Origin: Pseudomonadota bacterium
GTDB lineage: Bacteria > SAR324 > NAC60-12
Assembly (NCBI GenBank): GCA_004213175.1
Contig: SHAT01000003.1
Span: forward strand, 1-64,000
Direction: 5' to 3'
DNA length: 64,000 nucleotides
In this document: positions 1 through 64,000 of the stretch, piece after piece
Layout of the letters: each line of letters begins with the position of its first letter
How positions within the stretch are numbered: position 1 is the first letter of the stretch
Position numbers and translations under genes: made by a program
Notes under the pieces: generated by a model
Databases searched by the model: none
Seen by the model: the letters and a program-made list of their open reading frames with translations, nothing else
Told to the model about the DNA's origin: nothing

Positions 1-26
1 TGTATCGGTATTTATTAGGAGAAAAA

Positions 27-2045
27 ATGGTAACAGCTGAATATGGAACCGTCTCATTAATGGCTGCCTTTGCTGTTTGTGTATATGGTACTGTAGTCCC
101 TCACATGGGAGTAAAAAGCAATAACTGGAATTTAATACGATCTGCGCAAAACGCCAGTGTTCTCAGCTTTTTATTAATCGCAATTGCTTCAGCTGTTCTC
201 CTCAAGGCGTTGGTTGTAAGTGATTTTAGCTTGCGTTATGTATGGGAACATTCCAGCACAGATATGCCTTTAATTTACAAATTATCATCATTTTGGGGAG
301 GGTTAGAAGGTTCTCTGTTATTTTGGGTTTTGATACAAAGTTTTTTCGCAATGATAGTTGCTTTCCGTTATCAATACTCTAACCGAGAAATAATTCCTTA
401 TGTAATTGCGACTCTAAATGCCATTTTAGCTTTTTTGTTGATTTTGCTAATCGGCTGGTCAAATCCTTTGGATTTACAAGGTGTCCTTCCTCTTGAAGGA
501 AGGGGACTAAATCCTCTATTGCAAAACCCAGCCATGGCAATTCATCCACCATCTTTGTATTTAGGATTCATTGGATTTAGTGTCCCTTTTGCTTTTGCAA
601 TGGGGGGATTGATACTTGGTAAAATGGATAACGAATGGGTCATGACTACACGACGCTGGACGTTGACTGCTTGGTATTTCCTATCTGCAGGACTCATATT
701 AGGCGGACAATGGGCCTATGAAGAATTAGGATGGGGAGGATTTTGGGCATGGGATCCTGTAGAAAATGCGGCTTTGATGCCCTGGTTGACAGGCACTGCA
801 TTTTTGCACTCTGTGATGATCCAGGAAAAGCGAAATATGTTGAAAATCTGGAATGTGGTATTGATCATTCTCACTTTTGGATTAACAATAGTCGGCACCT
901 TCCTGACACGTTCTGGAATCATTAATTCGGTTCATGCGTTTACTCAATCTGAAATCGGTCCTGCGTTTTTAATTTTTCTGGCATTCATACTAGTCATTGG
1001 TTTTTCCCTGCTGTTCAAGCGCATTCAAATGTTGGAATCAGAGCACAAAATTGAATCAGTACTTTGTCGTGAAAATACTTTCTTGGCACAGAATGTCCTG
1101 CTCGTAGGAATAGCATTCACTGTATTACTCGGTACAACATTTCCTTTGCTAGCAGAAGCAGTGCGAGGTACTAAGCTTTCTATTCAAGCACCGTTTTTTA
1201 ATACCATCATTGCACCAATGGGATATCTAGTACTATTGTTGATGGGAATCGGGACTTTGATTGCATGGAGAAAATCCAGCTGGGAAGGACTAAGTCGAAA
1301 TTTTAAAAAACCGTTTATTTTGGCAACAGCAGGCACAGTATTTTTATGGTGGTTATTGTCAGACAGAAATTTACTCTTGAATGTTCATTTAATATTCTGG
1401 CTGACTATTTTTGTTAGTTCAACCATCATATTTGAAATTGTAAAATCAATACAGGTAAAAAGCAGCCAGGCTAAAAGTAATTATTTAATGGGACTCTTTT
1501 ATGTCATTTCTGGTAACCCAAGACGTTATGGTGGTTTGCTGATTCACTTTGGCGTTGTGTTGATGTTTTTAGGTTTTGCCGGAACTTTTTTCAGTGTGGA
1601 ACGTAATATGACTCTTGAGTCAGGAGTTGCCAGACAGATCGGTGAATATAGTTTGGAGTTCAAGCAGGTGGAAGAATTTACTGTCGGCAACGCTACACAT
1701 CGTGCGGCTATTATAGAAGTCTTTGATATGCAAGGGAGTTTATTGGAAGTGATGAAGCCTGCGAAAAGTTTTTATCCCACACAACCACAGCCGCTGACGG
1801 AAGTTGCTATCCGACGCTCTTTTATGGAAGATCTCTATCTAATATTTTCAAGTGAAACCGGTGGAGAGCATAGCTCTGTTACGCTACGTGTTTTCATCAA
1901 TCCCTTAGTTGGATGGGCTTGGATGGCTTTGCCGGTTTTTACTCTAGGTGTGGGTCTAAGTCTATCGTATAGACCAAAAAGATTGGGGGTTCATGAGGAA
2001 GTTCTACGTGAACCTAATTTAGACGTGCAAGCTCTAGACTCATAA
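27..2045 (+). CDS. ccmF: Cytochrome c-type biogenesis protein CcmF
   Basis: Integral inner-membrane heme lyase component of system I cytochrome c maturation; it accepts heme from holo-CcmE and helps ligate it to apocytochrome c in the periplasm. The 672-aa product is the usual family length and is almost entirely transmembrane segments. The tryptophan-rich heme-handling WWD motif is visible around residues 235-250 (GWGGFWAWDPVENA), followed by the conserved LTRSGIINSVHAF block. A good Shine-Dalgarno (AGGAG) sits 6 nt before ATG. The preceding bases end in a TAG at 16-18 that may close an upstream ccm gene (probably ccmE), but too little is present to name it. ccmG follows after 10 nt, so the two form an operon. 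Confidence 0.97.
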   Translation: MVTAEYGTVSLMAAFAVCVYGTVVPHMGVKSNNWNLIRSAQNASVLSFLLIAIASAVLLKALVVSDFSLRYVWEHSSTDMPLIYKLSSFWGGLEGSLLFWVLIQSFFAMIVAFRYQYSNREIIPYVIATLNAILAFLLILLIGWSNPLDLQGVLPLEGRGLNPLLQNPAMAIHPPSLYLGFIGFSVPFAFAMGGLILGKMDNEWVMTTRRWTLTAWYFLSAGLILGGQWAYEELGWGGFWAWDPVENAALMPWLTGTAFLHSVMIQEKRNMLKIWNVVLIILTFGLTIVGTFLTRSGIINSVHAFTQSEIGPAFLIFLAFILVIGFSLLFKRIQMLESEHKIESVLCRENTFLAQNVLLVGIAFTVLLGTTFPLLAEAVRGTKLSIQAPFFNTIIAPMGYLVLLLMGIGTLIAWRKSSWEGLSRNFKKPFILATAGTVFLWWLLSDRNLLLNVHLIFWLTIFVSSTIIFEIVKSIQVKSSQAKSNYLMGLFYVISGNPRRYGGLLIHFGVVLMFLGFAGTFFSVERNMTLESGVARQIGEYSLEFKQVEEFTVGNATHRAAIIEVFDMQGSLLEVMKPAKSFYPTQPQPLTEVAIRRSFMEDLYLIFSSETGGEHSSVTLRVFINPLVGWAWMALPVFTLGVGLSLSYRPKRLGVHEEVLREPNLDVQALDS

Positions 2046-2055
2046 AAAAAATATC

Positions 2056-2595
2056 ATGTGGATATCATGGAAATTTTGGGCAGTTTGGGTACTTATAATC
2101 GGACTAATTGCTCTGTTTGCTTTTGGTTTTACGATTGATCCAAAAAAAGTTCCGTCTCCCCTTGTTGGAAAACCTGCTCCTGATTTCGAGATTAAAGCTT
2201 TAAGCGGTAATGAAAAGATTCGTTTGAGCGAACTAAAAGGGAAACCTGTTTTGCTGAATTTTTGGGCATCCTGGTGTCAAGAATGCAAGGTCGAAGCTTA
2301 TATTCTGGAAGCGTTTCATCAAAAATATGGTTCAAAAACTCAGCAAATAAAAGTCATTGGTATTGCGATTCAGGATACAGCTGATAAGGCTAAAGCGTTT
2401 GCGCGTCTTTTTGGAAAGACATATTTCCTGAGCCTGGATGATAACACTGGAAATATAGCTCTCGATTATGGAATATACGGCGTGCCGGAGACATTTATAA
2501 TAGATCATGAAGGCATAGTTGTATATAAACACATAGGGGCGTTTGATGTTGAATTGCTTGAGGAAAAGTTTAAACCGTTATTTTATAAAGGATAA
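2056..2595 (+). CDS. ccmG: Thiol:disulfide interchange protein CcmG/DsbE
   Basis: Membrane-anchored periplasmic thioredoxin that reduces the apocytochrome c heme-binding cysteines before heme attachment. Residues 1-25 form one N-terminal membrane anchor; the AhpC/TSA-thioredoxin fold follows (PAPDFEIKAL near residue 43). The active site is FWASWCQECK, a CxxC with Gln-Glu between the cysteines, at about residues 74-77. The conserved cis-proline loop is GVPETFIID. Length (179 aa) is normal for CcmG. It lies 10 nt after ccmF. No ccmH follows; the next gene is convergent, so ccmH must be elsewhere or be replaced. Confidence 0.95.
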   Translation: MWISWKFWAVWVLIIGLIALFAFGFTIDPKKVPSPLVGKPAPDFEIKALSGNEKIRLSELKGKPVLLNFWASWCQECKVEAYILEAFHQKYGSKTQQIKVIGIAIQDTADKAKAFARLFGKTYFLSLDDNTGNIALDYGIYGVPETFIIDHEGIVVYKHIGAFDVELLEEKFKPLFYKG

Positions 2596-2603
2596 AATTG
2601 TAT

Positions 2604-4154
2604 TCAGGGAATAACTCGCAGAAGAATACTGTAAGGGGATTCGGAGCGTAAAATTTTGGGAAGGGATTCAAAGTGTGCTTTATTTAAATCATTCTCTACT
2701 GCGAGTTGGAATCTCACTGATTCCCCAGGTATTAGCAAATTTTTCTCCACTATTTTTCCGGAACGACTGATTGCGAGCTCTATCTGCATTTCCAGACCGG
2801 ACTCAAAACGCTGATTTGGTTTAAAATGTGATGAAAATTCCTGCCGTAACTCTTCAAGAAATGAAGCTCTGGCTTTTTTAATTCGCTGCTTCATGAGGAT
2901 TTTTTGAGCCATTTTAGAAACCATGCTGTCCCCATCATCAGTTTTGTTTTCCTGAAGCATCAAAACAGCTTTCATTTGATCTGTGTCTGTTTTAATTAGA
3001 TGTTGAATTCGAGAATGAGCAAAGCGGAACTCAACTTTAAGAATGTCATCAGGGAACTTTTCCGGAAGCGGAGGTAATGCAATCAGTCGTGTTGCTTCTA
3101 ATGCCGCTTCACTCATCTTCTCTGAAACTTCACCGAAGCTGGTAACCTGATAATTACTCACAAGCCCGTCTCTTCCTACTGTGGACAACACAAAAACCTC
3201 TCCACCTTCAGGGTATGAGCCATTCAAATAATCCGTAGCAGGATGATTTTCCCAATGGAAACGGGCTAACCTATGCCAGCGCTCGATGTATTTTTGATAA
3301 TTCCAATTGTAATTACTGAGTCGGTATTTTTGGTAATAGCGAATCGTCAATTCAGGGCGTGTAAAGTCAGGTAATTTTTTTGTTTTAGAGTTGTTAGTGC
3401 TTTTAGTTTTTGCTGATGTTTGCTGTGAACTCACTAATTTTTTTGTAGCAGCTGTTTCAAGAGTTGTAGGGCTTTTCGCAATTTGCATATCTGTTTCCGG
3501 AATATCAAGTTTATCCAGGAATTCAAATTTGATTATAAATTGGGGGGACAGCATGGCATCTTCTTCACTGGAGCTAGACTCCTTTAGATAATCTTCGCTA
3601 CCAGTAAAACTTTTTCCGGAAAAAATTAGCCATTCACCTTCATTAAAATTTGCGAGCCATTTATGGAGGGGTGTTGCAGGCAGTATGAGAGTGTTGTAAT
3701 CCAAGTCTGTGTAGGCATTATTCCAGGTTCCCATCGTCACCCTGAATTCAGGGACAGGGTGATTGTTTTCTGCATTTTTAGAGGGAAATATCGGGAGTTC
3801 TAGTACCAGATAAGCTTTGCCGTTTTCGGTTGTCCGCAGAGTCTTAATACGGCCGATCCATTCAGATACAACAAGATCTTTTAATTGTTCTGTTAGAAAT
3901 TTTTGGCGTTTTTTTCTCAAGAGATATTTTTTTATTGAATTTGGTGACGTTTTGTATTTTTCGGCAAAATCCGCTAACCCGCTCATGATTATTTGTTGTT
4001 TTTCTGGTATCAATGTCCTTATTATTTCCGGAATAGGATTCATCGCGTGCACAGAATTATCTGTCAGTTGACACCAGGCTACAGGACAAAAAATGAAAAC
4101 ATAAAGCAATAGCAATGTTGTAAAAAACGTTTTTTTAATTAGAGTTGTGTCCAT
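2604..4154 (-). CDS. Secreted protein with TonB C-terminal-like domain
   Basis: A 516-aa exported protein with no named function. Residues 1-29 are a signal peptide ending at a plausible AWCQ cleavage site. The middle (about 95-220) is beta-rich and of unknown family; residues 225-265 form a Ser/Thr/Lys-rich linker. From about residue 310 to 395 there is a TonB C-terminal-like block (YPEGGEVFVLST, then EAALEATRLIALPPLPEKFP, then ILKVEFRF), the pattern used by energy-transducer and TonB-like proteins. Unlike TonB, this protein has a cleavable signal peptide and about 120 residues after the domain, and no exbBD lies nearby. It ends 8 nt from ccmG, convergent. The domain call is a motif judgement. 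Confidence 0.7.
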   Translation of the reverse strand: MDTTLIKKTFFTTLLLLYVFIFCPVAWCQLTDNSVHAMNPIPEIIRTLIPEKQQIIMSGLADFAEKYKTSPNSIKKYLLRKKRQKFLTEQLKDLVVSEWIGRIKTLRTTENGKAYLVLELPIFPSKNAENNHPVPEFRVTMGTWNNAYTDLDYNTLILPATPLHKWLANFNEGEWLIFSGKSFTGSEDYLKESSSSEEDAMLSPQFIIKFEFLDKLDIPETDMQIAKSPTTLETAATKKLVSSQQTSAKTKSTNNSKTKKLPDFTRPELTIRYYQKYRLSNYNWNYQKYIERWHRLARFHWENHPATDYLNGSYPEGGEVFVLSTVGRDGLVSNYQVTSFGEVSEKMSEAALEATRLIALPPLPEKFPDDILKVEFRFAHSRIQHLIKTDTDQMKAVLMLQENKTDDGDSMVSKMAQKILMKQRIKKARASFLEELRQEFSSHFKPNQRFESGLEMQIELAISRSGKIVEKNLLIPGESVRFQLAVENDLNKAHFESLPKILRSESPYSILLRVIP

Positions 4155-4244
4155 GTATTTATGTTTTTGTTTGAATATTATTACTGGTTAAAAAACTATA
4201 ATATGAAGCTTAAGTTTTTTCGATCAAGCACTAATTGCTGATTA

Positions 4245-5855
4245 TCATAGTTTTTCGCCGTCTTTGTTAAACTGTACCAGAAAAATATCTCTACCCCCAC
4301 TGTATTTTGCTCCATCCATTTGACCTTCGGTATAACCTGTAATATATATTTGTCCTGATCTACCTATAGCTAAAGCAAAAGGGCGTTCGTTTTCAGGTGT
4401 TCCAAATTGCCTTAGCCAGAGTAGTACACCCTCTGGATTATACTTTGCTAAAAACACATCTTCTTTACCTGAGTGGAGCTGATCTTCGAGGCTGCTGTTT
4501 GTAAAACCTCCAACAAGCAGATCACCTCTTGGAGTCCACTTTGCAACTGTGCTTTGTTCAGAATTTATACCTTTCAAAATGTGTGACCATTTTTTTTTAC
4601 CAGCAGAATTGTAATTTTCAACAAAAGCATCGTACTTTTCTGTCTCATCATTTGCGTTTCTCATTTTTTGTGAAAGGTAACCCACAACCGCCACTGCTTC
4701 AGCATCATTAGTTGCCAAAGCGGTTCCTGATTCATCAAATTCAGTGCCAAAGGATTTTTTCCAGAGTTTTGGACCTTGCTGAGAAATCTTTAGCAGGAAA
4801 ATATCTGTTGCTCCTTTTGATTTTTTTTCATCCAGTGACTGTTCGATATTCCCGCTAATATACAGGCCATTTTCTGTATCTGTAGCAAGTGCGCGAATAT
4901 TGAGTCTTTTACTTAGTTCAGTCCCCCAGCTTTTTTCACCACCTTTACGGATTTTTAAAATATTAAAAGGTGTAGCTGCAGGAATAAAAATATGGCCGTC
5001 TTTATCCATTGTCAATCCATACCCTAGCGTAGTTCCTGGGAAATCATATATTTTAGAGAAAATTTCTCCTCCGTCCACGTTGAAATCAGCTAGGATCACA
5101 GCTGAACGATGTTCTTCTTTAGAATAAGCACTCAAGCGGATTTGATCTGCTTCTTTTAACTGCAAAACTACTGACGTTACTGGCCTCCCAAAGCCAGCCT
5201 GCTGAATCCAATGCTGAAATCCGTTCTGAGAATATTTTGCTAAAAACAAATCTTTTTCTTCTCCGCTTTCTCCGGCAATAGTTTGACCTGCCAGATAGAT
5301 ATTGCCTTCTAAATCAACAGTTGCAGCAAAACCAGTATCATTACCGGCAGTTCCAATTTGCTTACTCCATGAAGTCTGGAATCCGGGTTTGCCTGTAATT
5401 TCTTTTCTTAAGGGCACACCATTTATATTTTTGATTTTAGAATTCAAGCGGAAACTATGAAACTTTTGCGCAGCATATATTCCAACAGGAGATAAAATGA
5501 TTTTTTTGAAATTATCATTTAACTCAAATGGATTCATCCGAACACATCGCTTGAAATCATTTGTACTAATCTGGATTGTTCCCGAACATTCTGTGTCTTC
5601 AGTATTAACACTTAACGTTTTAGGATCTAAAGGTTCGCTGAAAGAGAAAATTATTTCCGCGTTACGTTTTACTCTGCTTGCATTATTTGAAGGTTCAACG
5701 GAGACAAGTTCAGGGAATTTTAGAGAATTTTTTGCAGTTGTTTCAAGTCTAACAACGGCTGCTTCTCGGCATCCTAACAAAAAAATTGTAAAATTAAAAA
5801 TAACAAAAATTACTGATACAGAAAAGTTGTGGCTGAAATTTAAAAAGTAAGTCAT
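4245..5855 (-). CDS. SBBP-repeat beta-propeller lipoprotein with N-terminal Ig-like domain
   Basis: A predicted lipoprotein of 536 aa: a hydrophobic stretch ends in the lipobox FLLGC at about residues 25-29. Residues 45-150 look like an SbsA/Big_5 Ig-like domain (VSVEPSNNASRVKRNAEIIFSFSEPLDP). From residue 155 to the end there are repeated units of the SBBP type, for example GTAGNDTGFAATVDLEGNIYL, GTEFDESGTALA and GTPENERPFALAIGRSGQIYI, each followed by an aromatic/Gly GYT or GQT turn; these normally fold as a seven-bladed beta-propeller. Function is unknown; an outer-surface binding or adhesion role would be typical but is inference. Confidence 0.82.
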   Translation of the reverse strand: MTYFLNFSHNFSVSVIFVIFNFTIFLLGCREAAVVRLETTAKNSLKFPELVSVEPSNNASRVKRNAEIIFSFSEPLDPKTLSVNTEDTECSGTIQISTNDFKRCVRMNPFELNDNFKKIILSPVGIYAAQKFHSFRLNSKIKNINGVPLRKEITGKPGFQTSWSKQIGTAGNDTGFAATVDLEGNIYLAGQTIAGESGEEKDLFLAKYSQNGFQHWIQQAGFGRPVTSVVLQLKEADQIRLSAYSKEEHRSAVILADFNVDGGEIFSKIYDFPGTTLGYGLTMDKDGHIFIPAATPFNILKIRKGGEKSWGTELSKRLNIRALATDTENGLYISGNIEQSLDEKKSKGATDIFLLKISQQGPKLWKKSFGTEFDESGTALATNDAEAVAVVGYLSQKMRNANDETEKYDAFVENYNSAGKKKWSHILKGINSEQSTVAKWTPRGDLLVGGFTNSSLEDQLHSGKEDVFLAKYNPEGVLLWLRQFGTPENERPFALAIGRSGQIYITGYTEGQMDGAKYSGGRDIFLVQFNKDGEKL

Positions 5856-5973
5856 GAGTCGTTTTAGTTAAGTGCAAATTTATTTTTTTCCTTACTATGC
5901 GATTTTACTGTAAGCTTGTCAATATTTGTAGCGGATGGATAAAATCTTTTCTTAAAATTTGCTATGCTAAGGA

Positions 5974-7992
5974 TTGGCTGTCAGCAGCGTTAGGATTTTA
6001 TGTAAATCAATTGAACAAAAACTCGTGTTTATAATAAGAATTTTTTACCTCCGCATATATCTTTTACTTTGCTTACTGTTTTTACACTCCGGTACTTTGC
6101 TTCAAGCTGGAACAGTTAGTACAGAAGCTTTACCTTCCACACGATCTCAACTTCTGTTGTCTCTCTGGGAACAAGCACTCGAACTTCAACTTCCTAAACA
6201 TCCATATTGGTTAAAACTTTTACATTATTATTCACTTGGCGAATCAGTAGGGCAATGGAGTTTTAAAAGTGATGTAACAAGCGACGAATTTTTTCTATCT
6301 GCCGAAGGTAAAATAGATCCTCAGGCAGAACTCATAAAAACTTTAAAAGCTTTGATTTCTCCTTCTGGTGATGACCACAATCAACATGCTCGTTGCAAGT
6401 TTATTGCCCGTTTTAACTGGCTCCGGAGCAAACTTAATTTTTCCGAACTACCTGAACATCCATGTCCACTTTTTGAGCGGTGGGCAAATTTGTCAGATGC
6501 GACCGGTATTAGCATTGTCTTCGTTTCTGCTTATTTGAAAAATCCTGCTTCAACATTTGGACATTTACTCATCAAATTCAATTCTAGCGACAGACTTTTC
6601 GGGCACTCCTTGCTAAGGCCTACTTTGAATTATGGTGCAAAGATTGAAGTCGGCGAGAATCCTTTGATGTATGCTTTACGTGGTATTTTTGGTACTTATG
6701 ACGGTAGTTTTACGGATGAACGTTTTTACAATTACAATCATATTTATGGAGAGAACGAATTACGTGATTTGTGGGAATATCCACTTAATTTTTCTGTGGA
6801 AGAACGGCAGAGAATTACTTATCACGCATGGGAGCTGCTGCAGAACATTAACTTTAAATATTATTTTTTTCTTGACAATTGTGCTTACCGAATGGCTGAA
6901 TTGTTGGAAATGGCTTGGGATGATGCATCTCGGATAAATACTTCCGGCGCGCTTTGGGCAATTCCGGTCGATGTTTTGTTTAAACTGAAAAAATTCAGAA
7001 ACGGCAGTCGGCAGCATCCTTTACTTGGGAGTCCAAAGTTGATTCCGTCAAGACAAAGAAAATTACAGCAGCGTGTAGCTCAATTGACTGAAATGGAACA
7101 AGTTCAATTGAAGTCACTGATTGAAACAGCTGATCATTTGTATTCAGCGGAATTTATAGGCTTAACTGAAAGATCACGCGCGCGAATTATTGATGCTCAG
7201 CTAGATTTTCAACAATATCAAAAAAATGGGGAGTTCAGTTTGCTACAGCAAAAAGAACTCAACAAACTTCTTAGGCTGCGTAGTACACTGCCTGTTCTGG
7301 AAAATAAAATGTCAGTTGATCCTCCTAATTCTCCAACAGAGGGTAATCCTCCTATGAGGTTCCGTTTTGGAACAGCTTACAACGTTTCATCTGGAGCTGC
7401 TCTTGAAGTCGGAAGTTGGTCAAATTACCATGATTTGCTTGGGAATGAATCAGGACACTTTAGAAATGCCGAAGTTGTAACTCTAGATTTAAATATGCAG
7501 ATCCGTTCAGATTCATTTGAGGTAACAAAATTTCAATTATTTAATATTCAAAAATATACCATCAGTCCAAGCGGAATTCCAGGAGATTTTGATTGGTCAT
7601 GGAGAGCCCGCGGGGGTTGGGAACGAGAAAATTATAACTGTTTAGCATGTCTCAAATTCCGGATGGCCGGAGGTTTCGGACCGTCTATTTCATTAATGGG
7701 GAAAGATCTGGAATATTTTTTAGTAGATTTTTTTGGAGAAACCTCAAGTGACCTACGTTCAGCAGTAACATTGGGGTTTGCACCTCATCTCGGAGTGACA
7801 TGGAGTTCACTGGATCTTTGGAAAATTAAACTTGAAGGAGGTTGGTTTAAAAGTATTTACGGTCCAAACAAAGAATTTTACCGAGGTAGTTTAGAACAAC
7901 GTTTGACCCTTTATCAAGATTGGGATATTCGTTTGGAAATCAAACAACTAGAAATTATTGAAGGAACTTTAGCCTTACATTATTATTGGTGA
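5974..7992 (+). CDS. DUF4105 (Lnb N-terminal periplasmic domain) outer-membrane protein
   Basis: An exported protein of about 655-672 aa. The hallmark is the DUF4105 block around residue 190 (NPASTFGHLLIKFN) with a later FFLDNCAYRMAELLE segment whose Cys-His pattern resembles an NlpC/P60-like cysteine peptidase fold, although no enzymatic role is established for the family. The C-terminal third (from about residue 465) has alternating short strands ending in Trp, as in an outer-membrane barrel. The reading frame opens with TTG at 5974; a GTG at 6025 would start immediately at the hydrophobic signal peptide and is an equally good start. No clear Shine-Dalgarno decides between them. The gene stands alone, between divergent and convergent neighbours. 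Confidence 0.85.
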   Translation: MAVSSVRILCKSIEQKLVFIIRIFYLRIYLLLCLLFLHSGTLLQAGTVSTEALPSTRSQLLLSLWEQALELQLPKHPYWLKLLHYYSLGESVGQWSFKSDVTSDEFFLSAEGKIDPQAELIKTLKALISPSGDDHNQHARCKFIARFNWLRSKLNFSELPEHPCPLFERWANLSDATGISIVFVSAYLKNPASTFGHLLIKFNSSDRLFGHSLLRPTLNYGAKIEVGENPLMYALRGIFGTYDGSFTDERFYNYNHIYGENELRDLWEYPLNFSVEERQRITYHAWELLQNINFKYYFFLDNCAYRMAELLEMAWDDASRINTSGALWAIPVDVLFKLKKFRNGSRQHPLLGSPKLIPSRQRKLQQRVAQLTEMEQVQLKSLIETADHLYSAEFIGLTERSRARIIDAQLDFQQYQKNGEFSLLQQKELNKLLRLRSTLPVLENKMSVDPPNSPTEGNPPMRFRFGTAYNVSSGAALEVGSWSNYHDLLGNESGHFRNAEVVTLDLNMQIRSDSFEVTKFQLFNIQKYTISPSGIPGDFDWSWRARGGWERENYNCLACLKFRMAGGFGPSISLMGKDLEYFLVDFFGETSSDLRSAVTLGFAPHLGVTWSSLDLWKIKLEGGWFKSIYGPNKEFYRGSLEQRLTLYQDWDIRLEIKQLEIIEGTLALHYYW

Positions 7993-8032
7993 AAAATTAT
8001 TTCTCTACAGAATTATTCTTTTTCTCTGGAGC

Positions 8033-8662
8033 TTAATCATGTCTTAACAGCAGCGGTTTGTTAAGATTCAATTTCCCAGAGTAAACTTGGTAAGTGAGGC
8101 CGCTACCATGCATAGTGTGTCCTTCGCGGATCATCCTTAAAGGTTTAGGTATGGTCAGAGTGTCATTTTTTGAATCGTAGATCGCTGTCTCAGTAAAAAC
8201 TTCTGAGACGTTGCCATGAAATAATACAACGTTGCCTGAAAGTGTAACCCGGTTATCATACCTTTCAATTAGCCCCTGATCTGCAGTGATGTGGAATTCT
8301 AGCTTTTGTGTAGAAAATTTTGAGTTCTTAGAAAGATCTGCAGAAGGCTTTGCGGAAGAATTGTCTCGAGCATAAACCCAGATTTTGACCTGTTCAATTC
8401 GCATGTGCTTGGATTTTTCTGAAATAAGCGCACGCTTACCTTTGAGCTTCCATTTTTTATTTTCCATATAGTAATCATTAACAGTAATCTGGTGCAAATC
8501 CAAAACACCTTTTTCTTCAATAGGTTTAATTTGTGTAGGCTGACTGAAAGAGAAAAAGTAATAAGCTGCTCCAGCAACAGTACAAAGTAGAAGAAGAGCC
8601 AAGAGTTCTTTCCGATTTTCACTCAGGAAGGACGAGTAGGTATAAATATCCTGATTTCCCAT
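8033..8662 (-). CDS. lptC: LPS export ABC transporter periplasmic protein LptC
   Basis: Bitopic inner-membrane protein that passes lipopolysaccharide from LptBFG to LptA. The 209-aa product has one N-terminal transmembrane segment (residues about 18-36) and a periplasmic beta-jellyroll typical of LptC: a strand pair around DLHQITVNDYYMENKKWKLKGKRA near residue 55 and the OstA-like block LIERYDNRVTLSGNVVLFHG near residue 140. ATG at 8662 was chosen over an upstream start at 8716 because it puts the membrane anchor close to the N-terminus and avoids overlap with the gene upstream. The usual partners lptA, lptB and kdsC are not in the window. Confidence 0.82.
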   Translation of the reverse strand: MGNQDIYTYSSFLSENRKELLALLLLCTVAGAAYYFFSFSQPTQIKPIEEKGVLDLHQITVNDYYMENKKWKLKGKRALISEKSKHMRIEQVKIWVYARDNSSAKPSADLSKNSKFSTQKLEFHITADQGLIERYDNRVTLSGNVVLFHGNVSEVFTETAIYDSKNDTLTIPKPLRMIREGHTMHGSGLTYQVYSGKLNLNKPLLLRHD

Positions 8663-8682
8663 GGAGAGTTGGAGAAGATTGT

Positions 8683-9132
8683 TCAAAAACGAAATGCGTA
8701 AATTGGGACCTTCCACACAGTTGAATCTATTTTTATTGAACTTTTGTAAAGAGGCATCATCTCTGTTTCAAGAAAAGCAGTATTTTGTTGCTGACGTTGA
8801 AACTTTGGTGAGGGAAGCTCTAGCAGGAAAGATTTGTCGAAACTAAGTCCGCTTACCACAAGATAAATTCCAAGTCCATAACCGAGTACTCCTCCGATCG
8901 TTGTCGCTGAGATCAGTGATTCACGTAGCTTAATCCCTGAAACTAAATGGTAAGAGAACCCCATTGCTGCTCCCCATGCTGACCCCCAAAGTGTATTCCA
9001 GAAAACCGAATACATTACAGGTTTTTTGGTACCAAGAGGCGCTAAATCTATTTCCTGGGCGGAGATAATTGGAAGATTTATGCATCCTACTAAAACAAAT
9101 ATTATAAATAATTTTTTAAACCTGAGTCTCAT
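8683..9132 (-). CDS. Secreted glycine-zipper protein A (family unknown)
   Basis: 149 aa with a signal peptide (residues 1-25, cleavage near ISAQE). The body has two Gly/Ala-rich hydrophobic segments (about residues 46-64 and 78-98) separated by a short polar stretch, then a polar tail ending in Tyr-Ala-Phe-Arg-Phe. The same plan is found in the next two genes: Gly-rich helix, polar linker, Gly-rich helix, and a C-terminal aromatic-x-Phe end. I do not recognise the family; a membrane-inserting two-helix hairpin on an exported protein is what the sequence suggests. It precedes lptC on the same strand by about 20 nt, so co-transcription is likely. Confidence 0.7.
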   Translation of the reverse strand: MRLRFKKLFIIFVLVGCINLPIISAQEIDLAPLGTKKPVMYSVFWNTLWGSAWGAAMGFSYHLVSGIKLRESLISATTIGGVLGYGLGIYLVVSGLSFDKSFLLELPSPKFQRQQQNTAFLETEMMPLYKSSIKIDSTVWKVPIYAFRF

Positions 9133-9162
9133 TTATTTAGTTCACGCGAATTTTCAAACATT

Positions 9163-9657
9163 CTAAAATTGAAATCCAAAGATTTTCAGTCTAATGACTG
9201 GATCAGATATACTCTCTTCCTTACTAACAATTGATCTGTGAATAGGCCCAGAAAGATCATACCGTCCCAAAAGTTGATCAAGATTTTCGGGCAATTTGTT
9301 TTCTTGAGGGATGATTATCGCATTCTGCAGCATATAAAAACCAAATAATGCGCCCAAGGCAGTGCCAGCAATAAATCCGTTTTGTACTGTGCTTTTCAGG
9401 GTAACATTCGGATTGAGGGGATCCATGAACCACACCACAATTCCTAACCCAGCCCCGAACACTCCACCCCCAAGTGTGTATCCCAATTCCTGTTTCATAA
9501 GCAAAGGCCCTGTTTCCTGTGCATGTGAAGGGATAATATTCAGCAAAAGAAAGAAAAGCGGGATAATCAATTTTGTTTTCCAGGATCTGACGTTGATATT
9601 ATTTGGAAAATAGCGCTTCTTTGTATTTAAAGGAATATCTGATGTTGAGCATTCCAT
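9163..9657 (-). CDS. Secreted glycine-zipper protein B (paralogue of A)
   Basis: 164 aa. A signal peptide or signal anchor lies at residues about 27-47 (ends PSHAQE); the 20 or so residues before it may be an over-long start. Two Gly-rich hydrophobic segments follow (LGGGVFGAGLGIVVW and NGFIAGTALGALFGFYML), separated by a polar Thr/Asn linker, and the protein ends in Phe-Gly-Phe-Gln-Phe. The organisation matches proteins A (downstream) and C (divergent, next gene). It lies 30 nt before gene A on the same strand. Function unknown. Confidence 0.7.
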   Translation of the reverse strand: MECSTSDIPLNTKKRYFPNNINVRSWKTKLIIPLFFLLLNIIPSHAQETGPLLMKQELGYTLGGGVFGAGLGIVVWFMDPLNPNVTLKSTVQNGFIAGTALGALFGFYMLQNAIIIPQENKLPENLDQLLGRYDLSGPIHRSIVSKEESISDPVIRLKIFGFQF

Positions 9658-9879
9658 AATGTGTTTCTCTATAATTTTTTAATACTAAATATTAATGTAT
9701 AATTATAAATACTAAAGGCTAAATAACCAGAGTTAATAGCAGTTTTTCTGAGATTGAATGAGAATTGCATTTAGGCTTCTGTTAATTTATTTGCTCGTAG
9801 AGCTTAATTTACTATAGTTATAATAATTAAAAATTAGTCTTCTTTTTTTATGCTTTACTATCCCGTTGTTCGAAGGATC

Positions 9880-10500
9880 ATGAAAGTGTTGATAGCACTA
9901 TTTTTTATTGTAAATTCAGTAGTTGAAATCTCTGCACAAAACTTCGACGATGACCCATTAAAGTTAGATGGAGGTGATGAATTTGGTTTTGAGCCATTCG
10001 TAGAAGATGATTTCCAGGACAGTGATTTTGGTGTGGATGGATTCCAGAGTTTTGGAACCCAGCCCGGACAAGACTCCCAGGACCCTTTTGATCCTCGATT
10101 TGATTCCGGTAATAATTACCTTGATGAAGGCGCTTTTTCTGATGAAACTGAGTCAACATTGAAGGGAGATCTAATTGTTCGTCGTGAATTATTAACAAAA
10201 GAAGGAAAAGACGCTCCTTCAAACCTCGGTTATGGCGCAGGTACCGGTTTGATGATAGGTACTTGGTTCGCGTTCATTAGAAAAGAAACCAACACCCGTC
10301 AACAATTCCGTACAATCGGTACAAGTACTGTACTTGGGTCTTTAATTGGACTCATGTTAGGTACACGAAGTGTTTGGAATCCAGATGCCCCACGACCCGA
10401 AGAAATTTCAGAACCTACCGGCTTTTTCCAAACTCCCTCAGGCTGGCTTTATGCCAAAAGGGGAGAAGAGTTAAAAATTGCCTACCGTTGGAAGTTTTAG
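9880..10500 (+). CDS. Secreted acidic glycine-zipper protein C (paralogue of A and B)
   Basis: 206 aa from ATG 9880 (an ATG at 9850 would add ten residues; 9880 puts the signal peptide directly at the N-terminus, ending ISAQN, and has an AAGGA just ahead). Residues about 20-95 are very acidic and rich in Phe, Gly and Asp (repeated DDFQDSDFG-like units). The C-terminal half repeats the plan of A and B: LGYGAGTGLMIGTWFAF, a polar linker with a Thr-Ile-Gly-Thr, then VLGSLIGLMLG, and an Ala-Tyr-Arg-Trp-Lys-Phe terminus. It is transcribed divergently from B across a 220-nt AT-rich spacer that probably holds both promoters. Function unknown. Confidence 0.72.
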   Translation: MKVLIALFFIVNSVVEISAQNFDDDPLKLDGGDEFGFEPFVEDDFQDSDFGVDGFQSFGTQPGQDSQDPFDPRFDSGNNYLDEGAFSDETESTLKGDLIVRRELLTKEGKDAPSNLGYGAGTGLMIGTWFAFIRKETNTRQQFRTIGTSTVLGSLIGLMLGTRSVWNPDAPRPEEISEPTGFFQTPSGWLYAKRGEELKIAYRWKF

Positions 10501-10604
10501 CAACACTTACGCCAAATTTGACCATAGTAGCTTCATTGAAAGCAGTCCGGTTCTTAGATGTAATTTTTTTCTTCTGAAGAACGAATTTCTCATATTTCAT
10601 TTCC

Positions 10605-11537
10605 TCATTGTTTACGAATAATTTTGTTTAAAAGTCTCATATTTTCCCGAAAACGATAGCTGATAGTATTCAGTAAAATTCCTATCCCAATACTGCCAAA
10701 ACCTAACAGCATCAATCCTGTAGACAAAATTGCTGTTGGTATCTTGTTTACAAATTCGTCTTCCAGATAATCCAGAATGACCCAGATTCCAAAAACTAAT
10801 CCCACTATAATGAAAATCAGTCCAATTAGTCCAAAAAATGTAAGAGGTTTGTAGGCTTTTGCAATCCTACTAATTTCTGTAAGGACCCTCAATCCGTCTT
10901 GAACAGTTCGCAATTTTGATTCAGAACCCTCAGGGCGTTCCCTGTATGGGAGTGGTATTTCTTCAATCCTTAAACCATAATCCAAGACTCGGATAGTCAT
11001 TTCAGTCTCAACCTCAAAACCAGAGGAAAGTATCGGGATGGACTGAACCAAGTCTTTATTGAATGCACGGTATCCTGACATGATGTCAGTTAGCTTGTTA
11101 TTAAAAATCCAGTTAACCAGTCTGCGCACCAGATTATTACCAAAGATATGGAACAGTCTAAATGATTTTTTAGTATATTGTTCTAGTCTTACGCCAACTG
11201 TCATATCTGCGCAGTTCTTCATGACCGGTTTTAACAAATCCCAAACATGCTCTGCTGAATAAGTGTCATCCCCATCAACCAGAACGAAATAATCTGCTTC
11301 CACTTTTCTGAACATGCTTGAAACTACATTCCCTTTGCCTGGGCGAAGCTCCTTTATAACTTTTGCGCCACATTCCAGAGCGATAGCACCGGTACGGTCA
11401 GTACTATTGTTATCAAAAACAATAATTTCCGCTTCAGGAATTGTTGTTTTAAAATCCTGAATTACTTTACCAATAGTTATTTCTTCATTCAGGCACGGAA
11501 TTAGGATGACAATTTTTGTATTCTTGTTGTTCTTCAT
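10605..11537 (-). CDS. Family 2 glycosyltransferase, DPM1/GtrB-like, membrane-anchored
   Basis: Predicted polyprenyl-phosphate glycosyltransferase. The GT-A domain opens at once with IVILIPCLNEEITIGKVI, carries FDNNSTDRT and the metal-binding LVDGDDTYSA motif (DxD-type), and ends near residue 220. Two transmembrane helices follow (about 235-258 and 270-292), the layout of DPM1/GtrB enzymes that charge undecaprenyl or dolichyl phosphate with a sugar. ATG 11537 was preferred; an upstream TTG at 11564 overlaps the stop of the J-domain gene (TTGA) and has no Shine-Dalgarno. Translational coupling to that gene is possible either way. Confidence 0.88.
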   Translation of the reverse strand: MKNNKNTKIVILIPCLNEEITIGKVIQDFKTTIPEAEIIVFDNNSTDRTGAIALECGAKVIKELRPGKGNVVSSMFRKVEADYFVLVDGDDTYSAEHVWDLLKPVMKNCADMTVGVRLEQYTKKSFRLFHIFGNNLVRRLVNWIFNNKLTDIMSGYRAFNKDLVQSIPILSSGFEVETEMTIRVLDYGLRIEEIPLPYRERPEGSESKLRTVQDGLRVLTEISRIAKAYKPLTFFGLIGLIFIIVGLVFGIWVILDYLEDEFVNKIPTAILSTGLMLLGFGSIGIGILLNTISYRFRENMRLLNKIIRKQ

Positions 11538-11560
11538 AAGCTTCAGAGAATTGTTTTTGC

Positions 11561-12271
11561 TCAAAGTCTATATTTTTTTTTAATACTTCGCAACTCCTCT
11601 TCGATTTCATTTTCAGTATATTTGATATTTTTTGTAAAAGCCGCTTTTGAACCAGAATTAATTTCACGTTTCAAACGCTCCAGTTCTACTTCTATATTTT
11701 CCAGAGGTTCTTTGCGATTATTGACTGTATGTGTATTTTTATTATCCTTTTCTCTAGCATAACTATTTTCTGTTTGTTCGGAAACTACTTCAGTAATTTC
11801 TTGATAAATATTTCTGGCCCACTCAACCAATATTTCTAGTGGATCTCCGAAATTTAAACCAAATTTTATTAGCATTTCTTCAACTTCTTTTAGGAGATCT
11901 TCTAGGGTATCTTCCGGATTGGAAGTTGAAGAATTTTGCGCATTCACTGAGTGTTCTTTTTTACGTTTAAAGCTACTTCTGCCATAAGAAAAACTTGAGC
12001 TTCTTCCATTTTTCTGCTTATGTGGATGTTGATATTTTTTTTCAAATTTACCTAATTGGCTGTCAAAATCCTGCCTTTTTTGTGGATTTGCCAGAATTTC
12101 ATAAGCTTGAGTTAATCGTACAAATTCTTTTTGCCGTTTTTTCTGTTCTTCTACGGAAAGTTGTTGAAACAAGTCAGGGTGGCAGGATTTAGCTTTTTTT
12201 CGAAATGCTTTGCGGATCAAATCAATATCTGCTGTCGGAGATACATTGAGCAGTTTATAATAATTTTCCAT
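11561..12271 (-). CDS. J-domain (DnaJ-like) co-chaperone
   Basis: 236 aa. Residues 2-70 are a J domain with the invariant HPD tripeptide (AKSCHPDLFQ) and the closing YEILANPQKRQDFD, so it should stimulate an Hsp70 ATPase. There is no Gly/Phe region, no zinc-finger cysteines and no DnaJ C-terminal domain, which places it among the class III specialised J proteins. The remainder is charged and partly coiled-coil-like, ending KKKYRL. It lies 31 nt from, and divergent to, the exonuclease gene, and is followed by the glycosyltransferase. Confidence 0.85.
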   Translation of the reverse strand: MENYYKLLNVSPTADIDLIRKAFRKKAKSCHPDLFQQLSVEEQKKRQKEFVRLTQAYEILANPQKRQDFDSQLGKFEKKYQHPHKQKNGRSSSFSYGRSSFKRKKEHSVNAQNSSTSNPEDTLEDLLKEVEEMLIKFGLNFGDPLEILVEWARNIYQEITEVVSEQTENSYAREKDNKNTHTVNNRKEPLENIEVELERLKREINSGSKAAFTKNIKYTENEIEEELRSIKKKYRL

Positions 12272-12302
12272 TTTTTAACAAACAACTAATAATTTATATA
12301 CT

Positions 12303-12908
12303 ATGGTACGTATCCTCTATTTTGACTTAGAAACAAAATATTCTGCCGATGAAGTGGGCGGATGGGGTAATATTGAAGACATGGGGATGTCAATCGGAGT
12401 TATCTGGGATACAACCGATGAAAAATTCCATGTTTATATTGAACACCAAATTCAGGAAATGGTCGATCATTTTTATCGCGCAGACCAAATTGTTGGATTT
12501 AATCATGTAGGTTTTGATTATCGTGTAGTTGCTGGGGTTCGTCATTCAGATTCACATGAACGCTCACAGCTTCACACAGAATTGGCAGGATTAAATAATT
12601 TTGACATGCTGCTCGAATTAAAAAAACTGCTAGGTCACAGGCTAAAACTTGAAGCCATCGCAAGACCCACTCTAGGTAAAGGAAAATCAGCTGACGGCCT
12701 GCAGGCGCTTAAGTGGTACAAAGAGGGTAAGCTTGAAAAAATTATCGAATACTGCAAAATTGATGTTGAAGTAACTCGTGATGTTCATCGTTATGCATTA
12801 GAAAATCGAAAATTGCATTATGATTCAAGAAGTGGAATTAAAACTGTTGGATTGGACTGGGATGTCCTGCCAGCAAAAAAGGAGCCTCAGCAAATGTCTT
12901 TGTTTTAG
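12303..12908 (+). CDS. DEDD-type 3'-5' exonuclease (RNase H-like fold)
   Basis: 201 aa with the three exonuclease motifs in order: ILYFDLET (Exo I, DxE, residue 8), IVGFNHVGFDYRV (Exo II, residue 63) and IIEYCKIDVEVTRDV (Exo III, YxxxD, residue about 148). This is the DEDDy arrangement of DNA polymerase proofreading and RNase D-like exonucleases; the whole protein is a single catalytic domain with no helicase or polymerase attached. Substrate (DNA or RNA) cannot be read from the sequence. The ATG is 31 nt from the divergent J-domain gene. Confidence 0.8.
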   Translation: MVRILYFDLETKYSADEVGGWGNIEDMGMSIGVIWDTTDEKFHVYIEHQIQEMVDHFYRADQIVGFNHVGFDYRVVAGVRHSDSHERSQLHTELAGLNNFDMLLELKKLLGHRLKLEAIARPTLGKGKSADGLQALKWYKEGKLEKIIEYCKIDVEVTRDVHRYALENRKLHYDSRSGIKTVGLDWDVLPAKKEPQQMSLF

Positions 12909-12993
12909 TTTCAGATTTAAGTGAGGAGGACATTGATTGTGCCAAAAAATTTTTGTGGAGCTTGACAAATTTAGTACTCATTTTTCTTAAATT

Positions 12994-13794
12994 ATGACAT
13001 TTTTTGAAAAACTGGAGGAGCGGGTTTGCTCCACACAGAGCTATCTTTGTGTTGGCCTAGATCCAATTTGGGAAAAAATTCCTCAACATTTACCACGCAC
13101 TCAGGAAGGTTTGCTTGAATTTCTTTTAAAAATTGTAGAAGAAACTAAAGCTTATGCTGCGGCTTTCAAACCTAATTTTTCCTACTTTGAAATTTTGGGT
13201 GCCTCCGGAATGGAGGTTTTACAGGAATTAATACGTCAAATCCCTAGGGAAATACCTGTACTTGGTGATGCTAAAAGGGGTGATGTTGGACACTCATCGC
13301 AAATGTATGCAAAAGCTGTCTTTGAAACTTTCAAATGTGACGCTGTGACGGTATCACCCTACATGGGAGAAGATTCACTACAGCCTTTTTTTTCATATTC
13401 GGAGCGTGGCATTTTTGTCCTGTGTTTAACATCAAATCCCAGCGCCACTGATTTTCAACTCCCGGAAATGTATTTGCAGGTCGCAAGAAAAGTAAAAGAG
13501 TTAAATGTTGAGGGGAACGCTGGTTTAGTTGTTGGTGCCACCCGCCCGGGAAACATTGCCGCAGTTCGAAAAACCTGCGGACAGATGCCGTTTCTAATTC
13601 CCGGAGTCGGTGCTCAAGGAGGTGATTTGGAAAAAACTTTGATAGCAGCCGACGATGGTTCATTTATACCTTATCTTTTCAATGCTTCACGCAGTATTCT
13701 CTATGTTGACTCGAGCATAGATTATGCACAACAAGCAGGGAATGCCGCCAAAATGTTTCGTGATCAAATCAATTCCTGTCGCTTAAATTTGTAA
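12994..13794 (+). CDS. pyrF: Orotidine 5'-phosphate decarboxylase
   Basis: Last step of UMP synthesis: OMP to UMP plus CO2. The 266-aa product has the PyrF type 2 layout: LCVGLDP at the N-terminus, FKPNFSYFE with the first catalytic lysine at about residue 55, and the signature DAKRGDVGHSSQMYA (Asp-x-Lys-x-x-Asp, residues 92-97). The phosphate-binding end is GVGAQGGD. Its 3' end overlaps the 3' end of the convergent dacA by 26 nt. pyrB lies 33 kb away, so the pyrimidine genes are scattered. Confidence 0.95.
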   Translation: MTFFEKLEERVCSTQSYLCVGLDPIWEKIPQHLPRTQEGLLEFLLKIVEETKAYAAAFKPNFSYFEILGASGMEVLQELIRQIPREIPVLGDAKRGDVGHSSQMYAKAVFETFKCDAVTVSPYMGEDSLQPFFSYSERGIFVLCLTSNPSATDFQLPEMYLQVARKVKELNVEGNAGLVVGATRPGNIAAVRKTCGQMPFLIPGVGAQGGDLEKTLIAADDGSFIPYLFNASRSILYVDSSIDYAQQAGNAAKMFRDQINSCRLNL

Positions 13795-14953
13795 GCATGA
13801 AAGTAACTTCAGACAAGAAACTCTGTTTCTGTACAACAAATTCTGTTTGAAGTGCAACTTGTTTGAGCATCTTCCCATCCAGCCAGTATTCAAGTGTTCC
13901 GAGCTTTTGTTTCACTTTAACGGGTGCTATTGTTTGATAAGGGATTTGCGGCCGGATTTCCAGACGCTGAAGCTCTTCAGCATTTAACAAAAGACGTACA
14001 GATTCATTCGCACTTAACGAAACATTTTCTACCTCTCCCCCTTTTACACCTGCTGAATATGAAGAAACATCTTTTTTGTTAAATTCATAAATTTGATACT
14101 TATCAAATCCGTAATCTAACAAATGTCTGGCGGACTTGCTTCGCAACCGAGAATTCTTTGTGCCTAATACTATACAAATATAGCGTTGTCCATTACGCTT
14201 TGCTGAAGAAACCAGGTTGAACCCAGCACGTCGGTGATAGCCTGTTTTTAAACCCTCCATCCCACGGTAACCCCGGATCAGTCTATGATTTGTGTTCAGT
14301 AATTGAAATGTTCCGTTTCTGAAACTATCAAGCCGAGTTGAAGACCAGCGCAAAAATTGCGGATGCTTAATCAGTTCAAGCGCAAGTAAATATAAATCAT
14401 ATGCACTGCTCACATCGAATTTTTGACCGCGTCCTGGGGGCAAGCCGTGAACTGAATAAAAATCGGTATTGTTCATGCCAAGTTCGAGTGCACGTTCATT
14501 CATTCTTTTGATAAAGATTTTGACGTTGCCTTTAACATGCTCAGCTACTGCGACAGCCGCATCGTTTGCAGAAGAGATGACAGTAGCTTTCATTAGCTCT
14601 GAGAATTTAAAAATTTCTCCTTGTTTTAAATAAACCTGATGTCCACCAATTTTACTTGCCCAGCGTGATACCTTGACACTATCCTGCAAACTAATGTGCC
14701 CTGACTCAATTTCTTCAAGAGCAATCAAGGCGACCATCATTTTCACTAGTGATGCGGAATATAATTTTTGATGGATCCGGTCATGATGTAAAATTCGGCC
14801 GGAATTGGCATCGGCTAAAAGTGCAGCTTTGTAATTTGAGCGGTAACGGTTAACCTTTTCTTTAGGAAATACTGAATTTGTGGTGAAAAGAGTAATGAAA
14901 AATAATGCACCCAAAATGATTGTAAAACGTTTAAAAACAATTGAATTTATCAA
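13769..14953 (-). CDS. dacA: D-alanyl-D-alanine carboxypeptidase (PBP5/6 family)
   Basis: Periplasmic, membrane-associated serine carboxypeptidase that trims the terminal D-Ala of peptidoglycan pentapeptides. A signal peptide covers residues 1-30. All three penicillin-binding motifs are present: SASLVKMM (SxxK, about residue 66), SSANDAA (SxN, about residue 132) and LKTGYHRRAG (KTG, about residue 235). A PBP5 C-terminal beta domain follows from about residue 300. It ends in an overlap with the convergent pyrF. The gene symbol is assigned by family; dacC or dacD are equally possible names. Confidence 0.93.
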   Translation of the reverse strand: MINSIVFKRFTIILGALFFITLFTTNSVFPKEKVNRYRSNYKAALLADANSGRILHHDRIHQKLYSASLVKMMVALIALEEIESGHISLQDSVKVSRWASKIGGHQVYLKQGEIFKFSELMKATVISSANDAAVAVAEHVKGNVKIFIKRMNERALELGMNNTDFYSVHGLPPGRGQKFDVSSAYDLYLLALELIKHPQFLRWSSTRLDSFRNGTFQLLNTNHRLIRGYRGMEGLKTGYHRRAGFNLVSSAKRNGQRYICIVLGTKNSRLRSKSARHLLDYGFDKYQIYEFNKKDVSSYSAGVKGGEVENVSLSANESVRLLLNAEELQRLEIRPQIPYQTIAPVKVKQKLGTLEYWLDGKMLKQVALQTEFVVQKQSFLSEVTFMLTNLSDRN

Positions 14954-15109
14954 GGTCTCTTTCTTCCAATGGTGTGAGGTTTTGTAAGACTAAATTAGTA
15001 CTAGCTTGGCTACTACTTCAAGGATTGTACCGTTCTTATAAGTATTGCTTACTCAACTTTCAGGAAAATTAAAAAATTGTGTATCAATCAGGTTAATGAA
15101 TATCCCAGT

Positions 15110-15138
15110 TTGACTTTATTTTAACTTTTTACTAATCT
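15110..15138 (+). promoter_or_regulatory. Candidate sigma-70 promoter of the thiamine transport operon
   Basis: TTGACT (15110-15115) and TAATCT (15133-15138) are separated by 17 nt. Transcription would start near 15145, exactly at the 5' strand of the TPP riboswitch P1 stem, which supports the assignment. The -10 is a weak match. Confidence 0.5.
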
Positions 15139-15141
15139 AAA

Positions 15142-15237
15142 TGCAATTCGTTAGGGGTGGGGTTCCTGAACAAGGAGACCGCCTGAGAAAGTCCCTTGGA
15201 ACCTGATCCAGATAATGCTGGCGCAGGAAAACGATTC
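15142..15237 (+). promoter_or_regulatory. TPP riboswitch (THI element)
   Basis: The conserved core is plain: AGGGGTG at 15153-15159, CTGAGA at 15183-15188, then ACCTGATCCAGATAATGC at 15201-15218 and GCGCAGGAAA at 15221-15230. The flanking TCGTT and AACGA (15146-15150 and 15230-15234) close P1. Just after it AAAACG (15228-15233) and CGTTTT (15241-15246) form a 6-bp hairpin that competes with the 3' strand of P1, a likely switching element. It lies about 115 nt ahead of thiB, so thiamine pyrophosphate should repress the transport operon. Confidence 0.95.
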
Positions 15238-15353
15238 TTCCGTTTTGCAGTCTCTGCTACCAATTTCCGGCCATTTGCCTTTCTCCCCCCTAGGATATTG
15301 TCTAAAAGATTTTTTCTGGTTTTGCCGGGGAATTGTAATTATCTGAGAATGTT

Positions 15354-16367
15354 GTGAAAATAAAAATTTTGTCAATTTATTTCCTGTTATTCTTTTTTTC
15401 GGGAATTAATATCATTCCGGCTGCAACCGAGGCATTAACGATTTACACTTACGATTCTTTCAACAGTGAATGGGGTCCGGGACCGATAGTATTTAAAGGT
15501 TTTGAGGAGAAATGCTCCTGTAAACTAAAAGTTGTTTCAATAGGTGATTCCGGAAAAGTGTTGAATCGTGTAATCTTGGAAAAAGTGAATCCACAAGCTG
15601 ATATTCTGCTAGGTTTGAATAACAGTGAACTTGAAAAATCATTCAGTTATCACTTGTGGCAACCATACCGTTCATCACTTTTAGTAAAGGTGCCTACGGA
15701 TTTACGTGTGGATAAAAAATATCGTGTGACCCCTTTTGATTACGGATACATTGGGTTTGTTTACGACAGTCAAAAATTGAGAAAAGCTCCAAAAAGTCTG
15801 CAGGACTTGCTCGATCCAAAATACAAAAGAAAAATTGTTATCCAAAATCCGAAAACTTCTTCTCCGGGCTTGTCTATGTTACATTGGACAATTGCGGTTT
15901 ACGGTGAACAGGGCTATCTGGATTACTGGAAAAAACTGCAGCCGAATTTACTTTCTATAACAGATGGGTGGTCGGCGGCTTACGGTATGTTTAGTAAAGG
16001 CGAAGTTCCGATTGTCCTAAGTTACGTAACCAGTCCGGCTTATCATTTGGAATACGAAAAAACGGAACGTTATCAAACCGCTGTGTTTCAGGAAGGACAT
16101 TATAGGCAGATTGAATTTGCCGGAATTCTTAAAGGCACAAAAAGGATTAAACTCGCTCGTGCGTTTATCGATTTTATGCTTTCCGATATATTCCAAAACG
16201 CAATTCCGCTAAAAAATTGGATGTTTCCGGTCATACACTATCAAGCTCTGCCAGACTCTTTCAGAATTGTTCCTAAACCAAAAAGTGCTCCGGAATTGAA
16301 TCCAGCACGTGTTAATCAGCAAAACTCAAAATGGCTGAAAGCATGGTCACGGGCAATGTCAGAGTAG
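15354..16367 (+). CDS. thiB: Thiamine ABC transporter substrate-binding protein
   Basis: Periplasmic thiamine/TPP-binding protein of 337 aa. A signal peptide (residues 1-25) is followed by the ThiB signature LTIYTYDSFNSEWGPGP and FEEKCSCKLKVVSIGDSG. Start is GTG at 15354 preceded by GAGAAT. The position behind a TPP riboswitch and 7 nt ahead of thiP supports the substrate assignment over other iron/2-aminoethylphosphonate-type binding proteins of the same fold. Confidence 0.94.
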   Translation: MKIKILSIYFLLFFFSGINIIPAATEALTIYTYDSFNSEWGPGPIVFKGFEEKCSCKLKVVSIGDSGKVLNRVILEKVNPQADILLGLNNSELEKSFSYHLWQPYRSSLLVKVPTDLRVDKKYRVTPFDYGYIGFVYDSQKLRKAPKSLQDLLDPKYKRKIVIQNPKTSSPGLSMLHWTIAVYGEQGYLDYWKKLQPNLLSITDGWSAAYGMFSKGEVPIVLSYVTSPAYHLEYEKTERYQTAVFQEGHYRQIEFAGILKGTKRIKLARAFIDFMLSDIFQNAIPLKNWMFPVIHYQALPDSFRIVPKPKSAPELNPARVNQQNSKWLKAWSRAMSE

Positions 16368-16374
16368 TTGAAAA

Positions 16375-18042
16375 ATGAAATTTCACCTTCTGCGTCCTCT
16401 GCAAATATCCTCTCTTCTTTTGCTTGGAGCAGGATTTTACTGGCCGGTTTTAAGTTTTCTTTCCGGAAGCAATCCTCTGTATTCAGAAGAAAGTTTCTTC
16501 CATGGAGAGTTTTTTCTAGATTTTTTAAGTGACCCATGGAACTTAAAAGTCATTGCTTTCTCAATCGTTCAGGCATTTATGAGCGCGCTTATTTCAATCC
16601 TTGTTGGACTCCCCGGAGCATGGTTACTTACACACTATAATTTCCCGGGGCAGCGCTGGTTCCGTCTGCTTACATATCTCCCTTTTATTTTGCCTTCAAT
16701 TTTGGTGGTTTTGGCGATGGTTCTTTTTTTTGGTAACAATGGCTGGATCAACCGTGGTTTAATGTTTTTTTTGGGCACAGAAGAACCACCTGTGCAATTC
16801 CTCTATTCACTGTCCGGAATTTTAATTGCGCATGTTTTTTATAATTTCCCCATTGCGATGAAAATAATTGGTGACCAGTGGGAAAGGATTTCTGAGCAAT
16901 ATCTCCAGGCTGCGCGATCACTCGGTGCAGGAAGTATCAAGCGTTTTTTTGGTATAACTTTCCCTTTGCTGCTGCCTTCAATTGGTTCTGCTTTTGTGTT
17001 GATATTTATTCTCTGTATGAACAGTTTTGCGATTATACTAGTTCTCGGCGGGGGTATTCGTTACACAACAATCGAAGTTTTGATTTATCAATTAGCACGC
17101 ATTGAACTAGATTTTTCAGGAGCCGGGAGTTTAGCTTTTCTGCAGGGGTGTTTGAGCTTGGTCAGCATGGTAATTCTGTTCAGGGGGAGGAACCGCTGGG
17201 TTGAACAGAAATCTCCAGTAAAAAGTTGGCTGCCGTTAAAACTGAGGAATTATTCCCTGAAAGCCTGGTTTGCTTTGTGTTGGATCATATTTGTCTTAAT
17301 TTTTACATTGGGACCTCTGTCTGCGATAGTACTGGACTCTTTTCGTAAATTTGAGAATGGTGAGTGGATTTACACCTGGTACTGGTATGATAAACTTTTC
17401 AGCTGGAGTGAAAACAATTATTTTCTCTCATCACTCTGGAACTCACTTCGAATAGGTCTCGGCAGTGCTCTTATTTCATCCTTGTGCGGAATTGGTCTGG
17501 TAAGTTTAATTGCCTATAAAAAAGGTGGACAGCGTCGTTTTTGGGAAGTGCTGACGTTGTTTCCGCTCACACTGTCAACGGTAGTTTTTGGTGTAGCATG
17601 GTTCCATTTTTATCAGGGTAATCTAGTTGACACTGTTCCGTTGATTTATGTAGTAATAGCCATGCATGCGTTGTTGACTTGTCCTTACTGGATTCGAGTG
17701 GTTCTACCAACTCTGGAAAGCATACCGCAAAAGTGGCACATAGAGTCAAAAATGCTCGGGGGAACAATTCTGGAATATGGATTTCGAATTTTGTGGCCCT
17801 GGCTGCGCAAAACATTTTTGATCGCGTTTTTCTTCAGTTTTTCGCTTTCACTCGGAGAACTTAACTCCACCATGATGATTGCGGATGATAGCGTACGTAC
17901 CCTCCCGCTTGAAATATACGGAGCGATTTCCGGTTATCGTTTTTCATATGCTTCGGCGGTTGCGGTTATTCTCCTTTTTCTCTCTGTATCTATATTCTTC
18001 GCAGTGGAACGTAGTTTGGGACACTTTGAACTTTATAAATAA
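16375..18042 (+). CDS. thiP: Thiamine ABC transporter permease
   Basis: 555-aa inner-membrane permease with two tandem binding-protein-dependent transport domains, the layout of ThiP and of Fe3+ FbpB-type permeases. EAA loops, which dock the ATPase, are seen in each half: EQYLQAARSLGAGSIKRFFG (about residue 180) and a second, more divergent one near residue 455 (ESKMLGGTILEYGF). It follows thiB by 7 nt. The ATPase gene thiQ does not follow; the next frame is an unrelated small protein. Confidence 0.92.
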   Translation: MKFHLLRPLQISSLLLLGAGFYWPVLSFLSGSNPLYSEESFFHGEFFLDFLSDPWNLKVIAFSIVQAFMSALISILVGLPGAWLLTHYNFPGQRWFRLLTYLPFILPSILVVLAMVLFFGNNGWINRGLMFFLGTEEPPVQFLYSLSGILIAHVFYNFPIAMKIIGDQWERISEQYLQAARSLGAGSIKRFFGITFPLLLPSIGSAFVLIFILCMNSFAIILVLGGGIRYTTIEVLIYQLARIELDFSGAGSLAFLQGCLSLVSMVILFRGRNRWVEQKSPVKSWLPLKLRNYSLKAWFALCWIIFVLIFTLGPLSAIVLDSFRKFENGEWIYTWYWYDKLFSWSENNYFLSSLWNSLRIGLGSALISSLCGIGLVSLIAYKKGGQRRFWEVLTLFPLTLSTVVFGVAWFHFYQGNLVDTVPLIYVVIAMHALLTCPYWIRVVLPTLESIPQKWHIESKMLGGTILEYGFRILWPWLRKTFLIAFFFSFSLSLGELNSTMMIADDSVRTLPLEIYGAISGYRFSYASAVAVILLFLSVSIFFAVERSLGHFELYK

Positions 18043-18155
18043 AATTAAAGAATATTTACGTGAAAAAACTTTACACTTATTCAGGACAAAGTATATGCTG
18101 AAACAGTAGAATGTAACTCAGTTTGATAACTAAAAAATCCTATGGGAAGGAATGT

Positions 18156-18563
18156 ATGGGAATTGGGTGCATAAGAGAGGAAACGTATATTGCAGAAAAA
18201 AATGCTGCTGGAGAAATATCTGCTTCATTCTTGGAGCAAGATTTAGAATCAGTAATTTTTAAATATGCTATCAGAACATTCCCTTTTTCTAGTGCTTTCG
18301 AAAACGTTCCTGGTTATCGTGAAGAAGAACTACCGGAATTGATCCAGGGACTGATTTCAGAAGGTATAATCAAAGTTGGATTTTATTACGAAGAAATGCA
18401 GGAAGACCTAACAATTTTTTATTTCCTGCGTTTGAGTAAAGAAAAACATTTAGTTCTGGGACTCGATCCTAAAGAGGTATCAGTATTTATTTCAAATGTA
18501 AACGGAATCTTTCGTTTGAGCGATGAACAATACGTTAACTTGCTGAAAATCCCGATCTGTTGA
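18156..18563 (+). CDS. Conserved-looking hypothetical protein (135 aa)
   Basis: No family recognised. The ATG at 18156 has a strong Shine-Dalgarno (GGAAGGA, about 5 nt ahead) and is preferred over an in-frame TTG at 18123. The N-terminus has two cysteines in CMGIGC, then charged alternating helix and strand content (EEELPELIQGLISEGIIKVGF). No signal peptide or membrane segment. It is 110 nt after thiP on the same strand but has its own ribosome-binding site. It bears no Walker motifs, so it cannot replace ThiQ. Confidence 0.6.
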   Translation: MGIGCIREETYIAEKNAAGEISASFLEQDLESVIFKYAIRTFPFSSAFENVPGYREEELPELIQGLISEGIIKVGFYYEEMQEDLTIFYFLRLSKEKHLVLGLDPKEVSVFISNVNGIFRLSDEQYVNLLKIPIC

Positions 18564-18657
18564 GTCATTCCTGATTTAGCAAAATCTCTGTTTTTACTTC
18601 CATCCACAATTATAATGGCAGTACTCTTTTTTTCTTAATTTTCTGGAATAATAATAT

Positions 18658-19293
18658 ATGCAATTTACATTGATAGGCATGTCCGGAGTTGGGAAATCTC
18701 ATTGGTCTAAAAAAGTTGAAGCCCAGGGATACCGCAGATATAGTTGTGATGAACTAATTGCAGAACGTTTCGGCGTAGAACTTGGTAAGAAAGGAAAGGC
18801 TACACAGAACCTCGCAAAATGGATGGGGCAGCCTTATTCAAAAGACTATGAGGATGCCGAAGCACTGTATCTTGAACTTGAAAACGATGTTGTCACACAG
18901 ATATGTGATGAGCTAGAATTTGGTAGCCAAAAACATAAACCAGTGGTGGTTGATACGACAGGGAGTTTGGTTTATCTGAAAGAATCGCTACTTAAACGTT
19001 TGCGGAAGCTTACACGTACGGTTCTTCTAAGTATGCCTGTCAATAAAAATGAAGAACTTTTTGAAACCTATCTTCAGGATCCTAAACCGGTTATCTGGAA
19101 TGGAAAATATCTTCCTTTTCAAGGTGAAAATCCCCAAAAAGCCCTCGGCAGATGTTATAGGGAATTATTGTCTTTTCGCAAGGAGCGCTACGAATTGATG
19201 TCTGATTATAATATGGATTATTCTTTTCACCACAACCCAGAAACCACGGTGGAAGATTTGCTTGAATTTGTTGGTATCAGTTTGAAAAAGTAG
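18658..19293 (+). CDS. Shikimate kinase-like P-loop kinase
   Basis: 211 aa. A Walker A P-loop opens the protein (LIGMSGVGKSHWSKK, residues 5-19), followed by YSCDELIAERFG, which matches the shikimate-binding aspartate region of shikimate kinase-like folds, and VVVDTTGS as a Walker B-type strand near residue 100. The lid region and RPLL-type signature of true AroK are absent, and it is longer than AroK (about 170 aa), so shikimate is not an assured substrate. It is better called a nucleoside-monophosphate-kinase-like small-molecule kinase. Confidence 0.7.
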   Translation: MQFTLIGMSGVGKSHWSKKVEAQGYRRYSCDELIAERFGVELGKKGKATQNLAKWMGQPYSKDYEDAEALYLELENDVVTQICDELEFGSQKHKPVVVDTTGSLVYLKESLLKRLRKLTRTVLLSMPVNKNEELFETYLQDPKPVIWNGKYLPFQGENPQKALGRCYRELLSFRKERYELMSDYNMDYSFHHNPETTVEDLLEFVGISLKK

Positions 19294-19305
19294 ATCTAGA
19301 TCTCT

Positions 19306-19407
19306 ATGAGGTTATGTCCCGCCTGTCCTTATCAAAAACTTGATTCTAAATCATTCGAAGATTTTATGATGATCAGGACTGATCCTGAATACTCAATCTG
19401 GAACTAA
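19306..19407 (+). CDS. Possible 33-aa CxxC microprotein
   Basis: A short open frame starting ATG and ending TAA encodes MRLCPACPYQKLDSK and a further 18 residues ending in Trp-Asn. The CPAC knuckle and amphipathic tail look protein-like, but there is no Shine-Dalgarno and the frame is short. The stretch 19294-19600 otherwise holds only AT-rich leader DNA for the next gene. Confidence 0.2.
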   Translation: MRLCPACPYQKLDSKSFEDFMMIRTDPEYSIWN

Positions 19408-19600
19408 AAATATTTGCTTGAGTTAAAGATTCAGTTTAAACTAAAAATCAAAAAATCTTGTGGTAAAAAGTTTTATCAGGGTTTTCTTAAATTTGCTTGA
19501 TCTTTGCATTTAAAGCTTGAATTAGTAGCTTTCGGGTGCTAATTTGAGATCATTAATAATAAAGTTACAAACATACTTTTAACTACTTTTAGGAGGTGCT

Positions 19601-20305
19601 ATGGGTATCATTTCAGGTCTTGGTCTAGAATTATTGTTGCGTTGGATACATTTTTTGGCTGGAATAACATGGATTGGTCTGTTGTATTATTTCAATTTTG
19701 TGCAGGGGGAGTGGTTCAAAGAAACTGATGCTTCTGCAAAAACGGCTGCGGTGCAAAAACTTGTGCCGAGGGCACTTTGGTGGTTTAGATGGGCGGCTTT
19801 GATTACTTTTCTTGCAGGAGCATTGACCTTAATAAATAAGGGAATGCATGCAGGAGGAGGATGGTCAGTGGTTTATGCTTCATCTTGGGGTATCATGATA
19901 TTAACCGGATCCGCTCTGGGCACATTAATGTTTTTAAATGTATGGCTTATTATTTGGCCAAATCAACAAGTTGTTATTGCTTCTACTAATAAGGTTGCAG
20001 ATGGGGGAGAGGCCTTGCCTGAAGCAGCAAGTTGTGGTGCAAAAGCAGCATTAGCATCTAGAACAAATACTTTGTTTTCCATTCCGATGCTACTCTTTAT
20101 GGGCGCGGCATCTCATTATCCTATGGCGCTGCCTGTAGATACTAATTTTTCAGGACTATTTTGGGTTTTGGCTATAATTATAGGCTTGCTTGAAGTTAAT
20201 GGAATAGTTGGAAAACCAGGGCCAATGGCTTCCGTAAAAGGTGTTATAACCTCAGGTTTTATTCTTACAGTTGTTTTATTTGGGGCGATTGGGGTTTTAA
20301 TTTAG
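19601..20305 (+). CDS. Urate hydroxylase PuuD N-terminal-like membrane protein
   Basis: 234 aa with about six to seven transmembrane segments. The start (LLLRWIHFLAGITWIGLLYYFNF) is the urate_ox_N signature seen in PuuD, where the membrane domain is normally fused to a C-terminal cytochrome c domain; conserved features include RWIHFLAG and ITWIGLLYYFNF with a histidine suitable for heme contact. Here the protein ends after the membrane part with no CxxCH, so urate oxidation cannot be assumed. A strong Shine-Dalgarno (AGGAGG, 6 nt before ATG) suggests high expression. A role as a stand-alone cytochrome-like membrane protein is inference. Confidence 0.8.
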   Translation: MGIISGLGLELLLRWIHFLAGITWIGLLYYFNFVQGEWFKETDASAKTAAVQKLVPRALWWFRWAALITFLAGALTLINKGMHAGGGWSVVYASSWGIMILTGSALGTLMFLNVWLIIWPNQQVVIASTNKVADGGEALPEAASCGAKAALASRTNTLFSIPMLLFMGAASHYPMALPVDTNFSGLFWVLAIIIGLLEVNGIVGKPGPMASVKGVITSGFILTVVLFGAIGVLI

Positions 20306-21381
20306 GTAAAGTTCTTCTTCAAAATTTATAAAAAACATTCTATTAATTATTCTCTAAAGTTTCTTCTGATCTAGAGAAAAATCAACTGTTCCCAAGAGTT
20401 TGCTATTTAGAGTTTTACTTGTGGGAACAGTTAAATTTAAAATATTAGTACTGGCAGTTGAAAAAATTTTAACCCATCCTGTATTGAAGATCGATCTCCT
20501 CAAAAAAAGTCACCACAAAAGAGGCAAAAAATATTTTTGATGGCAGGTTAAGGATTGTAAAAACATTATAATTACCCCTCTTAGCTCAAATATTCTGCCT
20601 TCAAAAAATACTTACTTTTTGTTTTCAATCAACGTAAAAATCCTAGACAAATAGAGAGGATAACGGTGCTCTAAAAAGAATCAGTAGTATCTCCCATGAT
20701 TTTTTAAGCTACTGGCTTAGAAGAATGGAAAAACTAAAATGAGATTTGACAACTTTTTTCAACCCCTACAGGTTTTATTTCTTTATAAATATAAGGATAA
20801 TAAATTATACTTTCTTAATAAATCCAACGATTTTTTCACAATTTCAAAGTAATTAATTGATACATAAAAAGATGTAGTATCTTTTTTTAGTTTTCGTTGT
20901 ATTTCCATTTCTTGCAGCTTGTGATTAGAAGATTTTCAATGAGACAGAGTCTACTTTGGAAGTTGAGAAAATATGAGATTAATACTTCAATCCGTGATTC
21001 TTTAAAAGTTGAGCGTGTCTTTTAGGCCAACTACACTTCATATCATATTTATAATCCAAAAAAACCTTTTGGTATCATTTAATAGGATTTCAAACAGAAA
21101 AAAATTGAATTCGTGAAGCCCCAATACGAATTTCCAAGCAAAATTATGCCACTGCTCCTAAATTCGAATCTGCAAACCTTAAAATTTCACGCGTTCCAAA
21201 ATTTTCCTTCAAAGAAAACATTGGTAATCCTAGTCATTTATAATTCACTTCTAACCTTATTTATATGGCATGAGAATTGCGTTTTTCAGACGATAAAGCG
21301 TGTGTAACCGAGAGTAAGATCTGCTTGATTTAAGCATTTCTGAAGCCAATAAATATTAATTATAATCTCCAAATCGTTGCC
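20306..21381. other. 1.08-kb gene-poor AT-rich interval
   Basis: I find no convincing protein gene here. Small frames exist (for example 21113-21307, 64 codons) but have no ribosome-binding site, no recognisable motif and atypical composition. The interval holds two hairpins near its left edge (TTCTCTA/TAGAGAA at about 20350-20376, and the strong inverted repeat described separately). It could carry a small RNA or decayed sequence. Confidence 0.6.
20384..20432. repeat. Perfect 11-bp inverted repeat with 27-nt loop
   Basis: AACTGTTCCCA (20384-20394) pairs with TGGGAACAGTT (20422-20432) without a mismatch; the inner bases AAG/CTTG extend it with one bulge. It lies about 80 nt after the PuuD-like gene. 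There is no T-run directly after the 3' arm (TAAATTTAAAA), so it is not a standard intrinsic terminator; a protein-binding site or the stem of a small RNA are alternatives. Confidence 0.55.
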
Positions 21382-22101
21382 ATGCCGGTTTACCAGCTGA
21401 TTCCCAAATTATCTTTGTTCCCTCCGACTGAAGAAGCAGAAGAGGATGGGTTATTAGCAATTGGGGGAGACTTAACAAAAGAGCGTTTGCTCGCTGCATA
21501 CAGTAAAGGTATTTTCCCATGGTATGAAATAGGGCAACCGATTTTATGGTGGAGTCCAGATCCGCGTTTAGTTTTAATTCCCGAAGAGTTAAAGATTTCA
21601 CGCAGTCTCCGCAAAGTCCTTCGCAAACAAAAATTTGAAATTCGGGTTGACTCTTCTTTTCAACAAGTTATAAAAGCATGTGCTGATGTTAGAAAGCGAC
21701 AGGGCGAAGGAACGTGGATAATACCTGAAATGCAGCAGGCCTACACAGATCTGCATGAGGAAGGATTTGCACATTCTATAGAAAGTTGGCTGGATGGTAA
21801 ATTAGCCGGCGGACTATACGGTATTTCATTAGGACAGTGTTTCTTCGGTGAATCGATGTTTAGTACAAGGAATGATTCTTCCAAAGTAGCACTGGTAGCT
21901 CTGGTAGATTTTTCAATACAGGTCGGAATAAAGATGATTGACTGCCAAATGACAACGGCGCACCTCTTGAGTTTAGGTGCAAGGGAAATCAAGCGGAAAG
22001 TGTTTTTAAAAAAATTAAAAAAATGCCTTGAGCAACCAACTCTAAAAGGAAACTGGAACAGTCACTCAGTTTCAATTGGAACAAATTATTTTCAAAATTA
22101 A
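21382..22101 (+). CDS. aat: Leucyl/phenylalanyl-tRNA--protein transferase
   Basis: N-end-rule enzyme that adds Leu or Phe to proteins with N-terminal Lys or Arg, marking them for ClpS-ClpAP. The 239-aa product shows the family signatures LLAIGGDL, YSKGIFPW, ILWWSPDPR and FFGESMFS in the usual order. Length is normal. The following SPOR gene starts 1 nt after the stop codon, so the two are translationally linked. No clpS or clpA in the window. Confidence 0.96.
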   Translation: MPVYQLIPKLSLFPPTEEAEEDGLLAIGGDLTKERLLAAYSKGIFPWYEIGQPILWWSPDPRLVLIPEELKISRSLRKVLRKQKFEIRVDSSFQQVIKACADVRKRQGEGTWIIPEMQQAYTDLHEEGFAHSIESWLDGKLAGGLYGISLGQCFFGESMFSTRNDSSKVALVALVDFSIQVGIKMIDCQMTTAHLLSLGAREIKRKVFLKKLKKCLEQPTLKGNWNSHSVSIGTNYFQN

Positions 22102-22102
22102 A

Positions 22103-22822
22103 ATGGCAGAATCACAAGGGAAAAAAGTATTTCGCATTCAGCTATCTGTGTCGATTGTTTTACTTTTGCTTACTCTGAGTGGCGTAAGTTTACTTGCGTC
22201 ATTTTATTTGGGCATGATTACCGGTAAAAGTATGCAGCGTCCATCGGAAAATTCTTCAGAAGAAACAGAATCATTGGTAGAGGAACCAATGTCAGATGAA
22301 GATTTGAAATTCTTCAGTCTGGGAGAACGGGAAAAGCGACAGGATTTACTTGATCTTGAAGAAATAAGCGATTTAAAAAGGAAAACAGAAGAGCTGACAA
22401 AAATACCTAAAAAGCCGGAAACAAATTTGCCGATAAAGCCAAAAACTGCTGGTACCAAAGTATCTACCCCTGACAGTTCTGCTACGGAACAAAAACTTGT
22501 CAGTAATAAACAGAATCCTGTAATAAAAAAAGACATTTTAGAAAGTCCAGAAAAACCAAAAACCCCTTTAGTTAAAATCAAAAAAGAGCCAGCTTATACT
22601 ATTCAGGTTTTCGCTTCACGTAATCATCAAAACGCCAAAATTTTAGTCGGAAAACTTAAGAAAAGCGGTTATAAAGAGGCATTTATTTTTAAGCACACTG
22701 CAGGTAGCAAAACCCTTTATCGAGTCCGCGTAGGTAAATTAGAGCGTTCAAAAACACAAAAATTTGCGAATGAACTTAAAAAGCTTAAATATATTGATTC
22801 CGTCCAAGTAACACGCTTCTAA
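22103..22822 (+). CDS. SPOR-domain membrane protein
   Basis: 239 aa from ATG 22103, one nucleotide after aat. One transmembrane segment (about residues 14-38) is followed by a long charged, Pro/Lys-rich periplasmic linker and a C-terminal SPOR domain of about 75 residues beginning AYTIQVFASRNHQNAKIL and ending VQVTRF. SPOR domains bind denuded glycan strands of septal peptidoglycan, so a cell-division or septum role (DedD- or FtsN-like) is likely. An in-frame TTG at 22076 inside aat was judged a less likely start. Confidence 0.85.
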   Translation: MAESQGKKVFRIQLSVSIVLLLLTLSGVSLLASFYLGMITGKSMQRPSENSSEETESLVEEPMSDEDLKFFSLGEREKRQDLLDLEEISDLKRKTEELTKIPKKPETNLPIKPKTAGTKVSTPDSSATEQKLVSNKQNPVIKKDILESPEKPKTPLVKIKKEPAYTIQVFASRNHQNAKILVGKLKKSGYKEAFIFKHTAGSKTLYRVRVGKLERSKTQKFANELKKLKYIDSVQVTRF

Positions 22823-22885
22823 AGATTTTATTTTATTAATCTTCATATTTTCAAATTTCTATCTAAAAAATTTATTTGGTCAGCC

Positions 22886-23581
22886 ATGAGTAATTATTGG
22901 CGTTTTTCACGATCAGCTTATTATTCGGTTGTTTCTGCACTGCCGTTACTGGTGGTTTATGAAATACTGGTTATTATGACCCAGTCTCGTTATTGGGGGA
23001 TTAGAAATGCTGCAGATATGTGGATACGAACTTTCCTGATGGCCTTTGATTTACGTGCTCAGCATTTGACTTTCGTGATGATAGGGATTGCTTTTGCGCT
23101 GATTCCGGTGGCTAAGGCTCGCTCTTATGGCGTTAAATTAAAAGCTAATTTCTTTTTACTAATGCTTGCGGAGGCTTTTACTTACAGCCTAGTGCTAGGA
23201 GGGGTTTTGCAGTCTATTTTAAGGCTCAGTGGACTAGCCGCGGGCGGACCCGGAAACGGAGCACTACAGAATTTTGCACTTTCTCTGGGAGCGGGTTTAT
23301 TTGAGGAAATTATTTTTCGGGTACTCTTGCTAAATCTGCTATTTTTCATACTCAACTACATTTTCAAAAACAAGGTTACAACCGCCGTTATTTCTGTTTT
23401 AGCCGCATCTTTTCTGTTCTCATTGAGTCACTATATCGGCTCTATGGCAGATTCATGGGAACTATACAGCTTCATGTTCCGCTGGATTGCAGGTATGATT
23501 TTCACTGTTCTGTATTTCATCCGAGGTTTTGCCATAACAGCCTATACACACGCACTCTATGATATTTGGGTGCTTGTTTGA
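22886..23581 (+). CDS. CPBP family intramembrane glutamic endopeptidase
   Basis: 231 aa with about seven transmembrane segments. The Abi/CPBP motifs are present: GLFEEIIFRVLLLN (EExxxR, about residue 138-143), FSLSHYIG with the second motif histidine, and a late YTHALYDIW. These enzymes are homologues of the Rce1 CAAX protease; substrate is unknown. It sits 63 nt after the SPOR gene and may share its transcript. Confidence 0.86.
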   Translation: MSNYWRFSRSAYYSVVSALPLLVVYEILVIMTQSRYWGIRNAADMWIRTFLMAFDLRAQHLTFVMIGIAFALIPVAKARSYGVKLKANFFLLMLAEAFTYSLVLGGVLQSILRLSGLAAGGPGNGALQNFALSLGAGLFEEIIFRVLLLNLLFFILNYIFKNKVTTAVISVLAASFLFSLSHYIGSMADSWELYSFMFRWIAGMIFTVLYFIRGFAITAYTHALYDIWVLV

Positions 23582-23674
23582 TTTTAAGCTTTCGGATTTG
23601 TTCTTGGAAATTTACAATCAAACTTTAGCAATTCAACCAAATTCAATAATTTCCTGGCACAATTAAATAATAGT

Positions 23675-24829
23675 ATGAAAGTTCCTTTGCTCGATCTTCG
23701 CCCTCCTTTAGAGGAGTTGCATGATGAAATTGTAAAAGCCGTTACTCAAGTCATTGATTCAACTTGCTACATTATGGGGCCGGAAATAGATGGTCTTGAA
23801 AAAGAAATATCTGCATATTGCGGAACTAATGATGCGGTAGGTGTATCTTCAGGAACTGATGCACTTCTTTTGGCACTGATGGTTTTAGACGTAGGTCCTG
23901 GAGATTTAGTCCTCACGAGTGATTTTTCTTTTTTTGCAACTGCTGGGGTGATTGCACGTTTGAATTCAACTCCGGTTTTTGTTGATATAGATCCGCAAAC
24001 TTTCAACATAGATCCAGAAAGTTTGAGAAATACTTTAACTGAAATGGACGCTCAAACCCGAAAACGTGTCAAAGCAATTATTCCGGTGCACCTCTATGGA
24101 CAATGTGCGGATATGGAAGCAATATTAAACATTTCTAGAGAGTATAATATTCCTGTGATTGAAGACGGTGCACAGGCTATCGGTGCAGAATGTGAACTTG
24201 ATGGTCAAAAAAAAAGGGCCGGTAGTACAGGAGATTTTGGCTGTTTTTCATTTTTTCCTTCAAAAAATTTAGGTGGTGTTGGTGATGGTGGAATTGTTAC
24301 AGTCAACAACCCTGAAATAGCAGAGCAATTACGTCTCAAAAGGGTTCATGGTGGAGAACGTAAATATTACCACCGTGTCATTGGAGGAAATTTCAGGCTT
24401 GATCCAATTCAGGCAGCAGTGATTCGTGTTAAACTACCTCACTTGAATGAGTGGCACAAGCAGCGGCAGGAAAATGCAGAGCACTACAATAAATTGTTTG
24501 TTGAAAAGGATTTACTAGGAAAAGTTCAGTTACCTTTTATTGCACATCCACAGAATCTGCAGAATGCTCATATATTTAACCAATATGTGATTAAAGCAGA
24601 AAGGCGCGATGAACTAAAGTCGTATTTAGCGGAAAATGAAATTGCTTCTGAAGTTTATTATCCGCGGCCTTTTCACCTTCAGGAATGTTTCCTACATTTA
24701 GGTGGAAAGATAGGGGATTTCCCTGTCGCAGAAGCAGTAACAACAGAAGTGCTTGCCCTACCTATTTATCCTGGAATGACTAAGGAAATGCGGGAAACTG
24801 TGGTAGAGCAAATTGCAAATTTCTACTAG
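23675..24829 (+). CDS. DegT/DnrJ/EryC1/StrS family sugar aminotransferase
   Basis: 384-aa PLP-dependent aminotransferase of the nucleotide-sugar type. Seen motifs: VPLLDLRPP at the start, SSGTDALLLALM (PLP phosphate binding, residue about 60), IPVIEDGAQAIGAEC (Asp contacting the PLP ring nitrogen, residue about 170) and the PLP lysine in SFFPSKNLGGVGDGG (about residue 196). Family members transfer an amino group to keto-deoxysugars for O-antigen or glycolipid. It stands alone without other sugar-nucleotide genes. Ends 2 nt from the convergent EF-G gene. Confidence 0.93.
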   Translation: MKVPLLDLRPPLEELHDEIVKAVTQVIDSTCYIMGPEIDGLEKEISAYCGTNDAVGVSSGTDALLLALMVLDVGPGDLVLTSDFSFFATAGVIARLNSTPVFVDIDPQTFNIDPESLRNTLTEMDAQTRKRVKAIIPVHLYGQCADMEAILNISREYNIPVIEDGAQAIGAECELDGQKKRAGSTGDFGCFSFFPSKNLGGVGDGGIVTVNNPEIAEQLRLKRVHGGERKYYHRVIGGNFRLDPIQAAVIRVKLPHLNEWHKQRQENAEHYNKLFVEKDLLGKVQLPFIAHPQNLQNAHIFNQYVIKAERRDELKSYLAENEIASEVYYPRPFHLQECFLHLGGKIGDFPVAEAVTTEVLALPIYPGMTKEMRETVVEQIANFY

Positions 24830-24831
24830 TC

Positions 24832-26940
24832 TTAAGCTTCTTTTTCTTTAAGTTTTTCTTGTCGTTCCTTAATAACCTTTTCTTGAACAAAGGAAGGACA
24901 CTCTGCATATTTCTCAAATTCCATTGTATAGTTTGCTTTGCCAGCAGACATCGAACGCAAGATAGTAGCGTACCCAAACATTTCAGCCAGTGGCACCCCG
25001 GAATTTATTACCGTGTCATCGCCTTTTACTTCAGAACCGTAGATCACACCGCGGCGTGAACTCAGGTCACCGATTACAGAACCCTGATACTCGCTTGGAG
25101 ACTCGACTTCAACTTTCATGATCGGTTCAAGCAAAACAGGATTTGCTTTTCCAACTGCCTGTCGCATAGCATAACGTGAAGCGAGTTGATAAGCTAAGTC
25201 ACTGGAGTCAACGTCATGGTATTTTCCTTCGTTTAAGGTTACCTTAATATTAACCATCGGAAATGCTGCAAGCGGCCCTTTTTCCATGACATCCTTGAAC
25301 CCCTTTTCACAGGCAGGGATGTGTTCGGAAGGAATTGAACCACCAAAAATTTTGTTTTCAAAAACGAAATCATCTTCATGATCCAAAGGCAGGGGTTCAA
25401 TAGACCCTGAGACACCGGCAAACTGTCCCGAACCTCCGGTTTGTTTTTTGTGCAAATAATCGTATTCTGCTGAGGCAGTTATTGCTTCGCGGTAATTGAC
25501 CTGGGGAGCACCTACTATAACATCTACTTCAAATTCTCGGCGCATGCGCTCAATGTAGATATCAAGGTGCAATTCACCCATTCCGGATATTATGGTTTCC
25601 CCGGACTCTTTATCAGAGGATACATGAAAAGTCGGATCTTCACGCATAAAGCGACCCAATGCTTTACTCATCTTCATGTGTTGTTCATTATCTTTACCTT
25701 TAACTGCTAGTGAAATCACGGCATCCGGGACAAAAATAGATTCACATGAAACATTTGTACCTTCTCCACAGAAAGTATCACCAGAAGCACAATCAACCCC
25801 AACCATTGCCACTATATCACCAGCCTCTGCGATATCAATATTTTCTCGGTCATTTGAGTGCATTCTAACCATACGGCCAATGCGCATCTTGTTCCCGGTT
25901 CTGGAGTTAATCACCTGTTCACCTTTGGCTAGTTTACCCTGATATACTCTGGTATATGTTAACTGTCCAAACTGTTCTTCTGTCAGCTTAAATGCCATTG
26001 CTACGGTGGGTTTGTCCGGATCACACTCTAAAATTACTTCTTCCTGTGTTTTGATGTCAGTTGCCTTGGTTGAAGCGGCTTCCAGTGGTGAAGGGAGGTA
26101 GCTAGTAACTGCATCCAGAAGTGTTTGTACACCTTTATTTTTGAAAGCACTTCCCATGTAGACAGGACAGAGTTCTAGTGTCTGCACACCAATTTTAACT
26201 GCCTTATGGATTGACTCTTCTGAAATCATTTTTTCTTCCAACAAATCTTCCATCATTTGATCATCAAACATGGAAACCGCTTCCAACATTTCAGCCCGGT
26301 AGCTATCTGCATCTGCCCGCATTTCTTCCGGTATTTCTTCTATCCGAATGTCGTCGCCGTGTTCTCCTTCAAAATAAATGGCCTTCATTGTAATCAAATC
26401 AACTACACCCAAGTGGTTTTCCTCAAGACCAATCGGCAGTTGCATTGCGACAGCATTCAATCCAAGAATATCACGTATTCCTTTAATTCCGTTGTGCGGA
26501 TTTGCACCCATGCGATCCAGCTTATTGATGAAAGCAAGTCTCGGAACACGATAACGCTTCATTTGCCGGTCAACAGTAATCGATTGTGACTGAATCCCTG
26601 CAACTCCGCAAAGAATCATTATAGCACCATCAAGAACGCGAAGAGAACGTTCCACTTCAACAGTGAAATCAACGTGTCCGGGTGTGTCAATGATGTTTAT
26701 TTTCTTGTCTTCCCAAGTTACACTGGTTGCAGCAGAAGTAATCGTGATGCCCTTCTCCTTTTCCAGCTCCATGTGATCCATGGTCGCTCCAGCGCCTCCT
26801 CCGCGTACTTCTTCAATTTTGTGAATTTTCCCGGCATAGTACAAAACACGTTCTGTGAGAGTTGTTTTTCCGCTGTCTATATGAGCGGAAATGCCGATGT
26901 TTCTTGTGTTTTCGAGAATCTTTTCTGATGCAGGGTTCAT
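24832..26940 (-). CDS. fusA: Translation elongation factor G (spdEFG1-like)
   Basis: 702-aa GTPase that drives ribosomal translocation. G1 is [16 protein letters not shown]3 [23 protein letters not shown]4 [10 protein letters not shown]. The switch I region ([22 protein letters not shown]) and [18 protein letters not shown] match the spdEFG1/mitochondrial EFG1 branch better than the usual bacterial fusA sequence (typically [18 protein letters not shown]). It is not next to rpsL, rpsG and tuf as canonical fusA is. In organisms with this type a second paralogue (spdEFG2) usually handles recycling; none is in the window. Confidence 0.93.
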
Positions 26941-27081
26941 TGCCCAATCCGTTAAAAATGGTATTTGTGAAAAGTTAAATAAAATGTAATCCGCTAGTAT
27001 AGCTGGTAATTAAGTCTAATTCAAGTGGTATTCTCAAAGCAGCACTTAGGGGTATTTTTATAAGTTTTATTGAATGATGGG

Positions 27082-28140
27082 CTATCTAAAGCATAGTTTA
27101 GAATCGATGAAGTTGCTTACATAACCAATTTGGGTTGAAGCTGTGCAACCAGCATCATGCAAGGCTTTGAGGATAGAGGACGTTTGATCTTCCGTAACTG
27201 CAACCAGGAGTCCACCGTTGGTTTGAGGATCCAGCATTAATTCTTGCTGAGCCGGCGTGCTACCCTCAAGAAAAGACCAGTTATTTGCGACCAGGTTACG
27301 GTTGGTTTGGTTAACTCCGGTTGTGACACCGCGCTCATACATTTCCGTGGCCTCATTCATAATTGGAATCGCGTCCAGCGAGATATTGAAGGATAAGTTC
27401 GAACCATTCAACATTTCCATTGCATGACCCGCAAATCCAAATCCAGTTATATCTGTTACAGCGTGGATCTCAAAATTAGAAAAAACTTCAGCTGCGGTTT
27501 TGTTGAGCAAAACTATGGATTCAAGGCATTCCCCGAGGGCCTTAGCTGAGACTAAATTTTTTAGATTAGCATTAAATAAAACTCCGCTTCCGAGAGCTTT
27601 GGTCAATATGAGTTGATCACCATGCTGTGCACCTCTGTTTCTCCAAATCTTTTCAGGATGGACCATACCGGTTACAGCGAGGCCAAATATTGGTTCTTTG
27701 TTATCAGTTGTGTGACCGCCTAAAAGAACCGCACCTGCCTCTGTTATTTTTTGAAGTGCCCCTGATATAATTCCTGTTAAAATTTCATGATCAAGTTTAT
27801 CTGAAGGAAAACCTGCCAGATTTAGACAAGATAACGGTTTGCCTCCCATTGCGTAAATATCACTTAAAGAGTTAGCAGCCGCAATTTGTCCAAACAAAAA
27901 TGGGTCATCAACCGGTGGAGTGATAAAATCGGCGGTGAATACCAGAGCCTGTTCATCATTCAGTCGATAAACTCCTGCGTCATCACTGGTTTCAAACCCA
28001 ACCAGTACATTTTTTTCGGTATTTTCAGGCAACGAAGCCAGCAGTTTTTTCAATCCGACCGGACTGAATTTCGCTGCTCAACCACAGGTTTTTGCTAAAC
28101 TTGTGAGTGTAGGTTGCTGAAAAAGTTTCTTCAGATTCAT
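27082..28140 (-). CDS. selD: Selenide, water dikinase SelD, selenocysteine-containing (UGA at 28078-28080)
   Basis: Makes selenophosphate from selenide and ATP for selenocysteine and selenouridine synthesis. The full gene is 352 residues from ATG 28140, with an in-frame TGA as codon 21 in the context Thr-Cys-Gly-Sec-Ala-Ala-Lys-Phe-Ser-Pro; Sec or Cys at this place is the catalytic residue of SelD and the following lysine is the conserved catalytic lysine. If the TGA is read as stop, the apparent gene begins at a TTG (28053) and lacks the active site. Downstream motifs are intact: ETSDDAGVYRL, FTADFITPPVDDPF, AANSLSDIYAMGG, and ITGFGFAGHAMEML. A SECIS-like hairpin follows the TGA. No Shine-Dalgarno is obvious before the ATG. 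Confidence 0.92.
28049..28068 (-). promoter_or_regulatory. Bacterial SECIS hairpin of selD
   Basis: On the coding strand UUCAGUCC, loop GGUC, GGAUUGAA form an 8-bp stem with one G-U pair. The stem begins 9 nt after the UGA and the loop begins 17 nt after it. A small apical loop starting with G at this distance is what bacterial SelB-dependent elements require, and the GGUC loop resembles the loop of the E. coli fdhF element. Confidence 0.8.
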
Positions 28141-28241
28141 AGTATAGTTTTGAAATGATTGGATTTTCTGCACCTTAAATTAGCACCTGCTACAGAAATG
28201 ACAAAATTCAGGATTTCAGGAAAACCGTAAATAAACAAGAC

Positions 28242-28658
28242 TTATAGCTCAAAACAGGTTCTGATGGAATCAGGAATCACCTGTGCCTGCAGACGTTTGG
28301 GGTCGTCGGGATGAGGTTTGGCCCATACTCGAACTTCGCTGCCTTTTACGGCAAGCCGTCCGTTGTTATGAATTTCGTGTGCTGCAACCAGTGTTTTTTC
28401 ACGCCATTCACTGATCCAACTGCTAACTTCAATTACGTCACCATATCTTGAAGGATAAAGGAATTCTGCATGAGCATCTACGATCGGCAGACCGACCACA
28501 CCGTATTGATCCATTAGATCCCCCATATTTACTCCGGCTTTGTCAAACAGATGATGAGCACTTTGATCAAACCAGATAAAATAATTCGGATAAAAAACAA
28601 TTTTTGCAGGGTCACAATGACCCCAACCTATATGAATTGAGATTGTGTTTTTAAGCAT
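28242..28658 (-). CDS. 4-hydroxybenzoyl-CoA thioesterase-like hotdog thioesterase
   Basis: 138-aa single hotdog domain. The active-site region IGWGHCDPAKIVFYPNYFIWFDQS matches the 4HBT/YbgC pattern in which the Asp of CDPA is catalytic. Substrate is some acyl- or aryl-CoA. It precedes selD on the same strand by 101 nt; no functional link between the two is apparent. Confidence 0.88.
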   Translation of the reverse strand: MLKNTISIHIGWGHCDPAKIVFYPNYFIWFDQSAHHLFDKAGVNMGDLMDQYGVVGLPIVDAHAEFLYPSRYGDVIEVSSWISEWREKTLVAAHEIHNNGRLAVKGSEVRVWAKPHPDDPKRLQAQVIPDSIRTCFEL

Positions 28659-28940
28659 TGAATTTTTCCTGATTCAGCAAATTAATGGCGCATAAAAACA
28701 GAGTAGAGACGAAGACTCTAATGAAAGTAAATGCGTCTTTGTAACGTTTTTCAAGCCCGAGATTCAGGTTTGAACCTTAACAGCATAAGTAGAATATTGT
28801 CAGAATGCAATAATCTATGTTGACAATCGATTGTTGCGGAAACAGTATAATAACTGTTAAAATTTTTGTTCTACTGGAAATGACACGCTGTCAGGACTTA
28901 TGGAAATGTTATGATGATTATCTAAGACAAAAGCTAGAAA

Positions 28941-29627
28941 ATGAGATATGTTTTTCGGGTACAGGAATTAGCGTCAGTCGCGGTAGCAGGGTCAGCTGAT
29001 GTTTTCCCGGTACACAGAATTTATTGCGTCGGACAGAACTACGCGAATCACGCTAGGGAAATGGGGTCAAACCCGGAACGGGAAGCTCCATTTTTTTTTA
29101 GCAAACCGGCGGACGCTGTTTGTCCGGACGATTCACGGTTGGCTTTCCCTCTAGCAACTGAAAATCTGAATCATGAAATAGAACTTGTGGTTGCGATTGG
29201 AAAAAAAGGAACAAATATTTTAGCAGCTGAAGCACGGGACTATGTATTTGGTTATGCTGTAGGTTTGGATTTGACCCGTCGCGATCTGCAGTCAGAGGCT
29301 AAAAAGAAAGGCCGTCCCTGGGCAACCGCAAAGGGTTTTGATAATTCCGCACCTTGTTCTGCCTTGCATCCTGTCAGTGAAGTAGGACATATTGAACGCG
29401 GGAAAATCACCCTGTATGTTAATGGAGAACTGAGGCAGGAGGGAGATATCTCAGAAATGATCTGGACTGTAGAAGAAGTTATTTCAGCCCTCTCAGGCTT
29501 TTTCGAATTGCGTCCAGGAGACTTAATTTTTACCGGGACTCCTGCAGGGGTAGGCCCCGTAAAGAAAGGCGATAAACTGAAAGGTGAAGTGGAAAATTTA
29601 GCTAAGTTAAACATCACTGTTATCTGA
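28941..29627 (+). CDS. Fumarylacetoacetate hydrolase family protein
   Basis: 228 aa. After a short N-terminal part, IYCVGQNYANHAREMG opens the FAH fold; metal ligands are seen in HEIELVVAIG (His-Glu-x-Glu, about residue 80) and GYAVGLDLTRRDLQ (Asp, about residue 110), and GDLIFTGTPAGVGP closes it. Relatives are acylpyruvases, oxaloacetate decarboxylases and 2-hydroxyhepta-2,4-diene-dioate isomerases; the exact substrate cannot be read off. The 280-nt region ahead carries no gene. Confidence 0.9.
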   Translation: MRYVFRVQELASVAVAGSADVFPVHRIYCVGQNYANHAREMGSNPEREAPFFFSKPADAVCPDDSRLAFPLATENLNHEIELVVAIGKKGTNILAAEARDYVFGYAVGLDLTRRDLQSEAKKKGRPWATAKGFDNSAPCSALHPVSEVGHIERGKITLYVNGELRQEGDISEMIWTVEEVISALSGFFELRPGDLIFTGTPAGVGPVKKGDKLKGEVENLAKLNITVI

Positions 29628-29820
29628 AATATATTTTTAGACAATTTGTACTAAAGTATTTTGAAAATTTGTCGAAATTATAAAGTATAAAGTGTTTCTG
29701 CTGAATAATTTTAAATCTTAATAATATTTTAGTGATCTTTGAGACATTAATTTGCTATATATATATTAGTGCTTAAATTTTCTAGAAGCCCTATTTTCAA
29801 CTATTTACAAATGAAGGACA

Positions 29821-30255
29821 ATGCTTATTTTTCCAAACAAAATCATCTGGCTGATTATATTTACAGGGCTTCTTTTTTTAAGTTACGGATGTTCACAAAT
29901 CCGAGAATTTACGAAGGAGACCACAGGCCCTTCATCTTGCGCGGACCTTATCATAGAAAAAGCATATAATCTTCATGAAGAAGCAAAGTCTGGTTTAGCA
30001 TTGTTTTTTGAGGACAGAAGTGACAACAAATTATATCAGTCTTATTACGCAGCATCCGATTCAGTTAATCAATCACGCAAAGTAAAGAAATGTTGGGACA
30101 GAAGGGCTTCTCACTACTATGCAATGCAGAATCTCAAGGAAATGAATTCCTCTTTGGCACGTGTCATCCGTCGTAATCTTCCAGATGACGGTCATGGTGA
30201 AATAATTGCAGTTTATCAAGGTCAATACGATTGGCTAATGCCTAATCAGCGTTGA
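29821..30255 (+). CDS. Hypothetical lipoprotein (144 aa)
   Basis: The N-terminus is a lipoprotein signal: hydrophobic residues 8-22 followed by the lipobox LSYGC (Cys 24). The mature part is helical and charged with two further cysteines (CADLIIEKAY and KKCWDRRASHYY). No family recognised. The preceding 190 nt are AT-rich with no other gene; greA follows 108 nt downstream on the same strand. Confidence 0.7.
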   Translation: MLIFPNKIIWLIIFTGLLFLSYGCSQIREFTKETTGPSSCADLIIEKAYNLHEEAKSGLALFFEDRSDNKLYQSYYAASDSVNQSRKVKKCWDRRASHYYAMQNLKEMNSSLARVIRRNLPDDGHGEIIAVYQGQYDWLMPNQR

Positions 30256-30363
30256 GTTCACAACTTGATTTTTTATCTTCCCCCATTTATCTTATAAATT
30301 GATTGAAACAGCTCGTTACAGTATTTTTTTTGCAAATCTTTTAGTCCTCCATTTGTTATTTAC

Positions 30364-30843
30364 ATGAGTGAATCTTACCCAATGACCCAGGCGGGCTACG
30401 AAAGTTTGAAATCAGAACTCAAACAATTAACCAGTAAAGATCGTCCTGCCGTGATCAATGCAATTTCAACTGCAAGGGAACATGGAGATTTAAAGGAAAA
30501 TGCTGAGTACCATGCTGCCAAAGAACAACAGGGTTTTATCGAAGGTAGGATACAGGAGTTGAATGAAAAGTTGGCGCTCGCTAATGTAATTGATATTACA
30601 AAACTATCTGGAGAAAAAGTTGTGTTTGGGGCAACAGTCTCTTTCGTTGACGTGGATACAGAGAAAGAAAGCAGCTATCAGATTGTAGGTGCAGATGAAT
30701 CTGATTTACAAAAAAATAAAATATCCATTTCCTCACCAATTGCTCGTGCCCTTATAGGCAAATCTGCTGGAGATACTCTCAGCATTCCTATACCCAAAGG
30801 CAAAATTGAAATAGAAATACTTTGGGTGAAATTTGTTAATTGA
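30364..30843 (+). CDS. greA: Transcription elongation factor GreA
   Basis: Rescues backtracked RNA polymerase by stimulating transcript cleavage. The 159-aa product has the N-terminal coiled coil with the acidic tip residues in [19 protein letters not shown] (about residues 40-58) that reach into the secondary channel, and the C-terminal FKBP-like domain ([16 protein letters not shown]). Length is canonical. Ends 15 nt from the convergent gluQ. Confidence 0.97.
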
Positions 30844-30858
30844 TTAAAATAGTTAAAC

Positions 30859-31791
30859 TTATTTACCTTGATCAAGCATAATTTCCAAACCTTCATTATT
30901 TTTAACCACACCCCTGAAGACTTCTTTTAAATCATCAAGTGAACGAATATGCTGAAAAGGGAGTTTGAGTGACTTTGCTGTTTCCTGGTAAATCCAAACT
31001 GCTGATTGATGCTTTTCTCGAAGTTTTTTCAGCGAAAAAGCACCAGAGGATTTAGAAAGTTTTTTCCCTGAATTGTCTTTGATTAACTGATGATGTACAA
31101 AACGAGTCTTAGGAAAAACTTTATCATTTAAAGATTGTGCCAGAAAAAGTTGTGCTGCTGTGGAATTTCGTAAATCATTACCTCTTACCACAAGATTGAC
31201 TCCAAGTTCAAGATCGTCCATGATAGACGTAAGCTGGTATGCTGGCAGTCCGTCCCTCCGTTTGATAACAAAATCACCCATGGCCTGAGTCACATTTATT
31301 TTTTCAACTTTTTCCGAAAATGTTTTAAAACTCACAAAAGTTTGCTCTGGGACGTGAAATCTCCAGGAACGATTAGCTTGTAGTAAATCAAGCTCTTTTA
31401 GCCGGCAGGTTCCCGGATAATTTCCGTCGGGCGACAATTTTCTAATTTCTGAGCGGGAACATTCGCAAGCAAATAGGTTGCCAGAATTGCGAAAAATTTC
31501 TAGTGCAGCGGAGTATTTCTCCCTACGTAATTTTTGTGAGTATTTTTTAAACAATTCATCGGGGCCTGAAGGCCCGGAATCGTAGTCTATACCCAGCCAT
31601 TCCAATTGAACAAATATATCTTCTACTGAAGAAGTTTCAACTCTTGCTCCATCCAGGTCATCGATTCGAAGATGTAAATATCCATCCAGTGAATCTACAA
31701 GCAATGCAGTCAGCAAAAAATTAAATGCATTACCTAAATGAAGGAAACCACTTGGCGTGGGTGCTATACGTGAGATGATGGGTTGGGACAT
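30859..31791 (-). CDS. gluQ: Glutamyl-Q tRNA(Asp) synthetase
   Basis: Truncated glutamyl-tRNA synthetase paralogue that attaches glutamate to queuosine in tRNA-Asp. It has the HIGH-type motif in APTPSGFLHLGNAF, a zinc-binding set in ACECSRSEIRKL plus YPGTC, and the KMSKS equivalent KKLSKSSGA, but stops after the catalytic domain with no anticodon-binding domain (310 aa). ATG 31791 (start SQPIISRIAPTPSG) was chosen; an upstream in-frame extension to 31893 has no homology-like sequence. The adjacent greA echoes the dksA-gluQ pairing of enterobacteria only loosely. Confidence 0.92.
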   Translation of the reverse strand: MSQPIISRIAPTPSGFLHLGNAFNFLLTALLVDSLDGYLHLRIDDLDGARVETSSVEDIFVQLEWLGIDYDSGPSGPDELFKKYSQKLRREKYSAALEIFRNSGNLFACECSRSEIRKLSPDGNYPGTCRLKELDLLQANRSWRFHVPEQTFVSFKTFSEKVEKINVTQAMGDFVIKRRDGLPAYQLTSIMDDLELGVNLVVRGNDLRNSTAAQLFLAQSLNDKVFPKTRFVHHQLIKDNSGKKLSKSSGAFSLKKLREKHQSAVWIYQETAKSLKLPFQHIRSLDDLKEVFRGVVKNNEGLEIMLDQGK

Positions 31792-31948
31792 GAATATCTT
31801 CGAATTAAATAAATATTTATTTGTCTTTATAACAATATTGAAGCATACTTTTATAATTACAAAAGAAACTATCTGAGGAAAATTTAGCAGCAAATTATTT
31901 TACATATTATTTGCAAATTTATAATACTAAAAATTTTAGCAGGAGTAA

Positions 31949-33061
<1,113 letters not shown>

Positions 33062-33079
33062 CCTATTTCGAAACAGGCA

Positions 33080-33931
33080 ATGTCAGATCAAAAAATTGAG
33101 CAGTTTGGTGCTAGCAAAAATTTTGGTGGATGGACAAAAATGTTTAGCCATCCTTCAGAAAGCTGTGGTGGAGAAATGAAATTTTCTGTATTTTTACCAC
33201 CACAAGCTGAATCCGGTAATGTCCCGGTTTTGTATTGGCTTTCCGGGTTGACATGTAATCATGAAAATTTTATCACTAAAGCCGGGGCGCAGCAATACGC
33301 GGCGCAATCCGGAATAATGTTGGTTGCTCCTGACACAAGTCCACGCGGTGCTGGAGTGCAAGGCGAGGATGATGATTACGATCTCGGAAGCGGTGCTAGT
33401 TTTTACATTAACGCAACTGAAGATAAATGGGCCGCTAATTACCGGATGGAGGATTACATAATCCATGAATTGCCGAAAATCATCGGTGTAAATTTCCCGG
33501 TAGTTAAAGGAAAGGAAAGCATTTTCGGCCACTCCATGGGTGGACACGGTGCGCTGACTTTGGCCTTAAAAAATCCGGGTCGCTTTTGCTCGGTTTCTGC
33601 GTTTTCACCAATCTGCGCGCCAAGTCAATGTCAGTGGGGCGAAAAAGTATTTACAAATTATCTCGGTGAAAATCGGGAGAGTTGGAAAAAACATGATGCT
33701 AATGAGTTGATTCAAAATTCAACGCTGGAAATTCCTTTGCTTATTGATCAAGGCGGTGATGATCCCTTTCTGGAAAAAGAACTCAATTTTGAATTGTTCC
33801 GCAATACCTGTGAAAAACGGAATCAAAAATTGACCGCCAGATTACAGAGTGGGTATGATCACACTTATTATTTCATTGCAACATTTATGGAAGATCACAT
33901 TCAGCATCACGCAAAGGCGTTTTTTGCATAA
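33080..33931 (+). CDS. frmB: S-formylglutathione hydrolase
   Basis: Second step of glutathione-dependent formaldehyde removal: S-formylglutathione to formate and glutathione. 283-aa alpha/beta hydrolase with LYWLSGLTCNHENFITKAGAQ, the nucleophile elbow FGHSMGGHGALT (Ser about residue 150), Asp in LIDQGGDDPF and the terminal catalytic His in YDHTYYFIATF. Organised as an operon with frmA. Confidence 0.96.
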   Translation: MSDQKIEQFGASKNFGGWTKMFSHPSESCGGEMKFSVFLPPQAESGNVPVLYWLSGLTCNHENFITKAGAQQYAAQSGIMLVAPDTSPRGAGVQGEDDDYDLGSGASFYINATEDKWAANYRMEDYIIHELPKIIGVNFPVVKGKESIFGHSMGGHGALTLALKNPGRFCSVSAFSPICAPSQCQWGEKVFTNYLGENRESWKKHDANELIQNSTLEIPLLIDQGGDDPFLEKELNFELFRNTCEKRNQKLTARLQSGYDHTYYFIATFMEDHIQHHAKAFFA

Positions 33932-33974
33932 AAACTAACCACAGGCCATCAATAATATTCAATCAAAGAACTAC

Positions 33975-34535
33975 GTGTACGAAACATCAGATATTAGAAA
34001 AGGACTACGTTTTGAAATGGATGGAGATCCATATATAGTATTAGAATTTCAGTTTGTGAAACCGGGAAAAGGAACAGCATTTACTCGGACTAAAATCCGT
34101 AACTTGATAAGTGGAGCAGTACTTGACCACACATACAAGTCTGGAGAAAAACTCAAACCTGCTGATACAGAAGATCGAGAAATGCAGTTTTTGTATAGTG
34201 ACGGTGATTTCCATTTTATGGATAATAATAATTATGAACAAGTGAGTCTGGAGAGCAGCGTTGTAGGTGAAGCAGTGAATTATTTGACAGAAAACATGAT
34301 GATTGAAGTTAGTTTTTTCAAAGGACGTTCAATCGGATTAAGTTTACCTAATTTTGTTGTTCTGGAAGTTATTGAAACTGCTCCCGGAGAAAAAGGTAAC
34401 ACGGTTACAGGAGCTTCTAAGCCCGCAGTGGTGTCCACAGGTTATTCGGTAAATGTACCTTTATTCGTTAATGAGGGGGATCAACTTAGAGTTGATACTA
34501 GAACAGGTGAATATGTGGAACGCGTTAAAGGCTAG
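33975..34535 (+). CDS. efp: Translation elongation factor P
   Basis: 186 aa; prevents ribosome stalling at polyproline. Starts with GTG (YETSDIRKGLRFEMDG). The domain I loop is KPGKGTAF, so a lysine occupies the modified tip position; this is the form that is beta-lysylated by EpmA rather than rhamnosylated on Arg. The next gene encodes an EpmA-type enzyme, consistent with that. Three beta-barrel domains are complete, ending DTRTGEYVERVKG. Confidence 0.96.
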   Translation: MYETSDIRKGLRFEMDGDPYIVLEFQFVKPGKGTAFTRTKIRNLISGAVLDHTYKSGEKLKPADTEDREMQFLYSDGDFHFMDNNNYEQVSLESSVVGEAVNYLTENMMIEVSFFKGRSIGLSLPNFVVLEVIETAPGEKGNTVTGASKPAVVSTGYSVNVPLFVNEGDQLRVDTRTGEYVERVKG

Positions 34536-34582
34536 TACAACTCCTTGTTTTTATAATGCAAGGAGATATCATTCCTTGAGAG

Positions 34583-36019
34583 TTGTTATTGAACGGTTTT
34601 GATAAGGATTCAGGACTTTCAGGTGTGATATCGGTTTCTGCTCTAGTCACTTCCAAAAAAAGTATAAAAACCCCTCCTTTACACTGGCCTTACTTCAAAC
34701 CTGAAAATTATTCATTAACCAATATGTCCAGTTCTTTGCAGAATTTGAGTGGCTCAATTTTATCAGGGCGTTGCTACGGACGAGTTATTGAAGTTATTTG
34801 CGCTAATGAGAAGACAGAAGATTCATCTTCCGAAAATTACAAAAATATTCTTGTTTTAATTAAAGACCGAATGTATACACTGGATTATCGAGGTGATGCT
34901 GAAATCTTAGAAGGATTTTTAATTTCTTTTGAAATTGGTGAAAAAGGCGAAGTAGTAATACTGGAAACTATAGGAACCAATGTCAATATTGAGGCAGATG
35001 GGGACTTGCTACGCTGGAGAAGACCAGCAAAAAATCCTTCTAGGATGAAAATTCTTCGAAATCGCCAGCAAATAATACATGGGATAAGGGGGTGGTTTGA
35101 ACTTGAAGAATTTTTAGAAACGGAAACTCCTATATTGGTTTCAGCACCCAGTCCGGAATCACAATTATCACCCATAGAAACAGATTCTGGATTTTTAATT
35201 ACATCCCCAGAATTTCAGATGAAAAGGCTGCTGGCAGGTGGTTTTGAAAAAATATACCAACTTGTACGTTGTTTCCGTAATGGTGAAAGTGGACCGCTAC
35301 ACAATCCTGAGTTTACTATGCTCGAATGGTATCGTTCTGGGGAAAAATTGGAAGTTTTAATGTCAGATATCGAGCAAATAGTGATGTTTCTCACTAAAAC
35401 TATTGTTTCAGATAATTTTCTAGAAAAAATAGCACTTCCACCATGGCCTCGTGTGTCAGTCTGTTCTTTATTTAAAAAACATCTGAATATCATTTTAGAC
35501 GGTACAGAATCAGCCTTACAACTAAGGGTAAAAACGCAACTTGCCGGACATGATGAATTACTTCGAGATCTTTCAGCTAATACGGACGTTACCGAAGCAC
35601 TGGCTTATGAACAAATATTCTTCAGGCTTTGGAATCATATTGAAGAGGAATTTACAAGTGTTACTCCAGTGTTTGTTTACGAATGGCCGTTGTTACTTCC
35701 AAGTTTAGCACGTCCTTGTCCGCAAAGTCCGCGGTTTGCGGAACGAGTTGAACTTTACGTAAACGGTATGGAGTTGGCAAATGGTTTTGGAGAATTGACA
35801 GACCCAGTCGAACAAAGAAGGCGCTTTGAGCAGGATTTGGAAAATAGACATTCTGAGGGACGTAGGCCGGTTCCTTTAGATGAAAAATTTTTAAAATGTC
35901 TTCAACAGGGACTACCAAAAAGTTCCGGAATGGCTTTGGGAGTAGACCGGTTGGTCATGTGGCTCTGTGGAGTAAAGCAGATTCGTGAAGTTCTTTGCTT
36001 TTCTGATGATGAGATATAA
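34583..36019 (+). CDS. epmA: EF-P beta-lysylation protein EpmA with N-terminal extension
   Basis: Class II lysyl-tRNA synthetase paralogue that attaches (R)-beta-lysine to the EF-P lysine. Residues about 150-478 cover the whole EpmA core: LRNRQQIIHGIRGWF, ETPILVSAPSPE, TSPEFQMKRLLAGG, the motif 2 RCFRNGESGPLHNPEFTMLEWYR, and motif 3 GMALGVDRLVMWL. The first about 150 residues are extra relative to the roughly 325-aa E. coli enzyme and look beta-rich (GRVIEVICANE, ILVLIKDRMYTLDY), resembling an OB-fold. Start at TTG 34583 is uncertain; ATG 34724 would keep about 100 residues of the extension. No epmB gene is nearby. Confidence 0.88.
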   Translation: MLLNGFDKDSGLSGVISVSALVTSKKSIKTPPLHWPYFKPENYSLTNMSSSLQNLSGSILSGRCYGRVIEVICANEKTEDSSSENYKNILVLIKDRMYTLDYRGDAEILEGFLISFEIGEKGEVVILETIGTNVNIEADGDLLRWRRPAKNPSRMKILRNRQQIIHGIRGWFELEEFLETETPILVSAPSPESQLSPIETDSGFLITSPEFQMKRLLAGGFEKIYQLVRCFRNGESGPLHNPEFTMLEWYRSGEKLEVLMSDIEQIVMFLTKTIVSDNFLEKIALPPWPRVSVCSLFKKHLNIILDGTESALQLRVKTQLAGHDELLRDLSANTDVTEALAYEQIFFRLWNHIEEEFTSVTPVFVYEWPLLLPSLARPCPQSPRFAERVELYVNGMELANGFGELTDPVEQRRRFEQDLENRHSEGRRPVPLDEKFLKCLQQGLPKSSGMALGVDRLVMWLCGVKQIREVLCFSDDEI

Positions 36020-36390
36020 GATTGTAATAGAATATATTGTGCCGCTTTTCCATCAAATAAAACTGTAATACCTAACGGGACAAAAAATAGACCGCAGCAT
36101 CATTCAAATGATTATTCGTATTTTGGATGCTCTATGTTTACAAAGCAGGTTTACGAGAAAATTGGATAAGATTCTTTGTGACCATGACGCTAATTCAAAG
36201 TTGGCAAGCTATTAAAGTTGATTTCTCTCTTCTGCTCAGTCCGCATTTCTATTTTCCCACGTAGAGATTTTCCATATGGTTTTAGACAGAACAGATTGAT
36301 TGTGGATCTTCTGGATGTGACCCCATTCCTTTCAGTAAAAATTATTCAGGAACAAATAATATGAAAAAATAATTATTTTTTAAAAAAAAC

Positions 36391-36419
36391 TTGACAATCT
36401 ATTAGCACTCTTTTAAAGT
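36391..36419 (+). promoter_or_regulatory. Sigma-70 promoter overlapping CIRCE
   Basis: A perfect -35 TTGACA (36391-36396) is followed after 17 nt by TAAAGT (36414-36419). The -10 lies inside the spacer of the CIRCE operator, the usual position for HrcA to block polymerase. The 36020-36390 stretch ahead of it shows no gene. Confidence 0.8.
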
Positions 36420-36428
36420 GAGTGCTAA
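36402..36428 (+). promoter_or_regulatory. CIRCE operator (HrcA binding site)
   Basis: TTAGCACTC (36402-36410), nine spacer bases, GAGTGCTAA (36420-36428): an exact match to the consensus CIRCE inverted repeat, with no mismatch. HrcA binding here would make the downstream gene heat-inducible. Confidence 0.93.
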
Positions 36429-36567
36429 CAGATTTAAAATTGTTACTTCGGGTAGTCCAGCAGTGGTTAAAAACGGTTTTTAAATTCGTCTTACAACTCA
36501 ACGATTCAGGGCATTCGAAATTAGTTTTTCAATAACTTAAAATATTTAGGATTAAAAGGTAGGAATA

Positions 36568-36786
36568 ATGGCTAAAAAAGAAAAAGAAAAAGAAATTTCA
36601 CACGAGGAAATCTGTGATGCAATGTCCCGCTTTCTTAAAAAAGGCGGTGTGATCAAAAAGATTGAATACAATGATAATGGTTTCCTTTTGAGCAATGATC
36701 TTGCGTTAGATGATTCTTATACAGAAGCATCAGATACAGTCATGAACCAGTTGCATATGGACTTTGAGCCGGAAACTAGAATCTAA
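36568..36786 (+). CDS. 72-aa orphan protein under CIRCE control
   Basis: Unrecognised small soluble protein. A Lys/Glu-rich start (AKKEKEKEISHEEI) is followed by a helix (CDAMSRFLKKGG), a short hairpin of strands (VIKKIEYNDNGFLL) and an acidic tail. Ribosome-binding site GGTAGGA precedes ATG. It has a 5' leader of about 140 nt after the CIRCE/sigma-70 promoter and its own strong terminator, so it is a monocistronic HrcA-regulated unit. It has no similarity that I can see to GroES, GrpE or other usual CIRCE targets. A stress-related role is inference from regulation alone. Confidence 0.75.
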   Translation: MAKKEKEKEISHEEICDAMSRFLKKGGVIKKIEYNDNGFLLSNDLALDDSYTEASDTVMNQLHMDFEPETRI

Positions 36787-36816
36787 GGCACTGTTTTGCA
36801 GGAAGCCAAATAATTT

Positions 36817-36851
36817 GGGAGGATCTGATAAATATCCGTCCAGATCCTCCC
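36817..36851 (+). terminator. Intrinsic terminator of the 72-aa gene
   Basis: GGGAGGATCTG (36817-36827) and CAGATCCTCCC (36841-36851) form an 11-bp perfect stem with a 13-nt loop, followed by TCTTTTCATTTT. Confidence 0.85.
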
Positions 36852-36986
36852 TCTTTTCATTTTCAACCTCATAATTATCTTTTCAGGAATTCTTTACAAA
36901 AGATCATCTCTTGAGTATAGTTATCTGAAGGAGTATCAATAATTTTGAAACTTCAATTATAAAAAGTAGTTTTTCTGGTATTTGGG

Positions 36987-37397
36987 CTAGGAAGCTAAAT
37001 CTTTGATCGAATTCAAGATTTTTCCAACATTGGCACGAGCGGAAGAAACGTCGAGGTTGTTGTCATCGAAATACGGATGATCGTCATCGACTTCAATGCG
37101 TTTCATAATTTTTTGTATAATAACACGTTCCTCGTCTTCAAACACACCGTCGGATGCTGCAACTAAAGCCATCAGTTCAACCAGTGCGTGCTTTGCTTCT
37201 GAAGATTGAATGTGTTCTAGCATATCTCCAAGAGAAGTGTTTGCCTTCATGAGTTCTTGTTCTTCTGGAGTAATCCCAGCTGCCTTGAAAGTAGCAATGA
37301 GGACTTTTTTTTCTGCAACATGCACTTCTCTGTCAGCATGAGCTAAAAAGCTTACAACAGTTAAAACATTAACAAGTTCTTCTCTGCTAATAGCCAT
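36987..37397 (-). CDS. TerB-like (tellurite resistance TerB fold) protein
   Basis: 136-aa all-helical cytoplasmic protein. Two TerB-type half-repeats are visible: FLAHADREVHVAEKKVLIATF near the start and LVAASDGVFEDEERVIIQKI near residue 80, each with the aspartate-x-x-x-x-x-x-glutamate pattern that binds metal in TerB/DjlA-N folds. No other ter genes are present, so a tellurite role should not be assumed. Confidence 0.85.
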   Translation of the reverse strand: MAISREELVNVLTVVSFLAHADREVHVAEKKVLIATFKAAGITPEEQELMKANTSLGDMLEHIQSSEAKHALVELMALVAASDGVFEDEERVIIQKIMKRIEVDDDHPYFDDNNLDVSSARANVGKILNSIKDLAS

Positions 37398-37533
37398 TAT
37401 TATCCTGTTAATTAAATTGTTAAAAAAATTAAGAAGAAGTTAGCACCAAGTAAGACTATCTAGTTATGTATAAACAAATTCTCGTCGAACGTAAAGAAAT
37501 ATTTTGTTTATTCTTTAAGTTAGAGATCCTTAT

Positions 37534-37950
37534 ATGACTCATGATTCTCGCTACCACCCGGATTGGCAAACTCTTTCACGTTATGTGAGAGAGTTGTTTA
37601 ATTACCATTGCTCAAGGTGCGCAAAAGATTGTAGAGAAGCAACAAATTCACAAATGGTACTACAGGTACACCATATTGATGAAAATCCGGCAAATAATAC
37701 GCTCGAAAATCTTATTACACTTTGTGCCAGCTGTCATCTTAAAATAGAAGGAGAAGCACGTTTACACGCACCTCATCGTGAGACACAATTGGAGTTGTTT
37801 GAAGATCATACCTACATGAGTAGAATGAAGGAAATGCGTGAGGATGCGTTGGCAAAACACGGGTCAGAAGTAAAACTTAGAATTAGAGACTTGGATGCTG
37901 AAACTTACGAAAAAAACGCTATTGAATGGGAAATTAATGACCCAACTTAG
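37534..37950 (+). CDS. HNH endonuclease family protein
   Basis: 138 aa. Zinc cysteines in HCSRCAKDC and CASCH frame the beta-beta-alpha metal site LQVHHIDENPANNTLENLITLCASCHLKI, a standard HNH motif (His-His, Asn, His). The C-terminal half is charged and helical. It could be a stand-alone nicking or repair nuclease; there is no restriction methylase or phage gene nearby. Confidence 0.88.
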   Translation: MTHDSRYHPDWQTLSRYVRELFNYHCSRCAKDCREATNSQMVLQVHHIDENPANNTLENLITLCASCHLKIEGEARLHAPHRETQLELFEDHTYMSRMKEMREDALAKHGSEVKLRIRDLDAETYEKNAIEWEINDPT

Positions 37951-38005
37951 TGTTATCGGTAACTGTTATCTACATAAGTATTTCAGTTTTTAGGTGGAAA
38001 TATTC

Positions 38006-39106
38006 TCAGCGTCTCCTTCTTCCGAAACCTCCAAAGCCAAACCCCCGACTACGGCGGAGTCCGCCAAAAGCACTTCTTTTCCTTGGTATAAGTCTACGTT
38101 TCGAAACAGTGCGCTGTCTCTGTGATTTACTGCTACCAAATCCACTTCCTGCATTGTTTCGGTTAGCGGTGCGGAATTTCGTACTTTTTATATTATTCAG
38201 AGATTTCTTTGAGGTTGAGCGGAACTTGTTTGACGAAACACTTTTCCCTCCGGATGTCTTTGCGGAATAAGATGATGGCGTGGCTTTTTTCATTTTCGAA
38301 GTCGATGCTACTCTACGATTTTGAATAGAGCTAACAGTCCTTGGACCTCCGTAACCGTAACCATAACCAAAACCACCACCCCAGATATACGGTGGTCTAA
38401 AAAGCATCGACATCATCATTGATGTCATAAGGAGATTAGTCATACTGTAGCCGGTACCGTAATATGGAGCATATGGTGCTCCTGCTGACTGATACATTTG
38501 GGGATTGGGAGTAGATTGCATCATCATCTCATCACCTGAACCACGTACAACAGAAGCTGTCATGATTTCGATAGACTTATTTTGTGCGATATCCTTCCAT
38601 ATAATTTGATCTGAACTTGAAGGCAGTGTCCCAACCAGACTGGGATCAGGAACCAAAATTGAAAATAATAAAAAATCTGATTCACCTTTTTCAGTTTGAG
38701 GTACAATCAAAATATGATCCGCCATTCCATCCTGATTTAAATCTATTGTACTTATATTTCGGACTTTGTTTGATATTTTGTTGACCAGAGTTGGCAGAAA
38801 ATCCTTTTCAGAAACCTGAGCCTGGGAAGTTTCTCTTAAAGCTTCAGAAGTGATTGCAGGGATCAATTTTGGATCAAGATGTTCGGTAAGATCAATTCCA
38901 AGTTTTTCGATAGCTTCCGGGTTAAGTTGGTTGCTAACTCCAATTGGAATATTTTGGGAAGAATAGTTGTAGCGCGCTGACTCTTGGTTTTTATCTTCTC
39001 CAAAAAATACCCAGTAAAGTCCTAAAATAAAAATTGCTAGCAGGATACCCTGGGTTGAAAAAATATTTTGTAAACCGTTAGGAGGTTCTTTCTCTTTGTT
39101 GGTCAT
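38006..39106 (-). CDS. Membrane-anchored protein with Gly/Arg-rich basic tail
   Basis: 366 aa of unknown family. One N-terminal transmembrane segment (about residues 18-35) is followed by a region with a calcium-loop-like DLNQDGMADHILIV (about residue 118), then a Met-rich stretch (LLMTSMMMSMLF) next to a Gly/Tyr repeat (GGGFGYGYGYGG). From about residue 255 to the end it is strongly basic and low complexity (Lys/Ser, then Arg/Gly/Phe), finishing in four arginines. The order acid/neutral body then basic GFGG-RRRR tail suggests an interaction with nucleic acid, LPS or peptidoglycan, but that is speculation. Confidence 0.65.
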   Translation of the reverse strand: MTNKEKEPPNGLQNIFSTQGILLAIFILGLYWVFFGEDKNQESARYNYSSQNIPIGVSNQLNPEAIEKLGIDLTEHLDPKLIPAITSEALRETSQAQVSEKDFLPTLVNKISNKVRNISTIDLNQDGMADHILIVPQTEKGESDFLLFSILVPDPSLVGTLPSSSDQIIWKDIAQNKSIEIMTASVVRGSGDEMMMQSTPNPQMYQSAGAPYAPYYGTGYSMTNLLMTSMMMSMLFRPPYIWGGGFGYGYGYGGPRTVSSIQNRRVASTSKMKKATPSSYSAKTSGGKSVSSNKFRSTSKKSLNNIKSTKFRTANRNNAGSGFGSSKSQRQRTVSKRRLIPRKRSAFGGLRRSRGFGFGGFGRRRR

Positions 39107-39215
39107 AACTCTTAATTTATTTAATTTGGAATAGTTTTAATTTAATTAATCAATTGAAACTCTACTGCAGTATGTTAAAGGCGCAAGTTAAATTGATGAT
39201 TTCAACAGCTTTGTA

Positions 39216-40142
39216 TTAAGGTGAGTCCGCAACATACTTTTTAACCCACATGTCATGAGTACTTATTTTTAGATAGCAATAGCTAACCCATTGGGCGAAA
39301 AAAGTATTGCGATGAGAACGCCAGCGATTGAGAGGTTCCATAAAATCAAAATTTACGGGAGGAGGAACGTCGGGATTCTCATGGTCTCGCTTTGCTTCAT
39401 CTGCTAGTCTAGTAGCGTTGTATTCAGGATGCCCAGTATGTGCGATGAAACGGTCATCTGAGGTTGAAAAAATAGAATAGCCGGCTTCTTTCCCGTAGGC
39501 TAGTAATTTCAGTCGGCCATCGTTTTGTGCCTCTTCCATAGCTTCGTCCGGAATTCCAGCATGACGGCTTTGAGGGCAGAAAAATACATCATCTAACTCC
39601 CCTATAATAGGGTGTGCAGGTGCTAGATTTTTCAATTCAAAAACACCAAACAGTTTTTGATCGTAGTTAAATTTGTTTACGCCTTCCAAATAAGCCATTA
39701 CAAATCCAGCCCAGCAGAGCCCAAGTGTGCTGGGAATTGTTTGTCGTGCATGGTGTAAAATTTCATTAATTTCATTCCAGTAATGTACATCTTCAAAATG
39801 GACTGTCTCAACCGGTGCCCCTGTTAAAATCAGACCGTCAAGTGGCTGCTCCCGATTGGCATCCTCATAAGTAACGTAAATGTCATCGACGTGCTGAGGT
39901 TCCCAAGTTTTGTAGTTATGTGATTCCAGACGAATCCAAATCGGTTCCAACTGCAAAACCGAAAGTCCCAGAGGATGGAGAATATTAAACTCATATTTTT
40001 CTCCAAGTGGCATTATATTAAGAATCCCAATACGCATTGGTCGAATATCCTGACGCTCCGCCTGTGAAGGTGGAATCCATCGGATACCATTTTTTTCAAG
40101 GATTGGAACTGCGTGGTAATCGGGAGGTACAATGAGAGTCAT
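39216..40142 (-). CDS. metA: Homoserine O-acyltransferase MetA (predicted acetyl-CoA type)
   Basis: First committed step of methionine synthesis: acylation of homoserine. 308 aa; the catalytic Cys is in LGLCWAGFVMAY, the His and Glu of the triad are in FIAHTGHPEYN. The acyl-specificity loop reads LTGAPVETV: Glu at the position equivalent to residue 111 favours acetyl-CoA, as in the B. cereus enzyme, while Gly/Leu forms as in E. coli use succinyl-CoA. So despite the metA name I expect O-acetylhomoserine. It lies about 260 nt downstream of a SAM-clan riboswitch and should be repressed by S-adenosylmethionine. Confidence 0.93.
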   Translation of the reverse strand: MTLIVPPDYHAVPILEKNGIRWIPPSQAERQDIRPMRIGILNIMPLGEKYEFNILHPLGLSVLQLEPIWIRLESHNYKTWEPQHVDDIYVTYEDANREQPLDGLILTGAPVETVHFEDVHYWNEINEILHHARQTIPSTLGLCWAGFVMAYLEGVNKFNYDQKLFGVFELKNLAPAHPIIGELDDVFFCPQSRHAGIPDEAMEEAQNDGRLKLLAYGKEAGYSIFSTSDDRFIAHTGHPEYNATRLADEAKRDHENPDVPPPVNFDFMEPLNRWRSHRNTFFAQWVSYCYLKISTHDMWVKKYVADSP

Positions 40143-40292
40143 AATCTACTTTCGAAACAATAAGGGAACTTGGTATGAAATTGTAGTAGCTCTAAAAATT
40201 GCGAACATCTCATGATGAATCTCGAAACAGTTTCAAATTGTAATTACTGTAAAAAGTCTTTTTCACATTGTAAAACAAAATATATAGATCAA

Positions 40293-40318
40293 AAGTCTCA
40301 TTCTAATGAAAGAGACTT
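40293..40318 (-). terminator. Possible expression-platform hairpin of the metA leader
   Basis: Coding strand AAGTCTC and GAGACTT (7 bp, perfect) followed by TTTTGATC. It lies between the riboswitch and metA. The T-run is short, so the terminator reading is tentative. A second hairpin (CCCATT/AATGGG, 40350-40372) lies just upstream. Confidence 0.4.
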
Positions 40319-40415
40319 GCAGAGTCGCTTAACAGTCTATAAGAACAATCCCATTTGATTACAATTCAATGGGTAAATAGGACAGACTTGAACCAATCAG
40401 GTGGGCCACTAAAAG

Positions 40416-40556
40416 AGGCGGGCCAGCACTTTACTCGAATCGAGTCGTATCGATTCCCTTCCGTAAATCTCCGAATGGGCTGGCATTAGCACCTTGATGC
40501 GGATTAAGGATGCTCGACACTTCAAAGGGCCAGATCCCTCTGTGTCATCTGGATAC
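40416..40556 (-). promoter_or_regulatory. SAM riboswitch (SAM-I clan, variant)
   Basis: On the metA strand the two SAM-I/SAM-IV core blocks appear in order: GAGGGATCTGGCCC followed by TTTGAA (40527-40540 and on), GAGCATCC, then AAGGTGCTAATGCC (40482-40495). GACAC/GTGTC and GATG/CATC form the P2-like stem around the first block. After the second block GCCAGC (40479-40484) pairs with GCTGGC (40422-40427), enclosing a perfect 7-bp hairpin GAATCGA/TCGATTC. No normal P1 partner is evident, hence 'variant'. Placement upstream of metA agrees with the ligand. Confidence 0.85.
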
Positions 40557-40568
40557 AAAATTTTATAT

Positions 40569-40596
40569 AAATTATCACAATCAATGTTAAAGTCAA
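40569..40596 (-). promoter_or_regulatory. Candidate promoter of the metA leader
   Basis: On the minus strand TTGACT (40596-40591), 16-nt spacer, TAATTT (40574-40569). Transcription would begin just before the riboswitch, near 40562. Confidence 0.5.
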
Positions 40597-40630
40597 ACTT
40601 TTTCAATCACTTCATATGAATGTAGTGATA

Positions 40631-43600
40631 TCAAATTTCAGAGGGACTCATCAGAGCCTGTTTGAGGGATTCCTCAAAGTTTGATTTGAGTAATTTTTCA
40701 TGATCGTCACTAGTAATGTAAAATGTATCGATAACTTGATGTCCAATAGTTGTAATGACGGCCTGCTGAATCGATACTCCCACCCGATCAAATGCACTGA
40801 CCATTTTGTAATAAACCAGGGGGGCGTCTTCTGCAGTTATTTTAATGCGAAGATAATTTTTATCACGTCTCGAAAATTCAGTATTGTCACGTGAATTTCC
40901 TTTCCATACTGGAAAATTATTAGAAGATTCATTATTTGTTTCTTTGACCATGTAGCCTTTTTTATCATCCTCGAGGTACTCCAGTTGAAATTTTGTGTTG
41001 TAGAGAAAGGTCTGAGGCTTTATTTTCAGTGCAGGAGGAGTATTTCTTCTGATGGAAGTTTCCAGTTCCAGCGGAAAAATAACATTGTCCTCTTCTCTTT
41101 TTGAGACTTTCAAATAATAGCAAAAAGCAACTTGACCGCTCGCAAAATTTATTTGGTTGATTTTTGCAGATCCAATGGTAAGGTGCTTTAAATTCAAGGT
41201 GTAGGCGATTCTACTGTGAATCTGTGGCAGGTCATGTACATAAATCAGCAGGGCGTTAAGTTGACCTCTTGCATTGGTGATGACATTTACAATTGCGGGA
41301 CGCTCAAGTTTGTTGAAAATAGTCAGATTCTCCGCAATCATTCCCGGAGAAGAACTCAGCAGGAAACGATTCGGAAATGAAGCAAAAAACCAGTTTATTA
41401 AGGGACTGTATATCTCTGTCAGTGCCACTAAAGTTTCATTACTTAGAGATTGCCGAATTGTGCGGATAAATTTTTCTGTAGTCTTGTCAGTACCAAGTTT
41501 ATCAAGTGAACCCAGCTTAAGGTCCCGCCACAGCACGTGTAATTGATCTTCTGATTTTTCAAGCAGTTTTTTCTCTTTTTTGTTTATCTGCAACAATGGT
41601 TTGAGCAAAACAGAATCTAGGTTTTCACGGAGACTTCTGTTAATCAGTAGATTAATTCGTGTGTCGGATTCAAGGTCATTTTTTTTATTATCCAGGTATG
41701 TGAGAATGAAATCCATAGAATCCTCCTGTTTTTGGGAGGAGCGCATTTCGGAAAAAACGCGGGATGTCTCTTCAAAAAATGTTCTCAAGACGCGTGTTGA
41801 GTGTGCGTTGCTCTCGCTCACAGAAATGTAATCGGAGATGTTGCATAGAAAAAGTAAAATAACATTAATCAGATTGCGGTCTGCAATTTCAAAAAAACTT
41901 TGAAGTGCTTGATCGAAATAGGCTGAAGTTCTGCTGAGTTGTACGACCGTCGTGTGATGAACAATAAGTAGTGATACAAGAGTAAATAATTCCTGGTCTT
42001 CATAGCCAATACGCTCCAGAGCTTTGACTGCAATCGAAGTCCCGGAAACTTCATGATCTGTCTCAGGATCTATTTTCCCTACATCGTGGAACAAGATGCC
42101 CCACTTGAGAGCTAAGATGTGCTTTGGTTCAAGATATTGATATAATTCTTGATAATCAATTTTTAGCCGATCCAGTTCTTTTTGTGTACGATCAAGAGCA
42201 TTCAACGTATGAGTGCAAACTGGGTGTTGATGATAAGCCAGGTTTCGGAGTAAAAAACGCATCTTATTTGTTTCTGGAATGAAACAACCCATCAAAGTCC
42301 TCGGCTGGTTTATCTCATTAATTGGCTCACATATATCAAACATGATTCGCCAGGCATTTGCCGCAAATGGTGTCAACATAAGTTTTGTGAAACGCTCTGC
42401 AATCTGTGTACGGTGAGCATAGATCACATCCGGAGTGATGATCCTGATCAGATCCGCCATTTCGTCTTTGAGGTCAAAAGACAAATCATACTCCGACTGT
42501 CCCACATATTCAAATAGTTCGAGCAATGCAGTTGGATCGTTGAAGATCAGTGATATCGGAACCTGAGGCATACCTTCAAGTGCGTTTACCTCAAGGATTT
42601 GACGCTGACCGAGATGGACTACAACCTGGAAATTTGAAAAAGTTCTCACTATTGTGCGGTCTAATAGGCGTTGTAAAATGGCTTGTGAAAGATCCTGAAT
42701 ATAATTCACCATCTGAAGACGATAGCGGTCAAAAACGTCAATAGTCTGGAAACGTTTTTTCTTAAGCAGATAAAGCTGTTCGGTTGCGTCATTAATGATA
42801 TTAATCTGGATGTCTTTTTCAGTAAGTCCTCTTTCACGTGCTTCATCATCAATATGAAACTTCTCTGCAGTGGCAGCAAAGTTGCGTAAGTCATATAAAA
42901 ATTCAAGAGCCTGGCAAAGTTTGAAACCCTGTCTTGGTGAAATTATACGTTTTTGAATCAACAGAGCTAGCATATCTGCAGTTTGATTTGGAAAAACACC
43001 AAAAGTCGCGGCTGCCAGCCAAAGCGGAATTTGTATAGATCGTAAGCCACCCTGATCTTCCTTGAGATTCATTTCACTCAGTCCGGGTACTGTACGATCA
43101 TGGTAATCTCTTATTTGGCTTAGGACGAAGGTTTCATAGGGTAGGATTTGAAAAAATCTACGTTTTAAAGCATTTGCTAAATTATTACTGCCCAACAGAA
43201 CTCTGCTTTCTAGGATGGCTGGTATGGTATGAATTGCGGAGGGCTCTTTAAAACGTGATAAATCTTCATTTAATTCAAAGTATTGGTGTGCCGTTTCTAT
43301 TCCCGAGATTCGTAGTAAATGCTCAATATGTATGATGAATTGCCTGCAAATCTCCGCTTCTCCCGAACTTAACTGATGAGTCTCTAAGCAATAACCGAGA
43401 TCCCTATCTGAAGCGAAACTGAGTTCAGCGCGTCCGTATCCTCCTCTGGCAAAGATCACCAAATGATTGAGTAAAAAATCACGTGTAAATTCAGCTTGCT
43501 TAGCAAGTGGGATTTGTTCTTTTAGGTCATGCAGGCGTTTGTTGAGGGCTGTGTTATCCTGAGTCAGATCTGCTTCAATACTGTTGTAATATTTCAGCAA

Positions 43601-44089
43601 CTGTCTTTGTTCAGGATCTTCTGGGTTTGATTCAATGTTTTCTATTTTTTTTTGCGTCAGTGTGAGTTTTTTCAGATTTTTGGGTAATGTCTTTTTTTTG
43701 AATTGTGACTCTTTTTTGAGATCTTCAATAATTCTTTCTTTGAGGATTGGCAAATCTTTGAACGCAAATTCGAAAGCAGTATGGATGATACTATCTAAGA
43801 GGCGTGTATTTTGAGCAAGTATGTCAAAAGAACTTTCTGTCCTCAAGCTCTTGTCCACAATTATTTTATACTGCTGCTCATAATATTTTGCAGTGACTGT
43901 TGCAAAAACTTTTTCACGGACTTCTAGGTATTCCAGTGTCTTGCTATTCTCGATATGCTGATGTGTCGAGGCATTAACAAGTTTTTTTTGTAAAGCTTTT
44001 TTATGTTTTTCGAGTTTTTGTGGGTTCTCTGTGAAGATGAAAGGAGATAGAAAGGGAAAATTTTCAATTGGAGAAAAATTAGTATCCAT
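40631..44089 (-). CDS. glnD: [Protein-PII] uridylyltransferase GlnD-like, enlarged
   Basis: Bifunctional PII uridylyl-transferase/removing enzyme that senses glutamine. The 1152-aa product is well above the usual 850-950. Order: about 200 extra charged, helical residues; nucleotidyltransferase core FARGGYGRAELSFASDRDLG (about residue 215); GlnD helical middle; HD domain with FHDVGKIDPETDHEVSG (about residue 690); C-terminal ACT-type sensor segment (LRIKITAEDAPLVYYKMVSAFDRVGV). Key catalytic motifs look intact. No glnB or glnK in the window. It follows ruvB on the same strand after a 160-nt gap with a nested hairpin. Confidence 0.88.
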   Translation of the reverse strand: MDTNFSPIENFPFLSPFIFTENPQKLEKHKKALQKKLVNASTHQHIENSKTLEYLEVREKVFATVTAKYYEQQYKIIVDKSLRTESSFDILAQNTRLLDSIIHTAFEFAFKDLPILKERIIEDLKKESQFKKKTLPKNLKKLTLTQKKIENIESNPEDPEQRQLLKYYNSIEADLTQDNTALNKRLHDLKEQIPLAKQAEFTRDFLLNHLVIFARGGYGRAELSFASDRDLGYCLETHQLSSGEAEICRQFIIHIEHLLRISGIETAHQYFELNEDLSRFKEPSAIHTIPAILESRVLLGSNNLANALKRRFFQILPYETFVLSQIRDYHDRTVPGLSEMNLKEDQGGLRSIQIPLWLAAATFGVFPNQTADMLALLIQKRIISPRQGFKLCQALEFLYDLRNFAATAEKFHIDDEARERGLTEKDIQINIINDATEQLYLLKKKRFQTIDVFDRYRLQMVNYIQDLSQAILQRLLDRTIVRTFSNFQVVVHLGQRQILEVNALEGMPQVPISLIFNDPTALLELFEYVGQSEYDLSFDLKDEMADLIRIITPDVIYAHRTQIAERFTKLMLTPFAANAWRIMFDICEPINEINQPRTLMGCFIPETNKMRFLLRNLAYHQHPVCTHTLNALDRTQKELDRLKIDYQELYQYLEPKHILALKWGILFHDVGKIDPETDHEVSGTSIAVKALERIGYEDQELFTLVSLLIVHHTTVVQLSRTSAYFDQALQSFFEIADRNLINVILLFLCNISDYISVSESNAHSTRVLRTFFEETSRVFSEMRSSQKQEDSMDFILTYLDNKKNDLESDTRINLLINRSLRENLDSVLLKPLLQINKKEKKLLEKSEDQLHVLWRDLKLGSLDKLGTDKTTEKFIRTIRQSLSNETLVALTEIYSPLINWFFASFPNRFLLSSSPGMIAENLTIFNKLERPAIVNVITNARGQLNALLIYVHDLPQIHSRIAYTLNLKHLTIGSAKINQINFASGQVAFCYYLKVSKREEDNVIFPLELETSIRRNTPPALKIKPQTFLYNTKFQLEYLEDDKKGYMVKETNNESSNNFPVWKGNSRDNTEFSRRDKNYLRIKITAEDAPLVYYKMVSAFDRVGVSIQQAVITTIGHQVIDTFYITSDDHEKLLKSNFEESLKQALMSPSEI

Positions 44090-44127
44090 AATTAAAACAG
44101 ATAGTTTTAGATAAGAATAATCTTTTG

Positions 44128-44186
44128 TTCTGCTCGATCATGTCTCCATTGTGTGATTAAAGAGACATAAACTTTGCTCAGCAGAA
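44128..44186. repeat. Nested inverted repeats between ruvB and glnD
   Basis: Outer arms TTCTGCT (44128-44134) and AGCAGAA (44180-44186) enclose inner arms TGTCTC (44141-44146) and GAGACA (44162-44167). Both stems are perfect. No T-run adjoins on either strand, so a structured leader or protein site is as likely as a terminator. Confidence 0.45.
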
Positions 44187-44249
44187 TACAGTAAAACCTG
44201 GCATTGACATTTATAAAAAAAGGACCCGTAAAATACTTGCAATAATTTT

Positions 44250-45314
44250 TCAGAAAAGAGTTTCTTGTTTTTTAGGAGGTGTTGAAATTCCCAAATGCTG
44301 ATATGCTCTTTCTGTCGCCATCCGTCCACGCGGAGTACGCTGCAAAAATCCTTTGAGCATTAGAAAAGGCTCATAGACATCCTCAATCGTATCTTTTTCC
44401 TCTGAGACAGAAGCAGCAAGTGTACTCAGGCCGACAGGACCTCCGTCAAATTTTTCAATGATTGCTTCGAGAATGATACGATCCATTTTGTCAAGACCCT
44501 CTAGATCTATTCTCATTTTTTCGAGACTTTTCTCTATCAGGGGCAAAGTTATCACTCCGGAAGTTTCCATGTCGGCAAAATCACGGCAGCGTTTCAGTAA
44601 ACGGTTTGCGATTCTGGGTGTACCTCTTGCTCTTCGTGCAAGCTCCAGAGAGGCCTCTTCTACAATTTCAATTCCCAGTAAAGCAGCTGCGCGTAGGATA
44701 ATTGTTTTCAGTTCTTCAGGATCATAAAAATTAAGGCGGAACTGAATCCCAAAACGCTCCCTCAAGGGTGAAGTAAGCAATCCCGCTCTCGTTGTTGCAC
44801 CCACCAGTGTAAAATGCGGCAAATCGATTTTTACAGTACGGGCCCCAGGGCCTTCTCCAATGATAATATCGAGGGTAAAATCTTCCATTGCGCTGTAGAG
44901 TACTTCCTCTACCACTCGGTTTAGCCGATGAATTTCGTCAATGAACAAAATTGTTCCAGGCTCAAGGTTAGTGAGAATTGCCGCTAAATCTCCCTGACGT
45001 TCAATAACAGGTCCGGAAGTAGCGCGCAACTGTACTTCCATTTCACGTGAGAAAATATTTGCGAGTGTAGTTTTTCCCAATCCCGGTGGTCCGCTTAAAA
45101 GTACGTGGTCCAGTGCATGTCCACGTTTTTTTGCTGCTCCGATAAAAACTATCAGGTTTTCCTTAATTTCTTGTTGACCTATATAGTCACGTAAACGTTC
45201 CGGACGTAAAGATTGATCAAATTGCTCGCCTAGTTGTTGTTCCGGGGCAACCATTCGTTCTTCAGTATTTTCCCGAATATCAGAAGACTCGTTGTCCACA
45301 GTTAGTTCCTGCAT
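44250..45314 (-). CDS. ruvB: Holliday junction branch-migration helicase RuvB
   Basis: Hexameric AAA+ motor that works with RuvA at Holliday junctions. 354 aa; Walker A is [17 protein letters not shown], Walker [12 protein letters not shown], sensor 1 [20 protein letters not shown], arginine finger region and C-terminal winged helix ending [18 protein letters not shown]-terminus begins with about 30 variable residues before [11 protein letters not shown]. ruvA and ruvC are not adjacent. Confidence 0.97.
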
Positions 45315-45341
45315 TGGTTTTCAAGAAGAGGAGGAGAGATT

Positions 45342-46817
45342 TTACAGATTCTCGTTTGAGGCGACTTCCGGACTAATACGCCAAGTGTAAAACGGTGATA
45401 AAACATATAATATCATATAAATAAGAGCGGCATGCCCGAAATATGGTGTGAAAGCGAAACCTATGATTAGCAGGATAGTGAAAATTAAAAATTTTCTACT
45501 GCGGCTCATCAAGCGGCCGATGTGCATATAACGAATAGGAAAACTTATCATTAAGATTGCTGCAATCATCATTAAGACAAAACAAAATTGTGCCCAAAAA
45601 ACCAAATTAGAAGAATGATTTTCAATTGCATCTCCAAGCATTATGAATGGGGCTGCGCCTAAAAGGGCTGCTCCCGGAACAGGGATACCTTTGAAAAATC
45701 CTGGGATACTGTTTTGATCCAGAATAAATAAAACTAAACGTATTACACCTAAAATAACGTACATTATTGCAACCCATCCGTAAGGCAGATTCTGAATTGA
45801 TATATCAGAAACTTGAGACATCAGGTTGTAAAATATAACTGCCGGAGCAATGCAGAAACTGACTGTGTCAGAAACGTCATCAAGAACACCACCCAGAGTT
45901 ATGTTATATTTCATGGGTTTTTCGGATGGAAGAGGTGTTGTGAGTCCAAGTTTCCTGGCGACAGCTCCGTCAAGTTTATCAAAAAAACCTGCTCCCAGCA
46001 GAATTAGGTATGCTTCCTGAACTCGCCCACGATAAGCAAATAGCATGGCCAAAACACCCATCAGAGCATTCATCACGGTCAGAGCATTCGGAAAAACAGA
46101 TAATATCCTGCGACGTAAAACCTCATCATTCAAACAAAGATCATCAAGACAAGCAGTCCCGTATTTTCGGCAGTAGCCTGCAATTGAACCAAAATTGATG
46201 ATAAGTAGAAGAATTTCCAGAAAGAAAAGCTGTTGAATCGGAATTGCTCCCAGCCAACTTATCCATGAATAAAGTGATGAATCCGGACCTCCTGGCACAT
46301 AAAAAGCGTGAATATAAAGTACAACTCCAATCGGAGCAGCCACCATTGTACGGAGTCTGGTAACTTCCTTCATTTCTTCTTCCTCGCCTTTTCTGAGCGA
46401 AAAATTTCTCATAAAGTGCGCGAAATTGTCACGCATTAATACTGTTACACACAAAACAAATACAAAAACGACGTGTAGCATTTCCAGACGAAAATTGGCG
46501 CTTTCAGCTAATGTCTGGTATCGCCACATCATTCCTACTGCAACCATCGGGAAAACCATCGCATACACGATTTTATCCATGATCCGGTCCGCTAAATGTG
46601 ATAGTTTAGCATGTGGTCTAAAACGTGCCGCAAACCAGCCGTCAATTAAATCAAGGGTCATTGCGGCAAGCAGAAAAATTACGCCACTATAGTAAACATA
46701 TGGATTTCTGTCCAGCATAACGTTGATGGCACAGAGCATGCCGGCAAAGACCATTGGCGGACGTCCGTAAACAAGTAAAGCCGCAAAATTTGTTGAAAGA
46801 AATTTAGGGTTGGTCAT
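45342..46817 (-). CDS. Double CDP-alcohol phosphatidyltransferase (two fused domains)
   Basis: 491-aa multispanning membrane enzyme carrying two CDP-OH-P domains in tandem. The first has DLIDGWFAARFR with LADRIMDK: the four aspartates are kept, but the motif Arg is displaced by Ala and the motif Gly is Ser. The second has DKLDGAVARKLG and GGVLDDVSD, fully canonical. The second half therefore is the likely catalytic unit, possibly PssA- or PgsA-like; the first half may be regulatory or have other specificity. ATG 46817 was chosen because the 21 residues upstream have no hydrophobic or family-like sequence. Lies between pyrB and ruvB on the same strand; psd, which would use PssA product, is 8 kb away. 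Confidence 0.8.
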   Translation of the reverse strand: MTNPKFLSTNFAALLVYGRPPMVFAGMLCAINVMLDRNPYVYYSGVIFLLAAMTLDLIDGWFAARFRPHAKLSHLADRIMDKIVYAMVFPMVAVGMMWRYQTLAESANFRLEMLHVVFVFVLCVTVLMRDNFAHFMRNFSLRKGEEEEMKEVTRLRTMVAAPIGVVLYIHAFYVPGGPDSSLYSWISWLGAIPIQQLFFLEILLLIINFGSIAGYCRKYGTACLDDLCLNDEVLRRRILSVFPNALTVMNALMGVLAMLFAYRGRVQEAYLILLGAGFFDKLDGAVARKLGLTTPLPSEKPMKYNITLGGVLDDVSDTVSFCIAPAVIFYNLMSQVSDISIQNLPYGWVAIMYVILGVIRLVLFILDQNSIPGFFKGIPVPGAALLGAAPFIMLGDAIENHSSNLVFWAQFCFVLMMIAAILMISFPIRYMHIGRLMSRSRKFLIFTILLIIGFAFTPYFGHAALIYMILYVLSPFYTWRISPEVASNENL

Positions 46818-46891
46818 AATTTTTATAATATTAAAAAAATTATTTCTGCTATAAAAAACTTTTTCCCACTGCAACGACAACAGTAGTTATT

Positions 46892-47947
46892 TTAATACTC
46901 CTTTAAGCGATGTGCAACATTGAAGACATAAAGCAGAAGCGCCGCTCTGATATAAACGCCGTTACGCAACTGTCTCCAGTACATGGCGCGTGGATCGGCA
47001 TCAACTTCCGGAGAAATTTCGTGGCGTCTTGGCAAAGGATGCAAAATGATGGAATCTTTTTTCATTCGGTTGACATTATCTGGAGTCAGACTATATTGTG
47101 AATAATCAATTAGGTTGGACTCTCCAGACAGGTCATACTCATCCTGAATCCTTGTCATATAAATGCAGTCGATTTTTGAGATAACACTTTCCAAGTTGTC
47201 AGTTTTATTTATTTTCACACACTGCGAGAGCAAATATTCTTCCAGGTCTGTTGCAATCTGAAAAGAAGAAGGTGCAATAAAATCCATTTCTACTTCTTTA
47301 TATTGACTTAATAGCATGACTGATGAACGAACAGCTCTTCCACGAAGTAAATCTCCCACAAAAGCATATCTTTTTTTGCGGATACCTCCATATTCCTGAA
47401 ATGAGCGGTGCATGGTGTAAAGGTCTAGCAGAGCCTGAGTTGGATGCTGATCTTTGCCGCTTCCACCATTCATGATGGGGACACTACGTCCGGTATTGTC
47501 CAGTAAATAAGCCATATATTCGCAAAATCCTGGCTTAGGATCGCGCATGATAATCATGTCAAAATAACTGCTGAAAACCCTAACTCCGTCTTCCTGACTT
47601 TCACCTTTGTATTCTGATGATAAAGACGGGTCACGGACTTCTCCGGTGTCCATACCGACCATCTGGCAGGCAGTTAAAAATGAGAGGAAGGTTCTTGTTG
47701 AAGGCTGGGTGAAATAGAGCATCGCCTTTTTGTGGCACAACAAGGATTTCAAAAATTCAATACCGTTTGGTTTACGTGTCATTTCTTTGACATGATCTGC
47801 AATATCAAATAATTCTTCCATCAGGCTGATGGAAAACTGGTGCGAGAGCATCACATGCTGAAGGTGTCCTTCTTTTTCATAATGAAGCATCCGTTCTTCC
47901 ACTGACTGCGAAAAGTAATCTTCATAGGTTTTTAAAGATTTTTCCAT
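46892..47947 (-). CDS. pyrB: Aspartate carbamoyltransferase catalytic chain
   Basis: Joins carbamoyl phosphate and aspartate in pyrimidine synthesis. 351 aa with the carbamoyl-phosphate site FTQPSTRTFLSF (STRT), the HPTQALLDLY motif and ILHPLPRRHEI. Slightly longer than the E. coli chain (311 aa), mainly from about 40 N-terminal residues and loops. No pyrI regulatory gene follows. It sits where rpoB normally follows rplL, after a strong terminator. Confidence 0.92.
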   Translation of the reverse strand: MEKSLKTYEDYFSQSVEERMLHYEKEGHLQHVMLSHQFSISLMEELFDIADHVKEMTRKPNGIEFLKSLLCHKKAMLYFTQPSTRTFLSFLTACQMVGMDTGEVRDPSLSSEYKGESQEDGVRVFSSYFDMIIMRDPKPGFCEYMAYLLDNTGRSVPIMNGGSGKDQHPTQALLDLYTMHRSFQEYGGIRKKRYAFVGDLLRGRAVRSSVMLLSQYKEVEMDFIAPSSFQIATDLEEYLLSQCVKINKTDNLESVISKIDCIYMTRIQDEYDLSGESNLIDYSQYSLTPDNVNRMKKDSIILHPLPRRHEISPEVDADPRAMYWRQLRNGVYIRAALLLYVFNVAHRLKEY

Positions 47948-48131
47948 TTGTGAGGTAAGGCTAAAGTTTTATAAAAATATGCTACACTAGCCTAAAATTC
48001 TATTCTGTAACAGTCCAGTGTGAAATTGTGATCAAAATGAAAAGCAGTAATTAAAGTCCTAACTTGGAGGACACTTTTTCTTGGGCTGTTCAACTGTTGA
48101 ATGAGGGGGGAAATATGGGACTGATAAAAAG

Positions 48132-48163
48132 CAAGACCGTGTCCATGAAATAACACGGTCTTG
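48132..48163 (-). terminator. Intrinsic terminator after rplL
   Basis: An 11-bp perfect stem (CAAGACCGTGT with ACACGGTCTTG, 10-nt loop) followed on the minus strand by GCTTTTTATC. It closes the L10-L12 transcript just 10 nt after rplL, before pyrB. Confidence 0.9.
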
Positions 48164-48172
48164 ACAAAAAAT

Positions 48173-48568
48173 TTATTTGATTTCCGCACTTGCGCCGGCT
48201 TCTTCAAGTTTCTTTTTGATTTCCTCTGCTTCTTCTTTGGAGGCACCTTCTTTAATTGCTTTTGGAGCAGCTTCAACTGCTTCCTTAGCTTCTTTGAGCC
48301 CCAGTCCAGTGATTCCACGGACTTCTTTGATGACGTTTATTTTCTTATCACCAAAGCTGGTCAGAATAACGTCAAATTCTGTTTTTTCTTCAGTAGCAGA
48401 TTCAGTGGCTCCGACGTTAGTAGGTGCCGCTGCTACTGAAGCAGCAGCAGCACTAACACCGAATTTTTCTTCCATTTCTTTTACCAATTCAGACATTTCC
48501 AATACGGACATGTTGGCGATAAAATCAATTACTTGGTCTTTTGTGATACTTGCCATTTTATTTCTCAA
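48173..48568 (-). CDS. rplL: 50S ribosomal protein L7/L12
   Basis: Stalk protein that recruits translational GTPases. 131 aa: N-terminal dimerisation helices ([25 protein letters not shown]), Ala-rich hinge, C-terminal domain [39 protein letters not shown]. Follows rplJ after 58 nt. Confidence 0.98.
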
Positions 48569-48626
48569 ACAAAGGTTAAGGTCATCTCCCTCACTTACAA
48601 GTGAAGAATGTTAATAAATCGGATTA

Positions 48627-49151
48627 TTATTTGCTATCCCGAACTGCAGCCAGAATATGAACAAATTTTGTTGGTACTGCATTTAGAGTACGAACAAATT
48701 GAGTTGCTGGTGATTGCATTATGAACAACAACTTTACGATGAGCTCTTCTCTAGATGGTAATTTGGAAAGTGCTTCCACTTCACCAGTATTGAGAATACT
48801 CGTTTTACTGTCACCAACAAGGATTCCAGCAAGGATTTTCAAATTATCTACACTTTTAGTGGCCTCAGACAATACTTTGGCCTGCTGAACGGCATCGCCG
48901 TCACAGTAGACAAGTGCACGGGTTTGAGTGAACTGATCTGCAAGTTCTGCAAAAGGAGTATCTTCTGCGGCAATGCGGGCTAGAGAGTTCTTGATCACTT
49001 TCATAGTGGATGAAGCATCGTTTAGCTTCTTACGAAGTTCTACAACCTGATTTGCTTCAATACCACGATAATCAACAAGTACTGCTGCGGACATATTTTT
49101 AAAGATTGACCGAAGTTCACTGACTTGAGCCTCTTTTTGGCTTCGTTCCAT
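48627..49151 (-). CDS. rplJ: 50S ribosomal protein L10
   Basis: 174 aa stalk base protein that binds L7/L12 dimers and 23S rRNA; family features include AVLVDYRGIEANQVVELRKKL and MKVIKNSLARIA. A long structured leader (L10 leader) precedes it, by which L10 or L10-L12 represses its own translation. Confidence 0.97.
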   Translation of the reverse strand: MERSQKEAQVSELRSIFKNMSAAVLVDYRGIEANQVVELRKKLNDASSTMKVIKNSLARIAAEDTPFAELADQFTQTRALVYCDGDAVQQAKVLSEATKSVDNLKILAGILVGDSKTSILNTGEVEALSKLPSREELIVKLLFIMQSPATQFVRTLNAVPTKFVHILAAVRDSK

Positions 49152-49189
49152 AAAACCTTTCCGATAAGATTATGTTAAATAATTCGCAC

Positions 49190-49385
49190 CTTCGGTTTTT
49201 GACGGCAGTGTTTTAGGTAACACACTTCTATAGAAAAAGACTGAAAGCTGTTTCTATTTACAACAAAGGTCGAGATCAAATTGAAAAAGACAGTGGACGG
49301 GCACAGCAGAAAATTGCTTTGTCACTTTTTGAAGCTGTGTCTCGGCAGGGGGTGAATTAAGCCGTTAGGCCCCTACTGTCTTAGA
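49190..49385 (-). promoter_or_regulatory. Ribosomal protein L10 leader
   Basis: The 263-nt gap between rplA and rplJ contains, on the minus strand, GACAGTAGGGGCC, then CACCCCCTGCCGAGACAC, the paired arms and GCCGAGA core that mark L10 leaders in many bacteria. Autogenous control by L10(L12)4 is the established role. Confidence 0.8.
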
Positions 49386-49414
49386 CAATAAAACTAAAAA
49401 AACTATTTCAGATA

Positions 49415-50104
49415 TTAAATTGTTTGTGGATCTACCTTGAGGCCCGGCCCCATCGTAGAACTCAAACTAAAATTACGCAAATATATACCTTTTGAGGCTG
49501 ATGGTTTCATTCTTTTGACAGTGTCAACCAGAGCAGTAACATTTTCACAAAGCTTGTCTGCATCAAATGAAATTTTACCTACAGCAGCATGTAGGTTGCC
49601 TTGTTTATCAGCACGGAACTCTATCTGTCCTGCTTTAATATTTTTGATGGCCGATTCAACTTCGAAAGTTACAGTACCAACTTTTGGATTTGGCATCAGT
49701 CCTCTTGGACCCAGTATTTTACCTATCCGTCCAACAACTGCCATCATATCCGGTGTTGCTACTACACGGTCAAACTCTAGCCAGCCTTCTTGAATCTTTT
49801 TAGCGTAATCTTCGCCGCCTACATAATCTGCTCCGGCTTCCTCTGCTGCAATTGCTTTATCTGCTTTGGCAAAAACCAGTACACGAATTTTCTTACCCAG
49901 ACCATTAGGCATAGAACAAGTTCCACGCACTATTTGCTCAGCTTTACGTGTGTCAACACCAAGCCTCAATGCAACATCAACTGTCTCATCAAATTTGGTT
50001 GTTTTGACTTCTTTAAGTAAATCAATTGCTTTAGTTAAAGGATATAATTTTTCTGTGTCCACCTTTTTTTGAAAAATTTGTGTTCTTTTACTCAATTTTC
50101 TCAT
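49415..50104 (-). CDS. rplA: 50S ribosomal protein L1
   Basis: 229 aa, forms the L1 stalk by the E site. Typical motifs [44 protein letters not shown]. Its ATG overlaps the stop of rplK by 4 nt (ATGA), so the two are translationally coupled. Confidence 0.98.
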
Positions 50105-50526
50105 AAATCCTCTGTCAGTACGCCCATACTCCGGGCAGTTCCTGCCACGGACTTCATGGCAGATTCCAGGTTATAACAATTTAAATCAGGCATCTTCTGT
50201 TTGGCAATTTCTTCAAGTTGGCTTTTTTTCAAAGTGCCAATTTTATCCTTATTTGGAGTCGAAGAACCTTTATTAAGTCTCAGTGCTTTTTTGATGAGAA
50301 CCGGTACTGGAGGAGTTTTGGTAATAAAGGTAAATGAACGATCATTGAAGACTGTGATTACCACCGGGATGATAGTATCTTGCCCCTGAGTCTCGGCGTT
50401 GAACGCTTTGCAGAACTCCATTATGTTCACACCATGCTGCCCCAATGCAGGGCCAATCGGTGGAGATGGGTTCGCCTTCCCTGCTGGAACCTGAAGTTTA
50501 ATGTATGATGAAATTTCCTTTGCCAT
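50101..50526 (-). CDS. rplK: 50S ribosomal protein L11
   Basis: 141 aa, canonical length, with [31 protein letters not shown] and the rRNA-binding C-terminal domain. Follows nusG by 11 nt and overlaps rplA by 4 nt. Confidence 0.98.
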
Positions 50527-50537
50527 GATTTTTTGTT

Positions 50538-51371
50538 TTATTCTACTACTTGTTTTACTTTTTCGAACTCAATCTCTACAGGTGTAGGCCGGCCAAAAAT
50601 ACTTATAAGTACTTTTAATTTTCTACGTTCGAGATTTATTTCATCGATTATGCCACTAAAGTTTCCAAAAGAACCTTCAGTGATAGTCACCTTTTGTCCC
50701 AGTGAAAATTCTTCTTCTGTCGCTTTCTGCTGGAATCTTTCATTGACCTGTGAACGTATTGTTTCCAGTTCCCGTACTTCCAGTGGTAGTGGATTTTTTT
50801 GTGTTCCTCCAATAAAACCTGAAACTCGATTTATATCCATTAAAAGGTGCCACAATTCCGGGGTGAGCTCCATATGGATTAGCACATATCCAGGAAAATA
50901 TTTTTGATTTACTTTACGTTTTGTTCCGTCCTTAGTGCGAATCACATCTTCTGATGGAATGAAAATTTCTTCTACAAGATTCTCAAGACCTTCAATTTTT
51001 AATTTTTCTTGAATCGTTTGCTCTACCCGTCCTTCATAACCGGAATATGCTTGGAGGATATACCATTTTGCATTTGGGTTTTTCGGCTTTTCAGGAATCT
51101 GTTTTTCATTATCTTCTGGATGTTCACCTATTTCCGAAGTATTAATTGAAGTGAGTTCAGCTTCTAAAACTTGTTCATCACTCTCTGTTTCAATGTTCTC
51201 AGAAGAGTCTACTTCGGGGACAACATTTGTTGTCTCTGCTTTAGTGGTGTTCAATACCTGCAATTCATCCTGTTGCTTTCTCAAAGAACTGCCCGAAGTT
51301 TCTATTGTTTCTTTTTGTTCTTCCAATACCATTTTGTTTCCAGTTTGTTCTTTCACTATATTATCCAGCAA
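50538..51371 (-). CDS. nusG: Transcription termination/antitermination factor NusG with acidic N-terminal extension
   Basis: NusG couples RNA polymerase with Rho and the ribosome. The core is complete: NGN domain from [18 protein letters not shown] (about residue 101) through [11 protein letters not shown] and VSGFIGG, and KOW domain [20 protein letters not shown]. About 100 residues precede it, rich in Glu, Ser and Thr, not found in ordinary NusG of about 180 aa. Start options are TTG 51371 (overlapping the secE stop) or ATG 51332; either keeps most of the extension in frame without a stop. Downstream of secE as usual. Confidence 0.93.
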
Positions 51372-51555
51372 TTACCATTTGCATGATATCTGAAAGTCCT
51401 AAATCAGCGATACCTAGATAGAGCGCTACAGCTAGGGAAACACCTACAACTACTGATGTTGATTTTAACGTTGCCTCACGTGTTGGCCACTGAACACGCT
51501 TGAATTCGGCAATGACATCTTTAAAAAACTGTTTGATTCGTTTGAACATTTTCAA
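51361..51555 (-). CDS. secE: Preprotein translocase subunit SecE
   Basis: 64 aa, short single-span SecE: amphipathic helix FFKDVIAEFKRVQWPTREATLKST then one transmembrane helix VVVGVSLAVALYLGIADLGL. Classical place between tRNA-Trp and nusG. Confidence 0.96.
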   Translation of the reverse strand: MKMFKRIKQFFKDVIAEFKRVQWPTREATLKSTSVVVGVSLAVALYLGIADLGLSDIMQMVIAG

Positions 51556-51651
51556 ATCAATGGATAAATATCAAACATCCTGAGAAAATTATTTCCTATT
51601 ACTATTTTATGCTGCAACTATTAAAGTTCAAAACTCATAGTTACTTTTTTA

Positions 51652-51727
51652 TGGCAGGGCAGACAGGGGTCGAACCTGCGACCTTCGGTTTTGGAGACCG
51701 ATGCTCTACCAACTGAGCTACTGCCCT
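51652..51727 (-). tRNA. tRNA-Trp (anticodon CCA)
   Basis: 76 nt with 7-bp acceptor AGGGCAG/CTGCCCT, anticodon loop CTCCAAA, T-loop TTCGACC and encoded 3' CCA. Lies between rpmG and secE as in most bacteria. Confidence 0.97.
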
Positions 51728-51751
51728 GTCAGGACGCAAAAATTAATTTTT

Positions 51752-51901
51752 TTATTTCGTTTCTTTATGCAAAGTATGTTTTCGATCCCACCTACAGTAT
51801 TTACGTACTTCCATACGCTCTGTTTTCAATTTCTTATTTCGGGAAGCCGTATAATTTCGTCGCTTGCACTCAGTGCATTCTAGGTGAATCGTGTCTCTCA
51901 T
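51752..51901 (-). CDS. rpmG: 50S ribosomal protein L33
   Basis: 49 aa from ATG 51901: [23 protein letters not shown], then [15 protein letters not shown]. The first CxxC pair of the zinc-binding form is present; in the second pair only the first Cys remains and the last is Asp (CRWD). A longer in-frame reading that runs into the tRNA-Thr gene is not the real start. Confidence 0.95.
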
Positions 51902-51933
51902 GATTTCTGTTTTAAAAACTATGATAATTTTTT

Positions 51934-52008
51934 TGGAGCCTGAGAGCAGGATTGAACTGCCGACCTCTTCCTTACCAAGGAAACGCTCTACCACTGAGCT
52001 ACCCAGGC
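51934..52008 (-). tRNA. tRNA-Thr (anticodon GGT)
   Basis: 75 nt, acceptor GCCTGGG/CTCAGGC with one G-U pair, anticodon loop TTGGTAA, T-loop TTCAATC, discriminator T and encoded CCA. Between tRNA-Tyr and rpmG. Confidence 0.96.
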
Positions 52009-52041
52009 TCAAAACTCACACCGTATAAGCTCTTCAAACTG

Positions 52042-52126
52042 TGGTGGGGAGAGAAGGATTCGAACCTTCGAAGGCGAAGCCGTCAGATTTACAGTCTGAT
52101 CCCGTTGACCACTTGGGTATCTCCCC
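52042..52126 (-). tRNA. tRNA-Tyr (anticodon GTA)
   Basis: 85 nt class II tRNA with acceptor GGGGAGA/TCTCCCC, anticodon loop CTGTAAA, long variable arm (about CGGCTTCGCC), T-loop TTCGAAT and encoded CCA. Confidence 0.97.
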
Positions 52127-52130
52127 ATGC

Positions 52131-52206
52131 TGGAGCTGGCAATAGGACTTGAACCTACAACCTGCTGATTACAAATCAGCTGCTCTACCAATTGAGCTAT
52201 GCCAGC
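52131..52206 (-). tRNA. tRNA-Thr (anticodon TGT)
   Basis: 76 nt, acceptor GCTGGCA/TGCCAGC, anticodon loop TTTGTAA, T-loop TTCAAGT and encoded CCA. First gene of the tRNA-Thr/Tyr/Thr cluster, 4 nt ahead of tRNA-Tyr. Confidence 0.97.
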
Positions 52207-52335
52207 ATGAGTTAAACGAATAATTATGAAATGTTATGGAGTTTTTGTCAATAGAAAACGTCAAGAGATCAGTATTTCCCTCTTTCTGTAATACAACTAG
52301 ATTAAGACTTTCTCCAGTTCGTTAAAATTAACAAA

Positions 52336-53622
52336 CTATGCGGCTGCTAAATTTACATCTGGGGATGCTGACTTTTTCGGCTCTGGAAGTTTAATCATAT
52401 GATCTTTACTGAACTGATAATCGCGAAAAACTTCTTCTGCACTCAAAAGTTGATATTTCCCATTTTCAAGTTTATGAGTCGTATCTTTCAGACGATAAAC
52501 ATAATGACCACATGTCCAGATAGTAAATTTACGGAAATGTGTGCAGAGGCATGTTTTGTCCGGGATAGAAATTTTTTCTGGTTTCTTTTCCAATTCTCTG
52601 TGGTAGGCTTCAACATATGCACAATGTCCTTTATTATCCAAGATGTATCCGAAGGCTTCACAATTAGGCCTAATTCCAGAACCTATTCCTGGAGACTGCC
52701 GTAACATCCGCATTGGATATCCAGTTGGTGAGATCGTGTTGACAACAATATCCTTCTCAACTGCCTCAAAGTAATGATTTTTTGTACGGTCCGGGAGTCC
52801 ACATTCTTTTGTAACGGTAAAGCGAGTCGCAACTTGTACCGCGGAAGCACCGGATTCAAAAAATTCCACTGCATCAGTTCCAGTAAAAACACCACCTGCA
52901 GGAATTACAGGAATTTCTAAATCATTTTCTTTTAAAAAAATCAACACATCTTGAACAATTGTTTTAAGATCATATTCCTGCCAGTCGTCGCAACCGAAAC
53001 CTAAGTGACCTCCGGCCAGAGGACCTTCTACAATTATATAATCAGGAAGTCTTTTGTACTTTGCTGCTCTTTTAAGAAAAGGTCTTAGAGCCCGCTGCGA
53101 AGAAACAATAATACCAATCAGAACATCCCTGAATCGTGGATGATCATTCATTAGTTCCATTGAACCTAAATGCAGACCTGCGCTCAATGTTATGCCATCA
53201 ACTCCTGCATCCATAGATGCATGTAAACGTGTTTGAAGAGTATCACGCGGATTGTTCATGGTAAGCTTTTCCATGCAGTTTACAAAGACTGCCCCGTCCC
53301 CCTTTTTAGCGTTCATTGTACGTCCTACATGGAGTCGCTGAGCCTCCGCCAGTCTTTCCAGATCAAACTGCACCACTTCTTTATCTGAGCTGTTGATGTT
53401 GTATTTGTATTTGCGTTGTTTTTCCTGAACAAACTGTGTCTTGAACCTTCGGTCAGAAACAGTGGGGACCATTGCGTCTGAAATGTGTCCGATACCACCT
53501 AAACGTGCTGTTTCGAGAGCAAGTTCTGCTGTTGAAATATCTACTCCCATCCCACCTACAATAATTGGAACAAATTCCTTTCCACCGAGTTTTAGGCGAA
53601 AATCATTTATAGCTTTACTCAT
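52336..53622 (-). CDS. Nitronate monooxygenase-like FMN enzyme with Cys-rich C-terminal part
   Basis: 428 aa TIM-barrel flavoprotein. Residues about 20-320 match the NMO/2-nitropropane dioxygenase fold: IIVGGMGVDISTAELALETARLGGIGHISDA, IIVEGPLAGGHLGFG, IPVIPAGGVFTGTDAVEFFESGASAVQVATRF. The C-terminal about 110 residues are additional, with a cysteine cluster (DKTCLCTHFRKFTIWTCGHYVYRLKD) that may bind metal. Substrate may be nitronates, or it may act as an enoyl reductase like FabK; its neighbour is fabI. Confidence 0.82.
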   Translation of the reverse strand: MSKAINDFRLKLGGKEFVPIIVGGMGVDISTAELALETARLGGIGHISDAMVPTVSDRRFKTQFVQEKQRKYKYNINSSDKEVVQFDLERLAEAQRLHVGRTMNAKKGDGAVFVNCMEKLTMNNPRDTLQTRLHASMDAGVDGITLSAGLHLGSMELMNDHPRFRDVLIGIIVSSQRALRPFLKRAAKYKRLPDYIIVEGPLAGGHLGFGCDDWQEYDLKTIVQDVLIFLKENDLEIPVIPAGGVFTGTDAVEFFESGASAVQVATRFTVTKECGLPDRTKNHYFEAVEKDIVVNTISPTGYPMRMLRQSPGIGSGIRPNCEAFGYILDNKGHCAYVEAYHRELEKKPEKISIPDKTCLCTHFRKFTIWTCGHYVYRLKDTTHKLENGKYQLLSAEEVFRDYQFSKDHMIKLPEPKKSASPDVNLAAA

Positions 53623-53680
53623 ATTGTGTTCCCTCTATTTGGAGTTTGACAATCAAATAAGTTGTTCATTGAGGATCGCT

Positions 53681-54463
53681 TCAATTTGCCATAATTGAAT
53701 ATCCGCAGTCTACGTAAATCACTTGTCCAGTAATCCCTGAGGAAGCTTCACTAGCTAAAAATACAGCAGTTTGTGCTACTTCATCCTGAGTCGCGGTACG
53801 TTTCATAGCTGAGTGTTCTCCAGCAACTCTCATCAATTCTGCAAAATCTTTAATGCCTGCTGAGGATAAGGTTCTGATTGCACCTGGAGAAATAACATTC
53901 ACCCTTATATTTTCTGGACCAACTTCTTTCGCCAGATATCGGGAAGAAGATTCAAGAGATGCTTTTGCTGGTCCCATTACATGATAATGCGGAACTGCCA
54001 GTAAGGAACCGATGAAACTCATGCTGAGGATACTGCCTCCTCCTCGTTTTTTCATCATAGGGATGACACCTTCTGCCAGTGGTAACAGTGAAAATGCACT
54101 AATTTCATGTGCTTTTGCATAACCGTCACGGCTAGTGCTTGAGAAATCTACTTGCAAATCCTTCTGGTCAGCAAAAGCTAAACTATGAATTAAAAAATCT
54201 AGTTCACCCCAATGGTTATTTAATGCGTCTAACAAAGATTGAATTGAGTCATCATTTGAAACATCACATTCCTGAATCAGGGATGCATTTACTTTATCAC
54301 CAAGCTTTCTGACATTTGCCTCAAAACGACCTTTGGGGTCAGCGAGATAAGTCAACGCAATTTCTGCGCCTTGTTCATGAAAATGTTCTGCTACAGCCCA
54401 GGCAATACTGCGTTGATTGCCAACTCCAAGAATAACCCCTTTTTTGCCTGATAAAATCCCCAT
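53681..54463 (-). CDS. fabI: Enoyl-[acyl-carrier-protein] reductase (NADH) FabI
   Basis: Final reduction of each fatty acid elongation cycle. 260 aa SDR: cofactor motif GVILGVGNQRSIAWAVAEHF, SLAFADQKDLQ, and the FabI active site YHVMGPAKASLES (Tyr-x6-Lys). ATG 54463 (GILSGKKGVIL) was chosen over a 26-residue upstream extension without homology-like content. Substrate-loop and C-terminus GQVIYVDCGYSIM are normal. Confidence 0.96.
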   Translation of the reverse strand: MGILSGKKGVILGVGNQRSIAWAVAEHFHEQGAEIALTYLADPKGRFEANVRKLGDKVNASLIQECDVSNDDSIQSLLDALNNHWGELDFLIHSLAFADQKDLQVDFSSTSRDGYAKAHEISAFSLLPLAEGVIPMMKKRGGGSILSMSFIGSLLAVPHYHVMGPAKASLESSSRYLAKEVGPENIRVNVISPGAIRTLSSAGIKDFAELMRVAGEHSAMKRTATQDEVAQTAVFLASEASSGITGQVIYVDCGYSIMAN

Positions 54464-54546
54464 ATTACTTTTCCAAGTTATAATAATTATTTTAAGATTT
54501 TTAAAACCGAAATAATTTTTTAGGTGAGCTTTTTTTCTCACTTTCT

Positions 54547-55410
54547 TTATTTTAGTTTAAACCTCCCAATATTGTTGCCCATCTTTATTTTTTGTCCTAA
54601 TTCCATCTCATTCAATTCAACTTGTCCAGGAGGGAACAGGCAAATGACTGTGGAGCCAAGCTCAAACATACCGACCTCTTCGCCGCGTCTCAGTTCATAA
54701 GGTTTTTTCAGTAAAACCTGTTTAGCGAGTGCACCATGAAGGTTTGAAATTTGATTATCGTAACTGATGCGAATACGTCCGACAACAGTTGCACCAACTT
54801 TTACGAGCGCACATTCACCTTTTTCAGTTTGTATGTAGGTGGTCAAACGTTCATTCCGGGCAAACAGATTTGTTACATGATGGACACCCAATGGACTGAC
54901 GGTCCATAAATCTCCAGGAATGTAGGAGAACTCATGGACCTTCCCTTTTGCCATGCTGTGAATTCTGTGGTAGTTCTGTGGAGCTAAATAAATGGTAATG
55001 AATTCTCCTCCATCATATAATCCTTCACGTTTCGAATCCTGCAGCAAATCTGCTAATCTATAATCCAGCCCTTTTGCCTGAATCAGATTTCCCTTATTGA
55101 TGCGGCCATACTCACCTATAAATCCATCTACAGGGCTTAGTAAGACATCGGGATCCGGATCCAGCGGTCGCGCGTTCGGAAGTAATTGCCTCGTGAAAAA
55201 TTCGTTGAATGTACGGAACTCTGAAACATGTTTAGTTGCTTCTGTCAGCTCAACACCAAAGAACCTTGAAAACATTTTTATCAACTGAGTCAGCAAAGGA
55301 CGTGGTATTTGAATGTCAGCCACAAACCCGCAAAGCCTGCTAAAAAGATTTCGGGGCAAAATCCACATAAAATAATATGCCGGTGGACGTCCGAATCCTA
55401 GAAGTGACAT
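54547..55410 (-). CDS. psd: Phosphatidylserine decarboxylase proenzyme
   Basis: Makes phosphatidylethanolamine at the inner membrane. 287 aa; the self-cleavage site that generates the pyruvoyl group is LGST in EVGMFELGSTVICLFPPGQV (about residue 256), and the catalytic DGFIGEYGRI and HRIHSMAKG blocks are present. ATG overlaps the ftsH stop (TGATG). Confidence 0.96.
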   Translation of the reverse strand: MSLLGFGRPPAYYFMWILPRNLFSRLCGFVADIQIPRPLLTQLIKMFSRFFGVELTEATKHVSEFRTFNEFFTRQLLPNARPLDPDPDVLLSPVDGFIGEYGRINKGNLIQAKGLDYRLADLLQDSKREGLYDGGEFITIYLAPQNYHRIHSMAKGKVHEFSYIPGDLWTVSPLGVHHVTNLFARNERLTTYIQTEKGECALVKVGATVVGRIRISYDNQISNLHGALAKQVLLKKPYELRRGEEVGMFELGSTVICLFPPGQVELNEMELGQKIKMGNNIGRFKLK

Positions 55411-57248
55411 CAGCCTCCAACAGGTTCAACTTTAGACTTGTTTTGTCGGAGTAATTCCAAAATATATGAACCTTCGATGGTCTCTTCCTTCATCAAAACT
55501 TCTACGATTTTGTGTAAAACGTTGATGTTATCACGAAGAAGTTTCTTGGCTTTCGCATCATGGAATTTTATAGTTTTACGCATTTCCTTGTCAATGTCTG
55601 CAGCAGTATTTTCGCTAAATTCACGGCTTTTACCGATGTTACGTCCCAAAACGTTCTGCTGATTATCATTGCCTAAAACGATTGGTCCAAATGATTTGCT
55701 CATGCCCCAGTTGCAAATCATGTTTCTTATCGTGTCGGTGGCCTGCTGAATGTCATTGCTTGCGCCGGTAGTTACTTCATCAAAAATGATCTCCTCTGCC
55801 GCACGTCCCCCCATTGCAATAGTGATACGGTTACTCAGGAAATCAATATCGTAAGAATGATTATCATGTTTTGGCAAAAATGCAGTAAGACCAAGAGCTC
55901 GTCCTCGGGGTACGATTGTTACTTTGTGAATTGGATCCGATTTAGGGAGAAGCGCTGCAACCAGCGCATGTCCTGCTTCATGATACGCAGTGTTACGTTT
56001 TTCTTTTTCTGACATGACCATCGAGCGTCGTTCTGTGCCCATCATCACTTTATCACGTGCCCATTCAAAATCGGCTAATTTAAGTTCTGTTTTGTTGTTT
56101 CGTGCACCACCGAGAGCAGCTTCATTAATCAGGTTTTTTAAATCTGCACCTGAAAATCCAGGTGTCCCACGTGCGATAATGTTCATATCAACGCCATCGG
56201 CCAATAGCACTTTTTTTGCGTGGATCTGTAAAATTTCCTCTCGTCCTTTAACATCAGGCAGAGGTATGCTTACCTGGCGATCAAAACGTCCTGGACGAAG
56301 AAGCGCGGGATCGAGAACATCTGGACGGTTTGTAGCGGCGATTACGATTATTCCTTCCATTCCATCAAAACCATCCATTTCAACTAAAAGCTGGTTGAGT
56401 GTTTGCTCACGTTCATCATTTCCACCGCCCATTCCAGTACCACGGCTGCCTCCGACTGCATCAATTTCATCAATGAAGATTATGCACGGTGCGTTTTCTC
56501 GACCTTGTTCAAACATGTCACGAACTCTACTGGCTCCAACGCCTACAAACATTTCCACAAAATCAGAACCGCTCATACTGAAAAAAGGAACCTCCGCCTC
56601 TCCTGCAACTGCCTTTGCGAGCAAGGTTTTCCCAGTACCGGGTGATCCGGACATTAACATGCCTTTAGGAATTCTTCCTCCAAGTTTACGGAATTTTGCC
56701 GGATCCTTCAGAAACTCAACCGTTTCTCTCAAATCGTCTTTTGCTTCTTCAACTCCAGCGACATCGGCAAAGGTCACTTTCATTTCATCTGGTTCCATTT
56801 TTTTGGCTCGGCTGCTCCCTATGGAAAATAGTCCTCCTCCTCCGGAAGCTCCACCCTGCATTCTGCGCATTAGAAACATCCATATTCCAAAAATTAAGAT
56901 GAATGGTCCCCAATTTATAAAAATGCTTAAATACCAGGGAATACTTTTTTCAGGCAGATAATTGATCGGAATTTGATACAGTCGAAGGTAATCAATTACA
57001 CTGGGGTCTTCTGCAGGAATATATGTGCGGTAGCCAAGTCCGTCCTGAGTGAAGCCCTCTATTAAGGAATCTCCAACAATCTGAGCATTGACAACTTCAC
57101 CTGATGCAACTAGAGCCTTGAAGTCACTGTAAATCAGTTCCTGTGTTCGCTGAGAACTGGTTGACATATTTGCACCGTCGAACATTTTTGCTAAAAAAAT
57201 TGCCAGCACCAGCACACTGAGGATAATAAGTATATTTTCTCTTTTCAT
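55410..57248 (-). CDS. ftsH: ATP-dependent zinc metalloprotease FtsH
   Basis: Membrane-bound AAA+ protease for quality control of membrane and soluble proteins (for example LpxC and sigma-32 in E. coli). 612 aa: two transmembrane helices (about 5-20 and 108-125), Gly-rich linker [18 protein letters not shown], Walker [16 protein letters not shown], Walker [16 protein letters not shown] region, zinc site [12 protein letters not shown]. Overlaps psd by 1 nt. Confidence 0.98.
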
Positions 57249-57427
57249 AAAAAATAGTCTTAAAAAACAAAGATTTAATTCAGCCAGATTCAGTTGTTAT
57301 GAAGTCAGCTCTTCATCAAAAAAACAAATTTAATTTATCAAAAACTATGTTAGTTAGTACATAATAGCATACAAGTGCCTGTACAGTTAAGTAATTTTTT
57401 AGAGACTTTTTCAAAAAAAAACTACAT

Positions 57428-58846
57428 TTGATAAAGCAATACAATCTATATTCGCGTTTAAAAAGATTTTCATATGAATCTTCATTAACCTTAAAACTAG
57501 GTCTGCCGGTAATTATTGCTCATTTGTTACAGATTCTGATGCAGTTTGTTGACACAATAATGGCCGGACATGTCAGCTCCCATGATTTGGCGGCACTGGC
57601 AATTGCGACAGCGCTTTATCATCCGGTGTTTTTGCTAATGTTAGGAATATTGATTACGCTGGGTCCGATTATAGCACAACTATTTGGGGCTGAAAAGCAG
57701 CAGGAGATAGTCACAAATGTGATACAGGGTCTGTGGCTCAGTCAAGTTTTTGCATTTTTGAGCATCTTGATTTTAGCGAATCTTGAACCAGTGTTGTACT
57801 GGATGGGTTATGAAGCAGAGGTGATCAGGATTGCCTCGCATTATCTGAAGGCTTTGTGCTGGGGTATACCATTTGTCTTAGCGTTTAATGTCTTGCGGAT
57901 GTTTAGTGAAGGTTTGTCTATCACTCGTCCGACCATGTATATTTCTGTGATTGGCCTTGGAGTCAATATTGTTTCAAACTATGCTCTGATGTTTGGGCAC
58001 TTTGGCTTTCCCGCTATGGGTGCGGTTGGAGCAGGTTGGGCTACGAGCATGGTTTACTTGGTCATGTTCTGCGCGATGCTGGCTTTTTGTCTGAAAGCAT
58101 TGATTTTTGAAAACTACCGCAGATTTATTGTTTTCAGAAAACCTTCGTGGTTGTATCTGCGTGAAATTTTGAGAATTGGTATCCCCAATGGTTTCGGAAT
58201 GGCAGCTGAAGTAGGTCTTTTCGCGACAATATCATTGTTGATGGGAACATTTGGTGTGACGGCAATTGCCGGGCACCAGATTGCAATCAATATTGCTTCA
58301 GTAACTTTTATGTTGCCGATGGGCCTTTCAATTGTTATTTCCATCCGGGTTGGCCAGGCAAAAGGTAGGAGTGATTATAAAGCAACACGTTATTCAGGTT
58401 ATGCTGGGATCATACTTTGCGTTTTAATAATGGCCATAACCGCGACAGTGTTTGTTAACTTCCCAGAAATGATTGTAGCGTTATATTCAGATGACCCTGA
58501 TGTAAGCACACTGGCTGTTCAATTACTCTATATGGCAGCGGTATTTCAGTTATCTGATGGAATGCAGGTAGGTGCTCTGGGAGCACTACGTGGCCTGAAA
58601 GATACTCGTGTCCCTTTTATCACAAACTTAGTGGCCTATTGGGGTATAGGCCTACCCATAGCTTATCTGGTTGGTGTATATTTTTACTTTGGTCCTGTGG
58701 GAATGTGGGTTGGCCTTATTGTTGGCTTAAGCATTGCTGCGGTGCTCCATAGTTGGCGTTTCCAGATTCTTACCAGACGTCTTTTAAAACATCAGGATCG
58801 TGAAAAGTCGATTGATAATGAAGTTTTACAAATGCTCCATGATTAA
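57428..58846 (+). CDS. MATE family efflux transporter
   Basis: 472 aa with 12 transmembrane segments in two related bundles. Starts at TTG 57428. NorM-like signatures: LGLPVIIAHLLQILMQFVDTIMAGHVS and LRIGIPNGFGMAAEVGLFAT. Likely Na+- or H+-driven drug/toxin export. Divergent from ftsH across 179 nt of AT-rich DNA. Confidence 0.95.
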   Translation: MIKQYNLYSRLKRFSYESSLTLKLGLPVIIAHLLQILMQFVDTIMAGHVSSHDLAALAIATALYHPVFLLMLGILITLGPIIAQLFGAEKQQEIVTNVIQGLWLSQVFAFLSILILANLEPVLYWMGYEAEVIRIASHYLKALCWGIPFVLAFNVLRMFSEGLSITRPTMYISVIGLGVNIVSNYALMFGHFGFPAMGAVGAGWATSMVYLVMFCAMLAFCLKALIFENYRRFIVFRKPSWLYLREILRIGIPNGFGMAAEVGLFATISLLMGTFGVTAIAGHQIAINIASVTFMLPMGLSIVISIRVGQAKGRSDYKATRYSGYAGIILCVLIMAITATVFVNFPEMIVALYSDDPDVSTLAVQLLYMAAVFQLSDGMQVGALGALRGLKDTRVPFITNLVAYWGIGLPIAYLVGVYFYFGPVGMWVGLIVGLSIAAVLHSWRFQILTRRLLKHQDREKSIDNEVLQMLHD

Positions 58847-58897
58847 AAAAATCTTTATATAAAAATCAAAAAAACAAAATAGTTCTTCCAAATTATT

Positions 58898-58913
58898 TGG
58901 AATCGTAATTGCA
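58898..58913 (+). promoter_or_regulatory. Candidate sigma-54 promoter upstream of fliF
   Basis: TGGAATCGTAATTGCA keeps the two invariant doublets of sigma-54 promoters, GG (58899-58900) and GC (58911-58912), with the required 10 nt between them, and the TTGC block. About 110 nt ahead of fliF. Flagellar middle genes are sigma-54 dependent in many proteobacteria. Confidence 0.5.
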
Positions 58914-59021
58914 GGAGAGATTGATTCTAAATTCCAGCTTATATTTTCAGATCTGAATCAGGTACTTGAAAATCAGGCGATATTTTATCCATTTTTATAA
59001 ACACATTTTAATAGGAAACCC

Positions 59022-60635
59022 ATGGCAGAACAAGCCGGTTTACTTTCAGATGTACGTTTTCAGTTTCAAGATTTTTTTGGTGCACTGAGTCTCACGAAGA
59101 GGGTTACTATACTGGTAGCACTTGGAATAATACTAATAGGAATGATAAGCATGATTTTTGTGGCAAACAGACCTTCATGGGCTCCATTATATTCGAATGT
59201 AGAACCTGGTGATGCCGCCGCCATAGTTGAAAAGTTGCAGGAAAATCAGATCCCTTACATGCTTGCTCCGGGAGGTAGGACTGTGATGGTAGAGCCACAT
59301 AGAGTGGATCAGGCCCGCTTAACATTGGCTAAAGAAAAAGTATTACCGGGTAGTGGTGTTGGTTTTCTGGATTTGTTTTCTACTCCAAGTCTTGGGGAAA
59401 CAGAATTTCAACAAGGAGTCAAATTCCGTGTTGCGCAGGAAGGTGAGTTGGCAAGACTGATTTCTACTCTCAATGTTGTTAAGTCGGCTAAAGTATCTTT
59501 AGCAATTCCGCAAAAAACACTTTTTTCAGACAATGAGGAGGTACCAACGGCCGCAATTGCTCTCAATCTAACCAGTAACGGAGCTGGCCGGAAACAGATT
59601 GAAACGATCGTTCATCTTGTTGCCAGTGCGGTTGAAGGTCTCTCTCCACGAAATGTAAAAATCACCGATCAAAGTGGAACTTTATTGAGTCGAGGATTTT
59701 CTGACGATTCTGCGGGTGGTAAAATGAATGATAATTATTCATATAAAAGTCGTTTTGAAAAGGAACTCGAAGCAAAAGTCGTTAGGCAGATTGAGGAGGT
59801 TGTCGGTAAAGACAGAGTGAGGGTAAATGTCTCTGCAACCCTACGTTTTGATCGAAGGACTATAAAGGAGGAATTGGTTGATCCAGATCAAACGAGTGTT
59901 GTAAGTGAGCAGGTCGTCGATGAAGCATCGACCGGGACACGTTCGGTTCCTGTGGGTCCTGCAGGGGTAACAACTAACTTGCCTGAAGCAACTGGGAGGG
60001 AAGCAGCGACAGTTTCAGAATTCAGTAAGAAAAACTCTACACGTAATTTTGAAAGTAGTAGACGGGAAGTGATTATGGAGTCAGCAGTTGGAGAGGTGGT
60101 AAGCCTGAGTGTATCTGTACTTTTGGATAACAGACGGTCACAAATTGTTGATGAAAGCGGCACTTCATTAGGACGAACTAATACCCCATGGACTGATGGT
60201 GAAAAAGAAACTATTGAGGGTTTGGTAAAAGCTGCAATGGGCTATAATGAATCTCGAGGGGACAGAGTCTTTGTAGGTAATATGCCATTTGAAGCTGCTC
60301 TAGAAGAAGATAAAACAGCGGAAATTGAAGCCACAAGGATTCGTAACAAATTTATTTTGGATGTAGTGCGTTATGTTGCTCTTGGGCTGGCAATTCTGGC
60401 ACTCATCATGTTGGTGATCAGACCTATGGTTCAGCGGCTGAGTTCTAAACCGGCTGATCTTGATCTTCTCATGGGGATGCCCGCAACAATTGGTGAGCTA
60501 GAAGGAGAGGAATTGGAAATTCCTACGGAGCGTGAATCAGGAATTCCACCTAGAGAAAAGATTCTCGAAATTGCCAAGCAGGATCCTCTCAAAACTTCCG
60601 CTCTCATACACACTTGGCTGCGAGATCGTTCATGA
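59022..60635 (+). CDS. fliF: Flagellar M-ring protein FliF
   Basis: Forms the MS ring of the basal body. 537 aa, two transmembrane helices flanking the periplasmic part (about residues 28-48 and 445-466). The N-terminal ring-building domain (NVEPGDAAAIVEKLQENQIPYMLAPGG), YscJ-like repeats, and the C-terminal cytoplasmic helix DPLKTSALIHTWLRDRS that binds FliG are present. It is followed not by fliG but by fliH after 119 nt. Confidence 0.96.
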   Translation: MAEQAGLLSDVRFQFQDFFGALSLTKRVTILVALGIILIGMISMIFVANRPSWAPLYSNVEPGDAAAIVEKLQENQIPYMLAPGGRTVMVEPHRVDQARLTLAKEKVLPGSGVGFLDLFSTPSLGETEFQQGVKFRVAQEGELARLISTLNVVKSAKVSLAIPQKTLFSDNEEVPTAAIALNLTSNGAGRKQIETIVHLVASAVEGLSPRNVKITDQSGTLLSRGFSDDSAGGKMNDNYSYKSRFEKELEAKVVRQIEEVVGKDRVRVNVSATLRFDRRTIKEELVDPDQTSVVSEQVVDEASTGTRSVPVGPAGVTTNLPEATGREAATVSEFSKKNSTRNFESSRREVIMESAVGEVVSLSVSVLLDNRRSQIVDESGTSLGRTNTPWTDGEKETIEGLVKAAMGYNESRGDRVFVGNMPFEAALEEDKTAEIEATRIRNKFILDVVRYVALGLAILALIMLVIRPMVQRLSSKPADLDLLMGMPATIGELEGEELEIPTERESGIPPREKILEIAKQDPLKTSALIHTWLRDRS

Positions 60636-60662
60636 TGCCGATTAAGAATTTAATCTGGAAGC

Positions 60663-60683
60663 GAAAATTCGCAGAGAATTTTC
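60663..60683 (+). repeat. Hairpin after fliF
   Basis: GAAAATTC and GAATTTTC form a perfect 8-bp AT-rich stem with a 5-nt loop in the fliF-fliH gap; no T-run follows. Possibly a processing or pausing site. Confidence 0.3.
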
Positions 60684-60754
60684 TGATTTGTGCCAAATCC
60701 TGAATTATGGCTCCTTAACATAATAATCAATAATCAATAATTAATTATTTAAGC

Positions 60755-62131
60755 ATGTTGGATGAGAGTGAGTTTAAACCGTTTTCATTGACCGATTTTA
60801 CTGCGGTCGAATCAGACCCATCAGAAAATGATGATACATCTGATGGAAGGGAAAAAAATGCTGAGGGATCAGAAAATAGCAAAGAGTATCAAATCGAAGA
60901 CCGACTGACCTCTTTCAAACCGCTTACTTTTAATGTGGAAGGAGATTCTGCTGACTTAGTCACTGAAGTTCGCACAGATGCTGAAAGTGAAAAAACGGAT
61001 GCAGAAAAAATTAAACTCTCAATAGATTTCAAAAATGCTGATTTTTTTCAGGAAAATAGTCTTTTGACAAATGCCGAAGACTTCGCGGAATCGATCAGAT
61101 CAGGCGCGAAATTATACAAGACTCAATTGCTCACAAAAATTGAAGAACAGGCAAGTGACACGGAGCGTATTTACCAGCAAACTATTGCAGATAATCAAGA
61201 GGCAGAAAAGGATCGGAAAAATCTGCTTTCTTCCACAGAAGAAAAAGTAGAAGAAATAAAAACCAATGCATATCAGCAGGGTTTTGAAAGTGGACTGCAA
61301 AAGGGAATGCAGAAGCGTTATGATGAGGCGGAACCACAAGTAATGCAGATAAATTCTGTATTGGCGCAATTGAAGTCTTTAAGGCAGGTTGTCCGTTTTC
61401 AGGCAGAAGGAGAGTTGGTGAAATTAGCTCTGCAAATTGCTAAAAATATTGTTGCCGAAGAAATAAAGTTGAATAACTCTGTTATCAAGAACATAGTTCA
61501 AGTAGCCCTCCAAGAAACAGAAGTGCATGGAAAGATCTATTTATATTTAAATCCGGATGATTACGAATTTTTGTTAGAAAGTAAAGCTGATCTGGATAGA
61601 TATTTGAGTGATGAACAAATTCTTGTGCTTCGGCAGAATCCGGAAATGAAACTAGGCTCAATTTATGTTGAGTCTGATGAAGAAATAATCAGCAGATCGA
61701 TCGAAGGTCAGTTTGAAAAACTTGAAGGATCTCTAACTGAACAGATGGAAAATCGTCATGCACATTTATATGAAGTAGATATTGATGCACATGATTATTA
61801 TTCAGGGGCTCCCTCAGACGAGGAATGTGTTGAATCGGAGTCTCTTGACTTAAATCAAGTAGAAACCGCGGAACAGTTAGTACCCCCATCCGTATTAGAA
61901 CAAAGCAAAGAAACCGTTGATGCGATTAATCAGGTAGATCATGTGGAGCCGCTTCTGGAAACAGGTTTAGCTGAATCCGAAAATTCCAAACCTGATTCAT
62001 TAACTTCTGAAACAGTAAGCTCCGAATTAGAAGAACCTGAACAGGCTACACAATCTGTTGAAACGGCAGATTTAACTCCGGATTCGGTAGAATCATTTCT
62101 GGTAAATAATGAAGATGATTCTGCTGAGTGA
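60755..62131 (+). CDS. fliH: Flagellar assembly protein FliH (enlarged)
   Basis: Regulator of the FliI export ATPase. 458 aa against about 230 in E. coli. Residues 1-130 are acidic and disordered; the FliH core runs from about 150 to 330, with a coiled coil, QQGFESGLQKGMQKRYDEAEP, LALQIAKNIVAEEIKLNNSVIKNIVQVALQE and the YLNPDDYEFL segment common to FliH/SctL. The last about 120 residues are an extra very acidic tail. Placement between fliF and fliI supports the call. Ends 124 nt before fliI. Confidence 0.85.
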   Translation: MLDESEFKPFSLTDFTAVESDPSENDDTSDGREKNAEGSENSKEYQIEDRLTSFKPLTFNVEGDSADLVTEVRTDAESEKTDAEKIKLSIDFKNADFFQENSLLTNAEDFAESIRSGAKLYKTQLLTKIEEQASDTERIYQQTIADNQEAEKDRKNLLSSTEEKVEEIKTNAYQQGFESGLQKGMQKRYDEAEPQVMQINSVLAQLKSLRQVVRFQAEGELVKLALQIAKNIVAEEIKLNNSVIKNIVQVALQETEVHGKIYLYLNPDDYEFLLESKADLDRYLSDEQILVLRQNPEMKLGSIYVESDEEIISRSIEGQFEKLEGSLTEQMENRHAHLYEVDIDAHDYYSGAPSDEECVESESLDLNQVETAEQLVPPSVLEQSKETVDAINQVDHVEPLLETGLAESENSKPDSLTSETVSSELEEPEQATQSVETADLTPDSVESFLVNNEDDSAE

Positions 62132-62255
62132 AAAGTCTTTTTAAAAAAACTGTCAGCCGAAGTCAAATAAAAGAAAAAATTACCGTATTTTTTCAGGAGG
62201 ATAAATTATCATTTTAAATCCAAAAAATTAGAGCTAACTAAGCCTTATTATTTTC

Positions 62256-63680
62256 ATGTCACCTTATTCATCAACTCCGGAATTACCGGTTTACTCAAAC
62301 CTTGAAACGTATATTAGCTGTATTGAAAACCTTCCGTTACTGCGTAAGGAAGGCCGTGTTATGCAGGTAATTGGTCATATGGTAGAGGCAACAAACCCTG
62401 GTTGTTCCGTAGGAGGAATGTGTAAAATATTTAATCCTGCGACAAATAAATCTGTGGCTGCGCAAGTTGTGGGATTCCGGAAAGACCGGATGCTGGTAAT
62501 GCCACTACACAATGCTTATGGAATTGGCCCAAAATGCAGGGTTGTTCCGGAAGACCGTCCGGCAATGGTTACGGTAGGGGATGGCTTGCTGGGTCGAGTT
62601 TTCGACCCATTGATGAGACCGCTGGATGGTTTTGGTGAGTTACTAACTTCAACTGAGGTTGCCTTATATCCAGAAGTAGTAAATCCACTTAATCGTAATC
62701 GTATCAAAGACCCGCTGGACGTAGGAGTAAGGTCCATTAATTCAAGTCTGACTTGCGGCCGTGGACAGCGTATCGGAATAATGGCAGGTTCCGGCGTTGG
62801 TAAATCAGTGCTACTCGGAATGATGGCACGTTACACTGATGCTGACATTAACATCATTTCTCTCGTAGGAGAACGCGGCAAGGAGGTCCGAGAATTTATA
62901 GAAGACAATTTGGGTGAGGAAGGTATGCAGCGCTCTGTCGTAGTCGTTGCAACATCAGATCAGCCGCCACTGCTGAGAATGCGTGGAGCATATGTGGCTA
63001 CCTCAATCGCAGAGTATTTCAGAAGCCAGGGAAAGAATGTACTTCTTTCAATGGACTCTCTGACACGTTTTGCGATGGCACAGCGAGAGATTGGTTTGGC
63101 AGCTGGAGAACCCCCGACAACTAAAGGTTATCCTCCGTCAGTATTCGCCTTATTACCAAGTCTGCTGGAACGAGCTGGTACTCATGATGGACCGGGTTCA
63201 ATAACCGGTTTTTACACTGTTCTTGTAGAAGGCGATGACGCAAGCGATCCGATTGCTGATGCAATCCGTGCTATTGTAGACGGACATATTTTTCTCAGCC
63301 GAAGTATTGCTGAAAAGGGGATTTTCCCTGCAGTGGACTTGCTCTCTTCAACCAGTAGGGTTATGGTCAATGTAGTTAGTAAGACTCATCTTGAACTAAA
63401 CCAAATTTTACGTCGCACTCTTGCTACTTATCGGGAAGCGGAAGATTTGATCAATATCGGTGCGTATGTGCAAGGAAGTAATCCGGAAATTGATTACGCC
63501 ATTTCTAAATATCCATTAATTCAGGAATTTATTCAGCAGGGAATGGATGAAAATACTAACTTAAAAGAATGTGTAGACCGTCTCCAGCAAATTTTCGGAG
63601 ACAGGTTGGATGGGGTTAATTTATCGCAACAAATTCCTGATTTGCCAAACAGTAATTTAGCCGAACCTGAAAATTCTTAA
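62256..63680 (+). CDS. fliI: Flagellum-specific ATP synthase FliI
   Basis: Hexameric export ATPase, homologue of F1-beta. 474 aa; Walker A IMAGSGVGKSVLLGMMAR, SLVGERGKEVREFIED, Walker B VLLSMDSLTRFAMAQREIG, GEPPTTKGYPPSVFALLPSLLERAG. The glutamine-rich end QQIFGDRLDG is common. The ATG lies 124 nt after fliH. The gap 63681-63919 has no gene and is very AT-rich. Confidence 0.96.
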   Translation: MSPYSSTPELPVYSNLETYISCIENLPLLRKEGRVMQVIGHMVEATNPGCSVGGMCKIFNPATNKSVAAQVVGFRKDRMLVMPLHNAYGIGPKCRVVPEDRPAMVTVGDGLLGRVFDPLMRPLDGFGELLTSTEVALYPEVVNPLNRNRIKDPLDVGVRSINSSLTCGRGQRIGIMAGSGVGKSVLLGMMARYTDADINIISLVGERGKEVREFIEDNLGEEGMQRSVVVVATSDQPPLLRMRGAYVATSIAEYFRSQGKNVLLSMDSLTRFAMAQREIGLAAGEPPTTKGYPPSVFALLPSLLERAGTHDGPGSITGFYTVLVEGDDASDPIADAIRAIVDGHIFLSRSIAEKGIFPAVDLLSSTSRVMVNVVSKTHLELNQILRRTLATYREAEDLINIGAYVQGSNPEIDYAISKYPLIQEFIQQGMDENTNLKECVDRLQQIFGDRLDGVNLSQQIPDLPNSNLAEPENS

Positions 63681-63919
63681 ATCAACAAGAATTAATGAAG
63701 ATTAACCAGTAGCTGTTATTTGCTTAAGACTTTGTACAAGCCTCAAAAATTATTCTCTAGACAGACTGTCTTTAAATTTTTAAATATACTATTACTTAAT
63801 GTAATTGAGTTTTTGGTTGATTAGTTTTTATCTTTTACATATATTTGTTTTTTCTGTAAATGTGTTTTGAAATTTTATTTAATTTTCAAACATTTGAAAT
63901 AAGTTGAAGGAATCTATGA

Positions 63920-64000
63920 TCAGGATTCAGGAATCATGCTCAGTCCGTGCTTTCGAAAAATAAAGGAAACCATAGAGCCTGGTTCAAATTGTTTTTCCAT
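63920..64000 (-). CDS. Possible C-terminal end of a minus-strand gene (partial)
   Basis: An open minus-strand frame enters from the right edge and ends in TGA at 63920-63922, encoding 26 residues (start of visible part EKQFEPGSMVSF, end HGLSMIPES). Codon choice resembles the rest of the window. A plus-strand alternative, ATG 63936 with AGGA ahead, also runs off the edge. Neither can be confirmed here; the next flagellar gene fliJ is not recognisable. Confidence 0.25.
   Translation of the reverse strand: MEKQFEPGSMVSFIFRKHGLSMIPES

Follow-up and report, generated by a model that had tools for sequence, protein, structure and literature searches.

SAM-I riboswitches are RNA sensors of S-adenosylmethionine (SAM). 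The SAM-I, SAM-I/IV and SAM-IV families have a common binding core and differ in the peripheral elements supporting it, PK-1 and P4 versus P5 and PK-2. P4 is absent from SAM-IV, and both PK-1 and the internal loop of P2 are absent from SAM-I/IV (PMC6890682, PMC2864571). In SAM-IV, the P3 loop base-pairs with the strand following P5 (PMC6890682). The Rfam consensus of SAM-I/IV consists, from the P1 3′ strand (GAUGC) onward, of one nucleotide, a 4-bp P5 with a 4-nt loop and an A-rich sequence. Highly conserved residues of SAM-I have also been listed, of which A6, U7, A87, U88, G11, C44, A45, C47, U57 and G58 lie at the SAM site (PMC3764141).

The SAM-I element upstream of metA

We analysed a stretch of 64,000 nucleotides (the window) from a marine SAR324 bacterium; its close relatives are SAR324 cluster bacteria. 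The core blocks of SAM-I/IV type that the initial annotation had pointed out (GAGGGAUCUGGCCC...GAGCAUCC and AAGGUGC) do occur upstream of metA on the minus strand. The search with Rfam covariance models was carried out, and RF00162 (SAM-I) gave a full-length match (model positions 1-108) on the minus strand at 40559-40444, with 47.7 bits against a cut-off of 44.4. This is the sole SAM-I match in the source genome. The models of SAM-IV (RF00634) and SAM-I/IV (RF01725) did produce hits in other genomes, but none in the source genome, even with the threshold relaxed to E <= 10. The element is situated between a gene for a GlnD-like protein (40631-44089) and metA (39216..40142), all on the minus strand, with 302 nt between the aptamer and the metA start. 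The regulated gene metA encodes a homoserine O-acyltransferase (PF04204 HTS, E 2.4e-87), whose score against the NCBIfam MetA model is under the curated cut-off. The GlnD-like protein (1152 aa) scores far under the NCBIfam cut-offs for PII uridylyltransferase. Elsewhere in the window, we noted a TPP riboswitch on the plus strand (15143-15246, 65.9 bits, over the Rfam cut-off) and, on the minus strand, a ribosomal protein L10 leader (49274-49403, 45.3 bits against a cut-off of 44) with four clustered tRNA genes upstream of it (51655-52206).

Of 17 genomes of the window's genus, 15 contain a match to RF00162 above its cut-off and one more falls just under it; three genomes from two other genera also have a match above the cut-off. 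Related leaders were aligned and tested for covariation. The alignment (A2) holds 19 SAR324 sequences from three genera, 16 of them from the window's genus, L001 being the window sequence; 18 of the 19 pass the cut-off and one (L020, 36.7 bits) falls under it. Changes on both sides of a pair were found in P1, P2a and P4. Although the initial annotation stated that a terminal P1 could not be found, the Rfam alignment shows a helix between the 5′ end and GAUACGA (40451-40445), which is kept in 19 genomes of three genera. The helix is formed by UGUAUC (40552..40557) and GAUACG (40446..40451). P1 is paired in 99% of the cells across A2, and columns 6/113 are occupied by UA, UG or CG and are never unpaired. 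P1 had been overlooked because its 3′ strand falls inside a stretch that was read as a 7-bp hairpin.

The remaining parts of a SAM-I aptamer were identified from the Rfam alignment and A2. The P2a/kink-turn/P2b hairpin (GACAC..GGG AUCUGG CCC..GUGUC) spans 40516..40546, and one pair of P2a is doubly changed from AU to GC. The CUGG in the P2b loop (40530..40533) pairs with CCAG in J3/4 (40480..40483) to form PK-1, which is invariant in all 19 sequences; the CCAG strand had previously been assigned to the 5′ side of a long arm. P3 (40489..40513) carries invariant SAM-contact residues, and P4 (40456..40479) consists of seven pairs, five of which display changes on both sides. When the residues listed in PMC3764141 were mapped onto A2, all of those at the SAM site proved invariant in the three genera. 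Departures from the list were G in place of U4, C in place of A61 in L019, and replacement of the kink-turn residue G19 in L009, L011 and L020. In column 51 of A2, which corresponds to SAM-I A46 next to the SAM adenine contact and is absent from that list, we observed A only in L019, the other 18 sequences having U or G there. The departures at U4, A61 (L019), G19 and A46 account for the modest RF00162 score of 47.7 bits, compared with 70-94 for typical SAM-I elements elsewhere. Membership in SAM-IV or SAM-I/IV was ruled out, as neither model matched and as P4, PK-1 and the P2 internal loop are all present. Judged from its sequence, the metA-leader RNA is a genuine member of the SAM-I class, and we infer that it binds SAM. 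The proposal that it is a SAM-I/IV variant or an undescribed architecture thus held with regard to the SAM clan and an unusual architecture, but the RNA scores as SAM-I, its P1 is normal and the long arm on which the proposal drew is not conserved.

A conserved extension downstream of P1

Conservation in the 19 relatives does not end with P1 but 22 nt beyond it, so that the whole conserved RNA, the SAM-I aptamer plus a 3′ extension, occupies 40424..40559 on the minus strand. The 22-nt block follows P1 immediately and reads GACUC-loop-GAGUAAAGUGCUG. In the window's genus it takes the form G-ACUC-GAUUC-GAGU-AAA-GUGCUG, and in the two other genera it begins G-ACUC-GAAG-GAGU-AAA. Mean pairwise identity in A2 was 83.5% for the aptamer, 86.5% for the next 22 nt and 48.6% for the following 60 nt. 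Between genera, the respective values were 72%, 69% and 23%, and shuffled sequences gave 27% over all pairs. The unusual feature of this RNA is the extension, which lies within the region originally annotated (40416-40556) and had gone unrecognised there. These results suggest that, in the SAR324 group, the Rfam SAM model ends before the functional RNA does.

The first part of the extension can form a 4-bp hairpin, P5 (ACUC-GAUUC-GAGU, 40433..40445, minus strand), directly after P1. All four pairs are present in all 19 sequences, with a loop of GAUUC or GAAG depending on the genus. Since the stem ACUC/GAGU never varies in A2, P5 provides no covariation; its conservation nevertheless indicates that the hairpin is very probably real. 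The position and size of P5 match those of P5 in the Rfam SAM-I/IV consensus.

We then considered the strand GUGCUG (40424..40429), which follows P5 and the AAA linker, as the 3′ half of a PK-2 with CCGCAU in the P3 loop (40497..40502). Both strands were assigned by complementarity scoring, the loop strand also with A2, and the register was calibrated on SAM-IV and SAM-I/IV. When 150 windows of the leader were ranked by complementarity to the P3 loop, the stretch after P5 came first or scored at most 0.1 less than the first. If the loop was taken with slack, the score was 11.6 versus 9.0 (sd 0.9), and with the inner loop it was 10.9 versus 7.6 (sd 0.7). As a yardstick, four SAM-IV and three SAM-I/IV members scored 11-20.8, except for one that failed with a score of 6. 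In SAM-IV, the PK-2 strand is found at the same 3-nt offset after P5. The predicted PK-2 is shortest in L009 (3 bp) and longest in L011, L003, L005, L008 and L010 (7-9 bp), and the sister species L011 displays a perfect 7-bp helix (UUCGGCA/UGCCGAA). On the other hand, only three consecutive pairs are found in the proposed register in L009 and L019, 11 of the 19 sequences cannot form pair 60/136, and the 3′ strand is also able to pair with GCCAGC. Loops paired with their own tails scored 11.6 against 11.1 for species-swapped pairs, a small gain (same-permutation shuffle, P 0.036). All sequences compared, 19 in number, are related and belong to one family in one phylum. We regard PK-2 between the P3 loop and the tail as moderately supported and quite likely.

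Switching, read-out and alternative readings

These features raised the possibility that the functional part of this SAM-I (S-box) riboswitch extends beyond P1, combining P1, P2 with a kink-turn, P3, P4 and PK-1 with a PK-2 subdomain of the type found in SAM-IV and SAM-I/IV. The subdomain would consist of a 4-bp P5 that follows P1 and, beyond an A-rich linker, a strand pairing with the P3 loop. We consider this reading to be probable. SAM binding would stabilize P1 and hence P5 and PK-2. Without SAM, in the window's genus, an alternative anti-P1 hairpin in the J4/1-P1-P5 stretch (GAAUCGA-UACGAC-UCGAUUC, 40437..40456, minus strand) may take up the 3′ strand of P1 together with half of P5; its formation excludes both P1 and P5. 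The SAM-bound form would presumably lower the expression of metA, and ancestrally that of metY-metA, when SAM is plentiful.

The anti-P1 hairpin corresponds to the 7-bp hairpin GAAUCGA/UCGAUUC of the initial annotation, which survives as a possible alternative fold, complete in 14 of the 16 sequences of the genus, but is broken in the two other genera. It also underlies the view that the RNA is an ordinary SAM-I riboswitch, in which the block after P1 serves solely as an expression platform switching between anti-P1 and P5, and the P3 loop takes part in no pseudoknot. The 6-7 bp of anti-P1 in most of the genus, its predicted stability (about -8.1 kcal/mol compared with -2.0 for P5 alone) and the thin covariation of PK-2 are in accordance with such a platform. 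However, in both other genera only 3-4 of the 7 pairs (5 of 6 in a shorter form) can be formed, whereas P5 and the strand following it are kept, and a platform alone gives no reason why, out of 150 windows, the segment following P5 should be the best match to the P3 loop. We consider this explanation rather unlikely.

A different SAM-free state would arise if GCUGGC captured the PK-1 strand GCCAGC, opening PK-1 and P4. This long arm, proposed in the initial annotation, can indeed be drawn, as it occurs in the minimum-energy fold of the window sequence and 5-6 of its 6 outer pairs can form in most of the genus. The energy of that fold, however, is no better than that of shuffled sequences (z -1.2). 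The outer arm GCCAGC/GCUGGC is perfect in 5 of the 19 sequences and retains 1-5 of 6 pairs in the others (3 in L011 and 1 in L019), its partner strand varies among GCUGG, GCCGG and GCAGG without a matching change, and the inner UUUAC is confined to the window sequence (0 of 18 others). As a conserved structure the long arm was ruled out, since it decays across the relatives and its 5′ strand is explained by PK-1; as a SAM-free state we find it very improbable. Still more remote is the idea that the low score (47.7 bits) and the missing platform reflect a decaying riboswitch whose regulatory role was lost after deletion of metY. Replacement of the kink-turn G in L009, L011 and L020 and a metY relic in the leader would agree with decay, but the SAM-site residues are invariant in three genera and P1, P2a and P4 display compensatory changes, whereas the flanks are at chance level between genera.

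The metY relic deserves comment. In the genome designated G004 (L037), the riboswitch is followed by metY, which encodes a Cys/Met PLP enzyme, and then by metA; an intact metY is also found in L018. The leader of the sister L013 is 77% identical over 43 nt to the start of intact metY (E 9e-5), with a weaker resemblance in L016. By eye, remnants were also recognized in L012 and in the window, where the first ~43 nt of the lost gene can be placed at 40171..40213 (minus strand). We infer that metY was lost from between the riboswitch and metA in the subclade of the window, which drew metA close to the riboswitch; the deletion would account for part of the long metA leader.

Returning to the SAM-I riboswitch with a P5/PK-2 extension, we searched for its read-out. 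No intrinsic terminator was found near the aptamer in the window, none was conserved among the relatives, and no conserved start codon was seen near the extension among them. A short leader ORF beginning with GUG after the extension was discarded, as inspection by eye indicated that its start codon is not kept in the other genera (GAG, GCG). Complementarity to GAGUAAAG close to the start of metA, also inspected by eye, was seen in single genomes only and was rejected as a conserved element. Given that no terminator was found near the aptamer in the window and that metA starts 113-367 nt downstream of the aptamer among the relatives, the extension is unlikely to mask the ribosome site of metA directly. 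Over the 80 nt after the element, all 18 leaders contain more C than G, which fits Rho-dependent termination in the C-richer leader but does not show it; such termination, or a diverged downstream platform, is our guess for the read-out.

Distribution and relation to known SAM riboswitches

Among about 70 SAM-I RNAs from other genomes (a domain sample, with tails judged by eye), none displayed an A-linked short hairpin directly after P1, and most carried an intrinsic terminator there. The RNA L100 has a GC-rich hairpin after P1 without the A-linker. By eye, a member of another SAR324 family (L002) is a plain SAM-I followed by a terminator-like hairpin. As these RNAs do not have the extension, it seems to be restricted to three genera within a single SAR324 family. 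No P5/PK-2 hybrid from other phyla was found among 383 genomes searched with RF00162 or 291 genomes of another phylum in the R1 search. The aptamer pattern had no match in viral contigs. The P5 pattern gave 16 matches there; the best model scores of these contigs were 11-22 bits over 42-67 nt only, and we took them to reflect the shared hairpin. A small genome, G466, contains five RNAs (L161-L165) that match both the SAM-I and SAM-I/IV models and are possible clan intermediates.

To our knowledge, no SAM RNA combining P4, PK-1, P5 and PK-2 has been known. The RNA would belong to SAM-I and carry a PK-2 subdomain of SAM-IV type. We did not find this combination in the literature searched, which did not include the founding SAM-IV and SAM-I/IV papers. 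We see an even chance that the SAR324 RNA represents a fourth SAM-clan architecture uniting all four elements, an evolutionary or structural intermediate linking SAM-I with SAM-IV and SAM-I/IV. If so, the two sets of supports would be compatible on one core, and nature would have supplied a test case for a connection between the families through gain and loss of modules.

Like SAM-IXcc of the Xanthomonas met operon (PMC7270179), the SAR324 RNA is a SAM-I member in a Gram-negative bacterium with a non-classical platform and a methionine operon. The SAM-IXcc platform, however, covers the SD sequence and AUG (PMC7270179), whereas metA in SAR324 begins well past the aptamer. With SAM-I (RF00162) in general, it has in common P1, P2 with its internal loop and GA motif, P3, P4, PK-1, the SAM-contact residues and a downstream methionine gene. 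It differs in having U, G or A at A46, a G-C for a U-A pair in P1 and the added P5 and putative PK-2 strand, and in having no intrinsic terminator right after P1. With SAM-I/IV (RF01725), it shares P1 of GCAUC/GAUGC (in L004 and L007), the single nucleotide, the 4-bp P5, the A-rich linker and a strand predicted to pair with the P3 loop, but it has both PK-1 and the P2 internal loop. With SAM-IV (RF00634), it would share PK-1, P5 and PK-2, the PK-2 strand beginning 3 nt past P5 in both, and it differs in possessing P4.
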